A stretch of 64,000 nt of DNA from positions 62,001 through 126,000 of the forward strand of contig NC_014655.1 of the NCBI RefSeq assembly GCF_000166395.1, read 5' to 3'. Source of the DNA: Leadbetterella byssophila DSM 17132. GTDB lineage: Bacteria > Bacteroidota > Bacteroidia > Cytophagales > Spirosomataceae. Under the pieces are notes generated by a model that was not told where the DNA came from, made no database searches, and worked only from the letters and a program-made list of their open reading frames with translations. This document shows, piece by piece, positions 1 to 64,000 of this stretch. Position numbers and translations under genes: made by a program. Each line of letters starts with the position of its first letter. The first letter of the stretch is position 1.

Positions 1-454
1 CCGGGAGGTACTGATAGTACAAACATATCCCTGCAAATACCGCTAAAGATACCACTACATCTACTAAACCTATAAAGATGGAAGAAATAGGAATGATTAG
101 ACGAGGGAAATAGACCTTAGTGATCAAATTGGAATTCAATACTAAGCTGGTACTGATGGTAGTCAAACACTGTGAAAAGAATAGCCAGATGGTTACCCCC
201 GCAGACACAATCAGCATGTACGGGATAGGGGAATTAACATCCAGTTTTCCTAATCTACCAAAAGCCAATGCCATCACTAGAGTAGTGATCAAAGGACGAA
301 TGGCAGCCCAACCCACACCTAAAATGGCCTGCTTGTATTTAACTATAATATCTCTTTTTGCCAATATCCAGAACAACTCGTTGTAGTTCCAGATCTCAGC
401 AATGTATTCAGAAATGCTTTTTTTATTGGTAATAGTTCTAACTCTGGAATCCAT
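1..454 (-). CDS. ABC-2 type polysaccharide export permease (Wzm/KpsM-like), 3' end outside window
   Basis: Reading the minus strand from the ATG at 454 gives an open frame that runs off the left edge, about 151 residues. The N-terminus has the pattern of ABC-2 polysaccharide or lipid-linked glycan permeases: an amphipathic start, a LAKRDIIVKYKQAILGVGWA-type motif, then hydrophobic segments. It would form the membrane channel of an ABC exporter moving a finished or growing glycan across the inner membrane. It begins 7 nt after the stop of the Wzz-like gene, so it is the third gene of the minus-strand export operon. The ATPase partner would be expected just outside the window. The C-terminal half is missing only because the window ends. 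Confidence 0.85.
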   Translation of the reverse strand, partial: MDSRVRTITNKKSISEYIAEIWNYNELFWILAKRDIIVKYKQAILGVGWAAIRPLITTLVMALAFGRLGKLDVNSPIPYMLIVSAGVTIWLFFSQCLTTISTSLVLNSNLITKVYFPRLIIPISSIFIGLVDVVVSLAVFAGICLYYQYLP

Positions 455-461
455 ACGTTTT

Positions 462-1520
462 TCAATGATCAGACATTACGTCCAGATAAGTTTTCCGGAG
501 ACTAATGAATACGATAGTAACAAATAGTAAAATTAATCCCGTTAATCTTACACTAATCCCTACACGAGAGGTAGCCACTAGTGGCAATTTTACCGGGTTA
601 AGGACATTAAAGATCTGAGATTGCTCTACCAACAAGTTATTCAAATTATCCAGACTCGTTAAGTTGGTGAAGTATAAATTAGACAAATAGGTATTATCTC
701 GGGTAAGACGTGTCTGAGCACTACCCGCTACAGGGTTAACTACATCGGGTTGTTCAAAGGTTACTTTAGCTAATCGGGAGTCATTTCCTCTCAATAGTAC
801 ACTTAGACTATCCACTCTTCTTTGTTGGATAGCTATCATCTTTCTGGTCTTGACCGTCTTGATCTCTGTGTAGAAGGATTCTGTAGCTTTAAGTAAGGTT
901 TCTAACCACGCTTTGGTCAGTAACTCATTACTTAACACAGCTTCCAGTTTATATATTGATCCTTCGTCTTTCTCTAATTGAGTACTTCCTGCAAGCTTAG
1001 TAATGATATCTGACATGATCTCATTTTCTCTAGGCTCAAATTTATCAAAGGGCTTCTTCTCGAATTTGAAGTTTACGTTTGGAGAAGGAGATTTGAATAG
1101 GTTACCTCCCCATTCTTTGGTCTTGATATCACTACTGTCTATGAAATGGTTTACCAAAAGGTCCTTTCTACCATATAGTTCCACTTCAGTCATCAAAGCG
1201 TTTTCAAACACCGTTCTAGACATGATCACCTGAGGGAAGTTAGCTATGGATGTTAAGCCTCCGGTAGTAGGCATGGCTCCACCCATAAATGCACCCGCAA
1301 GTCCACCTAGAGCTGACTGAGTACTTCCTTCTAAGTCAATGTTAAACTCTATCCCTCCACCATACATTTTGGTTGAAGAGAAATAGTTGTTTTTGATCAT
1401 ATCGATCAAGTTTCCGGCAACCAGCATGATCAATAAGATCCTCCAGTTTGTAGCTAAGAACTTGAAATAGCTAAATACCGACTGTAAAAACTCTTTGGTT
1501 GATATTTGATCGCGTTCCAT
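462..1520 (-). CDS. Wzz/GumC-like chain-length determinant protein
   Basis: The 352-residue protein has one membrane segment near the N-terminus (about residues 26-42) and one at the C-terminus (about 322-343), with a periplasmic region between them that includes a helical stretch. This is the topology of Wzz/BexC-type polysaccharide co-polymerases, which set glycan length or bridge the inner-membrane exporter to the outer-membrane channel. There is no cytoplasmic tyrosine-kinase domain. A Gly-rich, hydrophobic stretch at about residues 68-90 is unusual. It lies 3 nt after the SLBB export channel gene and 7 nt before the ABC-2 permease gene, which fixes the pathway better than its own sequence does. 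Confidence 0.75.
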   Translation of the reverse strand: MERDQISTKEFLQSVFSYFKFLATNWRILLIMLVAGNLIDMIKNNYFSSTKMYGGGIEFNIDLEGSTQSALGGLAGAFMGGAMPTTGGLTSIANFPQVIMSRTVFENALMTEVELYGRKDLLVNHFIDSSDIKTKEWGGNLFKSPSPNVNFKFEKKPFDKFEPRENEIMSDIITKLAGSTQLEKDEGSIYKLEAVLSNELLTKAWLETLLKATESFYTEIKTVKTRKMIAIQQRRVDSLSVLLRGNDSRLAKVTFEQPDVVNPVAGSAQTRLTRDNTYLSNLYFTNLTSLDNLNNLLVEQSQIFNVLNPVKLPLVATSRVGISVRLTGLILLFVTIVFISLRKTYLDVMSDH

Positions 1521-1523
1521 GAA

Positions 1524-4001
1524 TTAGTTCAATTTCATTAGAGTGATAATGGCCACTATAGAACCTAAAGTTCCACCAAGCATAGTGATTAGACCGGAGA
1601 ATTGCGACAATTGTGCCACTGTAGTCTCTGTCTTAGCCGGTATCACAATCTCACTTCCCGGTACTATCTGAGGATGGAAACGTACGAATAAGAATTTTCT
1701 TGTTCTGTCTACACTTCCGTTCGGATAACGTACATAAGCGCTTCCTTTCGCAGATTTTTTAGTGAATCCACCTGAAGCTGAAATATAATCCAAGAAGTTA
1801 TTTGCCTTATTGTATTTTACGGTAGTAGGGTACAATACTTCTCCTTCAATTCTAACGGTTTGCAGTTTCTTAGGGATAACTATTTCATCCCCATCTTGAA
1901 GAATGATGTCTAAGCTCTTATCGTTTGGATTAGCTAGGATCTTTCTTAGTTCAACTCCTATGTCCTCATTGATATAAGAATCTGCTACTTCTCCTTCTGT
2001 AGTTACAGTAGTTAGTGTTCCAGGAGTTTTTGTGCTGTCATCCAGTCCTTTGGTAGTCTTAACTTTACTGATGTTTAGGCTATTCAAAGTTTCTTCTCTC
2101 TTCTGTCTTTGTCTTTCACTAAGTAGTGTTTTTCTCAAAAGAGTGGCTCCCTCAGGATAAGCTAAATCCGTCAATCCACCAGCCCTTTGGATCAGCCTGG
2201 AAATGCCTTCGTCTTTGTATTCCAAACCGTAAATTCCCGGCATCAATACTTCACCTGAGATCTTTACGAAATTTTGTTTTTCGTAATTAGGAGATGTTCT
2301 TACCAGGATTTCATCGTAAGGAAGCAAAACTATACTTTCTTGAGACTCCACTAATGTTAAATCCGGACGCATGCTGAACTGTATGATGTCAGCAATCTGC
2401 GCATCTGACTGTTTAGGGTCTATGTTTCTTTTTCTTCTAACTATTTCAATTCTCGACAAGGATGCTGCCTCTGTTAAACCACCTACACGAACGATCACGT
2501 CTTGTACCGTCATGTCTTTAACATAAGGTAAATCAATTCCTTCATTGGCTTCAGGATGGTTAACAGCACCACGGATACGAATGACGGATTGTTCTGTCAA
2601 TTCGAAGACACTTGGAACCATTACTTGATCTAACCTCTGAAGTTTGATATCGTCTGCCCTTCCTTCTAAAATATCATGGTAGTTAACGGAGATATTAGAG
2701 ATGGATAGGTCATTATTAGTACGGTTGATATTTATTCTACCTTGTAGTGATTCTTCTTTCAGGCCACTTGCTGACTCAATTAGTTTGGTCAAAGTAGGGT
2801 TTGAATCTAATGAATACTCACCCGGACGGAAGATGGCTCCAGAGATGGTCACTACGTTTTGGATACGATCCAATACTTTCTCTATAACCAAAGAGTCACC
2901 CATAAATACTTTTTCTTGAGCAAAACTGTCCTTGTTTACATTAACAATCTTCCTTTCGCTTGAAGTATTTCTATAGATTTTTACGATATCAGAAAAGGCA
3001 TATTGGTTAAAGCCTCCGGCGTATTTCAATAAATCAGCAAGCGTTTCTCCTGGTTTGATTTCGAATAATCCGGTTCTTTTTGTTTGGCCTGTAATAGCTA
3101 CTCTGGAGATAAATGGTCCTACATGTACACGGTCTTGGTCTTTTAGTAGTACATCACTGCTAGAGTATCCTTTGGTCAAGAATTCATAAACATCAAAATG
3201 CGCAATTTCTCTGTTTCCGCGGATTAAAACGATATCCCTGTAGGTGCCTATCTCATTCGGTCCTCCTGATACATATAGGGCCGCCATCAAATTACTGAAG
3301 GAAGTTAGCGTAAAGGTACCTGGAGCTACAACTTCCCCACTTACGGTAACTTTTATGGTGCGGAATCCCGTTAAAGATACCCGAACAAAGGTATTCCCCG
3401 ATTTGATTCCTGTATACGTTTTAGAAAGTGCAGCTGTGATTTTCTCTGTAGCCGTCTCCATGTTTAGACCGCTAACGGAAACTATGCCGCTTTTTTCTAG
3501 AATGATATAGCCGTCAGGATTTACTTTTAAGGTCTTTTGTACATTCTGAGAATATCCATAAACCACAACCTCTAGCTCATCTCCTGGTCCTAGAACATAA
3601 TTATTGGGTGTAGCTATATTGATAGCTTGAGTCACATCAAATTTGGAATTAGCAAATAAACTGCTTCCGTAAGTCCTTCTGATGATGCTTGCTCTAGCTT
3701 CATCTGCTGCTATCTCTGCTTCTCTGGATAAACGGTAAGTTTCTTCTCTGTCTATAGCATCCGCATCTTCGTCAGTCAGTACCAGTTCTCGTGCTTCCGT
3801 AGTGGCAGGAGCCGGTATTCTTCCGGGAGTAGTGGTGGTCCTGTTCTGTTGAGGAACCACTTTGTTAGGGTTTTCAGTTGCTTTGGAGGTCGTCTCTTTT
3901 TTCTCCTGCCCCATTGTGGCAGACATGAAGGTCAGATTCAATAATAAAATTAAAACTGCCTTTAGATTTAAATTTGTCTTCCTAACTTTGAACAATTTCA
4001 T
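1524..4001 (-). CDS. SLBB-domain outer-membrane polysaccharide export protein (Wza/GumB-like)
   Basis: From the ATG at 4001 the product is 825 residues. It has a signal peptide (positively charged start, hydrophobic core, cut near residue 31), a Thr/Pro-rich linker, a polysaccharide export domain starting with GPGDELEVVVYG near residue 137, then a series of SLBB-type beta-grasp repeats (for example VTISGAIFRPGEYSL, VRIRGAVNHPE, VKISGEVLMPGIYGLE, VRIEGEVLYPTTVKY) and a C-terminal hydrophobic helix. It should form the outer-membrane or periplasmic conduit for an exopolysaccharide or capsule. An in-frame ATG at 4073 would add 24 residues, but it lies upstream of a good -7 box at 4033-4040, so 4001 is preferred. 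First gene of the export operon. Confidence 0.88.
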   Translation of the reverse strand: MKLFKVRKTNLNLKAVLILLLNLTFMSATMGQEKKETTSKATENPNKVVPQQNRTTTTPGRIPAPATTEARELVLTDEDADAIDREETYRLSREAEIAADEARASIIRRTYGSSLFANSKFDVTQAINIATPNNYVLGPGDELEVVVYGYSQNVQKTLKVNPDGYIILEKSGIVSVSGLNMETATEKITAALSKTYTGIKSGNTFVRVSLTGFRTIKVTVSGEVVAPGTFTLTSFSNLMAALYVSGGPNEIGTYRDIVLIRGNREIAHFDVYEFLTKGYSSSDVLLKDQDRVHVGPFISRVAITGQTKRTGLFEIKPGETLADLLKYAGGFNQYAFSDIVKIYRNTSSERKIVNVNKDSFAQEKVFMGDSLVIEKVLDRIQNVVTISGAIFRPGEYSLDSNPTLTKLIESASGLKEESLQGRININRTNNDLSISNISVNYHDILEGRADDIKLQRLDQVMVPSVFELTEQSVIRIRGAVNHPEANEGIDLPYVKDMTVQDVIVRVGGLTEAASLSRIEIVRRKRNIDPKQSDAQIADIIQFSMRPDLTLVESQESIVLLPYDEILVRTSPNYEKQNFVKISGEVLMPGIYGLEYKDEGISRLIQRAGGLTDLAYPEGATLLRKTLLSERQRQKREETLNSLNISKVKTTKGLDDSTKTPGTLTTVTTEGEVADSYINEDIGVELRKILANPNDKSLDIILQDGDEIVIPKKLQTVRIEGEVLYPTTVKYNKANNFLDYISASGGFTKKSAKGSAYVRYPNGSVDRTRKFLFVRFHPQIVPGSEIVIPAKTETTVAQLSQFSGLITMLGGTLGSIVAIITLMKLN

Positions 4002-4032
4002 TTGATGCGATTTCCCTGTGAATAAGAAAGTA

Positions 4033-4040
4033 CAAAAATA
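4033..4040 (-). promoter_or_regulatory. -7 box of the polysaccharide export operon
   Basis: The minus strand reads TATTTTTG, a match to the Bacteroidota TAnnTTTG element, 31 nt before the ATG at 4001. No clear TTG is seen at the usual 19-21 bp upstream. A start of transcription near 4027 would exclude the longer ATG at 4073. Confidence 0.5.
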
Positions 4041-4098
4041 AGAGAAGAAACTGAATAAATTAGAACTTTGCATTTAAAAGATAATTGAGTAGATATTT

Positions 4099-4106
4099 TA
4101 CTTTTG
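4099..4106 (+). promoter_or_regulatory. -7 box upstream of parE
   Basis: TACTTTTG matches TAnnTTTG and lies 33 nt before the parE ATG. A good -33 TTG is not visible at the expected spacing, so this rests on the -7 element alone. Confidence 0.45.
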
Positions 4107-4139
4107 TAAACGATTTACAAAGGGGATTTAATATTAGAT

Positions 4140-6023
4140 ATGGCTGAGAATAATTACGACGAGAGTAGTATACGATCGCTGGACTGGAAAGAGCACATAC
4201 GCTTGAGGCCAGGTATGTACATAGGTAAATTAGGCGATGGTTCGGCCCCGGATGACGGGATTTACGTCCTACTTAAAGAGGTAATAGATAACTGTATAGA
4301 CGAATATGCCATGGGACATGGTAAGGCTATAGAAGTATCTATTGATGAGGGTAAAGTGTCCGTTCGTGATTATGGTAGAGGTATTCCATTAGGAAAGGTG
4401 GTAGATGTAGTATCTAAAATTAATACCGGTGCAAAGTATGATTCAAAAGCCTTTCAAAAGGCAGTAGGTCTAAATGGGGTGGGTACCAAAGCAGTGAATG
4501 CCTTGTCATCCTATTTTAAGGTTACTGCGGTTCGGGAAGGTGAGATGAAAACTGCAGAATTTGAAAGAGGTGTACTGATATCTGAGTCTGAAATCGAAAA
4601 GACAGATGCTAAGAACGGTACCCATGTGATATTTGAACCTGATAATACCGTTTTCAAGAATTATCACTTCATAGGTCAATACATAGAAAACATGATCTGG
4701 AATTACTGTTACCTCAATTCCGGACTTTCTATTTACCTTAACAGGAAGAAGTTTTATTCGGCTAATGGTTTATTAGATCTTCTTTTGCGAAAAACCGACG
4801 AGTCTTCCCTGCGTTATCCTATTATCCACTTAAAAGGAGAGGATATTGAAATGGCGCTGACCCACGGTAACCAGTATGGGGAAGAATACTACTCCTTTGT
4901 GAATGGCCAAAATACCACTCAGGGGGGAACTCACCTGTCTGCCTTCAAGGAGGCCATTGTAAAAACAGTAAGAGATCATTATGGTAAGGATTATGCCTCT
5001 GAAGATGTTCGTCAGTCAATCATTGGCGCCATTGCAGTTCGTATTCAAGAACCTGTTTTTGAATCTCAAACCAAAACGAAGCTAGGGTCGAACAATATTA
5101 GCTTAGACGAGAATGCTCCAACGGTCAGGACGTTTGTGAATGACTTTGTGAAGGAACATTTGGATAATTATCTACATATGCATCCGGACATTAAGGATGC
5201 GCTTAAACGTAGAATAGAGCAGTCGGAAAGAGAGAGAAAAGAATTAGCCGGTGTAAAGAAGATAGCGAATGAAAGAGCTAAAAAGGCTAACCTTCACAAC
5301 CGTAAACTTAGAGATTGTAAATACCATTTAACAGATGAGAAGTTTGAAGGAAGGCTTGATACTATGCTTTTTATTACGGAGGGTGACTCAGCTTCAGGTT
5401 CCATCACGAAAGCTAGAAACCCAGAAACTCAGGCTGTTTTCAGCTTAAGAGGAAAGCCTTTGAACTGTTATGGTCTAAGTAAGAAGGTAGTGTATGAAAA
5501 CGAAGAGTTTAACCTTTTGCAGCACGCTTTGGATATAGAAAACGGTATAGAAACCTTGCGCTACAATCAAATCGTTATAGCCACAGACGCTGACGTGGAT
5601 GGTTCACACATTCGTTTGTTGCTTTTGACTTTCTTCTTACAATTCTTCCCGGATTTAGTTAGAGAAGGTCATTTGTTTATCCTTCAAACTCCTTTGTTCA
5701 GGGTTAGAAATAAGAAAGAAACCATCTACTGTTACTCTGACGAAGAGAAGCAAATGGCTATAAATAAACTAGGAGGCAAACCCGAGATAACTCGATTCAA
5801 GGGATTGGGAGAGATTTCTCCTCATGAATTTGAAGGATTTATCAATAAGGACATCAAGTTAGATCCGGTTATCTTGGAGAAGGAATCTACTATTCCTAAG
5901 TTGCTTTCCTATTATATGGGTAAGAACACTCCTGAGCGACAAGGATTTATCATTGATAACCTGATCATAGAGCAAGACATCCTGGAGGATAAAGAGGTGG
6001 AGATTGTGGATGAAGAGATTTAA
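4140..6023 (+). CDS. parE: DNA topoisomerase IV subunit B (ParE)
   Basis: This is the ATPase and Toprim subunit of topoisomerase IV, which unlinks daughter chromosomes. The 627-residue protein starts with the RPGMYIG motif and has the GHKL ATPase motifs ([29 protein letters not shown]), the transducer QTKTKLG motif, and the Toprim acidic residues in TEGDSASG (Glu414) and DADVDGSHI. The compact C-terminus and length fit ParE rather than the longer GyrB. The partner parC is not next to it; the next gene is pheA, 2 nt downstream. Confidence 0.93.
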
Positions 6024-6025
6024 AC

Positions 6026-7099
6026 ATGAAAATTGAAGAAGTTAGAAAAGAAATTGATCAGATTGATGAACAATTGATCAAACTCCTGAATGAACGCATG
6101 AGATGGGTTCAAAAAGTAGGAGAAATTAAACGTGAGACCAAAGGCTCCATCTATAGACCCGAACGTGAGAAGTGGATCGTGGAAAAGATGATCAGTTTAT
6201 CAGACGGACCATTAAATGCCTCTGCTATAGAAGCAATATTCTTAGAGATCTTTGCTGCTGCTCGAAACATTGAGTTACCGGAAAGAGTGGCATACCTGGG
6301 ACCTGAAGGAAGTTTTACTCACCAGGCTGCAGAGAGTAGATTCGGTGCAGTTTCAGAATATATGACCCTTCCTACTATCCGTTCAGTCTTCGAGGCAGTA
6401 GAGACGGAAAGGGCAAGATTTGGGGTGATTCCCATTGAAAATAACCAAGAAGGGATAGTTTATGAAACGGTGGATTTGCTTAGCGCTACTGACGTAAACA
6501 TTGCAGCTGAACTTAAGATTCCTGTACATTTTACCTTAGCCACAGAGGCGGAAAACCCTGCGAAAATCAAGAGGATTTATTCCAAAGACATCGCCTTCCG
6601 TCAATGTCGCGGGTTCCTGAACAAGTACTTTGAACAGCATAATCCTGAAGAAATTCAAGTAGAATCTACTTCCAAGGCTGCCAGATTAGCCGCTGCGGAT
6701 CCGGAATCTGCGGCTATCTGCAGTGAGATTGCAGCAAAACTTTTCCGTTTACCTGTACTGTTTCATAATATTGAGGATAATAGTAATAATAGAACCCGTT
6801 TTATTATCCTTAGTAAGGACTATGAGAATCAACCTTCAGGTAATGATAAAACTACCATCGTAGCAAAATTACCGAAGACAGATGAAGCAGGTTCTTTGGC
6901 CAAGTTTCTTCAAGATTTTAGGAAAGGCAATATTAATTTGACCAAGATAGAAAGTAGACCTTATAAAGGGAGTGAAGACTTTAATTTCTGGTTCTTTATA
7001 GAATTCTTAGGCTATTATAAGGATGAGAATTTCCAAAAGATCCTGAAGAAACACGGAGATTATATCAAGGTGTTAGGTTCTTATGTAAGAAATGCCTGA
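6026..7099 (+). CDS. pheA: Bifunctional chorismate mutase / prephenate dehydratase
   Basis: Converts chorismate to prephenate and then to phenylpyruvate in phenylalanine synthesis. The 357-residue protein has an AroQ-type chorismate mutase domain (about 1-85, starting with the helix IEEVRKEIDQIDEQLIKLLNER), a prephenate dehydratase domain (from VAYLGPEGSFTH at about 93, with GVIPIENNQEG and the NRTRF motif), and a C-terminal ACT domain with the KIESRP motif that normally binds phenylalanine for feedback inhibition. It starts 2 nt after parE, suggesting co-transcription, and ends 1 nt before a convergent gene, with no terminator between them. Confidence 0.92.
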   Translation: MKIEEVRKEIDQIDEQLIKLLNERMRWVQKVGEIKRETKGSIYRPEREKWIVEKMISLSDGPLNASAIEAIFLEIFAAARNIELPERVAYLGPEGSFTHQAAESRFGAVSEYMTLPTIRSVFEAVETERARFGVIPIENNQEGIVYETVDLLSATDVNIAAELKIPVHFTLATEAENPAKIKRIYSKDIAFRQCRGFLNKYFEQHNPEEIQVESTSKAARLAAADPESAAICSEIAAKLFRLPVLFHNIEDNSNNRTRFIILSKDYENQPSGNDKTTIVAKLPKTDEAGSLAKFLQDFRKGNINLTKIESRPYKGSEDFNFWFFIEFLGYYKDENFQKILKKHGDYIKVLGSYVRNA

Positions 7100-8662
7100 T
7101 TATTTGATTCGGAATAATTGATAATTCCTTGATGGAATTACTTCTAAAGGGAAAGCGGTACTGAACTGATGTGAAAAGTATCCTTTCCCTTTTATTATTT
7201 CCAAAGGTGAGTTACGTAACCTTTTCCCTGGAAAGATAAAGGTATAGTCTTCAGATCTTAGTGCGAAGTAGGGTACCTCGGCACTTTCTCCATGTACCAT
7301 CAAATGTCCATTTACTTCATCCCAATTATCTATGCGAGTCCCATTTGATCCTGCTAGAGCGCTTAAGTCCGTCTCTTTAGGGAATTGATATTCTCCTTTC
7401 TGCCAAGGAGCTATTAGGAGAGGATTAACTCTTGAAACATGGGCGGAATCACTGTATTGATTGGCCCATGTACCCGTCTTTTGATAGTTATAGGCATCAG
7501 CCAAAGCATTTTCTCTGTTGTAAAATGCCCTTTCTGTTGCATTGTAATAACTCAATAGCCAAATCAGAATAGTAAAACCCAGCCATAATTTTCTCCCATG
7601 TCCTCTATAATTGGTGGCGTAATATCCCCAGATGGCAACCAGTAGTAGGGAAGAGTTTATGGTATACCTGCTCAACACCGGAAAACCTGTTCTGGTGAGT
7701 CCCATCATAATACCTGTGCCCAAAAAGAAAGCCGCCATGGCTAGAAAGAACTGATCTGTAGGTTCAGTTCTTAATTGGCTTAATATCCTTCTTAGTGCGT
7801 ATTTTCTGAACAGAATCAAAAGAGAAAACAAGACGATAACCAGACCAAAGAACTGGGGTAGCTTTTGTTTCAAAGGGGAGTTTGAGAGGCGGGAAGAGAT
7901 CTCCACTATATTCAAGGCATATGCACCTAAAAATTCTAAAGAATAGGCTATAGCCTGGAGTGGATGCTCCCATGGGGATATTACATCGGTATGGGTCCAG
8001 TTGGGTTTAGTATACCCCCAAAAATACAGTGCCACAGTAAGCACACTGGCCCCTATCCAAATTCCTAAAGCTTTATAATCTTGATGAACAAATAATAAAG
8101 CACCTCCAATCAGTAAAGCTAAGATGCCGTTTCCATGCGAAAAGAAGGCCAAGGTAGCAAAAACAAATCCCCAGATATAGTTTCTCTTTATACTGATCAA
8201 ATAGATACTAACGAGAAAGTAAAAAATGACTGAGAAGTTTTGGAAAGGCACCATGAGAGATTGTAAACTCTCGTAATATTGGGCATGGAAAATCAGGAAT
8301 ACCATGGGGAGTAAGGCTTCCCATTTAATAGCTCTTCTCCTAGCTACGGAAATGACTACCCAAAGTATGCCTATAAGATTAATAAACCCTAATAGAGCTA
8401 CTGTTTTTAACTCGAATTTTCCACTTATGAGGAAGACCAAAAGGGTGAAGATTCGATCGTTAACCACCCTGTGTTCATTATTAAGGGAAAAGAAGCTATG
8501 TAATTTTTCTCCTAAAGGTAGGTCAGTAAACAGATCATGCACGGGTAAAATAATCCCATGGAAATCATCCCACCATGGCACGTTTACAGTAATGGAGTAT
8601 TGGTACCACCACAAGAGTGCTATGACGCAAACAGCGATGATGACAAATACCTTTTTACTCAT
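7100..8662 (-). CDS. Polytopic membrane protein, GT-C glycosyltransferase-like
   Basis: A 520-residue protein with about ten hydrophobic segments, an N-terminal signal-anchor and a soluble C-terminal tail of about 120 residues. After the first membrane segment there is a WWDDFHGI motif (about residues 30-37) followed later by NNEHR. Acidic residues in the first extracytoplasmic loop are typical of GT-C enzymes that use lipid-linked sugars, so a glycan-transfer role is plausible, but I do not recognise the exact family. It is the last gene of a tightly packed minus-strand run: its ATG overlaps the stop of ribF by 4 nt. It converges on pheA with stops adjacent. Confidence 0.6.
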   Translation of the reverse strand: MSKKVFVIIAVCVIALLWWYQYSITVNVPWWDDFHGIILPVHDLFTDLPLGEKLHSFFSLNNEHRVVNDRIFTLLVFLISGKFELKTVALLGFINLIGILWVVISVARRRAIKWEALLPMVFLIFHAQYYESLQSLMVPFQNFSVIFYFLVSIYLISIKRNYIWGFVFATLAFFSHGNGILALLIGGALLFVHQDYKALGIWIGASVLTVALYFWGYTKPNWTHTDVISPWEHPLQAIAYSLEFLGAYALNIVEISSRLSNSPLKQKLPQFFGLVIVLFSLLILFRKYALRRILSQLRTEPTDQFFLAMAAFFLGTGIMMGLTRTGFPVLSRYTINSSLLLVAIWGYYATNYRGHGRKLWLGFTILIWLLSYYNATERAFYNRENALADAYNYQKTGTWANQYSDSAHVSRVNPLLIAPWQKGEYQFPKETDLSALAGSNGTRIDNWDEVNGHLMVHGESAEVPYFALRSEDYTFIFPGKRLRNSPLEIIKGKGYFSHQFSTAFPLEVIPSRNYQLFRIK

Positions 8663-9594
8663 AGTTGCAGGATTCTTTGGCTAGCAATAACATCTTGTTT
8701 GATCTGCTGGATCAATGCTTCTATACTGTCAAATTTCTGCTCCTCTCTGATAAAATCAACTATCTCTACTTTGACACTTTCACCGTAGATATCATCTGAA
8801 AAGTCGAAGATATATACTTCCTGGGTTATGCCCTTACCTTCCACAGTAGGTCTGACACCTATATTCATCACTCCTCCAAACTTCTGTCCTCTTACCCACG
8901 CATATACAGCGTATACACCGTTCTTTGGTATAAGTTTGAATTCATTTTGGGTTTGGACGTTAGCCGTAGGGTAGCCTATTTGTCGGCCCAACTGCCTTCC
9001 CTTAACCACTGTGCCACAGAAATCATAGTTTCTGCCCAAAAGTTCGTTTGCCGTCTGTATATCTCCCTCTTCTATGGCTTTACGAATCTTCGTAGAGCTG
9101 ATGGTGATATTGTCTATTTCTTGTCGGTTAATCTCCTCAATCTCAATTTTAAATCTTTCAGAATGTTGAATCAGATAGTCTATGCCTCCTTCTCTATTCT
9201 TGCCAAAACGGTGGTCATAACCGATGACCATGGCTTTGGTACCAAAACCACTGATTAATACTTCTTCAATGTATTTTTCGCAGCTTAGTTCTGAAAATTC
9301 TCTAGTGAATGGAAGGATGACCAGATGATCTAATCCTAAGGTTTCCAGTAACTCTGTTTTCTCTTCTATAGTAGAAAGAATTCTTGTTACCCGGGTATGT
9401 GAATCAGGAGATAGCACTAATTTAGGATGAGGCCAAAAGGTCAATAGCACGGATTCTCCTCCTATTTCTTTGGCCTTTTCTATTAGTCGCTTGATGATCT
9501 TCTTATGGCCCAAATGCACGCCGTCAAATGTACCTGTGGTAACTACGGCATTTCCTTTTGGTTGAAAGTCTTTAAGGTTATGATAGATTTTCAT
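8659..9594 (-). CDS. ribF: Bifunctional riboflavin kinase / FMN adenylyltransferase
   Basis: Makes FMN and FAD from riboflavin in the cytoplasm. In the 311-residue product the N-terminal adenylyltransferase domain has the nucleotidyltransferase motif TFDGVHLGHKKII and an ISSTKIR motif (about residue 163); the C-terminal riboflavin kinase domain (from about 183) has the GRQIGYPTANV motif that binds phosphate and magnesium. Its start overlaps the end of truB by 4 nt and its end overlaps the following gene by 4 nt, so all three are probably translated from one mRNA. Length is normal for the family. Confidence 0.93.
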   Translation of the reverse strand: MKIYHNLKDFQPKGNAVVTTGTFDGVHLGHKKIIKRLIEKAKEIGGESVLLTFWPHPKLVLSPDSHTRVTRILSTIEEKTELLETLGLDHLVILPFTREFSELSCEKYIEEVLISGFGTKAMVIGYDHRFGKNREGGIDYLIQHSERFKIEIEEINRQEIDNITISSTKIRKAIEEGDIQTANELLGRNYDFCGTVVKGRQLGRQIGYPTANVQTQNEFKLIPKNGVYAVYAWVRGQKFGGVMNIGVRPTVEGKGITQEVYIFDFSDDIYGESVKVEIVDFIREEQKFDSIEALIQQIKQDVIASQRILQL

Positions 9595-10271
9595 AGACTC
9601 GCTTTGATTTTATCCACTGCTTCTTGAACCTGCAGGGCATCCTTCACGTCAAATTCTCCAATTTTTTCTCTTCTTAAGGCAGTGAGATGTGCACCACTAC
9701 CTAGAGCTGTTCCTAAATCTCTGGCTAAGCTACGAATATATGTACCTTTTGAGCAAGTTACTTTAAATGCTAATTCAGGAAAATTAGTATCATCCAGCTC
9801 GAAATTTTCTATGGTAATTTCCCGGGCTTTTAGTTCTACACTATCTCCTTTTCTGGCAGATTCGTAGGCTCTTTTTCCATCCACCTTAATTGCTGAAAAA
9901 ACAGGAGGAATTTGTGCAATAGTTCCCAAAAAAGATTTTCTTGCTTCTTCTAAGCCTTCTTTAGTGATATGTGCCGTAGGGTAGGTAGCGTCTATTTCCG
10001 TTTCCAAATCAAAGGAAGGAGTGGTAGATCCTAACATGATTTTACCTGTATAGACCTTTTTTTGTCCCTGATAAGTCTCTATCTCCTTGGTTTTTTTGCC
10101 TACGCAAATGACCAGTAAGCCTGTAGCTAGAGGATCTAAAGTCCCGGCATGGCCAATCTTAATTTTATGCGGCTTAAAGGCATACTTCAATTTGTTAACT
10201 GCATCAAAACTGGTCCAGTTAAGGGGCTTATCTATAAGAAGCACCTGTCCCGCTTGATATTCCTCTATCAT
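9591..10271 (-). CDS. truB: tRNA pseudouridine(55) synthase TruB
   Basis: Makes pseudouridine 55 in the T-loop of tRNAs. The 226-residue protein carries the KIGHAGTLDPLATGLLVICVG motif region with the catalytic Asp, a nearby VLLIDKPLNWTSFDAVNKL start, and the KGTYIRSLARDLG motif. It is short because it lacks the C-terminal PUA-like extension seen in E. coli TruB; that is usual for Bacteroidota. The start shares a base with the end of uppP (10271) and the end overlaps ribF. Confidence 0.92.
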   Translation of the reverse strand: MIEEYQAGQVLLIDKPLNWTSFDAVNKLKYAFKPHKIKIGHAGTLDPLATGLLVICVGKKTKEIETYQGQKKVYTGKIMLGSTTPSFDLETEIDATYPTAHITKEGLEEARKSFLGTIAQIPPVFSAIKVDGKRAYESARKGDSVELKAREITIENFELDDTNFPELAFKVTCSKGTYIRSLARDLGTALGSGAHLTALRREKIGEFDVKDALQVQEAVDKIKASL

Positions 10272-11065
10272 TATAGGATTTCTAAACTTTTTCCACTCAG
10301 TAACATCACTATGATGATACCACCTACTATGATTCTATACCAGCCAAAAGCTTTGAAGCCATATTTAGATACTACTCCTATAAAGAATTTGATAGCCAAT
10401 ATAGCTACAATGAAACCTATGAAGTTCCCGATTCCCAAGAGGTACCATTCTTTTTCGGTGAGCTGAAATCCTTGGTCCAAGTAGTCTTTTAACTTAAGTA
10501 CCGTGGCACCAAACATCATAGGTAGCGCTAAGAAAAAGGAGAATTCCGCGGCGGCTTTTCTGGTTAATTTTTGGGTCATCCCACCCACTATCGTACTGGC
10601 GGAACGGGAAGTCCCTGGTATCAAAGCTAGACATTGGAACAGACCAATCTTTAAGGCCTGTGCATAGGAAATTTCATCTGAATCATCAATCGTAGGTTGA
10701 TTAAACCATCCGTCTACAAATAAGAGAACAATACCTCCCAAAACTAAAGTGATACCCACTGTCAGAGGACTTTCTAATAGGCCGTCAATGAGGTCGCTGA
10801 ATAAAAAGCCTAAGATGGAAGCGGGAACGGCCGCTACTACCAACTTGAAATAGAAATCAAAGGACTTGAAAAAGCGCTTATAGTAAAGTACCAAAACGGA
10901 AAGTATGGTGCCCAACTGTATAGCTATGGTGAATAGTTTTACAAATGCATCTGATTCTAAACCCATCAGGGCAGAAGCAATGATCATATGTCCAGTGGAA
11001 GAAACGGGTAAGAATTCCGTCAATCCTTCAATGATGGCCAAAATAATGGCGTGAAATACCTCCAT
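10271..11065 (-). CDS. uppP: Undecaprenyl-diphosphatase (UppP/BacA)
   Basis: Integral membrane enzyme that dephosphorylates undecaprenyl pyrophosphate, recycling the lipid carrier for peptidoglycan and glycan synthesis. The 264-residue protein has the two family signatures, EGLTEFLPVSSTGH near the N-terminus and PGTSRSASTIVGG in the middle, and seven to eight hydrophobic segments. It sits immediately after the DUF3098 gene with no gap and runs into truB. Confidence 0.93.
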   Translation of the reverse strand: MEVFHAIILAIIEGLTEFLPVSSTGHMIIASALMGLESDAFVKLFTIAIQLGTILSVLVLYYKRFFKSFDFYFKLVVAAVPASILGFLFSDLIDGLLESPLTVGITLVLGGIVLLFVDGWFNQPTIDDSDEISYAQALKIGLFQCLALIPGTSRSASTIVGGMTQKLTRKAAAEFSFFLALPMMFGATVLKLKDYLDQGFQLTEKEWYLLGIGNFIGFIVAILAIKFFIGVVSKYGFKAFGWYRIIVGGIIIVMLLSGKSLEIL

Positions 11066-11275
11066 TTATTTCTTTAAGATAGCGTAAAATTCGTAGATAA
11101 AGCCTATGAAGGCAATGATAGGTCCTAATGTAATACCTAAGAATCCGAAGCCAAATTCTTCTTTATCTAAGGTCATGATAATAAAGCCTAAAATGATTAA
11201 GGTTAAACCTATCAGCATATGTACATAGTTGTCCTTTTTAAAAGGAAGTCCTGATTTTTCAGTTGAATTGCTCAT
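11066..11275 (-). CDS. DUF3098 family small membrane protein
   Basis: A 69-residue protein with two hydrophobic segments (about 18-35 and 43-65), starting with a short polar N-terminus and a LPFKKDNYVHMLIGLTLII motif characteristic of DUF3098. The function is unknown. In Bacteroidota this family is commonly found between an ftsX homologue and uppP, as here: it begins 2 nt after ftsX and ends directly at the start of uppP. That conserved neighbourhood hints at an envelope role but does not define it. Confidence 0.8.
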   Translation of the reverse strand: MSNSTEKSGLPFKKDNYVHMLIGLTLIILGFIIMTLDKEEFGFGFLGITLGPIIAFIGFIYEFYAILKK

Positions 11276-11277
11276 AA

Positions 11278-12156
11278 TTAATATAGTTTATCTAAGTCCA
11301 TCTTATGGTATCTAGCTACCGACTGGTAAGTGCTCAAAACTCCTACCAATGGCCCTAAGACCAAAAGTATAAGATATAGGATCCAGGTTAATTCTTGATT
11401 TGCTAAAAGATTCAATCCTTCCACCTGAGTAGCCGCTGCATTTTGAGTGAAATACACTAACGCTATACTTAAAATTCCGGCAAACAGCCCTTGGAAGAAA
11501 CCGGTTTTTAAAAAGGGCTTTTGGATAAAACCATCAGTGGCTCCTACTAATTGCATAGTGCGTATGATGAATCTTTGGCTATATAAAGCTAACTTGATGG
11601 TATTGTTGATTAACAAAAGGGTAGCTACAAAGAAGATCAGAACAATAATAGCTACTACTTTGTAGATCTTGTTTACATTCGTGATTATCCCTTTCAAGAA
11701 GTCTCTAGGATAATCTACATCAGATACGCCTTCAATCTTCTCTATCTTAGTTTTTAATTCTTGTAATCTCGCTTCGTTGATATTTTCTTCCTGAAGCTTG
11801 ATTGTATAAGCATCACTGAAAGGATTTTCACCTAATACTTCCTTGTAATTCTCCTTAGTCTCTTTGAAAAAGATATCCGCTGCCTGATCTTTTGTGATAA
11901 GTGCTATGGCAGGCTTACCTTTTTCGATTTCAGCTACATTCAGTGCCTCTAATTTTGATCTTAGTTGATGTATAGACACTGAATCAAGTCCTTTGTCCAT
12001 ATAGACTTGAATCTCCACGTTTTGGCGAACGTACTTAATTAGTTCTTTAGAAGTAATGGCAATCCATCCGCAAAATCCTATCAGAAAAAGTGCGACAGTG
12101 AGACTTACAGTGATCAGGATTCCGGGGTAATTACCCAGTTTTCTATTGATGCTCAT
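11278..12156 (-). CDS. ftsX: FtsX-like cell division permease
   Basis: The 292-residue protein has one N-terminal membrane helix, a periplasmic domain of about 130 residues (IQVYMDKGLD at the start of it, as in FtsX extracellular domains) and three C-terminal membrane helices of the MacB/FtsX permease fold. With FtsE it forms an ABC-type complex that activates peptidoglycan hydrolases at the septum. The likely FtsE ATPase is encoded about 5.5 kb away at 17658-18338 rather than next to it, which is common in Bacteroidota but differs from the ftsEX operon of E. coli. Confidence 0.85.
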   Translation of the reverse strand: MSINRKLGNYPGILITVSLTVALFLIGFCGWIAITSKELIKYVRQNVEIQVYMDKGLDSVSIHQLRSKLEALNVAEIEKGKPAIALITKDQAADIFFKETKENYKEVLGENPFSDAYTIKLQEENINEARLQELKTKIEKIEGVSDVDYPRDFLKGIITNVNKIYKVVAIIVLIFFVATLLLINNTIKLALYSQRFIIRTMQLVGATDGFIQKPFLKTGFFQGLFAGILSIALVYFTQNAAATQVEGLNLLANQELTWILYLILLVLGPLVGVLSTYQSVARYHKMDLDKLY

Positions 12157-12226
12157 GTTGGAATTTTGATTCTCAAAGATAAGTATTTATTTACTAAGAG
12201 GGGGATTTTTAAGCTTTTTTAGCAAA

Positions 12227-13087
12227 CTACTCCCCACGTTTGGCCATCTCTTTTAATGCGTTCCATTCCGCTATCATCTCCGGCATACTCTGCTCAATGA
12301 TCTCTTCAATGGTCTTTGTAATCCCCTCTAAAGTACTATTTTCATCTACTTGGAAAGGCGGCTTGAACTTGACGGTTAAAGTAGTGTTTCTTCGTTTATA
12401 CTTTAAACCTGTCTTGTTAAAGGCCCTTCGGAAACCATTGATGACTACGGGAACTATGATAGGTTTATTGTCTAATATAATATGTGCAGTACCCTTACGG
12501 ATGGGAGCGTAAGGACTCGTAGTCCCTTGAGGAAAGCTTACCACCCAGCCCTCTTGTAGGGCTTTGGATACATTATCACCTGCAGATAAATCTACATTCC
12601 TTTTAACGTTTTGGCCTTCGGCTCTCCAACTTCTCTCTACGAGAATTGCACCCGCTAAACTGAAGATTTTTGGGATCAAACCTTTCTTCATGGTCTCCTT
12701 TGCAGCTACATAGAACACAAAGGCTCTGGGAGCAAATAGGTAGATAGGGAATAGCTTTTTACCGAAGCCCCATTTCGTGTTGCAGAAGATATGGTAGAAA
12801 GTTATGACGTCTGCAAAGTAGGTCTGGTGATTAGAGATGAAGAATACATTTCTGTCTGGAAGTTCTTTTAGATACTCTACTCCTTCAACCTTCAGTTTGT
12901 TAGCTACAGCTATTCTCCAAAATGTGGGCCAGCCAGCAATGAAGATGATGAAACGCTTTAATAACATGGGATTTCCAAAGGGATCCTTTTGGAAGATACC
13001 CAGAATGTCTAAATAGCTTAATGCCTTCAGTAAGCTATTACTGGTTTTAGCTGGTCGTGGTAGAAAATTCTTTAGAACTTTAATCAT
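12227..13087 (-). CDS. PlsC-like 1-acyl-sn-glycerol-3-phosphate acyltransferase family protein
   Basis: The 286-residue protein has an acyltransferase domain of the PlsC/LPLAT type: a block with SNHQTYFAD at about residues 84-92, a VSFPQGTTSP block corresponding to the substrate-binding FPEGT motif, and IIVPVVINGF. It would acylate a lysophospholipid or related acceptor at the inner membrane. Two features differ from textbook members: five rather than four residues separate the catalytic His from the Asp, and Gln replaces Glu in the FPEGT block. The start overlaps the preceding nuclease gene (ATGA). Confidence 0.75.
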   Translation of the reverse strand: MIKVLKNFLPRPAKTSNSLLKALSYLDILGIFQKDPFGNPMLLKRFIIFIAGWPTFWRIAVANKLKVEGVEYLKELPDRNVFFISNHQTYFADVITFYHIFCNTKWGFGKKLFPIYLFAPRAFVFYVAAKETMKKGLIPKIFSLAGAILVERSWRAEGQNVKRNVDLSAGDNVSKALQEGWVVSFPQGTTSPYAPIRKGTAHIILDNKPIIVPVVINGFRRAFNKTGLKYKRRNTTLTVKFKPPFQVDENSTLEGITKTIEEIIEQSMPEMIAEWNALKEMAKRGE

Positions 13088-13650
13088 CAGTTCCTTTTTT
13101 CTATTTCATCTCTGATCTGAGCCGCTCTTTCGTACTCTTCATTAGCAATGGCTTCATTTAACATGTTTTGAAGTTCTTCCGTAGAGAGAGTGGTTAAGTT
13201 GTTCTTAGATTTTGGTTCTTCCGGCTCTACATCTGTAACCTCGTCAGATGAGATACCGGCTACGGTCAATACTTCTTCAGTAGTGTAGATGGGCGCATTA
13301 AAACGCAGCGCAATAGCTACAGCATCAGAAGGACGCGCATCAATGTATTTTTGCCTGATGCCGTCTGTACAGATAACCTTGGAGAAAAATACGCCTTCCT
13401 GTATGTCAGAGATATGTATCTCCTCTACTGAAAAATCAAATGCCTTAGCAAAGCTCTTAAAGAGATCATGCGTTAGCGGACGGGTAGGGGCTAGTTTCTC
13501 CATTTCAATGGCTATGGCCTGTGCTTCAAACATGCCAATGATAATGGGTAATCTTCTGTCCCCGGACACTTCATTCAACACCAGTGTAAATGATCCAGCT
13601 TGGAGCTGACTGGGTGATAGATTCAGTATTTCTAATCGTATTCTTTCCAC
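13087..13650 (-). CDS. Bifunctional nuclease family protein (DUF151) with UVR tail
   Basis: The 187-residue protein has an N-terminal DUF151/BFN domain (about 1-130; LPIIIGMFEAQAIA and the RPSDAVAIALR motif) and a C-terminal UvrB/UvrC-type helical motif (EELQNMLNEAIANEEYERAA, about 152-185). DUF151 homologues in bacteria and plants have been called bifunctional nucleases; the role in Bacteroidota is not established. The UVR motif usually mediates protein-protein contact. It lies 29 nt after the TIGR02757 gene and overlaps the acyltransferase start. Confidence 0.85.
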   Translation of the reverse strand: MERIRLEILNLSPSQLQAGSFTLVLNEVSGDRRLPIIIGMFEAQAIAIEMEKLAPTRPLTHDLFKSFAKAFDFSVEEIHISDIQEGVFFSKVICTDGIRQKYIDARPSDAVAIALRFNAPIYTTEEVLTVAGISSDEVTDVEPEEPKSKNNLTTLSTEELQNMLNEAIANEEYERAAQIRDEIEKRN

Positions 13651-13679
13651 AATGCAAATATACGTTCCAATATTAAGTG

Positions 13680-14462
13680 CTAGATTGATACAGTGAAATA
13701 TTTCTCAATTCCCATTCCGAATAAAGCAAAATCGAAACGTGCAGGATCTTTGGGATCTATCGTTTTCAGTCTATTGGTAATCTCTATGGCCATGTCCCAA
13801 TCCGGCTTAATTCTATCTGTTAATCCCAAATGTTTGGCTACTCTTTCTACGTGTACATCACAGGGTAGGACCAGTTGGTAGGGTTTAATTTCTTTCCAAA
13901 TTCCAAAATCCACGCCCTTGTCATCTTCTCTCACCATCCAGCGTAAATACATGTTAAGCCTTTTGCAAGCACTTTTCTTGTCAGGGGTAGAGATGTGTTT
14001 CCCGGTTCTTACACTTTCTCCTTTTGTAAATTTCTTTCTGAAATTACTGAGATGTGACCTCACGTGCTCATCCTCTTTGTTTCCGGCAAATGCAGATTCC
14101 AGACTTTCGTGCTTTGCATAGTGCTCCTGAAGAAATGAGACAGTATATAATAGGTCAAAATCATTAAATGTCCTATGTACAAAACCTTCCAGACGTTTTA
14201 GATCTTGGTCTTTCGCTCCCTGAATGAATTGGTAAGGGGCATAGTCCATTCTTTCCAGTAGCTCATTGCATTTCTTGAGTATGGTTTTTCTCTGGCCCCA
14301 AGCTAATATAGAAGCGAATAGGCCTGCAATCTCAATGTCCTGCTTTTGAGTAAACAAATGCGGAATACTGATGGGATCTGTATCGATAAATTCCGGACTA
14401 TTGAATTGTTTGTGCTTTTCTTCTAAGAGATCTATGAGTTGATTACTGGCTGACCACATCAT
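13680..14462 (-). CDS. TIGR02757 (DUF2400) family protein
   Basis: A 260-residue protein matching the TIGR02757 pattern: DPISIPHLFTQKQDIEIAGL near the N-terminus, the FASILAWGQRKTI motif, RLNMYLRWMVR in the middle, and a PCDVHVERVAKHLGL motif. The middle and last parts resemble the helix-hairpin-helix fold of DNA glycosylases, so a DNA-related function is possible, but none is established. The start overlaps the end of the LysM gene by about 20 nt in another frame, so the true start may be this ATG or the next codon, also ATG. Confidence 0.82.
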   Translation of the reverse strand: MMWSASNQLIDLLEEKHKQFNSPEFIDTDPISIPHLFTQKQDIEIAGLFASILAWGQRKTILKKCNELLERMDYAPYQFIQGAKDQDLKRLEGFVHRTFNDFDLLYTVSFLQEHYAKHESLESAFAGNKEDEHVRSHLSNFRKKFTKGESVRTGKHISTPDKKSACKRLNMYLRWMVREDDKGVDFGIWKEIKPYQLVLPCDVHVERVAKHLGLTDRIKPDWDMAIEITNRLKTIDPKDPARFDFALFGMGIEKYFTVSI

Positions 14463-15195
14463 TATTTGAAAGGTAAAACTCTACAGTAGCTCTTAACCTA
14501 CTATCTTTAGGACGCAGTTGGTAATAGGCATAAGGAGAAAGTTTGATCATAATATTCTCATCCGGCCCTTTTTCATTCAAATTTCCTATCACCTTCGCCA
14601 CTATGGTATGTCCGGTGGCATCATTAGTGACCTTTATATTCGTACCAATGGGAGCCGTACGGTGTAAGGCGAGGTATTTAGTGGATTTATTTGGCGTCTT
14701 TATTACTTCAGCGATTCCGGTTTCTTTTATACTTTTCCCTACTGGTTTTAGTCGTAGTTCTTCTTCTCTGGGAGCTTTACTAGCTAAATCTACCAAGGTT
14801 GCTCCATCAACTATCAGTTTTTGTCCTATCTTTATAGTATTATCTGTAATCTTGTTGGCTTCTACTAGATTAGAAATATCCACGTTATACAGCTTAGAGA
14901 TGGAAAAGACGGTCTCATTTGCCTTTACTACGTGCACAGTTGAAGACTTTGTTGGTGTGGAAACAGCGGTGTTTTTGGGGAATTTGATAGTTTGTCCTAC
15001 TTTAATGTCACTATTCCCGTTAGCTAAAGTAGGATTTAAAGTTTCTACCGTAGCGAAGTTGGTATTGTAGCGCTTAACTAAACTGTATAAAGTTTCTTTG
15101 GGAGCCACCTTGTGCAGGATAAATGCCCCTTCTGACTGAGCTGCAGCAGAAAATGCTATCAGCATAGCGGAAATAGCTGTGAGTATTTTTTTCAT
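14443..15195 (-). CDS. LysM-domain protein with C-terminal RlpA-like barrel
   Basis: From the ATG at 15195 the product is 250 residues: a signal peptide (MKKILTAISAMLIAFSAAAQ), two LysM repeats (about 25-75, with KVAPKETLYSLVKRYN; and about 85-135, with VVKANETVFSISKLYN), a linker, and a C-terminal segment (about 170-250) whose ALHRTAPIGTNIKVTN pattern resembles the double-psi beta-barrel of RlpA. It should bind peptidoglycan in the periplasm. RlpA proteins are lytic transglycosylases or septal factors; activity here is unproven. The upstream in-frame ATG at 15219 overlaps the -7 promoter box, so the later start is chosen. Confidence 0.82.
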   Translation of the reverse strand: MKKILTAISAMLIAFSAAAQSEGAFILHKVAPKETLYSLVKRYNTNFATVETLNPTLANGNSDIKVGQTIKFPKNTAVSTPTKSSTVHVVKANETVFSISKLYNVDISNLVEANKITDNTIKIGQKLIVDGATLVDLASKAPREEELRLKPVGKSIKETGIAEVIKTPNKSTKYLALHRTAPIGTNIKVTNDATGHTIVAKVIGNLNEKGPDENIMIKLSPYAYYQLRPKDSRLRATVEFYLSNNDVVSQ

Positions 15196-15216
15196 TATTT
15201 TGGAAAGCTTGAATTG

Positions 15217-15247
15217 CAAAGCTAATCAATTCATTATCCAAAATCAA
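15217..15247 (-). promoter_or_regulatory. Promoter of the LysM gene
   Basis: On the minus strand a TTG at 15247-15245 is followed after 20 nt by TAGCTTTG (15224-15217), matching the Bacteroidota TTG-N19-21-TAnnTTTG arrangement. It overlaps in position, but not strand, with the promoter region of kdsB, so the two genes are divergently transcribed from one 99-bp gap. Confidence 0.65.
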
Positions 15248-15265
15248 GAAGATTGAAATTAGTGT

Positions 15266-15273
15266 TATTTTTG
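15266..15273 (+). promoter_or_regulatory. -7 box upstream of kdsB
   Basis: TATTTTTG matches TAnnTTTG and ends 20 nt before the TTG start codon of kdsB, giving a leader of roughly 15 nt. No clear -33 TTG is seen. Confidence 0.5.
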
Positions 15274-15293
15274 TAGAATAAACATATACTCCA

Positions 15294-16043
15294 TTGAAAA
15301 TTTTAGGAATCATACCGGCACGATACGCCTCTAGTCGTCTACCGGCAAAGCTATTACTTGAGGTGGATGGGAAAAGCATCCTACAAATGGTTTATGAGCG
15401 CTGTTTAAAGGCTAAGAGCCTTTCAGATGTGGTGATTGCAACAGATTCTACCATAGTGGAAGAGCATGTTAAATCATTTGGAGGACAGGTGGTACTTACT
15501 TCTGACAAACATCCGAGTGGAACGGATCGCTGTGCAGAGGCTTTGAGATTGATGGGTGGAACCATTAATTATGATTTTGTGATCAATATTCAGGGAGATG
15601 AACCGCTTATGGATCCTCAGAATATTGATTTATTGAGCTCCTCGTTTAAAATAACTTCAGAGATTTCATCCGTGTTTATTAAAATCAAGGATACAGACAC
15701 ACTCCTGAATCCTAATGTGGTGAAAGTGGTCTTGAATGAGCAGAAGGAAGCCATGTATTTTAGTCGCTCACCTATCCCGCACTTGAGAGAAGTGCCCACT
15801 GAAAACTGGGTGGAAGAGGCTGATTTCTACAAGCATATAGGCATGTACGGGTTCCGAGCGGATATTTTGGAACGTATCGTGAAACTCCCACTGGCTAAGT
15901 TAGAAGCTCAGGAAAAACTGGAGCAGTTAAGATGGTTGACAAATGGGTATAAAGTGAGAATGGTGGAGGTCTTTTCTGATGGTATAGGAATTGATACCGA
16001 AGAAGATTTTCAACGTTTAAAGCAATTTTTAAAGAAGAATTAG
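15294..16043 (+). CDS. kdsB: 3-deoxy-manno-octulosonate cytidylyltransferase (CMP-KDO synthetase)
   Basis: Activates KDO with CTP for lipopolysaccharide inner-core synthesis. The 249-residue protein starts with the family hallmark KILGIIPARYASSRLPAKLL and contains IQGDEPLMDP and SRSPIPH motifs. The start codon is TTG at 15294: no in-frame ATG lies between the upstream stop region and the conserved IIPARY motif, and KdsB proteins normally begin at this point. It lies 33 nt before porX on the same strand. Confidence 0.93.
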   Translation: MKILGIIPARYASSRLPAKLLLEVDGKSILQMVYERCLKAKSLSDVVIATDSTIVEEHVKSFGGQVVLTSDKHPSGTDRCAEALRLMGGTINYDFVINIQGDEPLMDPQNIDLLSSSFKITSEISSVFIKIKDTDTLLNPNVVKVVLNEQKEAMYFSRSPIPHLREVPTENWVEEADFYKHIGMYGFRADILERIVKLPLAKLEAQEKLEQLRWLTNGYKVRMVEVFSDGIGIDTEEDFQRLKQFLKKN

Positions 16044-16076
16044 CGTATTCTCTTAACAAAACAATAATAAACCCAT

Positions 16077-17642
16077 ATGCAAAGAAGCACCATTCTGTGG
16101 GCAGATGATGAAATTGAACTTCTGAAACCATACATCGTTTTCTTAGAATCTAAAGGCTATGACGTAACTCCAGTTCCATCCGGAGCAGATGCGCTGGACA
16201 GGGTAGAAAAGGAGAACTTTGATTTGATCTTCCTGGATGAGATGATGGCGGGGATGACAGGCCTGGATACCTTGAATGAAATAAAAAAGATCAAGCCTAA
16301 TATCCCGGTAGTAATGATTACTAAGTCGGAAGAGGAGAGGATCATGGAAGAAGCCATAGGTTCAAAAATTGCCGACTATCTCATCAAACCTATAAATCCT
16401 AACCAAATACTACTATCTGCTAAAAAGCTTCTAGAGAACAAGCGTTTAGTGGCCGAAAAGACGAATTCTTCCTATATGCAGGACTTTCGACAGTTAGCTA
16501 TGCAGTACAACGAGGAATTGGATTTTCAGGAGTGGGCAGATATTTACAGGAAACTGGTCTTCTGGGAATTGGAGATAGACGGTTCCACGGATAAGTCTAT
16601 GGAAGAGGTCTTTCAAATGCAAAAATCAGAAGCAAATACTCGGTTTGCTGAGTTTATTGAGGATAATTATGAGGATTGGATGACCAGTCCAAATGTAAAG
16701 AAACCTGTACTTTCCCATACGCTTTTGAAAAACAAGGTTTTCCCTCATTTAAGAGAAGGAGATCCTTTATTCTTTGTGCTTATAGATAATTTCCGTTTTG
16801 ATCAATGGAAAATTCTGGAAGAGATCATTAGTGATTTCTTTGTAGCTGAGGACGAAGATGCTTATTATTCTATACTTCCTACCGCTACAGGATATGCGAG
16901 AAATGCTATTTTCTCTGGACTTACGCCGTATGATATGGCTAAACAACATCCTGATCTATGGGTAAATGACGAGGGTGATAATGAGGAAGGTTTGAATAAG
17001 AATGAAGAGGAATTCTTAAGAAGACATCTGAAGAAAGCTAATATTAATCACACCTTTGGCTTCTATAAGATTTTAAACAATACTCAGGCAAAGAACCTAG
17101 TAGATGGTTTTAATAATCTATTGAAGGATGATCTAGTGGTGGTAGTGTTTAATTTCATTGATATGCTTTCTCATGCCCGAACAGATATGGCGGTGATCAA
17201 GGAATTAGCTCCGGATGAGGCGGCTTATCGCTCCATTACGCGTTCATGGATTCAGCATTCTCCTTTATTGGATTTTCTCAAATTGATTGCGGCAAAGAAC
17301 GGCAGATTAATCATCACCACGGATCACGGCATGGTGAAGGTAAAGAACCCGAAACGAATAGTAGGAGATAGGAATGTAAATACTAATCTACGGTATAAAC
17401 AAGGTAAAAATCTGAACTTGGATGACAAGGGAGATTTTGTGATTGAGGTGAGAAAACCGGAAAACTATAAGTTGCCAAGCCCTAATCTCTCCACTTCGTA
17501 TTATTTTACTACGAATGATTATTTCTTTGCGTATCCTAATAACTACAATTATTATGTAAGTCATTATAGAGATACTTTCCAACACGGTGGCGTGTCTTTA
17601 GAAGAGATGATCATTCCGGTGGTAAAGCTAAAAACAAAATAA
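16077..17642 (+). CDS. porX: PorX-type response regulator with PglZ domain
   Basis: The 521-residue protein joins a receiver domain (about 1-120; acidic pocket Asp10/Asp11, phospho-acceptor Asp54 in IFLDEMM, Lys in YLIKPI) to a long helical linker and a PglZ/alkaline-phosphatase-like domain with the metal-binding TTDHGM motif. This is the architecture of PorX, the regulator of type IX secretion that works with PorY and sigma factor SigP in Porphyromonas; related proteins are metal-dependent nucleotide hydrolases. The sensor PorY is not in this window. Its presence fits the T9SS cargo proteins encoded at 36.4 and 37.6 kb. Confidence 0.9.
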   Translation: MQRSTILWADDEIELLKPYIVFLESKGYDVTPVPSGADALDRVEKENFDLIFLDEMMAGMTGLDTLNEIKKIKPNIPVVMITKSEEERIMEEAIGSKIADYLIKPINPNQILLSAKKLLENKRLVAEKTNSSYMQDFRQLAMQYNEELDFQEWADIYRKLVFWELEIDGSTDKSMEEVFQMQKSEANTRFAEFIEDNYEDWMTSPNVKKPVLSHTLLKNKVFPHLREGDPLFFVLIDNFRFDQWKILEEIISDFFVAEDEDAYYSILPTATGYARNAIFSGLTPYDMAKQHPDLWVNDEGDNEEGLNKNEEEFLRRHLKKANINHTFGFYKILNNTQAKNLVDGFNNLLKDDLVVVVFNFIDMLSHARTDMAVIKELAPDEAAYRSITRSWIQHSPLLDFLKLIAAKNGRLIITTDHGMVKVKNPKRIVGDRNVNTNLRYKQGKNLNLDDKGDFVIEVRKPENYKLPSPNLSTSYYFTTNDYFFAYPNNYNYYVSHYRDTFQHGGVSLEEMIIPVVKLKTK

Positions 17643-17660
17643 GGAGCTTAATGCTCCTTA
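17640..17660 (-). terminator. Intrinsic terminator after ftsE (and possibly porX)
   Basis: AAGGAGC (17641-17647) and GCTCCTT (17653-17659) form a 7-bp stem with a 5-nt loop between the convergent porX and ftsE genes. The T-rich tract follows on the minus strand (TTATTTTGTTTTT), so it mainly serves ftsE; on the plus strand no T-run follows. The hairpin overlaps both stop codons. Confidence 0.6.
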
Positions 17661-18338
17661 TGCTTGATGTAAGTCTCTTACTTTTCCTCCCTCACAGTAC
17701 AAGGTCCGTTTGGGGTACCTTTCAATCAAATCTAATCCGTGCGTTGCCATTAGGACGGCGGTTTTAGATACCTGATTGATTTTGAAGAATAGTTTTAGGA
17801 TTTCAATGGATTTTTCCGGATCCAAATTCCCTGTAGGTTCGTCTGCTAATAAGATCTCAGGATGGTTTAAAAGCGCACGAGCGATAGCGATCCTCTGCTG
17901 TTCCCCTCCTGATAATTGGTGAGGCATTTTCTGAAGGACATCTGGAAGCCCTACCAGCTCCAAGACCTCAGCAATTCTGTCTTCAATCTCCGCTTTGTCT
18001 TTCCAGCCCATAGCTCCCATAAAGAACTGAAGGTTTTGGTGGACATTACGGTCTGTGAGCAATTGGAAGTCTTGGAAGATAATACCAATTTTCCTACGAA
18101 GATAAGGAACCTCTTTATGCCTCATCTTTTCAAGCTGAAAACCCGCTACGGTACCTGTGCCTTTTTCCAGCCACAAGTCAGCGTAGAGGGTTTTCAGTAG
18201 GGAGCTTTTACCGCTTCCTGTTTTGCCGATTAGGTAAACAAATTCTCCTTCTTCAATACTAAAATTAACATCAGATAAGACTAGTTTGTCTTTCTGATAG
18301 ATGTCTGCATTTTGAAGTGTGATTACCGAGTTCGCCAT
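17658..18338 (-). CDS. ftsE: FtsE-like ABC transporter ATP-binding protein
   Basis: A 226-residue ATPase with Walker A GKTGSGKSSLLK, Q-loop FQDFQLL, signature LSGGEQQR, Walker B ILLADEPTGNLDP and the H-loop ATHGLDLI. It is of the FtsE/LolD/MacB branch. As the only such ATPase in the window and with an FtsX-like permease at 11278-12156, it is likely FtsE, coupling ATP hydrolysis to septal peptidoglycan hydrolysis. The assignment to FtsE rather than LolD rests on overall resemblance. Transaldolase lies 3 nt upstream in the same direction. Confidence 0.8.
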   Translation of the reverse strand: MANSVITLQNADIYQKDKLVLSDVNFSIEEGEFVYLIGKTGSGKSSLLKTLYADLWLEKGTGTVAGFQLEKMRHKEVPYLRRKIGIIFQDFQLLTDRNVHQNLQFFMGAMGWKDKAEIEDRIAEVLELVGLPDVLQKMPHQLSGGEQQRIAIARALLNHPEILLADEPTGNLDPEKSIEILKLFFKINQVSKTAVLMATHGLDLIERYPKRTLYCEGGKVRDLHQA

Positions 18339-18341
18339 ATT

Positions 18342-18998
18342 TTATTTATTTCCTTTCGCATAGTCTGCTAAGAATTTAGCTAGACCAATGTCTGTCAAAG
18401 GATGGTTTAATAACGCTAAAATAGCTGATAGAGGACCTGTCATAACGTCCGCACCAATTTTAGCACAGTTTAATATGTGCATTGGGGTACGAACAGATGC
18501 CGCTAAAATCTCCGTTGCAAATCCATAATTGTCATAGATAGTACGGATATCTTCGATAAGGATTAAGCCCTCAGTGCTGATATCATCTAAACGACCAATG
18601 AAAGGAGATACGTATGTAGCACCTGCTTTAGCAGCTAATAAGGCTTGTCCGGCAGAAAATACTAAAGTACAGTTGGTCTTGATTCCTCTTTCCGAGAAAT
18701 ATTTGATGGCTTTTACTCCATCTTTAGTCATAGGAATCTTCACTACGATTTGCTCATGTAGTTTAACCAATTCCTGACCTTCACGGATCATGCCTTCGTA
18801 ATCAGTGGAGATTACCTCTGCACTTACATCACCACTTACTATGTTACAAATCTCCTTGTAGTGATTTTTGATATTTTCCTCTCCTGTAATGCCTTCTTTA
18901 GCCATTAAGGAGGGGTTGGTGGTTACACCGTCTAAGATGCCTAGATCTTGTGCTTCTTTGATTTCTGAAAGACTGGCTGTATCTATGAAGAATTTCAT
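18342..18998 (-). CDS. Transaldolase / fructose-6-phosphate aldolase family
   Basis: From the ATG at 18998 the product is 218 residues, the short form of transaldolase. Motifs are [16 protein letters not shown] at the start, [13 protein letters not shown], the Schiff-base Lys in [11 protein letters not shown], and [15 protein letters not shown]. It would move three-carbon units in the pentose phosphate pathway, or act as a fructose-6-phosphate aldolase; the short subfamily includes both. An upstream in-frame ATG at 19019 lies inside the T-run of the SRP RNA terminator and is not used here. Confidence 0.88.
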
Positions 18999-19020
18999 GG
19001 GTAGAATGAATAAGGTCAAA

Positions 19021-19107
19021 AAAAAATGGCAAATTCACCGCTACGACCGCCTACCCTTGCTACCTTCCGGTCCTGGGGGATTCAGCAGGAGCTGGTAATT
19101 TGCCGGG
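19021..19107 (-). ncRNA. ffs: Small signal recognition particle RNA (4.5S-type)
   Basis: The minus strand contains the SRP RNA domain IV signature GACCGGAAGGTAGCAAGGGT (the GGAAG tetraloop region and asymmetric internal loop that bind Ffh), closed by a terminal stem pairing GGCAAATTACC with GGTGAATTTGCC, and followed by a run of T residues (19026-19020). The approximate 80-nt RNA is the short bacterial form. It targets ribosomes making membrane proteins to the inner membrane. The 5' end is placed from the stem and promoter spacing, so it may be off by a few bases. Confidence 0.9.
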
Positions 19108-19108
19108 A

Positions 19109-19138
19109 CAAAATTACGAAATTCTTTCTTTCCTACAA
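19109..19138 (-). promoter_or_regulatory. Promoter of the SRP RNA gene
   Basis: On the minus strand TTG (19138-19136) is followed after 19 nt by TAATTTTG (19116-19109), a close match to the Bacteroidota vegetative promoter. Transcription would start about 5 nt downstream, exactly where the terminal stem of the SRP RNA begins. Confidence 0.75.
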
Positions 19139-19276
19139 GGATGTCCTGCAAATTTCCTCGCGTCTTTTTGTAATTGATTGGTGTTTAATGGTATGAGTTA
19201 GTAAATTTTATTTGTGCTATAATTTTTATCAAGCTCGTATGGGAAGTGTTGGATGTTTTTGACCTACTTTTTGTTT

Positions 19277-19284
19277 TATCTTTG
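19277..19284 (+). promoter_or_regulatory. -7 box abutting the uvrC start
   Basis: TATCTTTG matches TAnnTTTG but ends only 3 nt before the chosen uvrC ATG (19288). If used, the mRNA would be leaderless or start within the first codons. No -33 TTG at good spacing is seen. Confidence 0.3.
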
Positions 19285-19287
19285 GTT

Positions 19288-21096
19288 ATGATAAAATTTG
19301 ATTACAAGAACACTCTTTCCCATCTGCCTACTGAGCCCGGCATTTATAAATATTTTAATGCGGATGGAGAAATCATATATGTGGGAAAAGCGAAGAACCT
19401 TAAGAACAGAATTAGTTCCTATTTCCATAATTATGATAGGGCAGATCGTAAAACCCGTAAGCTAGTAGAGAGTATTCATCATTTGGAATACACCATTGTT
19501 CCCACGGAATGGGATGCTCTGCTTTTGGAGAATAATCTAATCAAAGAACATCAACCTAAATACAATATACTTCTTCGTGATGATAAGACTTATCCCTATA
19601 TCTGTGTTACCCACGAGCGTTTTCCTCGTGTAATCTTTACCAGAAGAATTGAAGATAGGAGTAGAGGTCGTATGTATGGGCCGTACGTCAGCGCTAAGCC
19701 CATGTATGCGCTTTTAGATATGTTCTCCCAGTTATATACCATTCGGACCTGTAAGTATCAATTGAGCAAGGAGAACGTAGAGGCAGGGAAGTTTAAAGTA
19801 TGTTTGGAATATCATATTGGGAACTGTAAAGGGCCTTGTGAAGGCTTACAGTCGGAAGAAGAATACATGCACGAAATAGAGCAGGTGCACGACATTCTGA
19901 AAGGAAATTTAGGTCCGGCAAAAAGCTATTTTCAAGAAAGGATGGAAGCTGCTGCCGGCCGACTGGCCTTTGAAGAAGCTCATAAATTAAAGTCAAAATT
20001 GGAATTCCTGGAGAATTACCAAGCGAAAGCAACCGTAGTTACTCCTACCATTAAAGATGCTGATGTATTTACCATACAGTCAGATGAGACGGCAGCCTAT
20101 GTGAACTATCTGAAGATCATGAATGGATCTATCATAAGTACACAAACCATGGAGGTGAAGAAGCGACTAAATGAGACAGATGAGGAGATCTTGAGTATCA
20201 TCATGCTAGAACTACGAACCAAATATGAGAGTACCGCTAGAGAGATCATTTCTAATTTAGATCCGGATATAGATTTTAAAGCCACCATCACGGTGCCTCA
20301 AACCGGAGATAAGAAGAAGCTGGTAGAAATGTCACTCAGAAACGTGGTTTTCTATAGGCATGAGAAGGCGGAGAAAGAGGCTATAACTAAGTCCGGCAAT
20401 GCAAATAAGCGAGATAGGGTATTGATCAAAATGAAGCAAGACCTGCATTTACCAAGTCTGCCTCGACATATAGAATGTTTTGATAACTCGAATATCCAGG
20501 GTACGAATCCTGTTTCTGCTATGGTTTGTTTTATCAATGGTCAACCTAGTCCAAAGAATTATAGGCATTATATCCCTCGTACGGTGGAAGGACCGGATGA
20601 TTTCGCTACCATGCGTGAGGTGGTAGGGAGAAGATATACCCGCTTAGTGGAAAGCGGTAGTCCCTTACCAGATTTGATTATTGTGGACGGAGGTAAAGGT
20701 CAATTATCTGCTGCTTGTGAAGCATTGAAGAGTATTGGGATCTATGGTAAGGTGCCTATAATAGGTATTGCCAAAAGGTTGGAGGAGATCTATTTTCCGG
20801 AGGATTCTTTACCCATCTATATTGATAAGAAGTCTGAAACTCTACAGTTGATCCAGAGATGTAGAGATGAAGCACACCGCTTCGGTATAACCCACCACAG
20901 AAACAGGAGGTCAAAGAACTTCCTGATTTCAAGTTTAGAATCAGCTCCGGGAATAGGGAAGACTACAGCTACTAAGGTTTTGTCGCATTTCAAGACCATA
21001 GGAAATATCAAAGCTGCATCAGAAGAGGAATTGATCCAGGTGTTAGGTAAGGATAAGGCAAGAAGAGTACGAGAGTTTTTGGAAACTGAATCATAA
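19288..21096 (+). CDS. uvrC: Excinuclease ABC subunit C
   Basis: Makes the two incisions in nucleotide excision repair. From the ATG at 19288 (602 residues) the protein has a GIY-YIG nuclease domain (PGIYKYF and IYVGKAKNLKNRISSYF), a UVR motif (about 200-235, EEAHKLKSKLEFLENYQ), an RNase H-like endonuclease domain (ECFDNSNIQGTNPVSAMV and IVDGGKGQLSAA) and C-terminal helix-hairpin-helix repeats (SAPGIGKTTATKVL). A GTG at 19246 in frame would add 14 hydrophobic residues not typical of UvrC, so the ATG is preferred. A strong terminator follows. Confidence 0.93.
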   Translation: MIKFDYKNTLSHLPTEPGIYKYFNADGEIIYVGKAKNLKNRISSYFHNYDRADRKTRKLVESIHHLEYTIVPTEWDALLLENNLIKEHQPKYNILLRDDKTYPYICVTHERFPRVIFTRRIEDRSRGRMYGPYVSAKPMYALLDMFSQLYTIRTCKYQLSKENVEAGKFKVCLEYHIGNCKGPCEGLQSEEEYMHEIEQVHDILKGNLGPAKSYFQERMEAAAGRLAFEEAHKLKSKLEFLENYQAKATVVTPTIKDADVFTIQSDETAAYVNYLKIMNGSIISTQTMEVKKRLNETDEEILSIIMLELRTKYESTAREIISNLDPDIDFKATITVPQTGDKKKLVEMSLRNVVFYRHEKAEKEAITKSGNANKRDRVLIKMKQDLHLPSLPRHIECFDNSNIQGTNPVSAMVCFINGQPSPKNYRHYIPRTVEGPDDFATMREVVGRRYTRLVESGSPLPDLIIVDGGKGQLSAACEALKSIGIYGKVPIIGIAKRLEEIYFPEDSLPIYIDKKSETLQLIQRCRDEAHRFGITHHRNRRSKNFLISSLESAPGIGKTTATKVLSHFKTIGNIKAASEEELIQVLGKDKARRVREFLETES

Positions 21097-21126
21097 AAAA
21101 AGCCGACCTGGTGGTCGGCTTCTGTT
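21095..21126 (+). terminator. Bidirectional terminator between uvrC and the sugar dehydrogenase gene
   Basis: GCCGACC (21102-21108) and GGTCGGC (21113-21119) form a perfect 7-bp stem with a TGGT loop. Seven A residues precede it and a T-rich tract follows, so it can stop transcription from both convergent genes. Confidence 0.85.
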
Positions 21127-21129
21127 TTC

Positions 21130-22281
21130 TTATTTCGTCTTAGGACTTGGAACCACTTTGACAATTCTGCCGGGTCCTTCTAGAGATAAATATAAGAATC
21201 CGTCAGGTCCTTGTACTACGTCTCTTACTCTGCCTACGTCTTGTAAGATCTTCTCTTCTTTGGCTACACCGTTTTCAAAATAGATTCTTGAAACATGGTT
21301 TAGTGCTAATGCACCTGCGAAGAGGCTGCCTTTCCAACTTCCATATTTATCCGAAGTCAGATAGGTCAAGCCACAAGCACCAAGGGAAGGAGTCCATTGG
21401 AAGGTAGGTTCTGTATAACCTTCATGTTTTTTGCCTGAAATGTCTACTTCGTCATAATTAATACCATAGGAAACGAATGGCCAACCGTAATTTTCGCCCT
21501 TCTTAATCAAGTTAAGTTCGTCTCCGCCTCTTGGTCCGTGTTCACTTTCCCAAACCTCATCTGCTTCTGCATTGTAGGCTAAACCTTGCGGGTTTCTGTG
21601 TCCATAAGAGTAAATGGAAGTAGGTTCTGTGTTACCAGGTAATACAGGATTATCTGAAGGGATTTTACCATCATCATGTAGTCTATGAACTTTACCCCAA
21701 AGTTCTTTTACGTTCTGTGCATTTTTGTTAGGTGAATCTTTTCCTCCGCGACTAGTTTTTCCTCCTTCACCTACACTCCAGAACAGATATCCATGTTTGT
21801 CAAAAAGAATTCTACTTCCGTTGTGGCCTTTCCATTCATTAGTAGCGGAAGTGCTTAGAAGTTTTTCAACATTGGCTAATGCATTATTCTCAATCTTAAA
21901 GCGAATCAAATTCATTCTAGCAGCTTTACCTACGTTTTCTAGGTATGCGGTGTATATCCAACCATTATTGGCAAAGTCAGGGTGAAGCGCAATGTCTAGA
22001 AGGCCACCTTGAGATTCGTAAGCTACTTTAGGTACACCTGCCAGTTCCGTCACTTTTCCATCTTTAAAGATGCCTATTTTTCCGGATCTTTCAGTGAAAA
22101 TGATTCCGCCGTCAGGAAGGAATTCAAATCCCCAGATGGCGCCTCTATCACCAAGAACCAGTTCTGTGCTTAGCTCAAAGTTGTCTGATACAACTTCTTG
22201 TTCTTCTTCTGTTTTGGCTGTGGATTCTGAACATGAAGCGAGTGCTAACACGCACCATAGTAATGAGAATATTCTTTTCAT
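21130..22281 (-). CDS. PQQ-dependent sugar dehydrogenase family lipoprotein
   Basis: The 383-residue product has a lipoprotein signal (hydrophobic core ending LALASC) and a six-bladed propeller typical of soluble glucose/sorbosone dehydrogenases and YliI-like aldose dehydrogenases: WGFEFLPDGGIIFTERSG near the start, the catalytic-region GGLLDIALHPDF, GHNGSRILFDKHGYLF, YSYGHRNPQGLAYN and WESEHGPRGGDELN motifs. It would oxidise sugars in the periplasm using PQQ. No PQQ synthesis genes lie in the window, and substrate cannot be read from sequence. Confidence 0.85.
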   Translation of the reverse strand: MKRIFSLLWCVLALASCSESTAKTEEEQEVVSDNFELSTELVLGDRGAIWGFEFLPDGGIIFTERSGKIGIFKDGKVTELAGVPKVAYESQGGLLDIALHPDFANNGWIYTAYLENVGKAARMNLIRFKIENNALANVEKLLSTSATNEWKGHNGSRILFDKHGYLFWSVGEGGKTSRGGKDSPNKNAQNVKELWGKVHRLHDDGKIPSDNPVLPGNTEPTSIYSYGHRNPQGLAYNAEADEVWESEHGPRGGDELNLIKKGENYGWPFVSYGINYDEVDISGKKHEGYTEPTFQWTPSLGACGLTYLTSDKYGSWKGSLFAGALALNHVSRIYFENGVAKEEKILQDVGRVRDVVQGPDGFLYLSLEGPGRIVKVVPSPKTK

Positions 22282-22478
22282 TTTGCTAGATTAGATATTA
22301 TTAGAGTGGTAAAGATAGAAGAATTATAGAATTTATAGACTTTTTAGATGTAAAAAGCATTTAAGTCTTTGATAATTAAAATATTATTTGTAACTTAATA
22401 TAAGGATCCTATTTAGATCTTTGTAGACTATGGGTGTCTGAATTATAATGTATTCCTTTATTACATAGAGCAAAAAAA

Positions 22479-22502
22479 ATGCCCTCTAGGATTAGAGGGC
22501 AT
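22479..22502 (-). terminator. Terminator hairpin, originally of aconitase; target of intron copy 1
   Basis: ATGCCCTCT (22479-22487) and AGAGGGCAT (22494-22502) form a perfect 9-bp stem with a 6-nt loop. The T-run is on the minus strand (eight T from 22479 downward), so it served the minus-strand aconitase gene before the intron inserted between them. The intron begins 9 nt after the closing C at 22500. Confidence 0.8.
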
Positions 22503-22509
22503 TCTATTT

Positions 22510-24449
22510 GTGTGCCCAGCATGTGCAATAACTCTAGGGTGTAAGTCCCGAACACGCCTTTACAGTGGGAAGTGTTAGCTTATGACAAGGGTGTCCACCG
22601 TGAGGTGGAATCTGAAGGAAGTCTGAGGCAAAACCTCGATCCGACGAACAGAAACTACATACAAGGCCGCAAGTGTTGGGTGAGGCTGCAAAACAAGCCA
22701 AAGCCCTAAACTGTACGGAAACACTATGGTAAATGTAGCGGATATATGAGGTGAAAGTTATTGTTCTTACCTGGGGAGATCTGACTAAACTCTGTCAAAG
22801 GTATACGCGAATGCCCGCGAAGAAACATATAGCAGAATAATAATGCTAGTATGCTTTAGTCAGAAGTCAGCAGAGGACATAGTACCCTGCTTCTCTACTT
22901 TATACAGGGGAAGGTCTGAATGTTAGAATGGCAAAGGAACCATGAAGTTTATGACGAAGTGTTAAAAGCCGAACCACATAAGAGAACTGCTTGCATGAGG
23001 GTAGGTCGGAAACTGATAGTAAAATGCAAGAGGAGCTTAGCTGAGTCGTGCAACGAAGTGGACACAATGCCTGAGGTTTTTTTTTAGTAATACTATGTTG
23101 GAAGAGATATTACACATCCGAAATGTCAAACACGCAGTTGATCGTGTCATCTCTAATGGAGGTGCTAGCGGAGTTGATGGTATGCAGATCGATAATCTTC
23201 GTGACTACCTTAACACGCACTGGCAATCCCTGCGATCGGATATTCTCTCTGGCACTTACCGCCCACAAGCTGTTCGGAAAGTAGAGATTCCCAAAGCAAG
23301 TGGCGGCAAGCGTATGCTGGGTATCCCAACGGTCATCGACCGTGTTATTCAGCAAAGCATTTCCCAATGGCTTGGGTTAAAGTATGAGGGTGATTTTCAC
23401 GATAACAGCTACGGCTTCCGTCCGAATCGTAATGCTCATCAGGCCGTCATTAAAGCGCAAGAGTATCTGAACTTGGGCTACACGTGGGTCGTTGAACTTG
23501 ATTTGGAACAATTCTTCGATCAAGTGAACCACGACATACTGATGCATCTTTTGAGCAAGAAGATTACGGATCGTCGAGTCCTAGCGCTGATCGGGAAATA
23601 CCTTCGTTGTGGGATTATGGATCATGGTCTTGAACAAAAGCGAACCAAGGGCACACCACAGGGCAGTCCTTTAAGTCCACTTTTGTCAAACATCATCCTG
23701 AACGAACTGGATACGGAACTCAGCTCCCGTGGACATCGATTTGTACGTTATGCGGATGACTGTAGTATCTACGCGAAGAGCAATAAATCCGCCACTCGTA
23801 TTATGCGCAACATCACCAGTTACATCGAATCTACACTAAAACTGAAAGTGAACCGTGAAAAGAGTAAGGTAAGCAAACCTTCCCAAAGTAGTTTACTCGG
23901 CTTTAGTTTCTTCAAAACTCAAGGAGATTGGCAGATTCGTATCTCTGCAAAGAGTATCGAACGAATCCGAGAGAAGTTACGTCAAAATACTCGACGTAAT
24001 ACAGCTACTCCTATGCATGAGCGACTGACTAAACTACGGCAAATTATTCACGGCTGGGTGGATTACTTTCGTATAGCAACGAATAAGAAGGTGATGGTAA
24101 CACTAGATGAACTAGTGCGAAGACGCTTGCGTGTTCTGCTTTGGAAGCAATGGAAGACCGCAGGTAATCGAATTCGGAACTTAATGAAACTGGGAGCCAA
24201 ACGCTGGCTTGCCTACCAACATGCGAACACCCGTAAATCCTATACTCGGACAGGGACAAGCCCTATCGTTCAAACAACGCTAACAAACTCATACTTTACT
24301 AAATTAGGTTACGAAGGATTTGCAGACTACTATTACTGGAGAACAACGCATCAAACGACGTTATTCTAACAAACCGCCTTGGTACGGATCCGTATGCCGG
24401 GTGGTGTGAGAGGACAGATAGGGAAATAATCCCTATCTTCCTACTCGAT
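22510..24449 (+). mobile_element. Group II intron (IIC-type), copy 1
   Basis: A 1940-bp element starting with GTGTG (group II GUGYG 5' end) and ending in CGAT. The first ~585 nt are structured RNA, then the reverse transcriptase ORF, then domain V at about 24373-24405 (ACCGCCTTGG ... GGGTGGT hairpin with a GATC loop and a CGC triad) and domain VI (24408-24446) with a bulged A at 24443, the likely branch point 7 nt from the 3' end. It lies 3' of a terminator hairpin, the site preference of group IIC introns. By reading, it matches the copy at 43327-45266 base for base, including length. Confidence 0.9.
23095..24369 (+). CDS. ltrA: Group II intron reverse transcriptase/maturase, copy 1
   Basis: The 424-residue intron-encoded protein has reverse transcriptase blocks (GGASGVDGM, a GIPTVIDRVIQQ motif, YGFRPNRNAHQAV, the TPQGSPLSPLLSNI motif and the RYADDCSIY catalytic Asp pair) and a maturase X/GIIM domain (HGWVDYFRI, the RRRLRVLLWKQW motif). 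It ends without the DNA-binding and HNH endonuclease domains, as in class C introns. It supports splicing and target-primed insertion of its own intron. The ORF sits inside intron domain IV and has richer GC and different codon use from the neighbours, consistent with a horizontally moving element. Confidence 0.93.
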   Translation: MLEEILHIRNVKHAVDRVISNGGASGVDGMQIDNLRDYLNTHWQSLRSDILSGTYRPQAVRKVEIPKASGGKRMLGIPTVIDRVIQQSISQWLGLKYEGDFHDNSYGFRPNRNAHQAVIKAQEYLNLGYTWVVELDLEQFFDQVNHDILMHLLSKKITDRRVLALIGKYLRCGIMDHGLEQKRTKGTPQGSPLSPLLSNIILNELDTELSSRGHRFVRYADDCSIYAKSNKSATRIMRNITSYIESTLKLKVNREKSKVSKPSQSSLLGFSFFKTQGDWQIRISAKSIERIREKLRQNTRRNTATPMHERLTKLRQIIHGWVDYFRIATNKKVMVTLDELVRRRLRVLLWKQWKTAGNRIRNLMKLGAKRWLAYQHANTRKSYTRTGTSPIVQTTLTNSYFTKLGYEGFADYYYWRTTHQTTLF

Positions 24450-24462
24450 ATAAGATGCTTGA

Positions 24463-26733
24463 TTAAGCTACTTCTCCTTGAGCGATTAGGTTCAAGGCTG
24501 CACCCGCTTTAAACCATTTGATTTGAGCTTCGTTATAAGTATGGTTCACTACGATTTCGTCTTTAGAACCGTCCTTATGATGAGCTACTACTGTTAATGG
24601 TTTGCCAGGAGCAAAAGTAGTTAGACCTAAGATATCAAAAGTATCATCTTCCTGAATCTTGTCATAGTCTGCAGCATTAGCAAATGTTAAGGCTAGCATA
24701 CCTTGTTTTTTCAGGTTAGTCTCATGAATACGAGCGAAAGATTTTACCAAGATAGCTCTTACGCCTAGGTGACGTGGCTCCATTGCCGCGTGCTCTCTTG
24801 AAGAACCTTCACCATAGTTTTCATCACCAACTACGATAGAACCGATTCCAGCTGCTTTATAAGCACGTTGAGTAGCCGGAACTTCACCGTACTCTCCTGT
24901 CAATTGGTTTTTCACTTTGTTAGTGGCATCATTAGCAAAGTTTACAGCACCGATCAACAAGTTATTTGAGATATTGTCCAAGTGTCCTCTATACTTCAAC
25001 CAAGGACCGGCCATAGAGATGTGGTCAGTAGTACACTTACCTTTGGCTTTGATTAAAAGCTTAAGTCCGGTAAGGTCTGTTCCTTCCCAAGGTTTGAAAG
25101 GATCTAATAATTGAAGTCTGTCTGACTTCGGACTAACTTTTACTTTAACGTTTTTACCGCTTCTAGCAGGTTTTTGGTATCCCGCATCAATTACATCAAA
25201 TCCTCTTGGAGGTAATTCTACTCCAAGTGGTGGATCTAATTTTACCTGTTCACCTTTTTCGTTAGTGATGGTATCTTTTGCAGGGTTGAAGGTTAAATCA
25301 CCGGCAATGGCAAAAGCTGTAACGATTTCAGGAGAAGCTACAAATGCATGGGTATTTGGGTTACCGTCAGCTCTCTTAGCGAAGTTACGGTTAAAGGAAG
25401 TGATGATAGAGTTTCTTTCTCCTTTTTCCGCACCATGACGTGCCCATTGACCGATACAAGGGCCACAAGCATTAGCTAAAGTAACACCACCGATTTTAGC
25501 AAAAGTGTCAAGTAGACCATCTCTTTCTGCTGTGAAACGTACCATTTCAGAGCCAGGAGTGATAGTATATTGGGCTTTTGCTTTGATGTGTTTGTCAGCT
25601 GCTTGCTGAGCTATAGAGGCTGCACGAGTTAAGTCTTCGTAAGAGGAGTTTGTACAAGAACCGATCAAGCCTACAGAAAGCTCTTGAGGCCATTTGTTCT
25701 TCTTAACTGCAGCAGCGAATTTACTTAGAGGCCAAGCTAAGTCCGGAGTGAAAGGACCGTTAATTCTTGGTTCTAATTTACTCAAGTTGATTTCGATTAC
25801 TTCATCGTAATAAGCTTGAGGATTATCAATACATTCCTGATCAGGACGTAGATAGTTTTTGATTTTATTTGCTGCAATAGCTACGCTTCTTCTACCGGTA
25901 GCCATTAGGTACTTCGCCATCTTCTTATCATATCCGAAGATAGAAGTAGTAGCACCGATTTCAGCACCCATATTACAGATGGTTCCTTTACCTGTAGCTG
26001 ATAATTTATCAGCACCGGTTCCGAAGTATTCTACAATAGCTCCGGTACCACCTTTTACCGTTAATCTACCTGCTACTTCAAGAATGATATCTTTTGGAGA
26101 GGCCCATCCTTTAAGTGTACCGGTTAATTTAACACCGATTAATTTAGGCATTTTAAGTTCCCATGCTAATCCAGACATTACGTCACAAGCATCAGCACCA
26201 CCAACTCCAATAGCTACCATACCTAAGCCACCGGCATTAGGCGTGTGGGAGTCAGTACCTATCATCATTCCACCAGGGAAGGCATAATTTTCAAGAACCA
26301 CTTGGTGAATAATACCTGCACCCGGCTTCCAGAACCCTATACCATATTTGTTAGATACGGAAGATAGGAAGTCGTATACTTCTTTATTCGTTTCAGTAGC
26401 TGTTTTTAAGTCTTCAGTAGCGCCCACTTTGGCCTGAATTAGGTGGTCACAGTGTACGGTAGAAGGTACGGCTACTTTCTCTCTTTTTGCCTGCATGAAT
26501 TGCAGAAGGGCCATCTGAGCGGTGGCATCCTGCATGGCTACCCGGTCTGGGGCAAAGTCTACATAATCCACGCCCCTGGTATACGGCTTACCTGGAAGAT
26601 TTTCCCATAGGTGTGCATAAAGAATTTTTTCCGATAAGGTCATGGGTCTGCCTAAAAGCTGTTTTGCAGCGTCCACTCGTTCAGGTATACGGGCGTACAC
26701 AGCTTTTATCATATCCAGGTCAAATACTTTCAT
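24463..26733 (-). CDS. Aconitate hydratase
   Basis: Interconverts citrate and isocitrate in the TCA cycle. The 756-residue protein is of the mitochondrial-like aconitase type: the 4Fe-4S cysteines lie in [10 protein letters not shown] and ACGPCIGQW; substrate motifs include [15 protein letters not shown] and the C-terminal swivel domain has [15 protein letters not shown]. The stop codon is only 13 nt from the end of intron copy 1, which is inserted between the gene and its terminator (22479-22502). Transcripts would now run through about 1.94 kb of antisense intron before reaching that hairpin. Upstream is a good promoter at 26780-26812. Confidence 0.94.
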
Positions 26734-26779
26734 CTGATATAATTAAGTTAATGTTCCTTTTTATAACTTTAATAACCCC

Positions 26780-26812
26780 CAAAAATACAAACTGATTTCC
26801 AAATGAGGCAAA
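26780..26812 (-). promoter_or_regulatory. Promoter of the aconitase gene
   Basis: On the minus strand TTTG (26812-26809) is followed after 21 nt by TATTTTTG (26787-26780), matching the Bacteroidota promoter. The leader to the ATG at 26733 would be about 40 nt. Confidence 0.65.
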
Positions 26813-26993
26813 TCCTTTGTTATTTAGAAACAATCAAAATATTTTATTTTAAACATTTTTCTACTTATTTGTCATAAATGTTTTTTCTTTAGAAAAAGGA
26901 GTAGTCTAAAGAGTAAGATGAAAGGTTTTCAATAAGTTTATCATCTATTTTTAGAAAAGTATCCTTTATTTTGCGCCAACTTTCCAAACGTAC

Positions 26994-29462
26994 ATGTCAA
27001 AAAATCTAGTAATAGTTGAGTCACCAGCAAAAGCAAAAACCATAGAAGGGTATCTGGGCAAAGACTTTATAGTGAAGTCCAGTTTCGGTCACATCCGCGA
27101 TCTACCCGATAAAGGTATGGGGATAGACATTGAAAAAGATTTTGAGCCTACGTACCAAATTTCACCAGATAAGGTTAAGGTAGTTAACGAACTTAAGAAG
27201 GAAGCTAAGGACAAGGAGGTTTGGTTAGCAACCGATGATGATCGCGAGGGAGAGGCCATTTCTTGGCACTTAAAAGAGGCTTTGGGTTTGAAGCCTGACA
27301 CGAAGAGGATTGTTTTTCGTGAGATCACTAAGAATGCAATCAATAAGGCGATAGAGACGCCTAGAACCATAGATCTAGATTTGGTGAATGCCCAACAAGC
27401 CCGACGTATCTTAGATAGATTAGTGGGTTTTCAATTGTCTCCCGTTTTATGGCGTAAGATCAAGGCGGGCGAGAGGAAGAACCTGTCAGCCGGTAGGGTA
27501 CAGTCCGTTACAGTTCGTATAGTAGTAGAAAGAGAGAGGGAGATTGAGCAGTTCAAATCTACCTCTACCTATAAGATAGTAGCAGATTTTCATGTTTCTA
27601 ATGGTAAAGTGTTATCTGCTGAATTACCCAAGAATTTAGAAACTAGGGAGCAGGCAGAACAGTTTTTGAACGATTGTGTTCAAGCTATATTCAGCATTTC
27701 TTCTTTAGAAGTAAAGCCTACCACTAAATCTCCTGCACCTCCGTTCACCACATCTACATTGCAGCAGGAAGCATCTCGTAAATTGAGTTTCTCAGTGCAG
27801 CAGACCATGACCTTAGCACAGAGACTCTATGAATCCGGTAAGATCACCTATATGCGTACGGACTCTACGAATCTTTCTGCGGAGGCAGTAGCAGCGGCAA
27901 AGGATCAGATCGCGAAAGCATATGGAGAGGAGTTTTCTAAATCAAGGGTGTTTAAAACCAAGGATAAATCGGCTCAGGAGGCGCACGAAGCCATTCGTCC
28001 AACTGACTTTTCGGTAATGTCAGCGGGCGAAGACAGGAACGAAAAGCGTCTTTACGACTTGATTTGGAAGAGAGCTATAGCCTCGCAAATGGCTGAGGCT
28101 AAGATTGAGAGGACTATTGCTAAAATAGGTATATCTACTCGTCCTGAAGAATTGACAGCTTCCGGTGAGGTGATCAAATTTGAAGGCTTCCTTAAGGTTT
28201 ATATGGAAGGAAGTGATGAAGAGGACGAAGAGAGCAAAGGGATGTTGCCGCCTTTAAATGTGGGGCAGACCTTGGATATGCTACAAATGAAGGCTACGGA
28301 AAGATATTCTAGACCTCCGGCCAGATATACGGAAGCAAGCTTGGTGAAGAAATTGGAGGAATTAGGTATTGGTAGACCATCTACGTATGCTCCTACCATT
28401 TCTACCGTAATCAAGAGGGAATATGTGGTTAAGGAGGACCGTCCGGGTCAGACCAGAGATATCACTGAATTGGTATTGAAAGAAGGGCAGATACAGTCGG
28501 CTGTAAAGCAAGAGACCTTTGGAAGTGAAAAGGCTAAATTGTTCCCTACTAATTTGGGGATGATAGTTAATGATTATTTGGTAGAGAACTTTGAGAATAT
28601 CTTAGATTATAAGTTCACAGCGGATATGGAAGCTGACTTTGACGAAATCGCAGAGGGTAAGGTTTCCTGGCAAAAGATGATCAAGGACTTTTATAAGGAT
28701 TTTCAGGTCAAAGTGGAGCAGGCCGCGGAAGGTGCTAGTGCGAGTACTCAGTCGCACGAGTTAGGAGTTGATCCTGATTCTGGTAAAAAGATATTTGCAA
28801 AGGTGGGCAGGTTTGGTCCATATTTACAGATAGGAGAGGCTACGGATGAGGAAAAGCCCACATTTGTTTCCCTTAAGAAAGGAACATTGATCTCTAGCTT
28901 GACGTATGAAGAAGCTTTGGATATTTTAAGAGGGCCGAAATTGCCATTGGAATTAGGATTGCATGAAGGTCATCCTATAGTGGTGAACGAGGGTAGGTAC
29001 GGGCCCTATGTTTTGTATAATGGTAAATTTTATAATCTAGACAAAGGAGAAGACCCATTGACGGTTACAAAGGAGAGGGCTATAGCTTTGATTGCTGCAA
29101 AGCAGAGTGGGGCAGAAGGTTCTTTACCTAGGGAGATGTCAGAGTATGATGGGCAGGCTGTTACTATAGGTAAGGGCAGATTTGGTCCATATATTAAATG
29201 GGGTAGTAAATATTTTAATATTCCGAAGACGGAGGATCCATTAACTATGGATGATGCGAAAGTAGCGGAATTGATTCAGGCAGGGCAGAAGGAAGCGGCG
29301 AATAAAGTGATTAAAGAGTTTCCTGAAAACGACAAAGTGAAAGTATTGAATGGTAGATATGGTCCCTATATTCAAATAGGGAAAAGGAATGTAAAAATTC
29401 CAAAAGGCGTAGAGCCTGAAAACCTTACCTTAGAAGAATGTCTTAAACTGGGTTCAGCTTAG
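26994..29462 (+). CDS. topA: DNA topoisomerase I
   Basis: Relaxes negative supercoils. The 822-residue protein starts with a Toprim domain (LVIVESPAKAKTIEGYLG; DDDREGEAISWHL), has the catalytic Tyr286 in ITYMRTDSTNLS and the RPSTYAPTI motif. Instead of Cys4 zinc fingers, the C-terminus has four repeats of the GRFGPYLQIG / GRYGPYVLYNG type (about residues 590-820), a zinc-free tail form common in Bacteroidota. The stop overlaps by 4 nt the end of the convergent histidine kinase gene. A TATTTTGC sequence about 24 nt before the ATG is a weak -7 candidate. Confidence 0.93.
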   Translation: MSKNLVIVESPAKAKTIEGYLGKDFIVKSSFGHIRDLPDKGMGIDIEKDFEPTYQISPDKVKVVNELKKEAKDKEVWLATDDDREGEAISWHLKEALGLKPDTKRIVFREITKNAINKAIETPRTIDLDLVNAQQARRILDRLVGFQLSPVLWRKIKAGERKNLSAGRVQSVTVRIVVEREREIEQFKSTSTYKIVADFHVSNGKVLSAELPKNLETREQAEQFLNDCVQAIFSISSLEVKPTTKSPAPPFTTSTLQQEASRKLSFSVQQTMTLAQRLYESGKITYMRTDSTNLSAEAVAAAKDQIAKAYGEEFSKSRVFKTKDKSAQEAHEAIRPTDFSVMSAGEDRNEKRLYDLIWKRAIASQMAEAKIERTIAKIGISTRPEELTASGEVIKFEGFLKVYMEGSDEEDEESKGMLPPLNVGQTLDMLQMKATERYSRPPARYTEASLVKKLEELGIGRPSTYAPTISTVIKREYVVKEDRPGQTRDITELVLKEGQIQSAVKQETFGSEKAKLFPTNLGMIVNDYLVENFENILDYKFTADMEADFDEIAEGKVSWQKMIKDFYKDFQVKVEQAAEGASASTQSHELGVDPDSGKKIFAKVGRFGPYLQIGEATDEEKPTFVSLKKGTLISSLTYEEALDILRGPKLPLELGLHEGHPIVVNEGRYGPYVLYNGKFYNLDKGEDPLTVTKERAIALIAAKQSGAEGSLPREMSEYDGQAVTIGKGRFGPYIKWGSKYFNIPKTEDPLTMDDAKVAELIQAGQKEAANKVIKEFPENDKVKVLNGRYGPYIQIGKRNVKIPKGVEPENLTLEECLKLGSA

Positions 29463-30190
29463 GAAGGTAGCGTAATGGTATACGCTACTCCTCCTTTCGT
29501 TTCTAATTGTAGTTGGCCTTCTAGTTGGGCCACACGTTTACGAATGGAGCGTATGCCTATACCATCTGAGTTGCCATTAAAAGAGGAGCCATTGTCGCCT
29601 ACTTGAAACACAGGGGCGCCTAATTCATTTTCGTATAGGAAGATGAAGATTTCACTGACATCTTTGCCGTGCTTCATGGTGTTAGTGAGTACTTCTTGGA
29701 GGATTCGGAGTAATTCTATTCTTTGACTGAGGTCGAGCTGAGAAGCTATCTCCCTTTCAATCTCTATCTCCTTATGGATAGAGGAATCAGGGCAGAGTAG
29801 GTCTACGAGACGGTATACATTATCCTCGAAGAGGTCATATTCGCTATGATGTATAAAGAGCTCATGGCTCTTACCTCGCACTTTATCATAAACTTTTTCA
29901 GCCTCTTGGGACAGGAAATGTATCTTTTTTCGAAGTTCTTCGTCTAAAGTTTGTTTCTGTAGAACTTCCATATTTTGTACGATTCCGGCAAGGGTTGAAG
30001 ACAGATCATCATGTAATTTTTGACCGATTTCAGTTCTGGTTTCGTATGCTGACAATTGTTTAGCTGCCTGAACATAAAGTTGGTTTAGATGTTCAAGGGA
30101 TTTGATTTTCTCAGCGGTTCTGAGTCTTTCTCTTCTCAAGAGCAAGACTCCGATGCTAAGACAGGAAGCTACTAATAATACGGTAATCAT
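29459..30190 (-). CDS. NarX-type sensor histidine kinase (paralogue A)
   Basis: A 243-residue protein with one N-terminal membrane helix, a short coiled-coil, a HisKA_3-type dimerisation domain with the phospho-acceptor His in GQKLHDDLSSTLAGI, and a HATPase domain (EVLTNTMKHG N-box, FQVGDNGSSF and GIGIRSIRKRV G-boxes). It has no sensory domain of size, so it may sense through partners. No regulator gene is adjacent. It is clearly paralogous to the kinase at 42523-43293, sharing FEDNV.R..DL.CP and QRIE.LRILQE.LTN blocks. It overlaps the end of topA by 4 nt on the opposite strand. Confidence 0.85.
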   Translation of the reverse strand: MITVLLVASCLSIGVLLLRRERLRTAEKIKSLEHLNQLYVQAAKQLSAYETRTEIGQKLHDDLSSTLAGIVQNMEVLQKQTLDEELRKKIHFLSQEAEKVYDKVRGKSHELFIHHSEYDLFEDNVYRLVDLLCPDSSIHKEIEIEREIASQLDLSQRIELLRILQEVLTNTMKHGKDVSEIFIFLYENELGAPVFQVGDNGSSFNGNSDGIGIRSIRKRVAQLEGQLQLETKGGVAYTITLPS

Positions 30191-30595
30191 TCGGTTATTT
30201 ATTTATTGGTGGATAGTTTAAAAACGGGTGTTTTAACGGTAAATATATATAATAATTAATAATTTTTGTTAACAGATGCAAAAAGTATGCCATTAATTAA
30301 TTAAAAATAATTACTTAGTTATTTGGATTAGTTTGTAAAAATGTTTTAAATTTCATAACGTAATTATTTAATTAATGTATATTACTGAGAGTGTTTATAG
30401 TTTTGTAGTTAAGTAAAAATGGTATACATGGTGGTTAAAATATATTACATAAATTCAGTTGGCGTAGCTAATAAATAGTATATATTTTAGTCTTTTATGC
30501 TAAATTTGTTAAAAAATATGTTCAAAAGTTTGCAGATTCGGAAAACGAATCCATATTTTTGTTCAAGTGGTAGTAATAATAATAAATTAATTGAT
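30191..30595. other. AT-rich gene-free stretch upstream of the RiPP operon
   Basis: About 400 bp of very AT-rich DNA between the histidine kinase start and the peptide precursor. It holds a TAGTTTTG (30398-30405) that matches the -7 consensus without a -33 partner, and the well-spaced promoter at 30529-30561. No convincing gene, hairpin or RNA family was recognised in the rest. Confidence 0.5.
30529..30561 (+). promoter_or_regulatory. Promoter of the lasso-like precursor operon
   Basis: TTTG (30529-30532) is followed after 21 nt by TATTTTTG (30554-30561), the same layout as the aconitase promoter. Transcription would start near 30567, 29 nt before the ATG at 30596, and would exclude the earlier in-frame ATGs at 30497 and 30518. 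Confidence 0.65.
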
Positions 30596-30733
30596 ATGGA
30601 ACCTGTAGTAAAAAAGAGGTACACGAAACCTGTATTATTGAAGCATGGAATGCTTAGGAAATTGACTCTAAAATCGGGAAGTGCAGTAGATTTCACTGAG
30701 CCATCTAGTTCTGATTGGGGAGGGGAAGATTAA
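30596..30733 (+). CDS. Lasso-type RiPP precursor peptide (candidate)
   Basis: A 45-residue peptide whose N-terminal half has the lasso leader pattern Y-x2-P-x-L-x3-G-x5-T: Tyr9, Pro12, Leu14, Gly18, Thr24 (KKRYTKPVLLKHGMLRKLT). The remaining part is small, acidic and Ser/Gly-rich. If the core starts at Gly28 it reads GSAVDFTE then PSSSDWGGED, so an 8-residue ring between Gly28 and Glu35 is possible, but Thr would then be at -4 instead of the usual -2. A core starting at Lys26 would fit Thr at -2 but not the usual Gly1. The asparagine-synthetase-like cyclase begins 2 nt after the stop. Core boundaries are inference. Confidence 0.65.
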   Translation: MEPVVKKRYTKPVLLKHGMLRKLTLKSGSAVDFTEPSSSDWGGED

Positions 30734-30735
30734 TT

Positions 30736-32508
30736 ATGCTTCTGGATCTCTATTTTCTAGATAGCATTTCGTCTTTTTATTCTCACTTAGGTATAAATGT
30801 TTGGTTTAAAGGCGATAATTCTAATCTCGGATCTTTAAACAGGTACGAGGGTGATAGTTGTGAAGAAAAAATAATCCATGCATTTTTAGCTGTAAATGAA
30901 AGTTGTTTTAAAGAATTAAAACACGAGTTTTTATTGGTTTTGCAAACAGAAGATTGCACCTATTTGGTCAGAGACCGATTTGGGGTGCAATCTTTGTATT
31001 TTTGCCAAGAGTCGAATAAAATTACTGTTTCCGATAATTTAAGGATTCTTGGAAAGGGTAAATCTCCAGATTCGATAGAGGTATACAATTATATTAATTT
31101 TTCGATTTCTAAAGAGTCCAGTATTAATTCTGGGACTTTTTTTTCTGAAGTATATCAAGTCCCGCCTTCATATTATGTTAAGATAGATAATGATGGCAAT
31201 AAATTATTTAGAAGCTACTATAGTGCGGTACCTAAACCTTTTTTTATACATTCTAGCTCGGACGTGTTTAGGGACTTATTGACTAAATCTATTAAGCGAG
31301 GTCTAGTAAATTCTCAAAAGATAGGTTCACATTTAAGTGGTGGTCTGGATTCTTCAGTAGTTACGACACTTTTAAGGCATGTAGTTTCAGAAGATATTTC
31401 ATGCTACTACTATGATAGTGGTGACACAAGTCATCGTGATTTGGATTATGCTAGATTAGTAGCTGATAATTTGGACCTGCCACTGCACGTGGTCAATACT
31501 AGTGGGGAAAATATATTTACCCATCAGAGGTGGTTGTGCGAAAGGACAGGTTTTCCCGAGGTTTTTATTCTGCCATCAACTACACATATAGAACTGAGCG
31601 AGGAATTACGTGAAAAAGGAATCAGTCGAATGTTTACTGGTATAGATGGTGATTCTGTAGTCGGGCATGGGCTAGGTTATTTGCAAGATTTAAAGTCAGA
31701 TGGGGATTGGGAGAAGTATTTGACTTTATTTGTTGAAAATTTTTTGGCTAGAGAATATACTAGTATTACACTTGATGCTTATAAAAAGAAACTTATTGTC
31801 AAGGAGGTATTAACATTAGTTAGGAAAAATGACTGGAGGTCTATTGCTGCCCTTTTGAAATCAGCAAATCTGCTGTGGGGGTATGTTCCAGGTTCTTATT
31901 TAAAAGTATTATTAAATAAAGTAATATCGAATGTGTTCAGTAAGCTTGATTTGGTGCCAGATCCATCATTGCTGAATTATTCTATAGGTGAATTATCAGC
32001 TGAATCTTATTATGATATATACGATATAAATAATAGAGAATTATTGGAAAATTTCCGGGCGGTTATTAATGGTAGTTATCCTTATTCTTTTAATCAATTT
32101 AATGAAATTTCTCGTTTCTATAATTTTGAGTACAAGCATCCTTTTTTTGATCAAGAACTTTTTGAATTTTGCCTAGGTGTACCTAATGAAATACGATTTG
32201 GGGGTGGTAAAACGAGATGGGTTATGAGGGAAGCAATGAATGAGCTTTTGCCTCAGAAGCTATTAAATCGTACAACAAAGGACGATTTTTCATACTATTT
32301 AATAAGTTCTTTTATATCTCTTTGGAATTCTAATTCCGAGTTCTTTCTTGATCATAGCAGCCTTTGGCATTGGGTAAATAAAAAGGAATTTATGAGGGGG
32401 ATTTCATATGTTATAAAGAAGGGGCCTCATGTTAAATCAAACTCTCTCCTCGCACGAAAATTAATTAGGGTCTTGTATCTAGGTATTTGGTTAGATACTA
32501 TTCAATAA
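30736..32508 (+). CDS. Asparagine synthetase-like enzyme, candidate lasso peptide cyclase
   Basis: The 590-residue protein resembles class B asparagine synthetases: a degenerate N-terminal glutaminase-like domain (RDRFGVQSLYF retained) and a C-terminal ATP-pyrophosphatase domain with the PP-loop SGGLDSS (residues 201-207), TGIDGDSVVGHG, and YKHPFFDQELFEFCLGVP. There is no Cys at position 2, the glutaminase nucleophile, so it should not hydrolyse glutamine. Lasso cyclases (McjC/LarC type) have this same build and activate a side-chain carboxylate to close the ring. A TTG at 30715 in frame would overlap the precursor; the ATG at 30736 is preferred. No leader protease, RRE protein or exporter gene is adjacent. 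Confidence 0.75.
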   Translation: MLLDLYFLDSISSFYSHLGINVWFKGDNSNLGSLNRYEGDSCEEKIIHAFLAVNESCFKELKHEFLLVLQTEDCTYLVRDRFGVQSLYFCQESNKITVSDNLRILGKGKSPDSIEVYNYINFSISKESSINSGTFFSEVYQVPPSYYVKIDNDGNKLFRSYYSAVPKPFFIHSSSDVFRDLLTKSIKRGLVNSQKIGSHLSGGLDSSVVTTLLRHVVSEDISCYYYDSGDTSHRDLDYARLVADNLDLPLHVVNTSGENIFTHQRWLCERTGFPEVFILPSTTHIELSEELREKGISRMFTGIDGDSVVGHGLGYLQDLKSDGDWEKYLTLFVENFLAREYTSITLDAYKKKLIVKEVLTLVRKNDWRSIAALLKSANLLWGYVPGSYLKVLLNKVISNVFSKLDLVPDPSLLNYSIGELSAESYYDIYDINNRELLENFRAVINGSYPYSFNQFNEISRFYNFEYKHPFFDQELFEFCLGVPNEIRFGGGKTRWVMREAMNELLPQKLLNRTTKDDFSYYLISSFISLWNSNSEFFLDHSSLWHWVNKKEFMRGISYVIKKGPHVKSNSLLARKLIRVLYLGIWLDTIQ

Positions 32509-32726
32509 TAATTTCTCCTCCTTCTAATTAAAAATAACTATTCATTTTGGTGAAATAATTACAATTTGTGAAAAAATTGTAAAAAATTGTTGTGTCTTTT
32601 GGTAGATATACCTTAATTTGGCTATCGATGCTGATAGTTATAGCCATGAAAAACTATTTCTTCGTATAGAAGTATAATATTTACTTATCATATATGTATA
32701 ATTTTTTCTCCCTAAATATTTTAGCT

Positions 32727-35700
32727 ATGAAACGAGCTTCTATACATTTTAAGCTCCGAAGTTGGAGCTACGTGCTATGTCTTTTTCTGCTGAGTGGGTA
32801 TGCTGTGAACGCACAGGTAGCTTCTTTGCCTTTAAATGAGCCGGTGCCATATGTGAATCCAAAATCTCCTGAAATTACGCATGTTGATAATCCACTTTTA
32901 TCCACATTTTGGCATAATAATGCTAGTAGTATGGGTAATGCCTATAATTCAGATTTGGGTGACTATGCTGTTTTAGCAGCACCTGTACTTGGTTTGGTTG
33001 ACCAAAAAATGACCATTGATATTGGTGAAAGTGTGGTTGCTTCCCAGTCAAATCCCTACTTTGTTGGATTTGATATCTTGAATATTGATGGATTATCTAT
33101 AGGCTTAGGTAATGCTACTTTTGAGATTAAATTATTTAATGGAGATAATACTACACCTGTAGCAACTTATGACGTAAATAAGGATAAGCTTCTAGGCTTG
33201 CTCGGTCTTGGTCTTTTGACAGGTACTGGAAATCCAGCAAGAATCGGATTTACATTAGCGCCAAGTACCCCTGTGACTTTTACTCGTGCAATGATCGTCG
33301 TAAATGAACATTCTTTGTTAAGTATTGGGGGTACCAGGGTTTATAATTTGGTTTTAGGTAAATATGCACCGGCGAATTATACTACGCTTCCTTGTAATCT
33401 TAATGTGACAATTGGTGCGCCAAATTATCCTGTTCAATTTACCGATAGAACCTCTAATCGTGGAGTTATAAATCCTATGGGCGCCTTAGATAGTAGTTCT
33501 GATACGTTTACCGAATTAGGTGGTTTGAATGCTACGCTACAAGGTCCTATTAGTTACGCTGTAGGTGATGTGTTTGGTAATTCATTTAATACTACGAATA
33601 ATTCCATGTTCGTAGGATTTGATATTGAAAACGCTCAACTTTTGGGACTCCTAGATTTGAATCTTTTACAAAACTTTTCTATTCAATTATATAATAACGG
33701 ATCCCCAGTAGGTACGGCCAGAACAGGAACCAGCTTATTGAGTTTAGGTTTAAGAGTGGTGGGAGAGTCAGGTAGAACTACCATTGGTTTCATCACTGCA
33801 GATGAATTTGATGAAGTCGAGCTTAAGCTAAATCAACTTTTAAGTGCTACCACCACGAAAGTACATGGTGTGGTAGTTAAGAAATTCTGTACTTCAACTT
33901 TGGCATGTAATACCATTACAACCGCTACAAATCCAGACCATCCTTTATATATCAACTTAAAAAGAACCACTACAGCTGGCTTAGTAAATGTAAGTAGTAT
34001 TACTAATCCGGATAATATCATCAACGGTTCATCTGATCCAGCTACCGTTGTTGCAATTGCCAATGTGGGAAGTGCCTTGTCTGTATCTGTTGCTAATGCA
34101 TTGGAAACCTATCCCGCAGGTTCATATGCTGGATATATTGTAGAATCTTCATCCTTATTAAATGCCAGCTTGATTGCAAGTGCCGGTATTAAGCTCGAAT
34201 TCTATAATAGAAGTAGTGCAACTCCTGACAATCCGGTTTACGAAACTCCTGGGGCCGTATTGGCAGGTGTAGGAGTTATATCCGGTTCTCATACGGAAGT
34301 ATTGGGGGCTATTTGTCCAGTTCCATTTGATGAGGTTAGATTAGTTTTGGTCAGAAGCTTATTATCAGTAGATTTAGGAGGAACCAAGATTCATGGATTT
34401 AAAGTACAGAAATCCTGTGCAGAAGATGTAGATTGTTTGACGGAAGGGACACTTACAAGTCAGTATCATGGAGCCGTAGTGAACGGAGCGAATACAGGAG
34501 TTAGGATTGGCGCTCAAGTAGGCTTATTGGATGAACCTCTTGAGCATCTTGATCGTGTAGTGGATAATCATCCTAATAACTATGCTTCAATGAACGCTGT
34601 TGTGGGCGTGGTTTCCAGGTCTTCTCTTTCAGTAGCTTCTACTTCTTTGACATTCCCTAAAGGAAGTTTTGCAGGTTTTGAAGTGAGTAAAGATGGAGGA
34701 TTACTTGATCTTGGGCTACTTGGTGATAATAATATAAGAATTGTCACATTTAAAGATGGAGTGGCCGTAGATAGTGCAGACGTAGTAAATGGTAGCTTAA
34801 TAAGTTTAGGTTTATTAAGCAGTGGTTCAGGCAGATCAGTGATTGGCTTCCACAGTAAAGGCGCATTTGATGAAATTCAAATCAGATTGCTACGAGTGGT
34901 GGCAATAGAGACCGGTTTTAGTTTGAACATATACGGAGCTGTGGCTTCTGCTCGCTATGGATACGATCCAGGAAACGAGGTGTATTGTGCAGCTGATTTG
35001 ATTCGTCCTGACCAGAATACAGGCTTTATTAATACAGAGATTCCGGGTAACACTTCTACTAACGATGAATTGCCAGCAGGAGCCACCTATAGTGCTGCCG
35101 GTTCGCCTACTGTTCCACCGGGAGCTAATTTTACTTTTAATATTAACGCTAATGGCTCCTATACTTTCATCACGGATAAAGAGGGGACTTATACATTTCC
35201 TATTAAGGTATGTATAGATGCTTGGGAAGGAGACTGCCCGGTTCAAAATCTAACTATTTATGTTCTTAACAGAACAGTTACAAATCCTCCAATTGCTTTC
35301 CATGATTTTGTTAAAGTACCTGAAGGAGGATCTAATTTTGAGATTGACGTTAAGTTAAACGATATACCAGGGAATGTTGATGGAACTTTGGGTAATCCTT
35401 TCATCGGAGCCAATCCTACCAAAGGTTCTGCTACGGTTAGCAATGGTAAAATCTACTATACGCCTAATGCCGGATCTGTAGGAAGAGATTTCCTTATTTA
35501 TACCATTTGTGAGTCTCCTTCTGGCTTATGTTCAAGTCCTGTGTATGTGCTAATTGATATAATTCCAACCGGTGGAAGTAATTCAACTATTGCAAATGAT
35601 GATCAGATTTTAATGGGAGTTAATTCTGCTGGAACTGGAAATGTTTTGGCAAATGATTATGATCCTGAAAACCATGCGCAAACTGTATTATTAATAGACT

Positions 35701-36398
35701 TGAATGGAGATGGTATTCCTGAGACTGCTCCAATTGGTTCTCCCCAAACTGTTTTATATGACGGACAGATTAGAGGTACAATTACTATGAATGCTACCAC
35801 TGGTGATTTCACATTTGTGCCCGCAAATAATTTCAAGGGTAGTATATCATGTGTGATTGAAATAGGAGATGAACTTGGTGCCACTTCAAAGTCAACCTTA
35901 GTCCTTATTGTAAAAGATACACCGGATTTGCTTCCTGTTCAGACTTTTGGTAGTAATGGTGCCAATTTTAATGGAATAGAAGAAAGAGATTTTATCATAA
36001 GAATTTGGGAAATGTTAGGAGGAACTGCTTTAGCAGATGAAAAGCAAATTGTAATTCAAATTACGAAATCGTCCGCATTTGAAATAACTGTTCCCGGCCT
36101 AGTATTAACCAGTAGCCCACAAACAGGCTTTAATGGTGTAGCTAGTCTTGGAAATTCTAATCCTAGTTATTCAAATGGATCGTGGGAATTCTATGAGACA
36201 CCCTTTGCCATTAGAATCGTTTCGAAGTCTGGTTATTCTTTAAATCCGGCTTCGTCTGCAACATTAGGATTCCACATAAAGAGAAGACCAGGTTTTGCAA
36301 GGGCAGCTCAAAATATAACATATACAGTGGCTCCTTATTCTGGAGGAGAAACGAAAATTGATAATAATTATGCGTTTTCGCAAGTCATTCTAAATTAA
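32727..36398 (+). CDS. Large secreted repeat protein with Ig/cadherin-like C-terminal domains
   Basis: From the ATG at 32727 the product is 1223 residues with a signal peptide (LCLFLLSGYAVNAQ, cut near residue 30). Four degenerate repeats of about 175 residues follow, each with a FVGFDI or FAGFEV-type core and a closing FDEVxLxL ... VHGxxVxKxC block. Then come Ig/cadherin-like modules with PPIAFHDFVKVPEGG and NVLANDYDPENHAQTV motifs (tandem-95 type). It ends at VILN without a T9SS sorting domain. A surface adhesin or matrix role is likely from architecture only. The T9SS cargo gene starts 8 nt downstream. An alternative ATG at 32694 adds 11 residues. Confidence 0.7.
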   Translation: MKRASIHFKLRSWSYVLCLFLLSGYAVNAQVASLPLNEPVPYVNPKSPEITHVDNPLLSTFWHNNASSMGNAYNSDLGDYAVLAAPVLGLVDQKMTIDIGESVVASQSNPYFVGFDILNIDGLSIGLGNATFEIKLFNGDNTTPVATYDVNKDKLLGLLGLGLLTGTGNPARIGFTLAPSTPVTFTRAMIVVNEHSLLSIGGTRVYNLVLGKYAPANYTTLPCNLNVTIGAPNYPVQFTDRTSNRGVINPMGALDSSSDTFTELGGLNATLQGPISYAVGDVFGNSFNTTNNSMFVGFDIENAQLLGLLDLNLLQNFSIQLYNNGSPVGTARTGTSLLSLGLRVVGESGRTTIGFITADEFDEVELKLNQLLSATTTKVHGVVVKKFCTSTLACNTITTATNPDHPLYINLKRTTTAGLVNVSSITNPDNIINGSSDPATVVAIANVGSALSVSVANALETYPAGSYAGYIVESSSLLNASLIASAGIKLEFYNRSSATPDNPVYETPGAVLAGVGVISGSHTEVLGAICPVPFDEVRLVLVRSLLSVDLGGTKIHGFKVQKSCAEDVDCLTEGTLTSQYHGAVVNGANTGVRIGAQVGLLDEPLEHLDRVVDNHPNNYASMNAVVGVVSRSSLSVASTSLTFPKGSFAGFEVSKDGGLLDLGLLGDNNIRIVTFKDGVAVDSADVVNGSLISLGLLSSGSGRSVIGFHSKGAFDEIQIRLLRVVAIETGFSLNIYGAVASARYGYDPGNEVYCAADLIRPDQNTGFINTEIPGNTSTNDELPAGATYSAAGSPTVPPGANFTFNINANGSYTFITDKEGTYTFPIKVCIDAWEGDCPVQNLTIYVLNRTVTNPPIAFHDFVKVPEGGSNFEIDVKLNDIPGNVDGTLGNPFIGANPTKGSATVSNGKIYYTPNAGSVGRDFLIYTICESPSGLCSSPVYVLIDIIPTGGSNSTIANDDQILMGVNSAGTGNVLANDYDPENHAQTVLLIDLNGDGIPETAPIGSPQTVLYDGQIRGTITMNATTGDFTFVPANNFKGSISCVIEIGDELGATSKSTLVLIVKDTPDLLPVQTFGSNGANFNGIEERDFIIRIWEMLGGTALADEKQIVIQITKSSAFEITVPGLVLTSSPQTGFNGVASLGNSNPSYSNGSWEFYETPFAIRIVSKSGYSLNPASSATLGFHIKRRPGFARAAQNITYTVAPYSGGETKIDNNYAFSQVILN
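32850..34955 (+). repeat. Four internal ~525-bp degenerate repeats in the secreted protein gene
   Basis: Equivalent closing motifs end near 33365, 33895, 34420 and 34950, a spacing of about 525-530 bp. The repeats are recognisable at protein level (FVGFDI/YAGYIV/FAGFEV, GLLGLG or LLSLGL stretches, FDEV motif, Cys at the end of units 2 and 3) but have diverged in DNA. Boundaries are approximate. Confidence 0.65.
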
Positions 36399-36406
36399 AC
36401 AAAACC

Positions 36407-37393
36407 ATGAAGAAAATTTTCATTTTATCTGTACTTAGTACTGTATTGTCATTCAGTAAAGTTTTAGGGCAAGATCTACAATTAAATCTTAACTATAGAG
36501 GTTCTGATATTTTTGTTGCCGGTAAAGGAAATATTGAGGTTTCAATTGCTAATACACTGTCAAGCGGTTCATGGCAAGCTAATAAAGTGGCAGTCGTTTT
36601 GTCTACGTCGGGGACAACACTAAAGTTTACAGGTAATATTTCTGATTTGCCTGGTGGATCTGTTTGTACTTTTGAAGATAACGCCTTAGTCGTAACTATT
36701 CCTGCTGGATCAGAGGGTTACATATTTAATGTTGAAGTAGAAGGTGTAAGTCCAGATGTAGACATAATAGTTGGGGGAGTAATTGATTTTTATAATGATA
36801 TAAATACATGTGATTTAGGTGGAATGCCACTTGTCGGCGATCAACCAGATAATAATTCTTCTTATACGACAGTGACAGTAGTTGCAGCTACACCTGTTAC
36901 CTTAATTTCATTCACCGGAAGGGCAGAAGGAAGCATTGCTGTTTTGGATTGGGCTACGGCAGAAGAGACAGAGTTTAGTCATTTTGAAATTGAAAGCAGT
37001 GCTGACGCTTTATCTTTTCAGAAAGTAGGAGAAGTGTTTGCTAAGGGAAGCAATAATAATTACACTTTCTCTACTGCTCAAAATGAAGATTTGGTTTATT
37101 ACCGTTTAAAAATGGTGGATCATGATGGAAGCTTTGCTTATAGTAAGATCATTCCTGTTTCTTTGGATGAGTCTACAGCACCTTCTTTTTTAGTTTATCC
37201 AAACCCAACGGTGGATTACTTACAGATTAAAAATAAAGAAGCTGGTGTGGTACGTATCATTGACGTGACCGGAAAGCAGATCCGTAACCAAAAGGTGGAT
37301 GCAGGTATTCAGGTTATTGACGTGAAGAACCTTCGTGAAGGGGTGTACTACGGATGGTTAAATGAACAATCTTTTAAGTTTGTTAAAAAGTGA
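36407..37393 (+). CDS. T9SS cargo protein with type A C-terminal sorting domain
   Basis: A 328-residue protein with a signal peptide (about 1-21, ending VLGQ), a beta-rich region, a junction VTLISFTGRAEGSIAVLDWAT typical of Bacteroidota surface proteins, an FN3-like stretch (FEIESSADALSFQKVGEV), and a C-terminal T9SS type A signal starting at FLVYPNPTVDYLQI and ending with a short basic tail. It should be exported by the type IX system and attached or released at the surface. It is co-oriented with and 8 nt downstream of the large repeat protein, which lacks such a signal; the pair may act together. Confidence 0.85.
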   Translation: MKKIFILSVLSTVLSFSKVLGQDLQLNLNYRGSDIFVAGKGNIEVSIANTLSSGSWQANKVAVVLSTSGTTLKFTGNISDLPGGSVCTFEDNALVVTIPAGSEGYIFNVEVEGVSPDVDIIVGGVIDFYNDINTCDLGGMPLVGDQPDNNSSYTTVTVVAATPVTLISFTGRAEGSIAVLDWATAEETEFSHFEIESSADALSFQKVGEVFAKGSNNNYTFSTAQNEDLVYYRLKMVDHDGSFAYSKIIPVSLDESTAPSFLVYPNPTVDYLQIKNKEAGVVRIIDVTGKQIRNQKVDAGIQVIDVKNLREGVYYGWLNEQSFKFVKK

Positions 37394-37411
37394 TTCCTAA
37401 AAAAGAATTAG

Positions 37412-37443
37412 AAAAGGGGTTCCCGTTGGGAGCCCCTTTTTTT
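37412..37443 (+). terminator. Terminator after the T9SS cargo gene
   Basis: GGGGTTCCC (37416-37424) pairs with GGGAGCCCC (37428-37436) around a 3-nt loop (one G-T pair), followed by seven T residues. It closes the plus-strand unit that starts at the peptide precursor or the repeat protein. Confidence 0.85.
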
Positions 37444-37625
37444 ATGCAACAGTAGTAAAATTATATTTTGAATGTTTTGCAGTACTACTGATTTATATGG
37501 CGGATAATTAAAGATACATCCTTATAGAGTAGCTATTTTGGTAAGCATTATTTACTAGTATTCTGTTAGCGAAGGTAAATATTTCAACTCAAGTTAATCG
37601 GCTTTAACAACTTACTATTCTGATG

Positions 37626-40600
37626 TTATTCTACTATTATTTTACCTGTAATCTTTTTCAGATTTAAGGTGCCAACATAAGTATATGTGCCTTGTTTCGG
37701 ACTAAAATCAAGATAAATGGTATTCAGACCATCATTAACCAGAAAAGTGCTTTTAAAGACTTCTTTGCCTTTTAGATCATAAAGTTGTAGTGCCACTTGG
37801 TCTTGGCCTACGCTATTAATCAGTAGTTTTATTCTTTCTTGTACCGGGTTTGGTGCGACAATGATACTGGGTGTAAGGTTTTCTACGATTTCCCACTTGA
37901 GATAAAGGTCTTGTCCTGCAAGGTTTCCGGCTGCGTCAGAGGCGTTAATCAGTAGTTCGTAGTTTCCTATTTGTTCAGGACTAACGAAAGTGCCTGTGAT
38001 CTGGTTAGCGCTGTTTTGTGTCAAAGTATATTGGCCTGTTGGTATTTCTGTGAATTGATTGTTGGTCTTGATATAGATTCTAATACCAGCTATTTGTACC
38101 GGTAATGGATTTTCATCCTGGATTTTGAAGGTAATTTTGGGGGCTTTGGTGTATTTTCCTTCTGTTGTTAGTTGGTCATTTATAAAAGCAAGCAATGTGG
38201 GATTAGTTTTATCCAATTCTGGTCTATAGGGGTATATAGACACATTTTTTGCTTGATCCCAGTCTACTTCAATATTTTCAGTATTGTTCTCAAAAGTCAA
38301 TTCAGGAATATTGCTGTCCGGGTTTAATATGAGGGTTATATTACGAATGGGCTGAGTTATGTGGAGGGTGTCTGAATAGCTATTCTCGAAACTCCGGGTT
38401 ATTTTTCTTAGCCCAATGGATTCTGATGTGCCGTTCAGGTATTGTACTACGGCTTTAACAGGTATAGCTTGATTTTCTTCTATTTTTCCCAGATTTTGGA
38501 TTTCGGCGGAGACTACAATTTGGGAAGACGTACCAATGGATGAACCAGCGTTAGTGCTGCTAATTTGTACAGAATTTTTCTTCCAAGTATAATCAGGTTT
38601 GTGAAAAGGATTGACTACAACTGCAGGGTCACCTTGAAGAATCATCTGTTGAGAATTAGACTGTGCATATTTTTCGTAGTTAGGTCTTAAAATATGAGTT
38701 TTGACAGATTCTAAGTATACTTTGGCTATGGGTTTACCTAATGTTTCTTCATCATTATATAATTTATTGTAAAATATCTCAAAGAAGTCCATCGAAGTAT
38801 TAGAATAAGCGTAATAGGAATTAGCTAATACGGCTATTGCACCTTTGTTAGGTGTAAATAGCCAATCAGAACTTAGAGGTTCATACCTGTGAAATATATT
38901 TCCAACACCACATCCATTAAACAACATAAATGGGTATTTGCCTTTGTTAGCGTAGCCTAATTTTGGGTCAGATGCAAATCCCAAATTAAAATCTAAAATA
39001 GTTGAAGAACCATGCCCAAAATAGGATATAACACCGACACCCTCGTTTAAATATTTGCCTATATTAATATTTTCCACGCTTTCAGTTGTAGATTTAGTAA
39101 GAAAATCTACATGGGTGTTACTAATGCTTCCAATCGATTTTTGACCTAAATTATACATGAAGTTCTTAAAATTTGATATTTCATTGATGTTATTCCCACC
39201 GTTCATGTGTAATACTTTTTTTATCCATGAACCGTGATTTTTTGGGTCTTCAAATTCCTTTACTTTCTCTAAGTAATTAAGGACTTCAGCATTGTTAGTA
39301 GCTTCAATACGGCCGGTGAGATACGTGCTGACATCAATGTGGCTGCCATTTATTCCTGATGAAAGTAAAACGTCACTTCCTGGATAACCAAAGGATGGCA
39401 CGAGGTCAATCTCGGGTTGAGAGAATAAAGTTGAAGGATAGGTGTTTGGTTTACCTATTAGGAAAAGGAATTTTTCTCCATTCTGAGATTTTTGTAACTG
39501 ATACCGTAGATATTCCTTGATTGCTATTGGACTCCTTTCTCCATAATTAAATTGGTCATAAATTTCTTGGGTTTCCATGATTTCCACCTTATAACTTCCT
39601 CCCAGTATTGAAGTTCTATAAGTTTTGTATTCTTCTGCTGAAGACCTAAGGGTAGGGTGTGTAACTATTAAATAATTAGCTTCAATAGATGGTTTGGAGT
39701 ATCGAACTACAACACTCTTTGTAAATACTGATATTTTACTATCTAAGAATATTTTTTTTGTGTTTTTTCTATTGGAAATATATATGCTGTTATTATCTAC
39801 TGGTAATTTTCTGCTAGAAAAGGGATTTGAGTTGTCGTAAGCAAGAAGGCCTTCTGGTGCATTTTCTATTATAAAATTAGCCTCAGCTTCTGAAGAACTT
39901 GGCAAGTAGGTCAATGGGGATGTCCTATTTTTGAAATCTAATTTTTGCGGATATAGAAGTTCAAATTGGGTCCAAGAATATGCATCAGATTGTAGATTCG
40001 AAGAAGTAGAAAATGTAAACGATTTCTTTTCACTTAATTCGCTATTAGGTATTTCTGATATGAACAGTTGGTGGTCAAATCCAATTGTTTTAAAAGCTCC
40101 TATATTTTTTAGATTTATTTTAGCATTTATTTCATGCGCGTTATTACTTCTTGTGTTTAATAATACTTTAAAAGTGATATTGTGATTCACTAAAGGACTA
40201 TATCCTTGAAGTGTAAATTCCTTTTTTTGTTCACTTACACTGTTTATTTGAGGTCCTGTCCAGCTCTCCCCTTTTTCATAGTAGGACTGCTGTAGTATAG
40301 GTACCTGTCCTGTAGCATTATTAAAGGACCATATATCTTTCAGGTGTTGGATTTCGTGTATTATAACTATATTTTCTTTAGCTCTAGAGTCTTTAAAAGC
40401 CTCTATATTATTTCTTAAACCTTTGTTTTTGCCAACTGTAATAAATATCGCAGTTTCATCCGAGAAGATATTTGAATAAACCGGGGGTCTATCTGAATGC
40501 GGTAGGTAAACCAGACTATCTTGTTCTCCATAATTCGCTTCTAAATATAATTCTAGATAGTCTGATTCATCGAATGTATTGTCATTTAATCCAAATTCGT

Positions 40601-40823
40601 AACACGGTATCTCTTTTCCCTTTTTGAAAATTTGTATGTTATGAGGGTTTATAATACCTGAAGGAAGCTTTTCAATGTCTTTTTTATATATACGATAAAC
40701 GCCGGTAGTTGTATATACCATTTTCAAATACATCTGGTCATACTGGATCCAATCATTATTATACTGTGCCTGTGCAGAATACCCAAAAATAAGGGCCATT
40801 ATTAATATAAATCTATCTCTCAT
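37626..40823 (-). CDS. C25-family (gingipain/PorU-like) cysteine peptidase with T9SS signal
   Basis: The 1065-residue protein has a signal peptide (MALIFGYSAQAQ), an N-terminal beta-rich region, a C25 peptidase domain with the catalytic His in SYFGHGSSTI and Cys in FMLFNGCGVGNIF (about residues 600-645), an Ig-like region, and a C-terminal T9SS sorting domain (IIVAPNPVQERIKLLI to the end). PorU, the T9SS sortase, has this fold but normally lacks a sorting signal of its own; the protein looks like the PorU-like group common in Cytophagales (sometimes annotated PorU2). It could be a surface protease or a second sortase. The promoter region is shared with the divergent sirtuin gene. Confidence 0.82.
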   Translation of the reverse strand: MRDRFILIMALIFGYSAQAQYNNDWIQYDQMYLKMVYTTTGVYRIYKKDIEKLPSGIINPHNIQIFKKGKEIPCYEFGLNDNTFDESDYLELYLEANYGEQDSLVYLPHSDRPPVYSNIFSDETAIFITVGKNKGLRNNIEAFKDSRAKENIVIIHEIQHLKDIWSFNNATGQVPILQQSYYEKGESWTGPQINSVSEQKKEFTLQGYSPLVNHNITFKVLLNTRSNNAHEINAKINLKNIGAFKTIGFDHQLFISEIPNSELSEKKSFTFSTSSNLQSDAYSWTQFELLYPQKLDFKNRTSPLTYLPSSSEAEANFIIENAPEGLLAYDNSNPFSSRKLPVDNNSIYISNRKNTKKIFLDSKISVFTKSVVVRYSKPSIEANYLIVTHPTLRSSAEEYKTYRTSILGGSYKVEIMETQEIYDQFNYGERSPIAIKEYLRYQLQKSQNGEKFLFLIGKPNTYPSTLFSQPEIDLVPSFGYPGSDVLLSSGINGSHIDVSTYLTGRIEATNNAEVLNYLEKVKEFEDPKNHGSWIKKVLHMNGGNNINEISNFKNFMYNLGQKSIGSISNTHVDFLTKSTTESVENINIGKYLNEGVGVISYFGHGSSTILDFNLGFASDPKLGYANKGKYPFMLFNGCGVGNIFHRYEPLSSDWLFTPNKGAIAVLANSYYAYSNTSMDFFEIFYNKLYNDEETLGKPIAKVYLESVKTHILRPNYEKYAQSNSQQMILQGDPAVVVNPFHKPDYTWKKNSVQISSTNAGSSIGTSSQIVVSAEIQNLGKIEENQAIPVKAVVQYLNGTSESIGLRKITRSFENSYSDTLHITQPIRNITLILNPDSNIPELTFENNTENIEVDWDQAKNVSIYPYRPELDKTNPTLLAFINDQLTTEGKYTKAPKITFKIQDENPLPVQIAGIRIYIKTNNQFTEIPTGQYTLTQNSANQITGTFVSPEQIGNYELLINASDAAGNLAGQDLYLKWEIVENLTPSIIVAPNPVQERIKLLINSVGQDQVALQLYDLKGKEVFKSTFLVNDGLNTIYLDFSPKQGTYTYVGTLNLKKITGKIIVE

Positions 40824-40901
40824 TTTTCACGTAAGAATATAGTTCAAAGATAATAATTGTAGAAGGAATGCTACTTAAATTTAGGGGGTATATTTGAAGA
40901 T

Positions 40902-41579
40902 ATGAACATTGTAGTATTAAGCGGTGCAGGTATGAGTGCTGAAAGTGGACTAAAAACTTTCAGGGATATGGGTGGTTTATGGGAATCGTTTAAGATAGAG
41001 GATGTGGCCACTCCTGAAGCTTTTCGTAAGGATCCTGATACGGTTTTGCGATTCTACAATGAAAGGAGGAAGCAGGCCTATGTAGCAGAGCCCAATCCTG
41101 GCCATAAGCTCTTAGCAGAATTAGAACTGACGCACTCTGTAAAGATCATCACCCAAAATGTAGATGGACTACATGAAAAAGCAGGTTCCAGGACAGTATT
41201 GCATTTACATGGTGAGCTTTCCAAAGTAAGGAGTACCGGAAATCCTGAACTGATATATGAAATAGGAGGGGATTCTATTAAAAGCGGTCAATTGGCGGAG
41301 GATGGCTTTCCTTTGCGCCCACATATTGTCTGGTTTGGAGAAGAAGTGCCGCTCATGCCTTTGGCGGAAGAATGGGTAGCTGAAGCCGAGCTCTTTATCG
41401 TAGTTGGTACCAGTCTACAGGTCTATCCTGCGGCCGGTTTACTGCAATATGCCCATTGCCCCGTGTGGGTAATTGATCCACATAAATCAAATTTTAATTT
41501 TCGTTCAAATGTTCAATTTATTTCGCTTTCTGCTAGTTTAGGATTGCGGCATTTAGTGCAAGTGCTTGATCTTATGTGA
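40902..41579 (+). CDS. cobB: NAD-dependent protein deacylase (sirtuin, CobB-like)
   Basis: Removes acyl groups from lysines using NAD. The 225-residue protein has the Rossmann motif VVLSGAGMSAESGLKTFRD, the catalytic His in HLHGEL after ITQNVDGLHEKAG, and HIVWFGEEVP. The Tyr-x-x-Arg pair in FYNERRKQ matches the desuccinylase-type class III sirtuins. The four zinc-binding cysteines are absent, as in many short bacterial sirtuins. It is divergent from the C25 peptidase gene with a 78-bp gap. Confidence 0.88.
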   Translation: MNIVVLSGAGMSAESGLKTFRDMGGLWESFKIEDVATPEAFRKDPDTVLRFYNERRKQAYVAEPNPGHKLLAELELTHSVKIITQNVDGLHEKAGSRTVLHLHGELSKVRSTGNPELIYEIGGDSIKSGQLAEDGFPLRPHIVWFGEEVPLMPLAEEWVAEAELFIVVGTSLQVYPAAGLLQYAHCPVWVIDPHKSNFNFRSNVQFISLSASLGLRHLVQVLDLM

Positions 41580-41857
41580 TTTAAATTTATGACGAAGATC
41601 ATATTTTTTTCCTTATCCTTATTTAGAATGATTTTCATCATTTATTTTATCTTTGGAACCTGTAAACTACGCTTATTTAAACTTTAGTATATTATATAGA
41701 CCAATGTTTACGTTAACCCTTACAATAATTACCGTATCCTAGGGGCTAGAGTTGCGCGCAGAATAAAAGGATGGTAATTGAATTTGAATGAATGGTATTG
41801 GCTCGATTTTTGGTGTAATAACAATTATGGATCCACCATGTAATCTTAATCCATTAT
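41580..41857. other. Gene-poor AT-rich gap before the response regulator
   Basis: About 280 bp. It contains TATCTTTG at 41648-41655 (matches the -7 consensus, no -33 partner), which would give a leader of about 200 nt for the regulator gene, and a 12-codon ORF at 41827-41865 whose stop overlaps the regulator's start. Nothing else was recognised. Confidence 0.45.
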
Positions 41858-42502
41858 ATGAATAACGCGAATTTTAAGAATGTTTCGGCTATAATTTTAG
41901 ATGATCACAAGTTGTTCGCTGATTCTTTTGCCAAGTTAGTAGAATTTACCACGCTTTTTAAATCTGTAAACGTCTATTATAATGATCAAGATTTGATCCA
42001 TAGTTTAATAAGATTTAGAAGCAAGGACCCCATTTTCTTATTTGTAGATTATTACTTAGGAGAAAAGTCTTTGCCATTATTTATCAATGATTTAAGGAGA
42101 GTATCAAAAGGGATAAAGATCATTGTGGTAAGTAGTTTAGCAAATCCTTACTTGTTACAGGATTTACAAAAATACTCGCCTGACGGAATTCTAAGTAAGA
42201 CAGCTACAGCAGATGAATTGTTCGACTGTATTCATGAAATCTTTAGCGGTTCTACTTTTGTTTCACCTAGTGTAAAATCCATTATGGATAGTGCGGAAGA
42301 TGATGCAGGAGTTCCTTTCACGAATAGAGAAATAGAGCTCTTACAGTATTTTGCCAAAGGCTTAAGTATTAATGGAGCTGCAGAAGAATTGAAGCTTAGT
42401 AAGCATACTATTGCCGCGCACCGTCGGAAGATGATGCTTAAAACGAATACTTCTAGTATTACTGCTCTCCTGGCGGAAGCTAAGCGACTAGGAGTTATTT
42501 AG
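41858..42502 (+). CDS. LuxR/NarL-type response regulator
   Basis: A 214-residue two-domain regulator. The receiver domain (1-125) has the acidic LDDHK motif and a phospho-acceptor Asp in FLFVDYYLG; the usual Lys is in ILSKTAT. The C-terminal HTH (about 148-210) has the LuxR pattern FTNREIELLQYFAKGLSING and a recognition helix SKHTIAAHRRKMM. It should be phosphorylated by the histidine kinase that starts 20 nt downstream, and possibly by its paralogue at 29459-30190. Confidence 0.87.
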   Translation: MNNANFKNVSAIILDDHKLFADSFAKLVEFTTLFKSVNVYYNDQDLIHSLIRFRSKDPIFLFVDYYLGEKSLPLFINDLRRVSKGIKIIVVSSLANPYLLQDLQKYSPDGILSKTATADELFDCIHEIFSGSTFVSPSVKSIMDSAEDDAGVPFTNREIELLQYFAKGLSINGAAEELKLSKHTIAAHRRKMMLKTNTSSITALLAEAKRLGVI

Positions 42503-42522
42503 GCCATAAATAGATCATAAAA

Positions 42523-43293
42523 ATGAATATTTTGTTTTTTGTTTTACTCATAGCCACACTGGTAGCTTGTTTCCTTTGGGTTAAATATCAAAGATTAAGG
42601 ACCGAAAAGGAGATTGCTGCCTTAAGAAAGCTAGCTGAGATTCAATTAGAAGAAGCTTGCCGGCAATCTGTAAGGGAGGTGAAGTCTTTAATAGGGCAAA
42701 ATCTTCATGATGAATTTTGTTCATCTTTGGCAGGCATTGTTAATCAATTGGATTTATTAAGTAAGCAATCCAATGCTTCTGAAATCAAAACAAGAATTCA
42801 AGATTTACATTTGAAAGCTAACGAGATCTATCATTCCGTAAGAACCCACAGTCATTCTCTTTATCACTCCATTGAAGATGCAGAATATTTTGAGGATAAT
42901 GTTCATAGGATCTTAGATCTAATTTGCCCTAAGGATATGTACAATGTAGAATTAGATATAGATAAGGGCTTAACGCAAAAACTACATCTTGTACAGAGAA
43001 TTGAGGTTTTAAGAATTCTTCAAGAAGCGTTGACTAATATCATTAAACATGCAAAATCTGCAAATGAGATTTACATCTTTTTATATGGGGATGGCAATAA
43101 TGTTATTTTCCAAATAGGAGATAATGGTATGGGTACAGGGAAATTTTCTGAAGGTGTAGGTTTAAATTCTATTAAGAATAGAGTGAAAACCTTAGAAGGG
43201 AATCTGGAGATTAAGTATGATGAGGGTTTCCAATTAATGATTACCTTCCCTCTAGAGGTTTCAATGAGGAAATCAATGTATTCTGTGATATAA
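42523..43293 (+). CDS. NarX-type sensor histidine kinase (paralogue B)
   Basis: A 256-residue kinase with an N-terminal membrane helix (about 3-18), coiled-coil, HisKA_3 domain with the acceptor His in GQNLHDEFCSSLAGI and a HATPase domain (EALTNIIKHAKSANE, FQIGDNGMGTG, GVGLNSIKNRV). It forms a two-gene unit with the regulator just upstream. It resembles the kinase at 29459-30190 along the whole length, so one arose from the other by duplication. Its stop codon runs directly into a terminator hairpin followed by intron copy 2. Confidence 0.87.
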   Translation: MNILFFVLLIATLVACFLWVKYQRLRTEKEIAALRKLAEIQLEEACRQSVREVKSLIGQNLHDEFCSSLAGIVNQLDLLSKQSNASEIKTRIQDLHLKANEIYHSVRTHSHSLYHSIEDAEYFEDNVHRILDLICPKDMYNVELDIDKGLTQKLHLVQRIEVLRILQEALTNIIKHAKSANEIYIFLYGDGNNVIFQIGDNGMGTGKFSEGVGLNSIKNRVKTLEGNLEIKYDEGFQLMITFPLEVSMRKSMYSVI

Positions 43294-43326
43294 AAAAAGC
43301 CCCGAAATTTTCGGGGCTTTCGTTTT
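43294..43326 (+). terminator. Bidirectional terminator, target of intron copy 2
   Basis: GCCCCG (43299-43304) and CGGGGC (43312-43317) form the core stem, extendable by AAA/TTT pairs, with A-run before and T-rich sequence after. It served the kinase on the plus strand and, before the intron inserted, rplY on the minus strand. The intron starts 9 nt after the closing C at 43317. Confidence 0.85.
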
Positions 43327-45266
43327 GTGTGCCCAGCATGTGCAATAACTCTAGGGTGTAAGTCCCGAACACGCCTTTACAGTGGGAAGTGTTAGCTTAT
43401 GACAAGGGTGTCCACCGTGAGGTGGAATCTGAAGGAAGTCTGAGGCAAAACCTCGATCCGACGAACAGAAACTACATACAAGGCCGCAAGTGTTGGGTGA
43501 GGCTGCAAAACAAGCCAAAGCCCTAAACTGTACGGAAACACTATGGTAAATGTAGCGGATATATGAGGTGAAAGTTATTGTTCTTACCTGGGGAGATCTG
43601 ACTAAACTCTGTCAAAGGTATACGCGAATGCCCGCGAAGAAACATATAGCAGAATAATAATGCTAGTATGCTTTAGTCAGAAGTCAGCAGAGGACATAGT
43701 ACCCTGCTTCTCTACTTTATACAGGGGAAGGTCTGAATGTTAGAATGGCAAAGGAACCATGAAGTTTATGACGAAGTGTTAAAAGCCGAACCACATAAGA
43801 GAACTGCTTGCATGAGGGTAGGTCGGAAACTGATAGTAAAATGCAAGAGGAGCTTAGCTGAGTCGTGCAACGAAGTGGACACAATGCCTGAGGTTTTTTT
43901 TTAGTAATACTATGTTGGAAGAGATATTACACATCCGAAATGTCAAACACGCAGTTGATCGTGTCATCTCTAATGGAGGTGCTAGCGGAGTTGATGGTAT
44001 GCAGATCGATAATCTTCGTGACTACCTTAACACGCACTGGCAATCCCTGCGATCGGATATTCTCTCTGGCACTTACCGCCCACAAGCTGTTCGGAAAGTA
44101 GAGATTCCCAAAGCAAGTGGCGGCAAGCGTATGCTGGGTATCCCAACGGTCATCGACCGTGTTATTCAGCAAAGCATTTCCCAATGGCTTGGGTTAAAGT
44201 ATGAGGGTGATTTTCACGATAACAGCTACGGCTTCCGTCCGAATCGTAATGCTCATCAGGCCGTCATTAAAGCGCAAGAGTATCTGAACTTGGGCTACAC
44301 GTGGGTCGTTGAACTTGATTTGGAACAATTCTTCGATCAAGTGAACCACGACATACTGATGCATCTTTTGAGCAAGAAGATTACGGATCGTCGAGTCCTA
44401 GCGCTGATCGGGAAATACCTTCGTTGTGGGATTATGGATCATGGTCTTGAACAAAAGCGAACCAAGGGCACACCACAGGGCAGTCCTTTAAGTCCACTTT
44501 TGTCAAACATCATCCTGAACGAACTGGATACGGAACTCAGCTCCCGTGGACATCGATTTGTACGTTATGCGGATGACTGTAGTATCTACGCGAAGAGCAA
44601 TAAATCCGCCACTCGTATTATGCGCAACATCACCAGTTACATCGAATCTACACTAAAACTGAAAGTGAACCGTGAAAAGAGTAAGGTAAGCAAACCTTCC
44701 CAAAGTAGTTTACTCGGCTTTAGTTTCTTCAAAACTCAAGGAGATTGGCAGATTCGTATCTCTGCAAAGAGTATCGAACGAATCCGAGAGAAGTTACGTC
44801 AAAATACTCGACGTAATACAGCTACTCCTATGCATGAGCGACTGACTAAACTACGGCAAATTATTCACGGCTGGGTGGATTACTTTCGTATAGCAACGAA
44901 TAAGAAGGTGATGGTAACACTAGATGAACTAGTGCGAAGACGCTTGCGTGTTCTGCTTTGGAAGCAATGGAAGACCGCAGGTAATCGAATTCGGAACTTA
45001 ATGAAACTGGGAGCCAAACGCTGGCTTGCCTACCAACATGCGAACACCCGTAAATCCTATACTCGGACAGGGACAAGCCCTATCGTTCAAACAACGCTAA
45101 CAAACTCATACTTTACTAAATTAGGTTACGAAGGATTTGCAGACTACTATTACTGGAGAACAACGCATCAAACGACGTTATTCTAACAAACCGCCTTGGT
45201 ACGGATCCGTATGCCGGGTGGTGTGAGAGGACAGATAGGGAAATAATCCCTATCTTCCTACTCGAT
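43327..45266 (+). mobile_element. Group II intron (IIC-type), copy 2
   Basis: Same 1940-bp element as at 22510-24449: GTGTG 5' end, structured 5' RNA, reverse transcriptase ORF, domain V (about 45190-45222), domain VI with a bulged A at 45260, and a CGAT 3' end. Flanking sequences on both sides differ from copy 1, which fixes the ends: identity starts at GTGTG (with shared T residues before it) and stops at CGAT. The last intron base, T45266, forms part of the complement of the rplY stop codon. Confidence 0.9.
43912..45186 (+). CDS. ltrA: Group II intron reverse transcriptase/maturase, copy 2
   Basis: The translated protein is identical to the one in copy 1: 424 residues, reverse transcriptase domain with RYADDCSIY, maturase domain, no endonuclease domain. 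No frameshift or stop is present, so both copies look functional. The identity of the whole element points to a very recent move. Confidence 0.93.
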   Translation: MLEEILHIRNVKHAVDRVISNGGASGVDGMQIDNLRDYLNTHWQSLRSDILSGTYRPQAVRKVEIPKASGGKRMLGIPTVIDRVIQQSISQWLGLKYEGDFHDNSYGFRPNRNAHQAVIKAQEYLNLGYTWVVELDLEQFFDQVNHDILMHLLSKKITDRRVLALIGKYLRCGIMDHGLEQKRTKGTPQGSPLSPLLSNIILNELDTELSSRGHRFVRYADDCSIYAKSNKSATRIMRNITSYIESTLKLKVNREKSKVSKPSQSSLLGFSFFKTQGDWQIRISAKSIERIREKLRQNTRRNTATPMHERLTKLRQIIHGWVDYFRIATNKKVMVTLDELVRRRLRVLLWKQWKTAGNRIRNLMKLGAKRWLAYQHANTRKSYTRTGTSPIVQTTLTNSYFTKLGYEGFADYYYWRTTHQTTLF

Positions 45267-45838
45267 TATTTCTCTGCATTTAGCTGACCTCTCAACGCAC
45301 GTGGGATAGTCACGGTAGCGACAGGGTTTGCAGCAGGATCAATAATTGTCAATTCAGGAAGTTCAATAGACTTCACACGAATAGATTTTCCTAAGCCTAA
45401 TTCAGTAACATCTAAGTTAACAAACTCAGGGATTAATTTAGCGGGTCCTTTAACACGAACTTTTCTCAATGTTTGAACCAATTTACCCCCTTGTTTAGCA
45501 CCTTTTGCTGTTCCGGTTAAACGTACAGGAATAGTGGTGGTAATCACCTTGTCAGGATTGATTTCTAACAAATCAACGTGAATCAAAGAATCATTAACCG
45601 GATGGAATTGCTTATCCTGAAGGATAGCTCTGTATTCCTTTCCGTCAATAGTTAATTTGATTTCATACGCATCAATGCTGTAAACTACAGGTCTGAACAA
45701 ATACGCCGGTGCATAGAAAGAAATTTGTTCCTCTCCACCATAAAGAATGCCCGGTACATATCCTTCAGCTCTTAATTCCTGAGCAGATTGACGACCGAGA
45801 TTCGCTCTTTTAAACCCTACAATCTCAGTTACTTTCAT
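45266..45838 (-). CDS. rplY: 50S ribosomal protein L25/Ctc
   Basis: Binds 5S rRNA in the large subunit. The 190-residue protein is the long (CTC/TL5) form: N-terminal L25 domain (VGFKRANLGRQSAQELRAEGYVPGILYGG) and a C-terminal beta domain (IPVRLTGTAKGAKQGGKL). It starts 2 nt after prs, a gene pair conserved in many bacteria. Its TAA stop uses the last base of intron copy 2 as its third base; the codon would also have been TAA before insertion because the upstream flank ends in T. Confidence 0.93.
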   Translation of the reverse strand: MKVTEIVGFKRANLGRQSAQELRAEGYVPGILYGGEEQISFYAPAYLFRPVVYSIDAYEIKLTIDGKEYRAILQDKQFHPVNDSLIHVDLLEINPDKVITTTIPVRLTGTAKGAKQGGKLVQTLRKVRVKGPAKLIPEFVNLDVTELGLGKSIRVKSIELPELTIIDPAANPVATVTIPRALRGQLNAEK

Positions 45839-45840
45839 GA

Positions 45841-46791
45841 TTAAAATTTAAGTTTTTGTTGGTAATTTATGAACAATGTACTAATTGATCCATTATCTCT
45901 AATTCTACCAATAGCATGAGCAAAAAGTTCTGCTACTGATATTACTTTTACTTTCGGATTATCTTGTCTCAATGGAATAGAGTCCGAAACGATAACCTCT
46001 TCAAACACAGAATTCGATATGATTTCATGTGCTTTGTAAGAGAATACAGGGTGTGTTGCCACAGCCCTAACAGATTTTGCTCCCTTTTCAAGGATCAACT
46101 CTGCTGCTTTACAAATGGTGCCACCGGTGTCTATCATGTCATCCACTAAGACTACGTTAGCATCTTTTACATCGCCAATCAGCTGCATACTTGCAATCTG
46201 ATTCGCTACCTTTCTTTGTTTGTCACAAATGACAATATCTGCATCAAAGAAACTTGCAAATCTTCTTACCCTAGATACACCACCTACGTCAGGAGAAGCA
46301 AATATTAAGTTGTCAATGTTTTTCTCTTTCAAATAAGGGACAAACACTGAGGTTCCTTCCAAATGATCTACAGGAATGTCAAAGAATCCCTGAATCTGTC
46401 CTGCATGCAGATCTAGAGTCATCACTCTGTCTGCTCCCGCGGCAGTTAGCATATTCGCCACTAATTTCGCTCCGATAGCTACTCTTGGACGATCCTTTCT
46501 GTCTTGACGGGCATATCCGTAATACGGAATTACGGCCACCACGTAGTGAGCTGATGCTCTCCTTGCGGCGTCAATCATAAGCAGTAACTCCATTAAGTTA
46601 TCTGCATTTGGGAAGGTACTTTGTACCAAAAACAAGTCACAGCCCCTTACAGATTCTTCGTAGTTGACCGATATCTCACTATCGGCGAAACGCTGTATGG
46701 ATACTTTTCCAAGTTCTTTCCCGTAATAATACGCTACTTTTCCGGCTAAATACTGTGAGTTAGTGCCCGAAAAAATCTTTACTTCTGCCAT
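45841..46791 (-). CDS. prs: Ribose-phosphate pyrophosphokinase
   Basis: Makes PRPP from ribose 5-phosphate and ATP for nucleotide, His and Trp synthesis. From the ATG at 46791 the product is 316 residues with KIFSGTNSQYLAGKVAYYYG at the start, the ATP-binding FADSEISV, the PYYGYARQDRKDRPR flexible loop and the PRPP-binding motif VVLVDDMIDTGGT. An ATG at 46821 in frame lies in the -7 promoter region and is rejected. rplY follows after 2 nt. Confidence 0.94.
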   Translation of the reverse strand: MAEVKIFSGTNSQYLAGKVAYYYGKELGKVSIQRFADSEISVNYEESVRGCDLFLVQSTFPNADNLMELLLMIDAARRASAHYVVAVIPYYGYARQDRKDRPRVAIGAKLVANMLTAAGADRVMTLDLHAGQIQGFFDIPVDHLEGTSVFVPYLKEKNIDNLIFASPDVGGVSRVRRFASFFDADIVICDKQRKVANQIASMQLIGDVKDANVVLVDDMIDTGGTICKAAELILEKGAKSVRAVATHPVFSYKAHEIISNSVFEEVIVSDSIPLRQDNPKVKVISVAELFAHAIGRIRDNGSISTLFINYQQKLKF

Positions 46792-46818
46792 GGGGTTGTT
46801 TAATTCCGAAAAGTGGTG

Positions 46819-46826
46819 CAAAGGTA
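46819..46826 (-). promoter_or_regulatory. -7 box of the prs-rplY operon
   Basis: The minus strand reads TACCTTTG, matching TAnnTTTG, 27 nt before the ATG at 46791. No clear -33 TTG at the right spacing. Confidence 0.5.
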
Positions 46827-46909
46827 GGAAAAATAATACGAAGTATTAAGGTGGATTGGAAAAATTAATATTATTTTGCGTAAGGATTCTTAAATTTTAG
46901 GGGAGAGAT

Positions 46910-47230
46910 ATGCAATTGTCTTTGATAGATCAGGTGCCGGAGTTCACAAAATCATACTTTTTAGACGTTTTTGCTGAAGCATCTTTTTCTAGTGGGAGAA
47001 TGCGTTTGAAAACCATTCAGGGTCAGCAAGTTCCGGAAGATTTAAGCATCAGCATTCCCAGTAAATTTATCTCCCTTTATCCTGAAGGTACCATCTATAA
47101 GCTAGATACTAAATTGATCCAGAAGGATGGACGAAAACCTTATTTTGTAGCCCTAAAAGGGAAGGGCATCCAAAGAGCTATAGAGTTCTTCGACTATAAC
47201 CTCAAGGTTCAAAAGAAAAATACCCATTAA
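46910..47230 (+). CDS. Hypothetical protein, 106 aa
   Basis: I do not recognise a family. The protein is soluble, with no signal peptide or membrane segment, a mixed alpha/beta composition and the central motif ISIPSKFISLYPEGTIYKLDTKL. It starts about 30 nt after a TATTATTTTGCG sequence that resembles a -7 box, has neighbours on the other strand on both sides, and ends by overlapping the DUF3822 gene by 4 nt. A small DNA- or nucleotide-related role is possible but not shown. Confidence 0.65.
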   Translation: MQLSLIDQVPEFTKSYFLDVFAEASFSSGRMRLKTIQGQQVPEDLSISIPSKFISLYPEGTIYKLDTKLIQKDGRKPYFVALKGKGIQRAIEFFDYNLKVQKKNTH

Positions 47231-48009
47231 ATGTTGAGAAGTGTGATATAACGGTGCTGAGGAAGTTCCGAATAAATATTTGCTATTCCCCTGTTGATAC
47301 TCCCCATTTCGATACTCTTTATTTTCTCCTTTATTTGATTATATAAGTTTCCATAAGGAGTAATTTCTCCCCATAAGGTCGTAGGTTGATTTTCTACATC
47401 TAATTCTTCCAAATCTATAAGCGGTATCCTCCGCACTGAAACTGAACCTTTTTTAGGGTAGTAAAAGTAGTAATCCAAAAAATGATCGCTTATAATGATC
47501 TGATGTTTCTTTCTTTCTAATGTTAAACGCAGACCTGCTGTCATGGGAGAGTGAAGCTCTATCCTTTCGTAGTACTTTTGGAAGGCTTGATAAATGCTCT
47601 CCAATGTGCCTATGTGAAGCGTTTGTTTCTCTATGACTTCTGAAAAGAAAATGAAATTATCTTTATTTATGTCATTAAAAACTAAACAGAGATATTTTTC
47701 GGCCTCCCCAAAGGCTTCTGTTGGCACTAGTGCATGTATCTGGAATTGAGAAATCAAGTGTACTGATTTCCAGTCTTTCCGACAAAGAAAGGGGTGGATG
47801 GCCATCAATTTTTCAACCTGAACAGAGGTATGGGTAGGATCAGTGCACACGCCTAAGAAATGATCCTCCAAGCATAAGATTTCCTCATCCTTCTTGGCGA
47901 TGAATCTTAAACGATTAAATTGGATTTCTATATATAGATCGTACGCATCACATCGTACGGGATTAAATCTGTCGTCAACTAACATAAACCTCTTAAAAAT
48001 GGGGGGCAA
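47227..48009 (-). CDS. DUF3822 family protein
   Basis: The 260-residue protein has the DUF3822 look: a region of two actin-like or ASKHA-like halves with VEKLMAIHPFL and HIGTLESIYQAF, and a final GEITPYGNLYNQIKEKI segment. Function unknown. The start is uncertain: ATG at 48009 or at 47985 (MLVDDRFNPVRCD); both overlap the end of the Nudix gene. In Bacteroidota these proteins are often encoded beside phosphopantetheine or small-methyltransferase genes; here the neighbour is a Nudix hydrolase. Confidence 0.65.
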   Translation of the reverse strand: MPPIFKRFMLVDDRFNPVRCDAYDLYIEIQFNRLRFIAKKDEEILCLEDHFLGVCTDPTHTSVQVEKLMAIHPFLCRKDWKSVHLISQFQIHALVPTEAFGEAEKYLCLVFNDINKDNFIFFSEVIEKQTLHIGTLESIYQAFQKYYERIELHSPMTAGLRLTLERKKHQIIISDHFLDYYFYYPKKGSVSVRRIPLIDLEELDVENQPTTLWGEITPYGNLYNQIKEKIKSIEMGSINRGIANIYSELPQHRYITLLNI

Positions 48010-48395
48010 TGCCCTTTTGGTAATTGGTGGATTTCTTCTTTTGTGAACCAGCGGAGTTCAGTCAGTATATTTCCTTCCGGATCTTTGCCTAACTGGGCAG
48101 CGAAATTACTGGCCGAAACTTTAAAATACAATTCTACTCCATGAAGTTTTCCGTAGATGACTTCATCCCAATGGTATAGCTCCTGAACTTGGATTTCTAA
48201 TTTAGTTTCTTCCTTGAATTCTCTGGTCAAGGCCTGAACTATACTTTCCCCTTCTTCTACTCCTCCTCCAGGGCAATTCCAAAATATGCCGTCCTCCCCA
48301 ATTCCCGAATGACGGAGAAGAAGGATTTTGTCTTCTCTCCAAAGCAAACCACACACACGCAGTCGGATCCGACCACCATACATCTCTTGAATCAT
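47979..48395 (-). CDS. Nudix hydrolase
   Basis: A 138-residue enzyme with the complete Nudix box GGGVEEGESIVQALTREF then KEET, with the catalytic Glu residues present. It should hydrolyse a nucleoside diphosphate linked to another group; the substrate cannot be told. The start abuts the stop of the DEAD-box helicase (shared base 48395), and its end overlaps the DUF3822 gene, so the three genes form one unit. Confidence 0.85.
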   Translation of the reverse strand: MIQEMYGGRIRLRVCGLLWREDKILLLRHSGIGEDGIFWNCPGGGVEEGESIVQALTREFKEETKLEIQVQELYHWDEVIYGKLHGVELYFKVSASNFAAQLGKDPEGNILTELRWFTKEEIHQLPKGHCPPFLRGLC

Positions 48396-49711
48396 TACAT
48401 TCCTTTACGGTATGACTTTCCGTATTTTAATTTCTTTTCAGCCTCAATGTCTCTTCTTTTGTTGACCTTCTTGTTCTTTTCCAGCTTTTCGTGAAAAGCA
48501 GCTCCAATGTTGGCATCGGTCTTGACGGTAGGTACTTTTATGCTTTCATGCTCCATTTCAAAAGGTAGTAACCCCTCTTCAATTTCTAAATAGGGAGGAA
48601 GAGGTATTCTTTGTAATTGCAATTGGTACATCTCTTCGATCTCTGCAAAATCCTCCTCTTCTTTAGGACTTACAAATGAAATTGCAGTGCCTGAATTTCC
48701 TCCTCTCCCTGTTCTACCTATCCTATGCACGTAGTCCGTCTTTTCAGTGGGTACGTCCATGTTTACTACATGGGTGATTCCTTTGATATCCAATCCTCTA
48801 GATCCAATGTCCGTAGAGATTAAAGTCTTTATTTCACCATCCGAAAAAGATTTTATGGCTCTAAATCTATAGTTCTGAGATTTATTAGAATGGATAACTT
48901 CTACACTTTCCATTCCTCTGCTTTTTAATTCTTGGAAAAGTAGATCAGCTGCCGACTTTTGAGCTACAAAAATCAGGTTTTTTTGCATGTCCGGGTCATT
49001 TCCAAGCAGGAGATCCAGGAGGTTAATCTTGGTCTTAAAATTTGGTACTGCGTAGGTTTTTTGTAAGATACTTTCTATTGGTGTTCCTATATCATCATCT
49101 TCAATAATAATAGGAGTCTTAAAGATATCTCCAATCAAGGATCCCACTTCTTCGGATAGGGTAGCAGAGAATAGAAGGTTCTGTCTTCTTTCGGGTATTT
49201 TATTGAAAATCAGGTCAAGTTGTGGGCGAAAGCCTAAGTCTAACATCATATCAAACTCATCGATCACTAACTTCTTGATGTTCTTTACTTTTAGGACGCC
49301 AGCTGCCGCTAAATCTGTGAATCTGCCGGGTGTGGCAACCACCATGTCACAGCCTTGCATTAGTTCTGCGGCTTGAGATTTCATATTTACCCCACCGTAA
49401 ACACCCACCACGTCAAAACTCATGTAAGTACTCAAGGCTTTGGCACTTTCTACCACTTGCATTACTAGCTCTCTCGTTGGGACCAATACCAGGATTTGTG
49501 GAAGTTTGTCTTTGCTAAAGGTCCACATTCTTAGTAAGGGAAGGAGGTAAGCAAAGGTTTTACCTGTGCCCGTACGGGCTATACCTGCAAGGTCTCTTCC
49601 TGACATGAGGACGGAGAATACCTTCTCCTGAATAGGAGTAGGAGAAGAAAATTGTAAATCCTCTAAAGCTCGTAAGAGTGGCTTGTTCAGATTGAGTTCG
49701 CTGAATTGCAT
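48395..49711 (-). CDS. DEAD-box-type RNA helicase
   Basis: The 438-residue helicase has the Q motif (SSPTPIQEKV), motif I (ARTGTGKTFAYL), PTRELV, TPGRF, motif II as DEFD rather than DEAD (VIDEFDMML), SAT, and the C-terminal HRIGRTGRGG motif. It ends in a short basic tail (KKVNKRRDIEAEKKLKYGKSYRKGM) that probably binds RNA. Likely roles are ribosome assembly or mRNA decay. First gene of a unit with the Nudix and DUF3822 genes. Confidence 0.88.
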   Translation of the reverse strand: MQFSELNLNKPLLRALEDLQFSSPTPIQEKVFSVLMSGRDLAGIARTGTGKTFAYLLPLLRMWTFSKDKLPQILVLVPTRELVMQVVESAKALSTYMSFDVVGVYGGVNMKSQAAELMQGCDMVVATPGRFTDLAAAGVLKVKNIKKLVIDEFDMMLDLGFRPQLDLIFNKIPERRQNLLFSATLSEEVGSLIGDIFKTPIIIEDDDIGTPIESILQKTYAVPNFKTKINLLDLLLGNDPDMQKNLIFVAQKSAADLLFQELKSRGMESVEVIHSNKSQNYRFRAIKSFSDGEIKTLISTDIGSRGLDIKGITHVVNMDVPTEKTDYVHRIGRTGRGGNSGTAISFVSPKEEEDFAEIEEMYQLQLQRIPLPPYLEIEEGLLPFEMEHESIKVPTVKTDANIGAAFHEKLEKNKKVNKRRDIEAEKKLKYGKSYRKGM

Positions 49712-49786
49712 ATTACAAATGGAATAATTTACAAAATTACTCAGATCTTGTGTATATTGGTGTCGACAAATCCTTGATTTAATCTC

Positions 49787-50371
49787 ATGAAAAAAATTCT
49801 TTTACTGCTTCTCATTCCTTGTCTTACCTTTGCACAGAAATCTGTTTCCCTTTTTAACGGTAAAAACTTAGACGGATGGATAGTCTACGGAACCGAAAAA
49901 TGGTATGTAGAAAATGGACTTTTAGTCTGTGAAAGTGGGCCGGACAAAGGTTATGGTTATTTGGGTACTGAAAAATCTTATAAAGATTTTGAGCTCACTT
50001 TAGAATTTTTGCCGGAAGCTAATGGAAATAGTGGTGTTTTTTTTCATTCCAGTATCGAAGGCACCAGAGTAAGTGGATGGCAGGCTGAGGTGGCTCCTCC
50101 GGGTCATTTCTCAGGTGGGATTTATGAGTCCTATAAAAGGGGATGGTTAATTAAGCCTGATCCTTCGAAAGATAATGTGAAGATGAATGCCTGGAACAAG
50201 ATGAAGATCCGTGTGAAGGGAGATGAGGTGACAACTTGGGTAAATGGAGTGCAGATGGTGTACTTGAAAGACCAGGTCTTTGCTGATTCAGATGGAAAGA
50301 TTGCCCTTCAGATTCATGACGGAGGTGGAATCAAGGTAAAGTGGAAGAATTTAAAGTTGAAAAATTTATAA
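49787..50371 (+). CDS. DUF1080 (3-keto-disaccharide hydrolase fold) secreted protein
   Basis: A 194-residue protein with a signal peptide ([17 protein letters not shown]) and a single concanavalin-like DUF1080 domain: [43 protein letters not shown] and [18 protein letters not shown] motifs. Members are thought to bind or cleave glycans in the periplasm. It starts on the plus strand just before recA (4 nt between stop and start), an unusual partner that may simply share its mRNA. Confidence 0.82.
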
Positions 50372-50375
50372 TATA

Positions 50376-51416
50376 ATGGCAGCAGAAAACGCAGATAAGT
50401 TAAAAATACTTCAGTCAACACTGGATAAATTAGACAAGTCCTTTGGAAAAGGTACGGTAATGCGCTTGAGTGATACGAAAGTGCTTGACGTTCCTGTAAT
50501 TTCCACCGGGTCTTTAGGTTTGGACTTGGCCTTAGGGGTAAATGGTTTGCCAAAAGGTAGGGTGATTGAAATCTACGGACCGGAATCTTCCGGTAAAACT
50601 ACCTTAGCCATGCATGCCATAGCAGAAGCGCAGAAGCAAGGTGGAATAGCTGCATTTATAGATGCAGAACATGCATTTGATAGAGTGTACGCTGAGAAAC
50701 TAGGTATTGATACTAAGAACTTACTGATTTCTCAACCGGATTATGGTGAGCAGGCGCTTGAGATTGCTGAACATCTTATTGCTTCAGGAGCTATAGATAT
50801 TTGCGTGATAGACTCAGTTGCAGCCCTTGTTCCAAAAGCTGAATTAGACGGTGAAATGGGAGACAGCAAAATGGGTCTTCAGGCTCGTTTGATGTCGCAA
50901 GCCTTGAGGAAATTGACGGGTACGATAAATAAAACGGGTTGTACCTGTATCTTTATTAACCAGCTGAGAGATAAAATCGGAGTCATGTTTGGTTCTCCTG
51001 AGACTACTACCGGTGGTAATGCCTTGAAATTCTATGCTTCTATACGTATAGATATCCGTAGAATAGGTCAGATCAAGGATAACGAAGGAAATATCATAGG
51101 TAACCGTACCCGTGTAAAGGTTGTCAAAAACAAAGTAGCTCCTCCTTTTAAAGTGATCGAATTTGATATCATGTACGGAGAGGGAGTTTCTAAATCCGGT
51201 GAGGTACTAGATTTAGCGGTGGATCTGGATATCATTAAGAAATCAGGATCTTGGTTCTCTTACGGTGCAGATCGTTTAGGGCAAGGTAGAGATGCAGTTA
51301 AGGCTCTGATTAAAGATAATCCTGAGCTTATGGCTGATATTGAAGAAAAGATCAAAGCTACAGTGGCGGGAAATGCTGACGCCCTGATGGATAAAAGTGG
51401 AAGTATTGAAGAGTAA
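50376..51416 (+). CDS. recA: Recombinase RecA
   Basis: Catalyses strand exchange and triggers the SOS response. The 346-residue protein has the Walker A GPESSGKT at residues 68-75, the FIDAEHAFD block (note Phe in place of the common Leu), Walker [17 protein letters not shown], the L2 loop region [15 protein letters not shown] and the C-terminal acidic stretch. A clean terminator follows. No SOS box was identified upstream. Confidence 0.95.
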
Positions 51417-51440
51417 GGTGCTTAATTTAAGCACCTTTTA
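51417..51440 (+). terminator. Terminator after recA
   Basis: GGTGCTTA and its complement TAAGCACC (51417-51435) form a hairpin immediately after the recA stop, followed by TTTTATTT. Confidence 0.8.
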
Positions 51441-51480
51441 TTTAACTTTTCGTAAAGAATTGCGTCTAATGAATAGTTAA

Positions 51481-52281
51481 ATGTCATTTTTTTACGTTAT
51501 GTTAAAAAGTAAATCCACTATGCTGAGACTGAGTATCTTACTTGTTCCTTTGCTATTTCTTTCTTTTAGGTCTAAGAATGATACCTTCCAATTAGGGGAA
51601 GAATACGGCTATAGGATTAAGTTTGGGATCTTAACCCTAGGTTCTGCAAACGTTGCAGTGGATAATAAAACCCATACGGTAAATGGATTGCCCTGCTATA
51701 GAATAAATGTCTCAGGCAGGACAGAAGGTATTACGGATCTGTACCGTGTAAGAAATACCTACACCTCATACATGGATACCCTGCAATATTTTCCTCAAAA
51801 ATTTGAGTATAGTGCAAGGGAAAACAATTACAAAAGGGACCAGATTCTCTATTTTGATCACCGCAAGAACGTAGTTGTTAAAAAAGAAAAGGAGTCAGTG
51901 GACACTTACAGTGTTCCTACGCACATACATGATGTCATAAGCGGTTATTATTCTCTTCGCCATATAGATTTTTCCACCTATTATTTAGGTCAAACCTATA
52001 CTGCTCCATTGTTTTTTGATGATGAGTCCTACCGATTTAAGGTGAAATATGCTGGGAAAGGGACGGTTAAAACTCGTTTTGGTAAGATAAATGTAGTAAA
52101 ACTGCATCCTATCCTGCCTGAAAACAAACTTTTTAAAGGGGAAGAAGCCATCCGAGTATGGGTGAGTGATGATAAAAATAGAGTGCCAATAAAGATTGAA
52201 GTAGACTTCTCTTTCGGTACGATAGTGATGGAATTACGAAAGTATAAGAAGAATCTTTATCCCTTTAACTTTTTCTCGTAA
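51481..52281 (+). CDS. DUF3108 domain-containing exported protein
   Basis: A protein of up to 266 residues. The N-terminus is a signal-like hydrophobic stretch (MLRLSILLVPLLFLSF), then a DUF3108 domain: LGEEYGYRIKFGILTLGSANV, VSGRTEGITDLYRVRNTYTSYMD, FSAREN-type region and VWVSDDKNRVPIKIEVDFSFGTIVMEL. Function unknown; the fold is related to outer-membrane lipoprotein carriers. Start codon uncertain among 51481, 51499 and 51520. Stands alone after recA. Confidence 0.75.
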   Translation: MSFFYVMLKSKSTMLRLSILLVPLLFLSFRSKNDTFQLGEEYGYRIKFGILTLGSANVAVDNKTHTVNGLPCYRINVSGRTEGITDLYRVRNTYTSYMDTLQYFPQKFEYSARENNYKRDQILYFDHRKNVVVKKEKESVDTYSVPTHIHDVISGYYSLRHIDFSTYYLGQTYTAPLFFDDESYRFKVKYAGKGTVKTRFGKINVVKLHPILPENKLFKGEEAIRVWVSDDKNRVPIKIEVDFSFGTIVMELRKYKKNLYPFNFFS

Positions 52282-52379
52282 CTTAACATACGGTAGCGAA
52301 AAATGTAGGGTTTATGGATAAATTGTATCGTTAACTCTATATTTTTTGTGTTCTGTGTAAAGTTTTGAAATTTTCTATC

Positions 52380-52387
52380 TAACTTTG
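52380..52387 (+). promoter_or_regulatory. -7 box upstream of ugd
   Basis: TAACTTTG matches TAnnTTTG and ends 26 nt before the ugd ATG. The -33 element is not clear. Confidence 0.5.
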
Positions 52388-52413
52388 TCAGAAGAAAAAA
52401 TCCCAATTATTAA

Positions 52414-53724
52414 ATGAAAATAGCAGTTGTAGGAACAGGGTATGTAGGTTTAGTGACCGGAACCTGTTTTTCAGAGACAGGAAACGAAGTAACCTGTATC
52501 GATATTGATCAAGCAAAAGTAGACAGCCTTAAAAAAGGTAAGATAACCATATATGAACCGGGTTTAGAACCTATTTTTGATAGAAATAGAAAAGACGGGC
52601 GACTAAAATTTACCACTGATCTTGCAGAAGGTATTAAGGAAGCGGAAGTGATCTTTTTAGCTCTTCCTACACCTCCGGGTGAGGATGGTTCAGCAGATTT
52701 GAAATACATTTTGGGGGTAGCTGATCAAATTGGTAAAGTATTAGATCACTATGCGGTGATTGTAGATAAGAGTACAGTTCCGGTAGGTACTGCGGAAAAG
52801 GTTCATGCTAAGATCGCTGCTAATGCTAAAGTAGAATTTGATGTGGTTTCAAATCCCGAATTCTTGCGTGAAGGTGTAGCTGTAGAAGATTTCATGAAGC
52901 CGGATAGAGTGGTAGTTGGTACAAGTTCAGATAGAGCGAAAGCTATCATGGAACGTTTGTATGCCCCATTGGTACGTCAAGGTAATCCTATCATCTTCAT
53001 GGATGAGAGATCAGCTGAAATGACAAAATATGCCGCTAACTCCTTTTTGGCCATGAAGATTACCTTTATGAATGAAATGGCTAATCTATGTGAACTTGCC
53101 GGGGCTAATGTAGACAATGTTAGAAAAGGTATTGGTACTGACAGTAGAATTGGTAAAAGATTCTTATTCCCAGGTATAGGTTATGGTGGATCTTGTTTCC
53201 CTAAAGATGTTCAGGCTCTAGGGAAAACTGCTCAGGAGTTTAACTATGATTTCAAGATCCTGAAGTCTATCATGTTAGTTAATGAGAAGCAGAAAGTGAA
53301 GCTTATACCACAAGTGAAAGAGTATTTCAATGGTGATCTTAAAGGAAAGACCATTGCTCTATGGGGATTGGCCTTTAAACCTTATACGGATGATATCAGG
53401 GAAGCTCCATCCTTGTACAATATCAAAGCATTGAAGAGGGCAGGAGCGAAGGTAGTAGTTTTTGACCCTGAAGCCATGAACAATGTTAAGAAAGAGGTTG
53501 GCAAGAAAGTGAAGTACGCTTCTAATATGTATGAAGCTCTTGAAGGTGCAGATGCCTTGATGATCATGACAGAATGGCCAGAATTTAGAACGCCTGATTT
53601 TTCTAAGATGAAGGATAAATTAAAAAATAAGGTCATCTTTGATGGTAGAAACTTATATGATTTACACGAAATCAAGGCTCAAGGATTTGAATATTATTCC
53701 ATTGGTAGAGAGACTGTAAAATGA
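52414..53724 (+). CDS. ugd: UDP-glucose 6-dehydrogenase
   Basis: Oxidises UDP-glucose to UDP-glucuronate for surface polysaccharides. The 436-residue protein has the NAD-binding [27 protein letters not shown], and the catalytic Cys in [10 protein letters not shown], with a C-terminal nucleotide-sugar domain ([18 protein letters not shown]). The stop overlaps the start of the decarboxylase gene by 4 nt, so the two act in sequence: UDP-glucose to UDP-glucuronate to UDP-xylose. Confidence 0.92.
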
Positions 53725-54692
53725 AAAGAATATTAATTACTGGAGGGGCCGGTTTTTTAGGCTCTCACCTTTGCGATAGATTTGTAAAAGAAGGTTACCA
53801 TGTGATGGCCATGGATAACCTTATTACAGGAGATTTAAGGAATATTGAGCATTTGTTCAAGTTGCCTAATTTCGAGTTCTATCAACATGATGTTTCGAAA
53901 TTTATCCATGTACCGGGTGAATTGCATTACATCCTGCATTTTGCGTCTCCAGCCAGCCCTATAGATTATCTAAAGATTCCTATTCAAACTTTGAAAGTAG
54001 GATCATTAGGTATTCATAATTGCCTAGGTTTAGCTAGAGTAAAGAACGCTCGGGTATTAATTGCTTCCACTTCTGAGGTTTACGGTGATCCACAAGTACA
54101 CCCTCAAACGGAAGACTACTGGGGACATGTAAATCCAGTAGGTCCTAGGGGCGTTTATGATGAAGCGAAACGTTTCCAAGAAGCCATGACCATGGCCTAC
54201 CATACCTATCACGGCCTTGAAACCAGAATTGTAAGGATCTTTAATACCTATGGTCCAAGAATGCGTTTGAACGATGGACGAGTACTTCCTGCTTTTATTG
54301 GCCAGGCATTAAGAGGTGAAGATTTAACCATTTTTGGAGATGGTTCTCAAACGCGTTCTTTCTGTTACGTTGATGATTTAGTGGAAGGTATCTATAGATT
54401 ATTGTTGTCAGATTACCCAAATCCTGTAAACATAGGTAACCCTTCTGAGATTACGATTAAGGAGTTTGCTGAGGAGATTATTAAACTCACTGGTACAGAT
54501 CAAAAGGTTGTTTATAAAGATCTTCCGAAAGATGATCCTAAACAGCGCCAACCGGATATCACTAAGGCTAAAGAGATTTTAGGCTGGGAGCCTAAAGTGG
54601 ATAGAGCAGAAGGTTTGAAGAAAACGTATGAATACTTCAAGAACTTACCTCAAGAAAGGTGGTTCGAAGAGGCTAAGCATAGAGAGTTTTAA
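53721..54692 (+). CDS. UDP-glucuronate decarboxylase (UDP-xylose synthase)
   Basis: A 323-residue short-chain dehydrogenase/reductase. It has the NAD-binding [30 protein letters not shown], the catalytic YDEAK (Tyr-x3-Lys) and the [10 protein letters not shown] motif, which together match the UXS group rather than general epimerases. It makes UDP-xylose. Translationally coupled to ugd (ATGA overlap). It ends just before an unusual terminator that contains an IS-like segment. Confidence 0.9.
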
Positions 54693-54700
54693 GCTACAAA

Positions 54701-54757
54701 AAGCCCCCAATTTTAGAGTGCCCCCAAAAAGTTAGACACTAATTGGGGGCATTTTTA
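54701..54757 (-). terminator. Terminator with an IS-end-like loop
   Basis: GCCCCCAATT (54703-54712) and AATTGGGGGC (54741-54750) form a perfect 10-bp stem, with T residues following on the plus strand. The 28-nt loop is long and itself contains AGTG/CACT ends and a CCCCCAAAAAGTTAGACA segment resembling the terminal repeat of IS3-family elements. Confidence 0.6.
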
Positions 54758-54766
54758 TTTTTGGGC

Positions 54767-55189
54767 TTAATCCAGTCTTAAGAAATCACCGGCCTTATTG
54801 AATTCAAGTTCTAGTCGGTTGTCCAATTCCACTTTCTGTCTATTATCGTCAAGCTCATATTCTAATATTCCTACACCCGGATATTCTCTTTGTACGTATT
54901 CCCAAATTTTTGCCGGAATCACAGATTGAGGTAGAGCTGATTTGGCCTCAATGGATTTAATATTGTGCTTTTTGTTGAATTCTAGCACTATGTTCCCTTC
55001 CAGGATGACATCGTAAGATTTTGATAAACCTTCTCTTTCCTTTTCTACTTGTAGAACCTTGTGGTTAGGGAAATGAGTTTGAAGGTAGTTTGTGATGGCA
55101 GACGGAATTTCATTTTCAGCTAGCACTTTGTTTGATTCACATGCAGTGAATAGTACAGATAGTAATGCGATAATTACCAGGTTTTTCAT
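54767..55189 (-). CDS. PepSY-like (DUF2874) exported protein
   Basis: A 140-residue protein with a lipoprotein-like signal (LLSVLFTAC) and two PepSY-like (DUF2874) repeats: a first one with IPSAITNYLQTHFPNHKVLQVEKE and a second with VIPAKIWEYVQREYPGVGILEYE, each ending in a LEF or LELEFN strand. Such proteins bind in the periplasm and may sense or inhibit. It is the last gene of a unit with a second PepSY-like protein and a two-component system. Confidence 0.8.
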   Translation of the reverse strand: MKNLVIIALLSVLFTACESNKVLAENEIPSAITNYLQTHFPNHKVLQVEKEREGLSKSYDVILEGNIVLEFNKKHNIKSIEAKSALPQSVIPAKIWEYVQREYPGVGILEYELDDNRQKVELDNRLELEFNKAGDFLRLD

Positions 55190-55209
55190 GTTATTTAAAT
55201 TTTAGTGAA

Positions 55210-55638
55210 TTAACTGTCTATACGTAGAAAGTTTCCCTCTCGGTCGAATTCCAACTCCAGACCGTTACTGATTTCCACTTCGTACTTTTTCTTTTCTTTT
55301 TCAATCTTTACTACTTCGTTATTCGGAAAGCTTTTCTTTATATATGTCAGTATTTTTTCAGGAATAAAACGGGTAGGTATTGGCTTTCTATGCCCGTCTA
55401 CTTCTTTCCAATTTCCGTTTTTGTCGAACTTTATTTTCAACTTCCCCTGAAAGGTAACTTGGTAAATGGTTTCCAAATAATCCTCGGTTTCTTTAAGTAT
55501 CTGTTGAGCTTTCTCTTTGGTGAAATTAGTTTTTAAAAATGTCTGTGCTTTTTGAGGTAGTTCATCCCAGTCTATCTTTTTGTCTTTTTGAGCAAAAAGT
55601 GCCATGGGGAACAACAGAAGCACTATTATCTTTTTCAT
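55210..55638 (-). CDS. PepSY-like (DUF2874) periplasmic protein
   Basis: A 142-residue protein with a signal peptide (LLFPMALFAQ) and two DUF2874-type repeats (PQKAQTFLKTNFTKEKAQQI and IPEKILTYIKKSFPNNEVVKIE), related to its downstream neighbour. It lies 39 nt after the histidine kinase gene, suggesting that it is a target or an accessory of that two-component pair. Confidence 0.8.
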   Translation of the reverse strand: MKKIIVLLLFPMALFAQKDKKIDWDELPQKAQTFLKTNFTKEKAQQILKETEDYLETIYQVTFQGKLKIKFDKNGNWKEVDGHRKPIPTRFIPEKILTYIKKSFPNNEVVKIEKEKKKYEVEISNGLELEFDREGNFLRIDS

Positions 55639-55677
55639 GATTCAAATTTTTGATGTGAATTGGGAAAAATTTGGGAA

Positions 55678-56949
55678 TTATATCTTTTTTAAAGAAAAAA
55701 GGTGAAATTCTTTTTCATAGGTATAGTGGATCTTTAAATTCGGATATGTACCCACTATACTTTGTACAATAGAAAGCCCCAAGCCGGTGCTTTGGCTGTC
55801 TCCTGGGAATTTGTAGAATCTATCGTAGATGATCTCCGGATTCAAAGGTGGTAATTCAGAGGTGTTGCCAATAGTGAATCCTTTGGAATCTATTTTTACT
55901 TCTATTTTGCCTCCTTTGAAATTGTATTTGATGGCATTTCTATACAGATTTGATATTAGTATTTTAATCAATCCTCTGTGAGCCTTAATATGGAATTCTT
56001 CATTGAGTTTTGTGTGAACATGAAGTTCTTTGAATATGACCAGGTCTTGTAGTTCTTCCTCTATTTCTGACCAAACTGCTGATACTGGTATCTCTTCTTT
56101 CTCCGGGAACTGACGGTTTTCGATTTTGGATAGCATGAGCAAGTTTCGGTTCAATTGTACCAGACGGTGTAAAGCTGATTTGGCCTGGTCTATTCTTTGG
56201 CTCTGAATTTCATCTAGTTGTCCTTCCGCTAATAGCAGTTCTAATTGTCCAATGGTGATGGTCAAAGGGGTTTGAAGCTCGTGTGAGGCATTCTCTATGA
56301 AGGTCCTTTGCTTATGAAACAAGGATTCGTTCCTGTCTATCATGTCTTGTACCTTATCTGAAAGAATTTGGAACTCCGTAACTCCCTCATCTATTCTTCT
56401 GACCTGGTTTTTATTCCCAAATTGGTAATTCTGCAGATCTTCTGTTAGTCGGCTGAGAGGCTTCAGTGCCCTCCTAAGTACCCCATTGTTAATGAGGAAT
56501 ATGGTTAATAAAAGTAGGAGATATAAGACAAAGAGGGCTATGCTTAAGTCTATAATCAAGTCATCCTCCTCTACAGTTGAGGTTCTAATTTCCAGGGAAT
56601 ACGCTTGTCCGTCAGGTCCGTAGAATCCCGTTCTTAGAATCCGATAGGGCTCCATTTCTGCATCGTATTCCATGTAGATGAATTCTCTGGAAAAGACGTT
56701 CTTCTTTTGTATGCTATCTGTAGGTATGATGCGAAATTGGTTTACACCATATTCTCTTGTATTTAAAATAGTACTGTCCAAATAGGCTTGGCGAATGATA
56801 TTGATCTTTTGATTTTTTAATCCATCATCTACATTGTCATAAACTTCATCTAGGATAAAGGCATAGAACAATGCTGCCCAAATAGCTACCACCAGCGGTA
56901 GGGCATAGGCCAAGTGTTTTAGGGTATAGTTTTTTAGTGATTTTGCCAT
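55678..56949 (-). CDS. Sensor histidine kinase (HisKA type)
   Basis: A 423-residue kinase with two membrane helices (about 13-33 and 133-155) around a periplasmic sensor of about 100 residues, a HAMP-like linker, the phospho-acceptor His in ENASHELQTPLT, and HATPase motifs (LYRNAIKYN, GLGLSI). The gene begins 1 nt after the regulator. The pair likely responds to an envelope signal and may control the PepSY-like genes downstream. Confidence 0.88.
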   Translation of the reverse strand: MAKSLKNYTLKHLAYALPLVVAIWAALFYAFILDEVYDNVDDGLKNQKINIIRQAYLDSTILNTREYGVNQFRIIPTDSIQKKNVFSREFIYMEYDAEMEPYRILRTGFYGPDGQAYSLEIRTSTVEEDDLIIDLSIALFVLYLLLLLTIFLINNGVLRRALKPLSRLTEDLQNYQFGNKNQVRRIDEGVTEFQILSDKVQDMIDRNESLFHKQRTFIENASHELQTPLTITIGQLELLLAEGQLDEIQSQRIDQAKSALHRLVQLNRNLLMLSKIENRQFPEKEEIPVSAVWSEIEEELQDLVIFKELHVHTKLNEEFHIKAHRGLIKILISNLYRNAIKYNFKGGKIEVKIDSKGFTIGNTSELPPLNPEIIYDRFYKFPGDSQSTGLGLSIVQSIVGTYPNLKIHYTYEKEFHLFSLKKI

Positions 56950-57621
56950 TTAAACCAATTTATATCCTACTCCGTATACCGCTTGCAAGTCAGCATCAGC
57001 TCCGCTCTCTTTCAATTTCTTACGTAGGTTTTTGATTTGGGAGTATATAAAATCCAAACTATCGGCTTGATCGATGTGGTCGCCCCAGACAGATTCAGCT
57101 AGCGTAGTTCTCTGTATGAGTCTACCCGGACGTATCATGAAATAGTAAAGTACGTCATATTCTTTTCTATTGAGCGCTACATGGTTACCGGCTACTAGGA
57201 AGTCTCGCGTTTCCGGATATAAGCAGAGGTTCTTATATTCTATTTTATTTTCACCTTGTTGATTACGTCTTCTCAGTGCCGACTTCAAACGGGAGTGGAG
57301 TTCCACTAGGTGGAAAGGTTTGGCCAGATAGTCATCTGCACCCAGATCCAAGCCTTTGACCTTATCTTCTACCGCATCTTTGGCAGAAAGTATGATGACG
57401 GAGGTGTTAGGCTGGGATGACCTAATCTCCGAAAGTAAATCTAAACCATTTCCGTCAGGAAGCATGAGGTCCAAAAGAATAGCGTCATATTGGTAATCCT
57501 CAATTTTTAGCAAGCCTTCTTTGAATGTGGAGGCGGACTCAACTAAATATTGAGCTTCTTCCAGAGACTCCTGGATCAGCTTGCTGATTTCTGTTTCGTC
57601 TTCTACAATCAGTATTTTCAT
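56950..57621 (-). CDS. OmpR-type response regulator
   Basis: A 223-residue regulator: receiver domain with the acidic EDE, phospho-Asp in AILLDLMLPDG and Lys in YLAKPF, then a winged-helix DNA-binding domain (about 125-223) with NRKEYDVLYYFMIRPGRLIQR and YGVGYKL. First gene of the unit regulator-kinase-PepSY-PepSY. Confidence 0.9.
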   Translation of the reverse strand: MKILIVEDETEISKLIQESLEEAQYLVESASTFKEGLLKIEDYQYDAILLDLMLPDGNGLDLLSEIRSSQPNTSVIILSAKDAVEDKVKGLDLGADDYLAKPFHLVELHSRLKSALRRRNQQGENKIEYKNLCLYPETRDFLVAGNHVALNRKEYDVLYYFMIRPGRLIQRTTLAESVWGDHIDQADSLDFIYSQIKNLRKKLKESGADADLQAVYGVGYKLV

Positions 57622-57775
57622 ACTTCAAGTTTAGGGGGAAATTTTGGAAAGATTTAGTAATTGTTAGTATTTCCTATTTTATCTAAACGTCCTATCATTT
57701 TAGCTAAATGGGGTGCTTGCGTTGATGATGTGAAGGAACTTTAAGAAATTTAGGAAAATGTTAAACAACCCAGAC

Positions 57776-60463
57776 ATGAAATCTATTTTCAGATCGCTCA
57801 TTTTGGCTGCTCTAATTGGGAATTCGGCTACGGCTCAGTCCCCTTGGGAAAGAATTGCTAAGATGCCTTCTACCTTAGGGGTAGAGAAAGGAAGCAAAAG
57901 CTTTAAAACTTCCGATTTTTATCTCGAAATTTTAAATTCCTCTCATACTGCAGCTGCGTTTTCTCCAGTTAAAGACACCATTTTTGATTACACTCCTGAT
58001 GAACGTCTAAAACTAAGGGACAAGGATGGTTTTTACCATTTGGGAGATATCAATATTCGTTATAAGAAGATAAGTGAAAAGGAATGGACTTCATTTTCTT
58101 CTGCTAAGAAGAGAGTGGATGTCTTACCATTAAGTGGAGGCAAATCTGTAATTGCAGCTTCTGATTTAGGTCCGGCTTTAGGAGAAAATTCTTCCATATC
58201 TGTAAAACGTTTTTGGGAGTTAGAAGGGAAGAATATTGTTCTGAGATTTGAGATTTCCAACTTAAGTAAGGAAGAAGTGGAGATTGGTTCATTAGGGATT
58301 CCAATGATCTTTAATAACATCCTACAAGACAAGAAGTTGGATGATGCACACATGGATAATGTGTTTTTTGATCCTTACATTGGGAAAGATGCAGGTTATA
58401 TTCAGGTGAATAGGTTACATGGCAAGGGACAAAGTTTACTGGTGCTGCCTCACTTGAATGCAAGTTTTGAGGCCTATAATCCTTTGAATGATGATCCTAC
58501 ACCTAGAAGCATAGTTTTTGAAGGTTTTCATGAATGGATGATACATTCAAAAGCCCATGCAGAGAACGAATGGAAAGGCGTAGAGCAATGGAATGAGCCC
58601 ACTTCAGCCATTCTTAAGGCTGGCGAAAAACGTCAATATGCTTTGAAGTTTGTATTTGCTCCTTCCATTAGAGAAATAGAAAGCCAATTGGAAAAAGAGA
58701 AGCGCCCTGTTGCAATTGGTATACCGGGTTATGTATTACCTTTTAATGAGGTAGGGGCTTTGCATTTAAAGTATGGAAAAAAGGTTCAAAGTATAGAGGT
58801 GCATCCTGCCGGATCTTTGGCCATAAGTCCTAAGTCCGTTAATGCTAAATGGCAGTCTTACGAGGTCATTGGAAAGGTTTGGGGAAGGTCTAGAGTTACA
58901 GTGAAATATAAAGACGGTACCGTTCAAACCATACATTACAAGGTGATTAAGTCCCAGGAGGAAGTGGTGAAAGACCTAGGTAATTTCTTGACCACTAAAC
59001 AATGGTTTGACGATAAAGATGATCCTTTTGGTCGTGCTCCATCTATCATCACCTATGATTATGAAGAACAAAGGCAAGTCACTCAAGAGCAAAGAGCATG
59101 GTACGCAGGTTTAAGTGACGAGGCGGGAGCTGCTAGTTGGCTAGCCGCTTTCATGAAGCAAGCTTTGATTCAGGATAAAGGGGAAATTGAAAAGATCAAA
59201 AGATTTGCCAACGAAACACTTTGGGGTAAATTACAATACTCGGAAGGGCCTAAAAAGTACGGTGTAAAGAAGAGTATGTTCTATTATGAGCCGGATTCTT
59301 TGCCAAAAGGAACCTATAGAGAAGATATCAATTGGAATGTGTGGTCAGCTTGGAAGAAGAAGGAAGCTGATAGTCCGGGAAGATCTTATAACTACCCTCA
59401 TGTAGCTGCAGCACATTGGGTGCTTTATAAGTTAGCTCGAAACCACGAAGGATTGGCTGAAAACTGGAAGCAGCATTTAGAAAATGCATTCCACACCAGT
59501 ATAGCTATGGTTAGATTAGCCCCTCACTACGCTCAATTTGGTCAAATGGAAGGTACTGTATTCCTTTTGATCCTGGAGGACTTGAAGAGGGAAGGCATTC
59601 TGGATATGGCAAATGAACTTGAGGCAGCCATGAAGCAAAGAGCTGACCATTGGAAGTCTTTAGGTTATCCATTTGGTAGTGAGATGCCTTGGGACTCTAC
59701 CGGACAAGAGGAGGTTTATATGTGGTCCAAATACTTTGGAAATCATGATAAAGCGGATGTGACTCTAAATGCGATCTTGGCATATATGCCTACCTTACCG
59801 CACTGGGGGTATAATGGTAGTGCACGTAGATACTGGGACTTTGTGTATGGAGGAAAGCTTTCTAGAATCGAGCGTCAGTTGCACCACTACGGTTCAGCAT
59901 TGAACTCAATACCTGTTTCTGATGCGTACAGGGAAAATCCTAATGATTTTTATCTTTTGAGGGTAGGTCACGCGGGCGCAATGGGCGCTTTGGCAAATGT
60001 AACCCAAGACGGTTTTGGACCGGCAGCATTCCACTCTTATCCTTCTACTTTGGCAAATGATGGGATTACCGGTGACTACGGTTCTGGCTTCTTTGGCTAT
60101 GCTGTGAACTCAGGAACATACATTGTTAAACATCCTGAATTCGGATATGTGGCTTTCAGTGGGAATGCAAAGAAAGAGGGCGACTGGGTGATTACAGAGG
60201 TAACAACTGCAGGTAAAAACAGGATATTCCTAGCACCTGAGAAAGTATGGATTACTTTAGAGGCAGGTAGAGTTTCAACGGTGAAATACAACACGAAAAC
60301 GAAGGAAGTGGAACTGGTTTTAGAAGGAGCTAATGAACATACAAAGAATGCATTGGTTCAAATCAACAGGGAAGTGAAAACTTCTGCTACAAAAGACGAG
60401 AGAGGGTTTTACAAGGTAGAACTTTCGGAAGGTGAGAATCTATTCAAACTACGTTTATATTAA
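57776..60463 (+). CDS. Large exported protein, DUF5695-like
   Basis: From the ATG at 57776 the product is about 895 residues with a signal peptide (SLILAALIGNSATAQ). It has a beta-sandwich-like N-terminal region (KNIVLRFEISNLSKEEVEIG) and a long helical segment with many Trp and Tyr residues (about 420-740: FFGYAVNSG region near the end), as in alpha/alpha-barrel glycoside-processing enzymes. I match it to DUF5695 from memory; catalytic residues cannot be assigned. An ATG at 57758 adds 6 residues. Stands alone, divergent from the two-component operon. Confidence 0.6.
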   Translation: MKSIFRSLILAALIGNSATAQSPWERIAKMPSTLGVEKGSKSFKTSDFYLEILNSSHTAAAFSPVKDTIFDYTPDERLKLRDKDGFYHLGDINIRYKKISEKEWTSFSSAKKRVDVLPLSGGKSVIAASDLGPALGENSSISVKRFWELEGKNIVLRFEISNLSKEEVEIGSLGIPMIFNNILQDKKLDDAHMDNVFFDPYIGKDAGYIQVNRLHGKGQSLLVLPHLNASFEAYNPLNDDPTPRSIVFEGFHEWMIHSKAHAENEWKGVEQWNEPTSAILKAGEKRQYALKFVFAPSIREIESQLEKEKRPVAIGIPGYVLPFNEVGALHLKYGKKVQSIEVHPAGSLAISPKSVNAKWQSYEVIGKVWGRSRVTVKYKDGTVQTIHYKVIKSQEEVVKDLGNFLTTKQWFDDKDDPFGRAPSIITYDYEEQRQVTQEQRAWYAGLSDEAGAASWLAAFMKQALIQDKGEIEKIKRFANETLWGKLQYSEGPKKYGVKKSMFYYEPDSLPKGTYREDINWNVWSAWKKKEADSPGRSYNYPHVAAAHWVLYKLARNHEGLAENWKQHLENAFHTSIAMVRLAPHYAQFGQMEGTVFLLILEDLKREGILDMANELEAAMKQRADHWKSLGYPFGSEMPWDSTGQEEVYMWSKYFGNHDKADVTLNAILAYMPTLPHWGYNGSARRYWDFVYGGKLSRIERQLHHYGSALNSIPVSDAYRENPNDFYLLRVGHAGAMGALANVTQDGFGPAAFHSYPSTLANDGITGDYGSGFFGYAVNSGTYIVKHPEFGYVAFSGNAKKEGDWVITEVTTAGKNRIFLAPEKVWITLEAGRVSTVKYNTKTKEVELVLEGANEHTKNALVQINREVKTSATKDERGFYKVELSEGENLFKLRLY

Positions 60464-60492
60464 TTAGTTTAGCATATAATTAAGGTTTATCA

Positions 60493-60527
60493 GAGTGGGT
60501 AAGGCTTTTAGCCCTACCCACTTTTTT
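60493..60527 (+). terminator. Terminator after the DUF5695-like gene
   Basis: GTGGGTAAGGC (60495-60505) pairs with GCCCTACCCAC (60511-60521) with one mismatch around a 5-nt loop, followed by six T residues. It sits between two convergent genes. Confidence 0.8.
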
Positions 60528-61203
60528 ATTTCGTAATCTCAGCGATTTGAGCTCTTAAATCCATTTCAGACACAAAACCTACATGCTCCCAAGTTTTGTC
60601 TCCCTTTTGTAATTTGATTACGGGTAGTCCCACAATGTTAAGTTCCTTCATCAATCTTGGATTTTGGTCAGCATCAATGCGGATGACTTTTACTTTACCC
60701 TCTTTTTCGATAGCCTCTATATACGGTTTCATCTTTTTACAAGGGGCGCACCAGTCTGCATAAAAATCAATCAAAACCGGCAGGTTTGTAGGAATCATAT
60801 GTCTGTACTCTTCTAGGCTCAGACCTTCACTTTTAACTATCAACTTCTCTTCTGGAAGGGATTTATTTCTCCATTCCATCATGCCACCCGGCATTTCAAT
60901 GACCTCTTGGAATCCCATTTCTCTTAGTTTGTTCGCAGCGGAACTACTCCTACCTCCGCTAAGACAATAAATGTAAACCGGTTTAGATTTATCCAAAGTA
61001 GCCACCATGGAATTAAACTGGGGAGAGCGAACGTCTATATTGCTAGCATTGGGAATATGTCCCGCTTTGAATTCAGAGGGAGTTCTAACGTCTACCAATT
61101 GCACCTGAGGTTCTGCTTCAAGTTTTTTTGAAAGTTCTTCAGCACTTAACTTTTGAGCGCATGCTCCTGTTCCTAGGAGCAGTAATAGCAAATGTTTATA
61201 CAT
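60526..61203 (-). CDS. Rhodanese-thioredoxin fusion protein
   Basis: A 225-residue exported protein. After a hydrophobic signal segment with GACAQ, a rhodanese domain (about 20-115) carries the active-site Cys in YCLSGGRS, and a thioredoxin domain (about 125-225) carries DWCAPCKKMKPY with cis-Pro in GLPVIKL. It should transfer sulfane sulfur and then reduce persulfide or disulfide in the periplasm. It is the last gene of a unit with two YeeE/YedE-type sulfur transporters, 2 nt downstream of the second, so sulfide or thiosulfate handling is the natural context. Confidence 0.88.
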   Translation of the reverse strand: MYKHLLLLLLGTGACAQKLSAEELSKKLEAEPQVQLVDVRTPSEFKAGHIPNASNIDVRSPQFNSMVATLDKSKPVYIYCLSGGRSSSAANKLREMGFQEVIEMPGGMMEWRNKSLPEEKLIVKSEGLSLEEYRHMIPTNLPVLIDFYADWCAPCKKMKPYIEAIEKEGKVKVIRIDADQNPRLMKELNIVGLPVIKLQKGDKTWEHVGFVSEMDLRAQIAEITK

Positions 61204-61205
61204 AA

Positions 61206-61619
61206 TTAATGAGGTAGATGATCTTTAATCTTTCCATAAAAATAGGTGCCGGCAATAGCACTTAATAAAGAAACAATAATCACAGTAGCTCCTGTTCCCA
61301 CTTGAGCAAACAGGGGACCTGGGCAGGCTCCTGTCAATGCCCATCCGAATCCAAAAAGTAGGCCACCAAAGATCTGTCCTTTTTGGAAGGTCTTAGGTTC
61401 TACTTTCACGGGTTCTCCGTCCAAGGTTTTTATATTGAATTTACGAATGATAAACAAGGAACTCATTCCCACTACCACGGCACTTCCAATCACACCATAC
61501 ATATGGAAAGATTCCATACGGAACATCTCTTGGATCCTGAACCAGGAGATGATTTCAGCTTTGACAAAAACAAAGCCAAAGAGAATTCCTACGAATAAAT
61601 AAGGCCATTTGTTTTTCAT
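61206..61619 (-). CDS. YeeE/YedE-type (DUF6691) sulfur transport protein, half 2
   Basis: A 137-residue membrane protein with four helices and the conserved ALTGACPGPLFAQVGTG motif containing the functional Cys of the YeeE family. It forms a pair with the 186-residue upstream gene; the two half-size proteins probably match one full YeeE thiosulfate channel. Start overlaps the upstream gene by 4 nt. Confidence 0.87.
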   Translation of the reverse strand: MKNKWPYLFVGILFGFVFVKAEIISWFRIQEMFRMESFHMYGVIGSAVVVGMSSLFIIRKFNIKTLDGEPVKVEPKTFQKGQIFGGLLFGFGWALTGACPGPLFAQVGTGATVIIVSLLSAIAGTYFYGKIKDHLPH

Positions 61620-62176
61620 AATCCAAGAATATAAGGTAAGATAAGATTAGCCATGATTAAACCACCCGCCATAAAGCATATAGTGGCTACAAGGGATGGC
61701 CACTGTAGATTTGAAAGTCCCATGATGGAGTGCCCACTCGTGCAGCCGCCTGCATAGCGAGTTCCGAAGCCTACTAAGAAACCTCCTACAATCATCAGAA
61801 TAAAGCCTCTAGGCGTTACTAGTGCTGGCCAGTTGAATAAGTCTGCTGGAACGAGTTGGGAATAGTCTGTAATGCCATAATTGCTTAGGTCTGCTTTAAG
61901 ACTTTCCGCTACTTGCACAGGTTCAGGATTGCCGAAGATTACTCCTCCTATAAATCCCCCAATAGCAATGCCGAGTACAAAAAAGAGGTTCCAGGATTCT
62001 TTTTTCCAATCGTATTGAAAGAAGGGTAGCTTAGTAGGAAGGCAAGCTGCGCATAAATGTCTCAGGGAAGAGCTGATGCCAAAGGCTTTGTTGCCAATTA
62101 GCAGTAAGGCGGGAACTGTAAGTCCTATGAGGGGACCTGCTACGTACCATGGCCAGGGTTGGGTTAGAATTTTCAT
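61616..62176 (-). CDS. YeeE/YedE-type sulfur transport protein, half 1
   Basis: A 186-residue membrane protein with four to five helices and the conserved YAGGCTSGHSIMGLSNLQWPS motif of YeeE/YedE transporters, in which the Cys handles thiosulfate or persulfide. It is the first gene of the sulfur unit. A perfect 9-bp inverted repeat lies 7 nt upstream of its ATG and may be an operator. Confidence 0.87.
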   Translation of the reverse strand: MKILTQPWPWYVAGPLIGLTVPALLLIGNKAFGISSSLRHLCAACLPTKLPFFQYDWKKESWNLFFVLGIAIGGFIGGVIFGNPEPVQVAESLKADLSNYGITDYSQLVPADLFNWPALVTPRGFILMIVGGFLVGFGTRYAGGCTSGHSIMGLSNLQWPSLVATICFMAGGLIMANLILPYILGL

Positions 62177-62183
62177 GTCTAGT

Positions 62184-62206
62184 CACATTTTTAGTGTAAA
62201 AATGTG
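62184..62206. promoter_or_regulatory. Perfect inverted repeat, putative operator of the sulfur operon
   Basis: Half-sites CACATTTTT (62184-62192) and AAAAATGTG (62198-62206) are perfect complements with a 5-bp spacer. The repeat lies 7 nt before the yeeE-like ATG. It is too AT-rich and lacks a T-run for a terminator in either direction, so a regulator site is the better reading; the regulator is unknown. Confidence 0.5.
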
Positions 62207-62243
62207 CATTCTTAACCAATAGTTTATGTAGCAGGTCTATAAA

Positions 62244-63707
62244 TTATCTGAATAAGTCTTGGTAAATCTTCTTTTGTAGGGCAGTTTGATCCTTTCTAAG
62301 TGTCATTTGGTAATTCTCATCAAGATCTATGCCTATCATTCTGAAATAATGGGCGTAATCTAACTCTTTGGTGGAATACACATATTGGAAAATGTCATCT
62401 AAAGGCGTACCCGCATATTTTTCGCAGATTTTTATGAATTCTGCATCAGTATATCCACGATTTCCTTTCTTATAGATTTCGTGATATAGATACCTCATGA
62501 CATCGTCCAGGCTCCTAGTGTTTTGAGTTGCCGTCCGAATGCGGATGTCTAATAACATCCCTACCAAAGGACCCTTTTCATAGTATGAAATAGTTTCTCC
62601 TTTTTTACCAAATGGACCATCTTCCCAAGTTTTTGCCGAAGATTCAGCAAGAGTCTGTTTCAAACGTCCTGGATTCTTTTGGAAGTTTGCTATAGAGGCA
62701 CTCCAGGCTTTTTTCATTTCCTCTGCGCTAAGAAGTCCTGCTCTGTTCATAATGATGTTCTCATAATAAGCAGTTAAGCCTTCTGCCACCCAAAGCATAT
62801 TGGTACGGTTAGGTTGGCTGTAGTCAAATGGACCCAGTTCAATAGGTCGGATTCTTTTAGCGTTGAAATGATGGAAATACTCATGCGTTAGAAAGCTCAA
62901 GGTTCTCGTTCTGCCTGGACCTTCAAGTTCTTGTCCTGTAAACGCAACAGCCGTAGAGTTTAATTGTTCAATTCCTCCGTTTCCTGGACCTAAGCCTATA
63001 AAGGTGTAATGTTCGTAGGGAATGTCTCCTATTAATTCGATGGCAGTTGATATGATCTTTTTTAGATCATTCATTAATCTCAGCCCATCAAATGTACCCA
63101 TAGCATAACCTAGAAATCTATGCTTTTTGCCACCTATTTCAAAAGGAGGAAGTTCCTTCAATTCTCCAATTAAAAGAGGGCTGTCATATAGTATATCTAC
63201 ATCTTTAGCGTAATAGGTATAAGCTTTTAAGGAATCTAGTCCCGTAGCTACTTTTGTCCACTCGGAGGGTGCATGAATATGAATTTGAGCAGGAGTATCC
63301 TTTTCATTTTTTCGGTGTAAGAAGAGGGCCGAAGGCTTCAAAAAGGCTCTTTCTTTGTCTATAAAAGCGGTTCCCACAAAGTTTCTTTCAGCTCGTACTT
63401 TATATTTTACTTTGAGCTCTTTTGTATTAGAGGTATATATTCTCCAGGTATTATGCCCAAACTTAATCCATCTCAGTGTGTCCCCGTATTCATTGTAGGC
63501 ATGAAAATCATGGAAATTCTTCCCAAAATCCATTACCTGGTAATAGCCTGGTGACCAGGCGGGTATTTCTAAGTCCAAGTATGGCTCAGTAGGAGCTGAA
63601 GTAGTTAGGGTAAGATCATATTGGTAAGAACGCAAATCTACCTCAAAATTGAGTTCTTGGGCTTGAAGTCCTCCTCCTAGGAATAAAAGGGTGATTAGTT
63701 TCTTCAT
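62244..63707 (-). CDS. M61-type metallopeptidase
   Basis: A 487-residue exported protein with a signal peptide (ITLLFLGGGLQAQ), the M61 N-terminal beta domain (DLEIPAWSPGYYQVMDFGKNF), and the gluzincin active site HEYFHHF with the downstream WVAEGLTAYYE Glu ligand. It fits the glycyl-aminopeptidase family. It is shorter than typical M61 proteins of about 600 residues and appears to lack the C-terminal PDZ domain. It lies 67 nt upstream of the sulfur operon on the same strand. Confidence 0.87.
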   Translation of the reverse strand: MKKLITLLFLGGGLQAQELNFEVDLRSYQYDLTLTTSAPTEPYLDLEIPAWSPGYYQVMDFGKNFHDFHAYNEYGDTLRWIKFGHNTWRIYTSNTKELKVKYKVRAERNFVGTAFIDKERAFLKPSALFLHRKNEKDTPAQIHIHAPSEWTKVATGLDSLKAYTYYAKDVDILYDSPLLIGELKELPPFEIGGKKHRFLGYAMGTFDGLRLMNDLKKIISTAIELIGDIPYEHYTFIGLGPGNGGIEQLNSTAVAFTGQELEGPGRTRTLSFLTHEYFHHFNAKRIRPIELGPFDYSQPNRTNMLWVAEGLTAYYENIIMNRAGLLSAEEMKKAWSASIANFQKNPGRLKQTLAESSAKTWEDGPFGKKGETISYYEKGPLVGMLLDIRIRTATQNTRSLDDVMRYLYHEIYKKGNRGYTDAEFIKICEKYAGTPLDDIFQYVYSTKELDYAHYFRMIGIDLDENYQMTLRKDQTALQKKIYQDLFR

Positions 63708-63711
63708 AAAG

Positions 63712-63740
63712 CAAAAAGAGCCGGGTAAAATTACCCGGCC
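63712..63740 (-). terminator. Terminator after the SusD-like gene
   Basis: GCCGGGTA (63720-63727) and TACCCGGC (63732-63739) form a hairpin with an A-T loop. On the minus strand it is followed by CTCTTTTTG, so it ends the SusD-like transcript before the M61 gene starts. Confidence 0.75.
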
Positions 63741-63767
63741 TTTAGTTATTTGTGAAATATAATGTTC

Positions 63768-64000
63768 TTAATAGCCCGCATTCTGCTTTAAGTTCGGGTT
63801 CTTGTTCAATTCCCCGTTAGGAATTGGGAAGATAATCCGAGTGTTTGCTTGAGGATGTGGGTTATGGTTAAACCATGATTTGGTTTGGTAAACTCCAAAA
63901 CGGATCAGGTCTTGTCTACGGTGAGCTTCAGCTGCGAATTCCCAGCCTAACTCGTCTAAGAAACGACCGTACTTGATATCAGCTCCACCGTTTTTCACAG
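63768..64000 (-). CDS. RagB/SusD-like outer-membrane lipoprotein, C-terminal part
   Basis: The open frame enters from the right edge and stops at 63768, giving the last ~77 residues. They match the SusD/RagB C-terminus: DELGWEFAAEAHRRQDLIRFG and a final IFPIPNGELNKNPNLKQNAGY. These proteins sit over a TonB-dependent SusC channel and bind glycans or peptides. The start and the SusC partner are outside the window; an internal Met at 63998 is not the start. Confidence 0.9.
   Translation of the reverse strand, partial: VKNGGADIKYGRFLDELGWEFAAEAHRRQDLIRFGVYQTKSWFNHNPHPQANTRIIFPIPNGELNKNPNLKQNAGY

What the first reader, a model, noticed from the sequence alone, without database searches (positions are those of the whole stretch)
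30596..32508. Two-gene lasso-peptide-like RiPP operon without visible B protease or exporter
Seen: a 45-aa peptide with leader residues Tyr9, Pro12, Leu14, Gly18, Thr24 sits 2 nt before an asparagine-synthetase-like gene with an intact SGGLDSS PP-loop and no Cys2. Known: lasso peptide loci combine a precursor (A), an RRE plus transglutaminase-like protease (B1/B2) and an AS-like cyclase (C). Here B and D are not adjacent; the next genes are a surface repeat protein, T9SS cargo and a C25 peptidase. Inference: either the B proteins are encoded elsewhere, or this is a variant RiPP type with a different processing route.
Basis: partly seen in the sequence, partly recalled or inferred. Interest (0 to 1): 0.8.

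Follow-up and report, generated by a model that had tools for sequence, protein, structure and literature searches.

The report
Dispersed lasso-peptide pathway beside T9SS genes
This gene pair looks like the precursor and ring-closing enzyme of a lasso peptide whose missing leader-cutting proteins sit far away on the same chromosome, and in related bacteria such precursors often lie next to genes for proteins secreted to the cell surface, which hints at a use for lasso peptides that nobody has tested.

Summary
In detail: a 45-aa ORF (30596-30733) with an intact lasso leader ends 2 nt before an AS-like gene (30736-32508) without Cys2. A profile built without it finds this ORF at E=2.5e-14. The missing proteins exist: B1, B2, an HprK-like kinase and a lipoprotein-like protein (Lp) are encoded together about 349 kb away round the chromosome. 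In relatives Lp lies at the cyclase, so it ties the two loci together. Among 37 genomes of the family (Spirosomataceae), 16 of 16 with the cyclase have B2, against 2 of 21 without. Separated loci are common there: several genomes have a cyclase, a B1-B2-kinase set and up to six precursors at separate places. Predicted product: Lys1-Asp7 macrolactam with a 13-residue tail. Not shown: action in trans, threading, export, function. A new variant of lasso biosynthesis.

The parts
30596..30733 (+). Lasso precursor A, 45 aa plus stop: leader 30596-30670 (residues 1-25), predicted core 30671-30730 (K26-D45)
   Evidence: Leave-one-out profile E=2.5e-14; alignment of 16 precursors; core start from Thr(-2) and Tyr(-17) registers
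30736..32508 (+). C: asparagine-synthetase-like macrolactam cyclase, 590 aa, SGGLDSS intact, no Cys2
   Evidence: Asn_synthase 1.3e-34; NF033535 2.5e-46 but below cut-off; tree
32694..36398 (+). S: 1234-aa surface repeat protein (Big_9 domain)
   Evidence: Pfam; homologous to large proteins upstream of cargo-precursor pairs in L114, L042, L038, L041; homologues also in genomes without lasso precursor
36407..37393 (+). P: 328-aa T9SS cargo with Por_Secre_tail
   Evidence: PF18962 1e-10; similar to cargo proteins beside precursors in relatives, partly through the shared C-terminal region
37626..40823 (-). PorU2-type C25 peptidase, 1065 aa
   Evidence: Peptidase_C25 7.4e-65; NF052324 730 bits, cut-off 450; GHG and NGCGVG motifs present; groups with C25s of other cyclase loci at 95/94 on a long branch

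Best explanation
The pair encodes the precursor and the macrolactam cyclase of a lasso peptide made by an unclustered pathway. B1 (leader-binding, PqqD-like) and B2 (transglutaminase-like protease), encoded about 349 kb away, bind the YxxPxL...G...T leader and cut after Leu25. C then activates Asp32 and joins it to the alpha-amine of Lys26, giving a 7-residue ring (KSGSAVD) with a 13-residue tail. The HprK-like kinase beside B1 may phosphorylate the conserved ring Ser4. The peptide then works at the cell surface together with T9SS cargo, with Lp and PorU2 taking part. Shown: gene content, conservation, co-occurrence, recurring gene context. Inferred: action in trans, ring register, threading, phosphorylation, and any surface role.
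For: Leave-one-out precursor hit 2.5e-14. Intact B1 and B2 in the same genome; B2 passes the lasso-B2 cut-off. Lp, near C in 13 of 15 precursor-bearing family genomes, follows B2 in this genome. C and B2 co-occur, 16 of 16 against 2 of 21; C and A, 15 of 16 against 0 of 21. In four relatives A, C, B1, B2 lie together (G003, G004, G013, G032). Across 45 core sequences an Asp stands at position 7 (40) or 8 (5) counted from Thr(-2). T9SS context.
Against: The window cyclase is a long branch, at most 25% identical to any relative in the tree, with a shorter N-terminus, and is below the NF033535 cut-off; B1 is below its model's cut-off and K far below. The window core lacks the FGxNxYTP tail of the multi-copy genomes, and the cargo P is not adjacent to A. 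Four of 15 scattered precursors have no Pfam sorting domain beside them, and L050, L053, L056 and L057 have no cargo-like neighbour by eye. Lp, S and C25 genes also occur in genomes without the lasso genes. Co-occurrence is not corrected for kinship. Nothing shows expression.
Confidence: 0.8

Rival explanations
1. The pathway is real in relatives but in this genome it is a rearranged, decaying remnant that no longer makes a product.
For: A-C and B1-B2-Lp are split here and Lp has left C; only one precursor; C and the C25 are long branches; a second set at 2.40 Mb (L036) does look broken.
Against: A, C, B1, B2 and K are open reading frames with their motifs present; separated loci are common in related genomes.
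Confidence: 0.1
2. The lasso pathway is as proposed, but the T9SS neighbours are bystanders: precursors ride with mobile or fast-changing surface-protein islands and the peptide has an ordinary role (antibiotic, signal).
For: S, Lp and C25 genes occur without lasso genes; some precursors lack a cargo neighbour; one set lies on a Runella rosea plasmid.
Against: 10 of 15 scattered precursors, at different places in five genomes, have a PF18962 gene beside them, against 26-48 such domains per whole genome; C25 near C in 15 of 15; near-uniform cores.
Confidence: 0.3
3. The enzymes make an unthreaded (branched-cyclic) macrolactam rather than a lasso.
For: Short cores, 14 or 15 residues in 35 of 48 pattern hits, and divergent C; topology cannot be read from sequence.
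Against: A, B1, B2 and C are all of lasso type, and 7-residue rings are known in lasso peptides (PMC13352647, passages).
Confidence: 0.15
4. A distinct two-gene RiPP type with another processing route and no B proteins.
For: No B next to A-C.
Against: B2 present in 16 of 16 genomes with C; standard leader with the B1 recognition motif.
Confidence: 0.03
5. C is an ordinary asparagine synthetase or glycan amidotransferase and the small ORF is chance.
For: It matches Asn_synthase and TIGR01536.
Against: No Cys2; six Cys2-bearing enzymes form a separate 100/100 group; the ORF is far from chance.
Confidence: 0.02

Closest known systems
Lasso peptide clusters with separate B1/B2 and an HprK-like kinase (paeninodin; Bradymonas bsf)
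   Same: YxxPxL leader, Thr(-2), B1, B2, C, K; some have a nucleotidyltransferase (PMC10368454 and PMC8498205, passages)
   Different: There the genes are clustered, usually with an ABC exporter; here A-C, B1-B2-K and the nucleotidyltransferase are at three places and no exporter was seen adjacent
[quoted passage not shown]
   Same: By its title, a lasso pathway in a split operon
   Different: Only the title was seen, in the reference list of PMC13352647; the paper is not held, so how alike they are is unknown
Unclustered lanthipeptide proteases (PMC8960859)
   Same: Leader protease encoded away from precursor and modifying enzyme (abstract and outline)
   Different: Another RiPP class; there the protease alone is unclustered, here the leader-binding protein, protease and kinase, and in some relatives the precursors too
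PorU and PorU2, T9SS C25 sortases
   Same: Window C25 is over the PorU2 cut-off (NF052324)
   Different: Canonical PorU is a separate gene in this genome; a link of PorU2 to lasso genes was not found in the papers searched
Putative lasso cluster of Amoebophilus asiaticus (Bacteroidota)
   Same: Lasso genes in the phylum (PMC8831229, passages)
   Different: Four consecutive locus tags, and homologues in alphaproteobacterial symbionts; no T9SS link mentioned in the passages seen

Membership tests
Lasso peptide biosynthesis | Precursor with YxxPxL...G leader, Thr at -2, acidic residue at core 7-9 | tested here: met
   Y9 P12 L14 G18 T24; D32 is core 7. NCBIfam precursor models: hits below cut-off
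Lasso peptide biosynthesis | AS-like cyclase C without Cys2 | tested here: met
   NF033535 is the best NCBIfam hit at 2.5e-46 but 158 bits against a cut-off of 525; outside the Cys2 group
Lasso peptide biosynthesis | B1 (RRE) and B2 (transglutaminase-like protease) in the genome | tested here: met
   PqqD 64 bits and Transglut_core3 37 bits, adjacent; B2 over, B1 below, the NCBIfam lasso cut-offs
Lasso peptide biosynthesis | A, B and C clustered | tested here: not met
   B1-B2 about 349 kb from A-C. Common but not defining; action in trans is untested
Lasso peptide biosynthesis | ABC exporter D (common, not universal) | tested here: inconclusive
   None seen around A-C; a motif scan of 62 loci gave 6 hits, none next to A, C or B by position, but the scan missed at least the C39-type ABC gene of L189 seen
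Lasso peptide biosynthesis | Threaded macrolactam product | not testable with these tools
   Needs expression, mass spectrometry and NMR
Phosphorylated lasso peptides (K type) | HprK-like kinase with the pathway | tested here: inconclusive
   K beside B1; HprK_rel_A 1.9e-9 over about 54 residues, 37 bits against a cut-off of 200
PorU2 (NF052324) | Score above the NCBIfam cut-off | tested here: met
   Window C25 730 bits, cut-off 450; nine relatives tested, all over
Asparagine synthetase (glutamine-hydrolysing) | Catalytic Cys2 and cut-off of TIGR01536 | tested here: not met
   No Cys2; 146 bits against a cut-off of 267

The most novel reading that the evidence does not exclude
The peptides are not free antibiotics but a surface tag for T9SS proteins: each precursor is made with its cargo, matured by shared enzymes encoded elsewhere, and PorU2, helped by Lp, joins the trimmed C-terminus of the cargo to the peptide, plausibly through the side-chain amine of the near-invariant Lys1, which stays free when the alpha-amine closes the ring. 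PorU's attachment of cargo at the surface is recalled, not taken from a call.
Probability: 0.15. Interest if true: 0.95.

Novelty: new variant of a known kind. Interest (0 to 1): 0.75.

Why it matters
Cluster-based genome mining expects B next to A and C, so it would miss or mis-score such loci, and a scattered precursor would look like an unexplained short ORF. Several near-uniform cores in one genome, many beside a secreted-protein gene, do not fit the usual picture of a lasso peptide as a diversified weapon. If the T9SS link is functional it would give lasso peptides a role on the cell surface, and give PorU2 and Lp a pathway to work in; simple gene deletions would test it.

Tried and rejected
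Considered and rejected: ordinary asparagine synthetase; chance ORF; a route without B; canonical PorU for the window C25.

Led nowhere or weak: of two scans of the GTDB collection with a cyclase query, the first found no relative and the second one locus, identical to the query, from Lacihabitans sp. LS3-19. The PDB search gave only weak asparagine synthetase, beta-lactam synthetase and GMP synthase hits. The canonical PorU rows fetched for the C25 tree fell below my score filter and are absent from it, so that tree does not test PorU against PorU2; the family models do. Structure prediction was not run: its stated rule excludes proteins from loci taken by genome handle, and a single-sequence model promised little. 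Paper search (at least 2 of 6 terms) was swamped by unrelated papers.

Limits. The C threshold (E<=1e-15) in the co-occurrence test was set after seeing the data; genomes are not independent. The binomial figure (3e-14 for 10 of 15 at 2%) rests on my estimate that about 1% of genes carry the sorting domain, and no shuffled control was run. The neighbour scan took 43 proteins: 42 same-strand neighbours of 35 of the 37 precursors (C genes left out), plus the window P, which is not adjacent to A; the neighbour of L187 was not given, and L039 and L042 entries are partial. Precursors were found with a leader profile that included the window sequence; one search is the leave-one-out test. In one search, 3 of 48 pattern hits were set aside (L192, L197, one of L188) as outside the family or chance. 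Of the C25 genes near the cyclase, 10 were tested for PorU2 type (9 genomes and a plasmid); the rest only by PF01364.

Full report
What is there. The ORF is not chance: a profile made from 15 related precursors, without it, finds it at E=2.5e-14 among 734 window ORFs, the next best being 0.29. Tyr9, Pro12, Leu14, Gly18, Thr24, Gly28 and Ser29 are invariant in the 16-row alignment. The enzyme's best NCBIfam hit is the lasso cyclase model, 158 bits against a cut-off of 525; a relative, L040, scores 260. In a tree of 29 sequences the six Cys2-bearing AsnB-like enzymes form a 100/100 group; the window enzyme is a long branch outside it, at most 25% identical to any other row, and its place among the lasso-type rows is unsure.

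The missing B proteins. The window lies in a 4.06-Mb single-contig genome with no other match to the cyclase at E<=0.001. PqqD and Transglut_core3 profiles hit two adjacent genes at about 3.80 Mb. Locus L035 shows a divergent kinase-like gene K, then B1, B2 and a lipoprotein-like gene, Lp, in a row (the lipobox is read by eye). B2 passes the NCBIfam lasso-B2 cut-off (54 against 33 bits); B1's best hit is a lasso PqqD model, below cut-off (57.5 against 80); K resembles HprK-related kinase A over about 54 residues, far below cut-off. If the contig is a circle, Lp ends about 349 kb from the precursor. A nucleotidyltransferase of the family found beside K in relatives lies at 2.70 Mb.

Why the two loci belong together. 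In relatives Lp lies at C, often overlapping its end, with a C25 peptidase gene beside them. Of the 15 precursor-bearing genomes among G000-G036, Lp is near C in 13; the exceptions are G000, where it follows B2, and G016. A C25 gene lies within about 9 kb of C in 15 of 15. Among those 37 family genomes, 16 of 16 with C have B2 over the Pfam cut-off, against 2 of 21 without (G031, G035); 15 of 16 with C have a precursor, against 0 of 21 (inputs). In the genus, 6 of 10 genomes have A, C, B2, Lp and at least two C25 genes; the other 4 lack A, C, B2 and Lp and have one C25; one of those four is only 77% complete. These counts are not corrected for kinship.

Separated loci are common here. C and B2 lie about 3.2 Mb apart in G012 and 2.4 Mb apart in G030, each pair on one contig, and on different contigs in G001, G007, G016, G018, G020, G023, G026 and G028, which shows only that they are not in one held cluster; they lie within about 8 kb in G003, G004, G013 and G032. 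In G001, G007, G030, G023 and G028 the leader profile found no precursor in the stretch around C; 4, 6, 3, 1 and 1 precursors lie elsewhere. In a sample of 247 genomes of the phylum the precursor profile hit 3: G000 itself, G039 of the same family, and a weak match in G277. The family is Spirosomataceae: a close relative of one cyclase lies on a Runella rosea plasmid, and G001 is Lacihabitans sp. LS3-19, its cyclase being identical and its contig equally long.

The T9SS context. maps 37 precursors. Of 43 proteins scanned, 27 carry the T9SS sorting domain by Pfam and 27 by NCBIfam TIGR04183; 42 of them are same-strand neighbours of 35 precursors, and one is the window P, which is not adjacent to A. 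Taking only the 15 scattered precursors of the five genomes above, 10 have PF18962 at E<0.01 beside them, one at 0.022 (L178), and four none (L170, L180, L181, L183). Six whole genomes hold 26 to 48 such domains each, so chance neighbours would be rare. In L172 and L183 cargo and precursor genes overlap by 4 nt. L050, L053, L056 and L057 have no cargo-like neighbour. The window surface protein S is homologous to the large proteins upstream of cargo-precursor pairs in L114, L042, L038 and L041, but of 17 genomes with S, 9 have no precursor. Lp relatives occur in 44 of 59 genomes, also in other families of the order where no B2 was found.

The C25 gene. The window C25 is PorU2-type (NF052324, 730 bits, cut-off 450), while the genome's C25 at 2.36 Mb is canonical PorU (665 bits, cut-off 420). 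Nine C25 proteins from other cyclase loci, one of them on the Runella rosea plasmid, are all over the PorU2 cut-off. The window protein keeps the His and Cys motifs GHG and NGCGVG (their catalytic role is recalled). It groups with C25s of other cyclase loci at 95/94, on a long branch. The Runella rosea plasmid carries the C25, an Lp relative (27% identity, E=8e-33), C, a 48-aa precursor and an ice-binding family protein in one stretch.

Predicted product. YxxPxL at -17 to -12 and Thr at -2, as described in PMC10368454 (passages), both put the core start at Lys26. Rings of 7, 8 and 9 residues are known (PMC13352647, passages). Across 45 distinct leader-core sequences, Lys1 is found in 40, Asp7 in 40 and Asp8 in the other five, Ser4 in 43. 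HprK-like kinases phosphorylate lasso precursors, on Ser3 in BsfA and on the C-terminal Ser in paeninodin (PMC8498205, passages), so Ser4 is a candidate site here; that is inference.

How it probably works. B1-B2 act in trans on the precursor, C closes Lys1 to Asp7, and the peptide works at the cell surface with T9SS cargo. The first two steps follow from the protein families, the last from gene context alone. Whether the product is threaded, exported or attached to anything is unknown.

What is known. The library held no paper with both 'lasso peptide' and 'type IX secretion'. Searches joining 'lasso peptide' with Bacteroidetes, Bacteroidota, cytophag, Spirosoma, HPr kinase, sortase and 'elsewhere in the genome', and modified peptides with type IX secretion, showed in their listings and in the passages I read no description of this arrangement; I did not open most of the listed papers, and subscription journals are mostly not held. 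Precedents: the title of a 2026 paper on cebulassopins from a split operon (reference list only), unclustered lanthipeptide proteases (PMC8960859, abstract and outline), and a putative lasso cluster in Amoebophilus asiaticus (PMC8831229, passages).

Verdict. The dispersal and the T9SS company make this a new variant of lasso biosynthesis whose function is open.

Noticed in passing
L036 9243-11996 (G000 about 2.399 Mb): A second PqqD-like gene with a shortened B2-like ORF, a sulfotransferase, a short APS-kinase ORF and K-like fragments: it looks like a decayed lasso set.
   Followed up: partly
L215 1186-2295 (G000 about 2.70 Mb): NTP_transf_5 nucleotidyltransferase of the family found beside K in relatives, at a third unlinked place.
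   Followed up: partly
L189 2462-6192: A C39-type ABC exporter-like gene and a HlyD-like gene (by eye) about 2 kb before a precursor in G020, the one exporter candidate seen near a precursor.
   Followed up: no
L188, L189, L212, L214 (G020) and L209 (G032): Repeated cargo-precursor units with near-identical cores in one genome, as if the unit had been copied.
   Followed up: no
L213 6663-13001: A precursor-like ORF (core AGGSNSADV...) upstream of repeat proteins rich in Asn and Gln that look curli-like by eye.
   Followed up: no
L190 (NZ_CP030852.1 31979-57910): Runella rosea plasmid carrying PorU2, Lp, cyclase, precursor and an ice-binding family protein in one stretch; no B gene named in the 26 kb annotated.
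   Followed up: partly
window 23095-24369: A 424-aa ORF that looks like a group II intron reverse transcriptase by eye.
   Followed up: no
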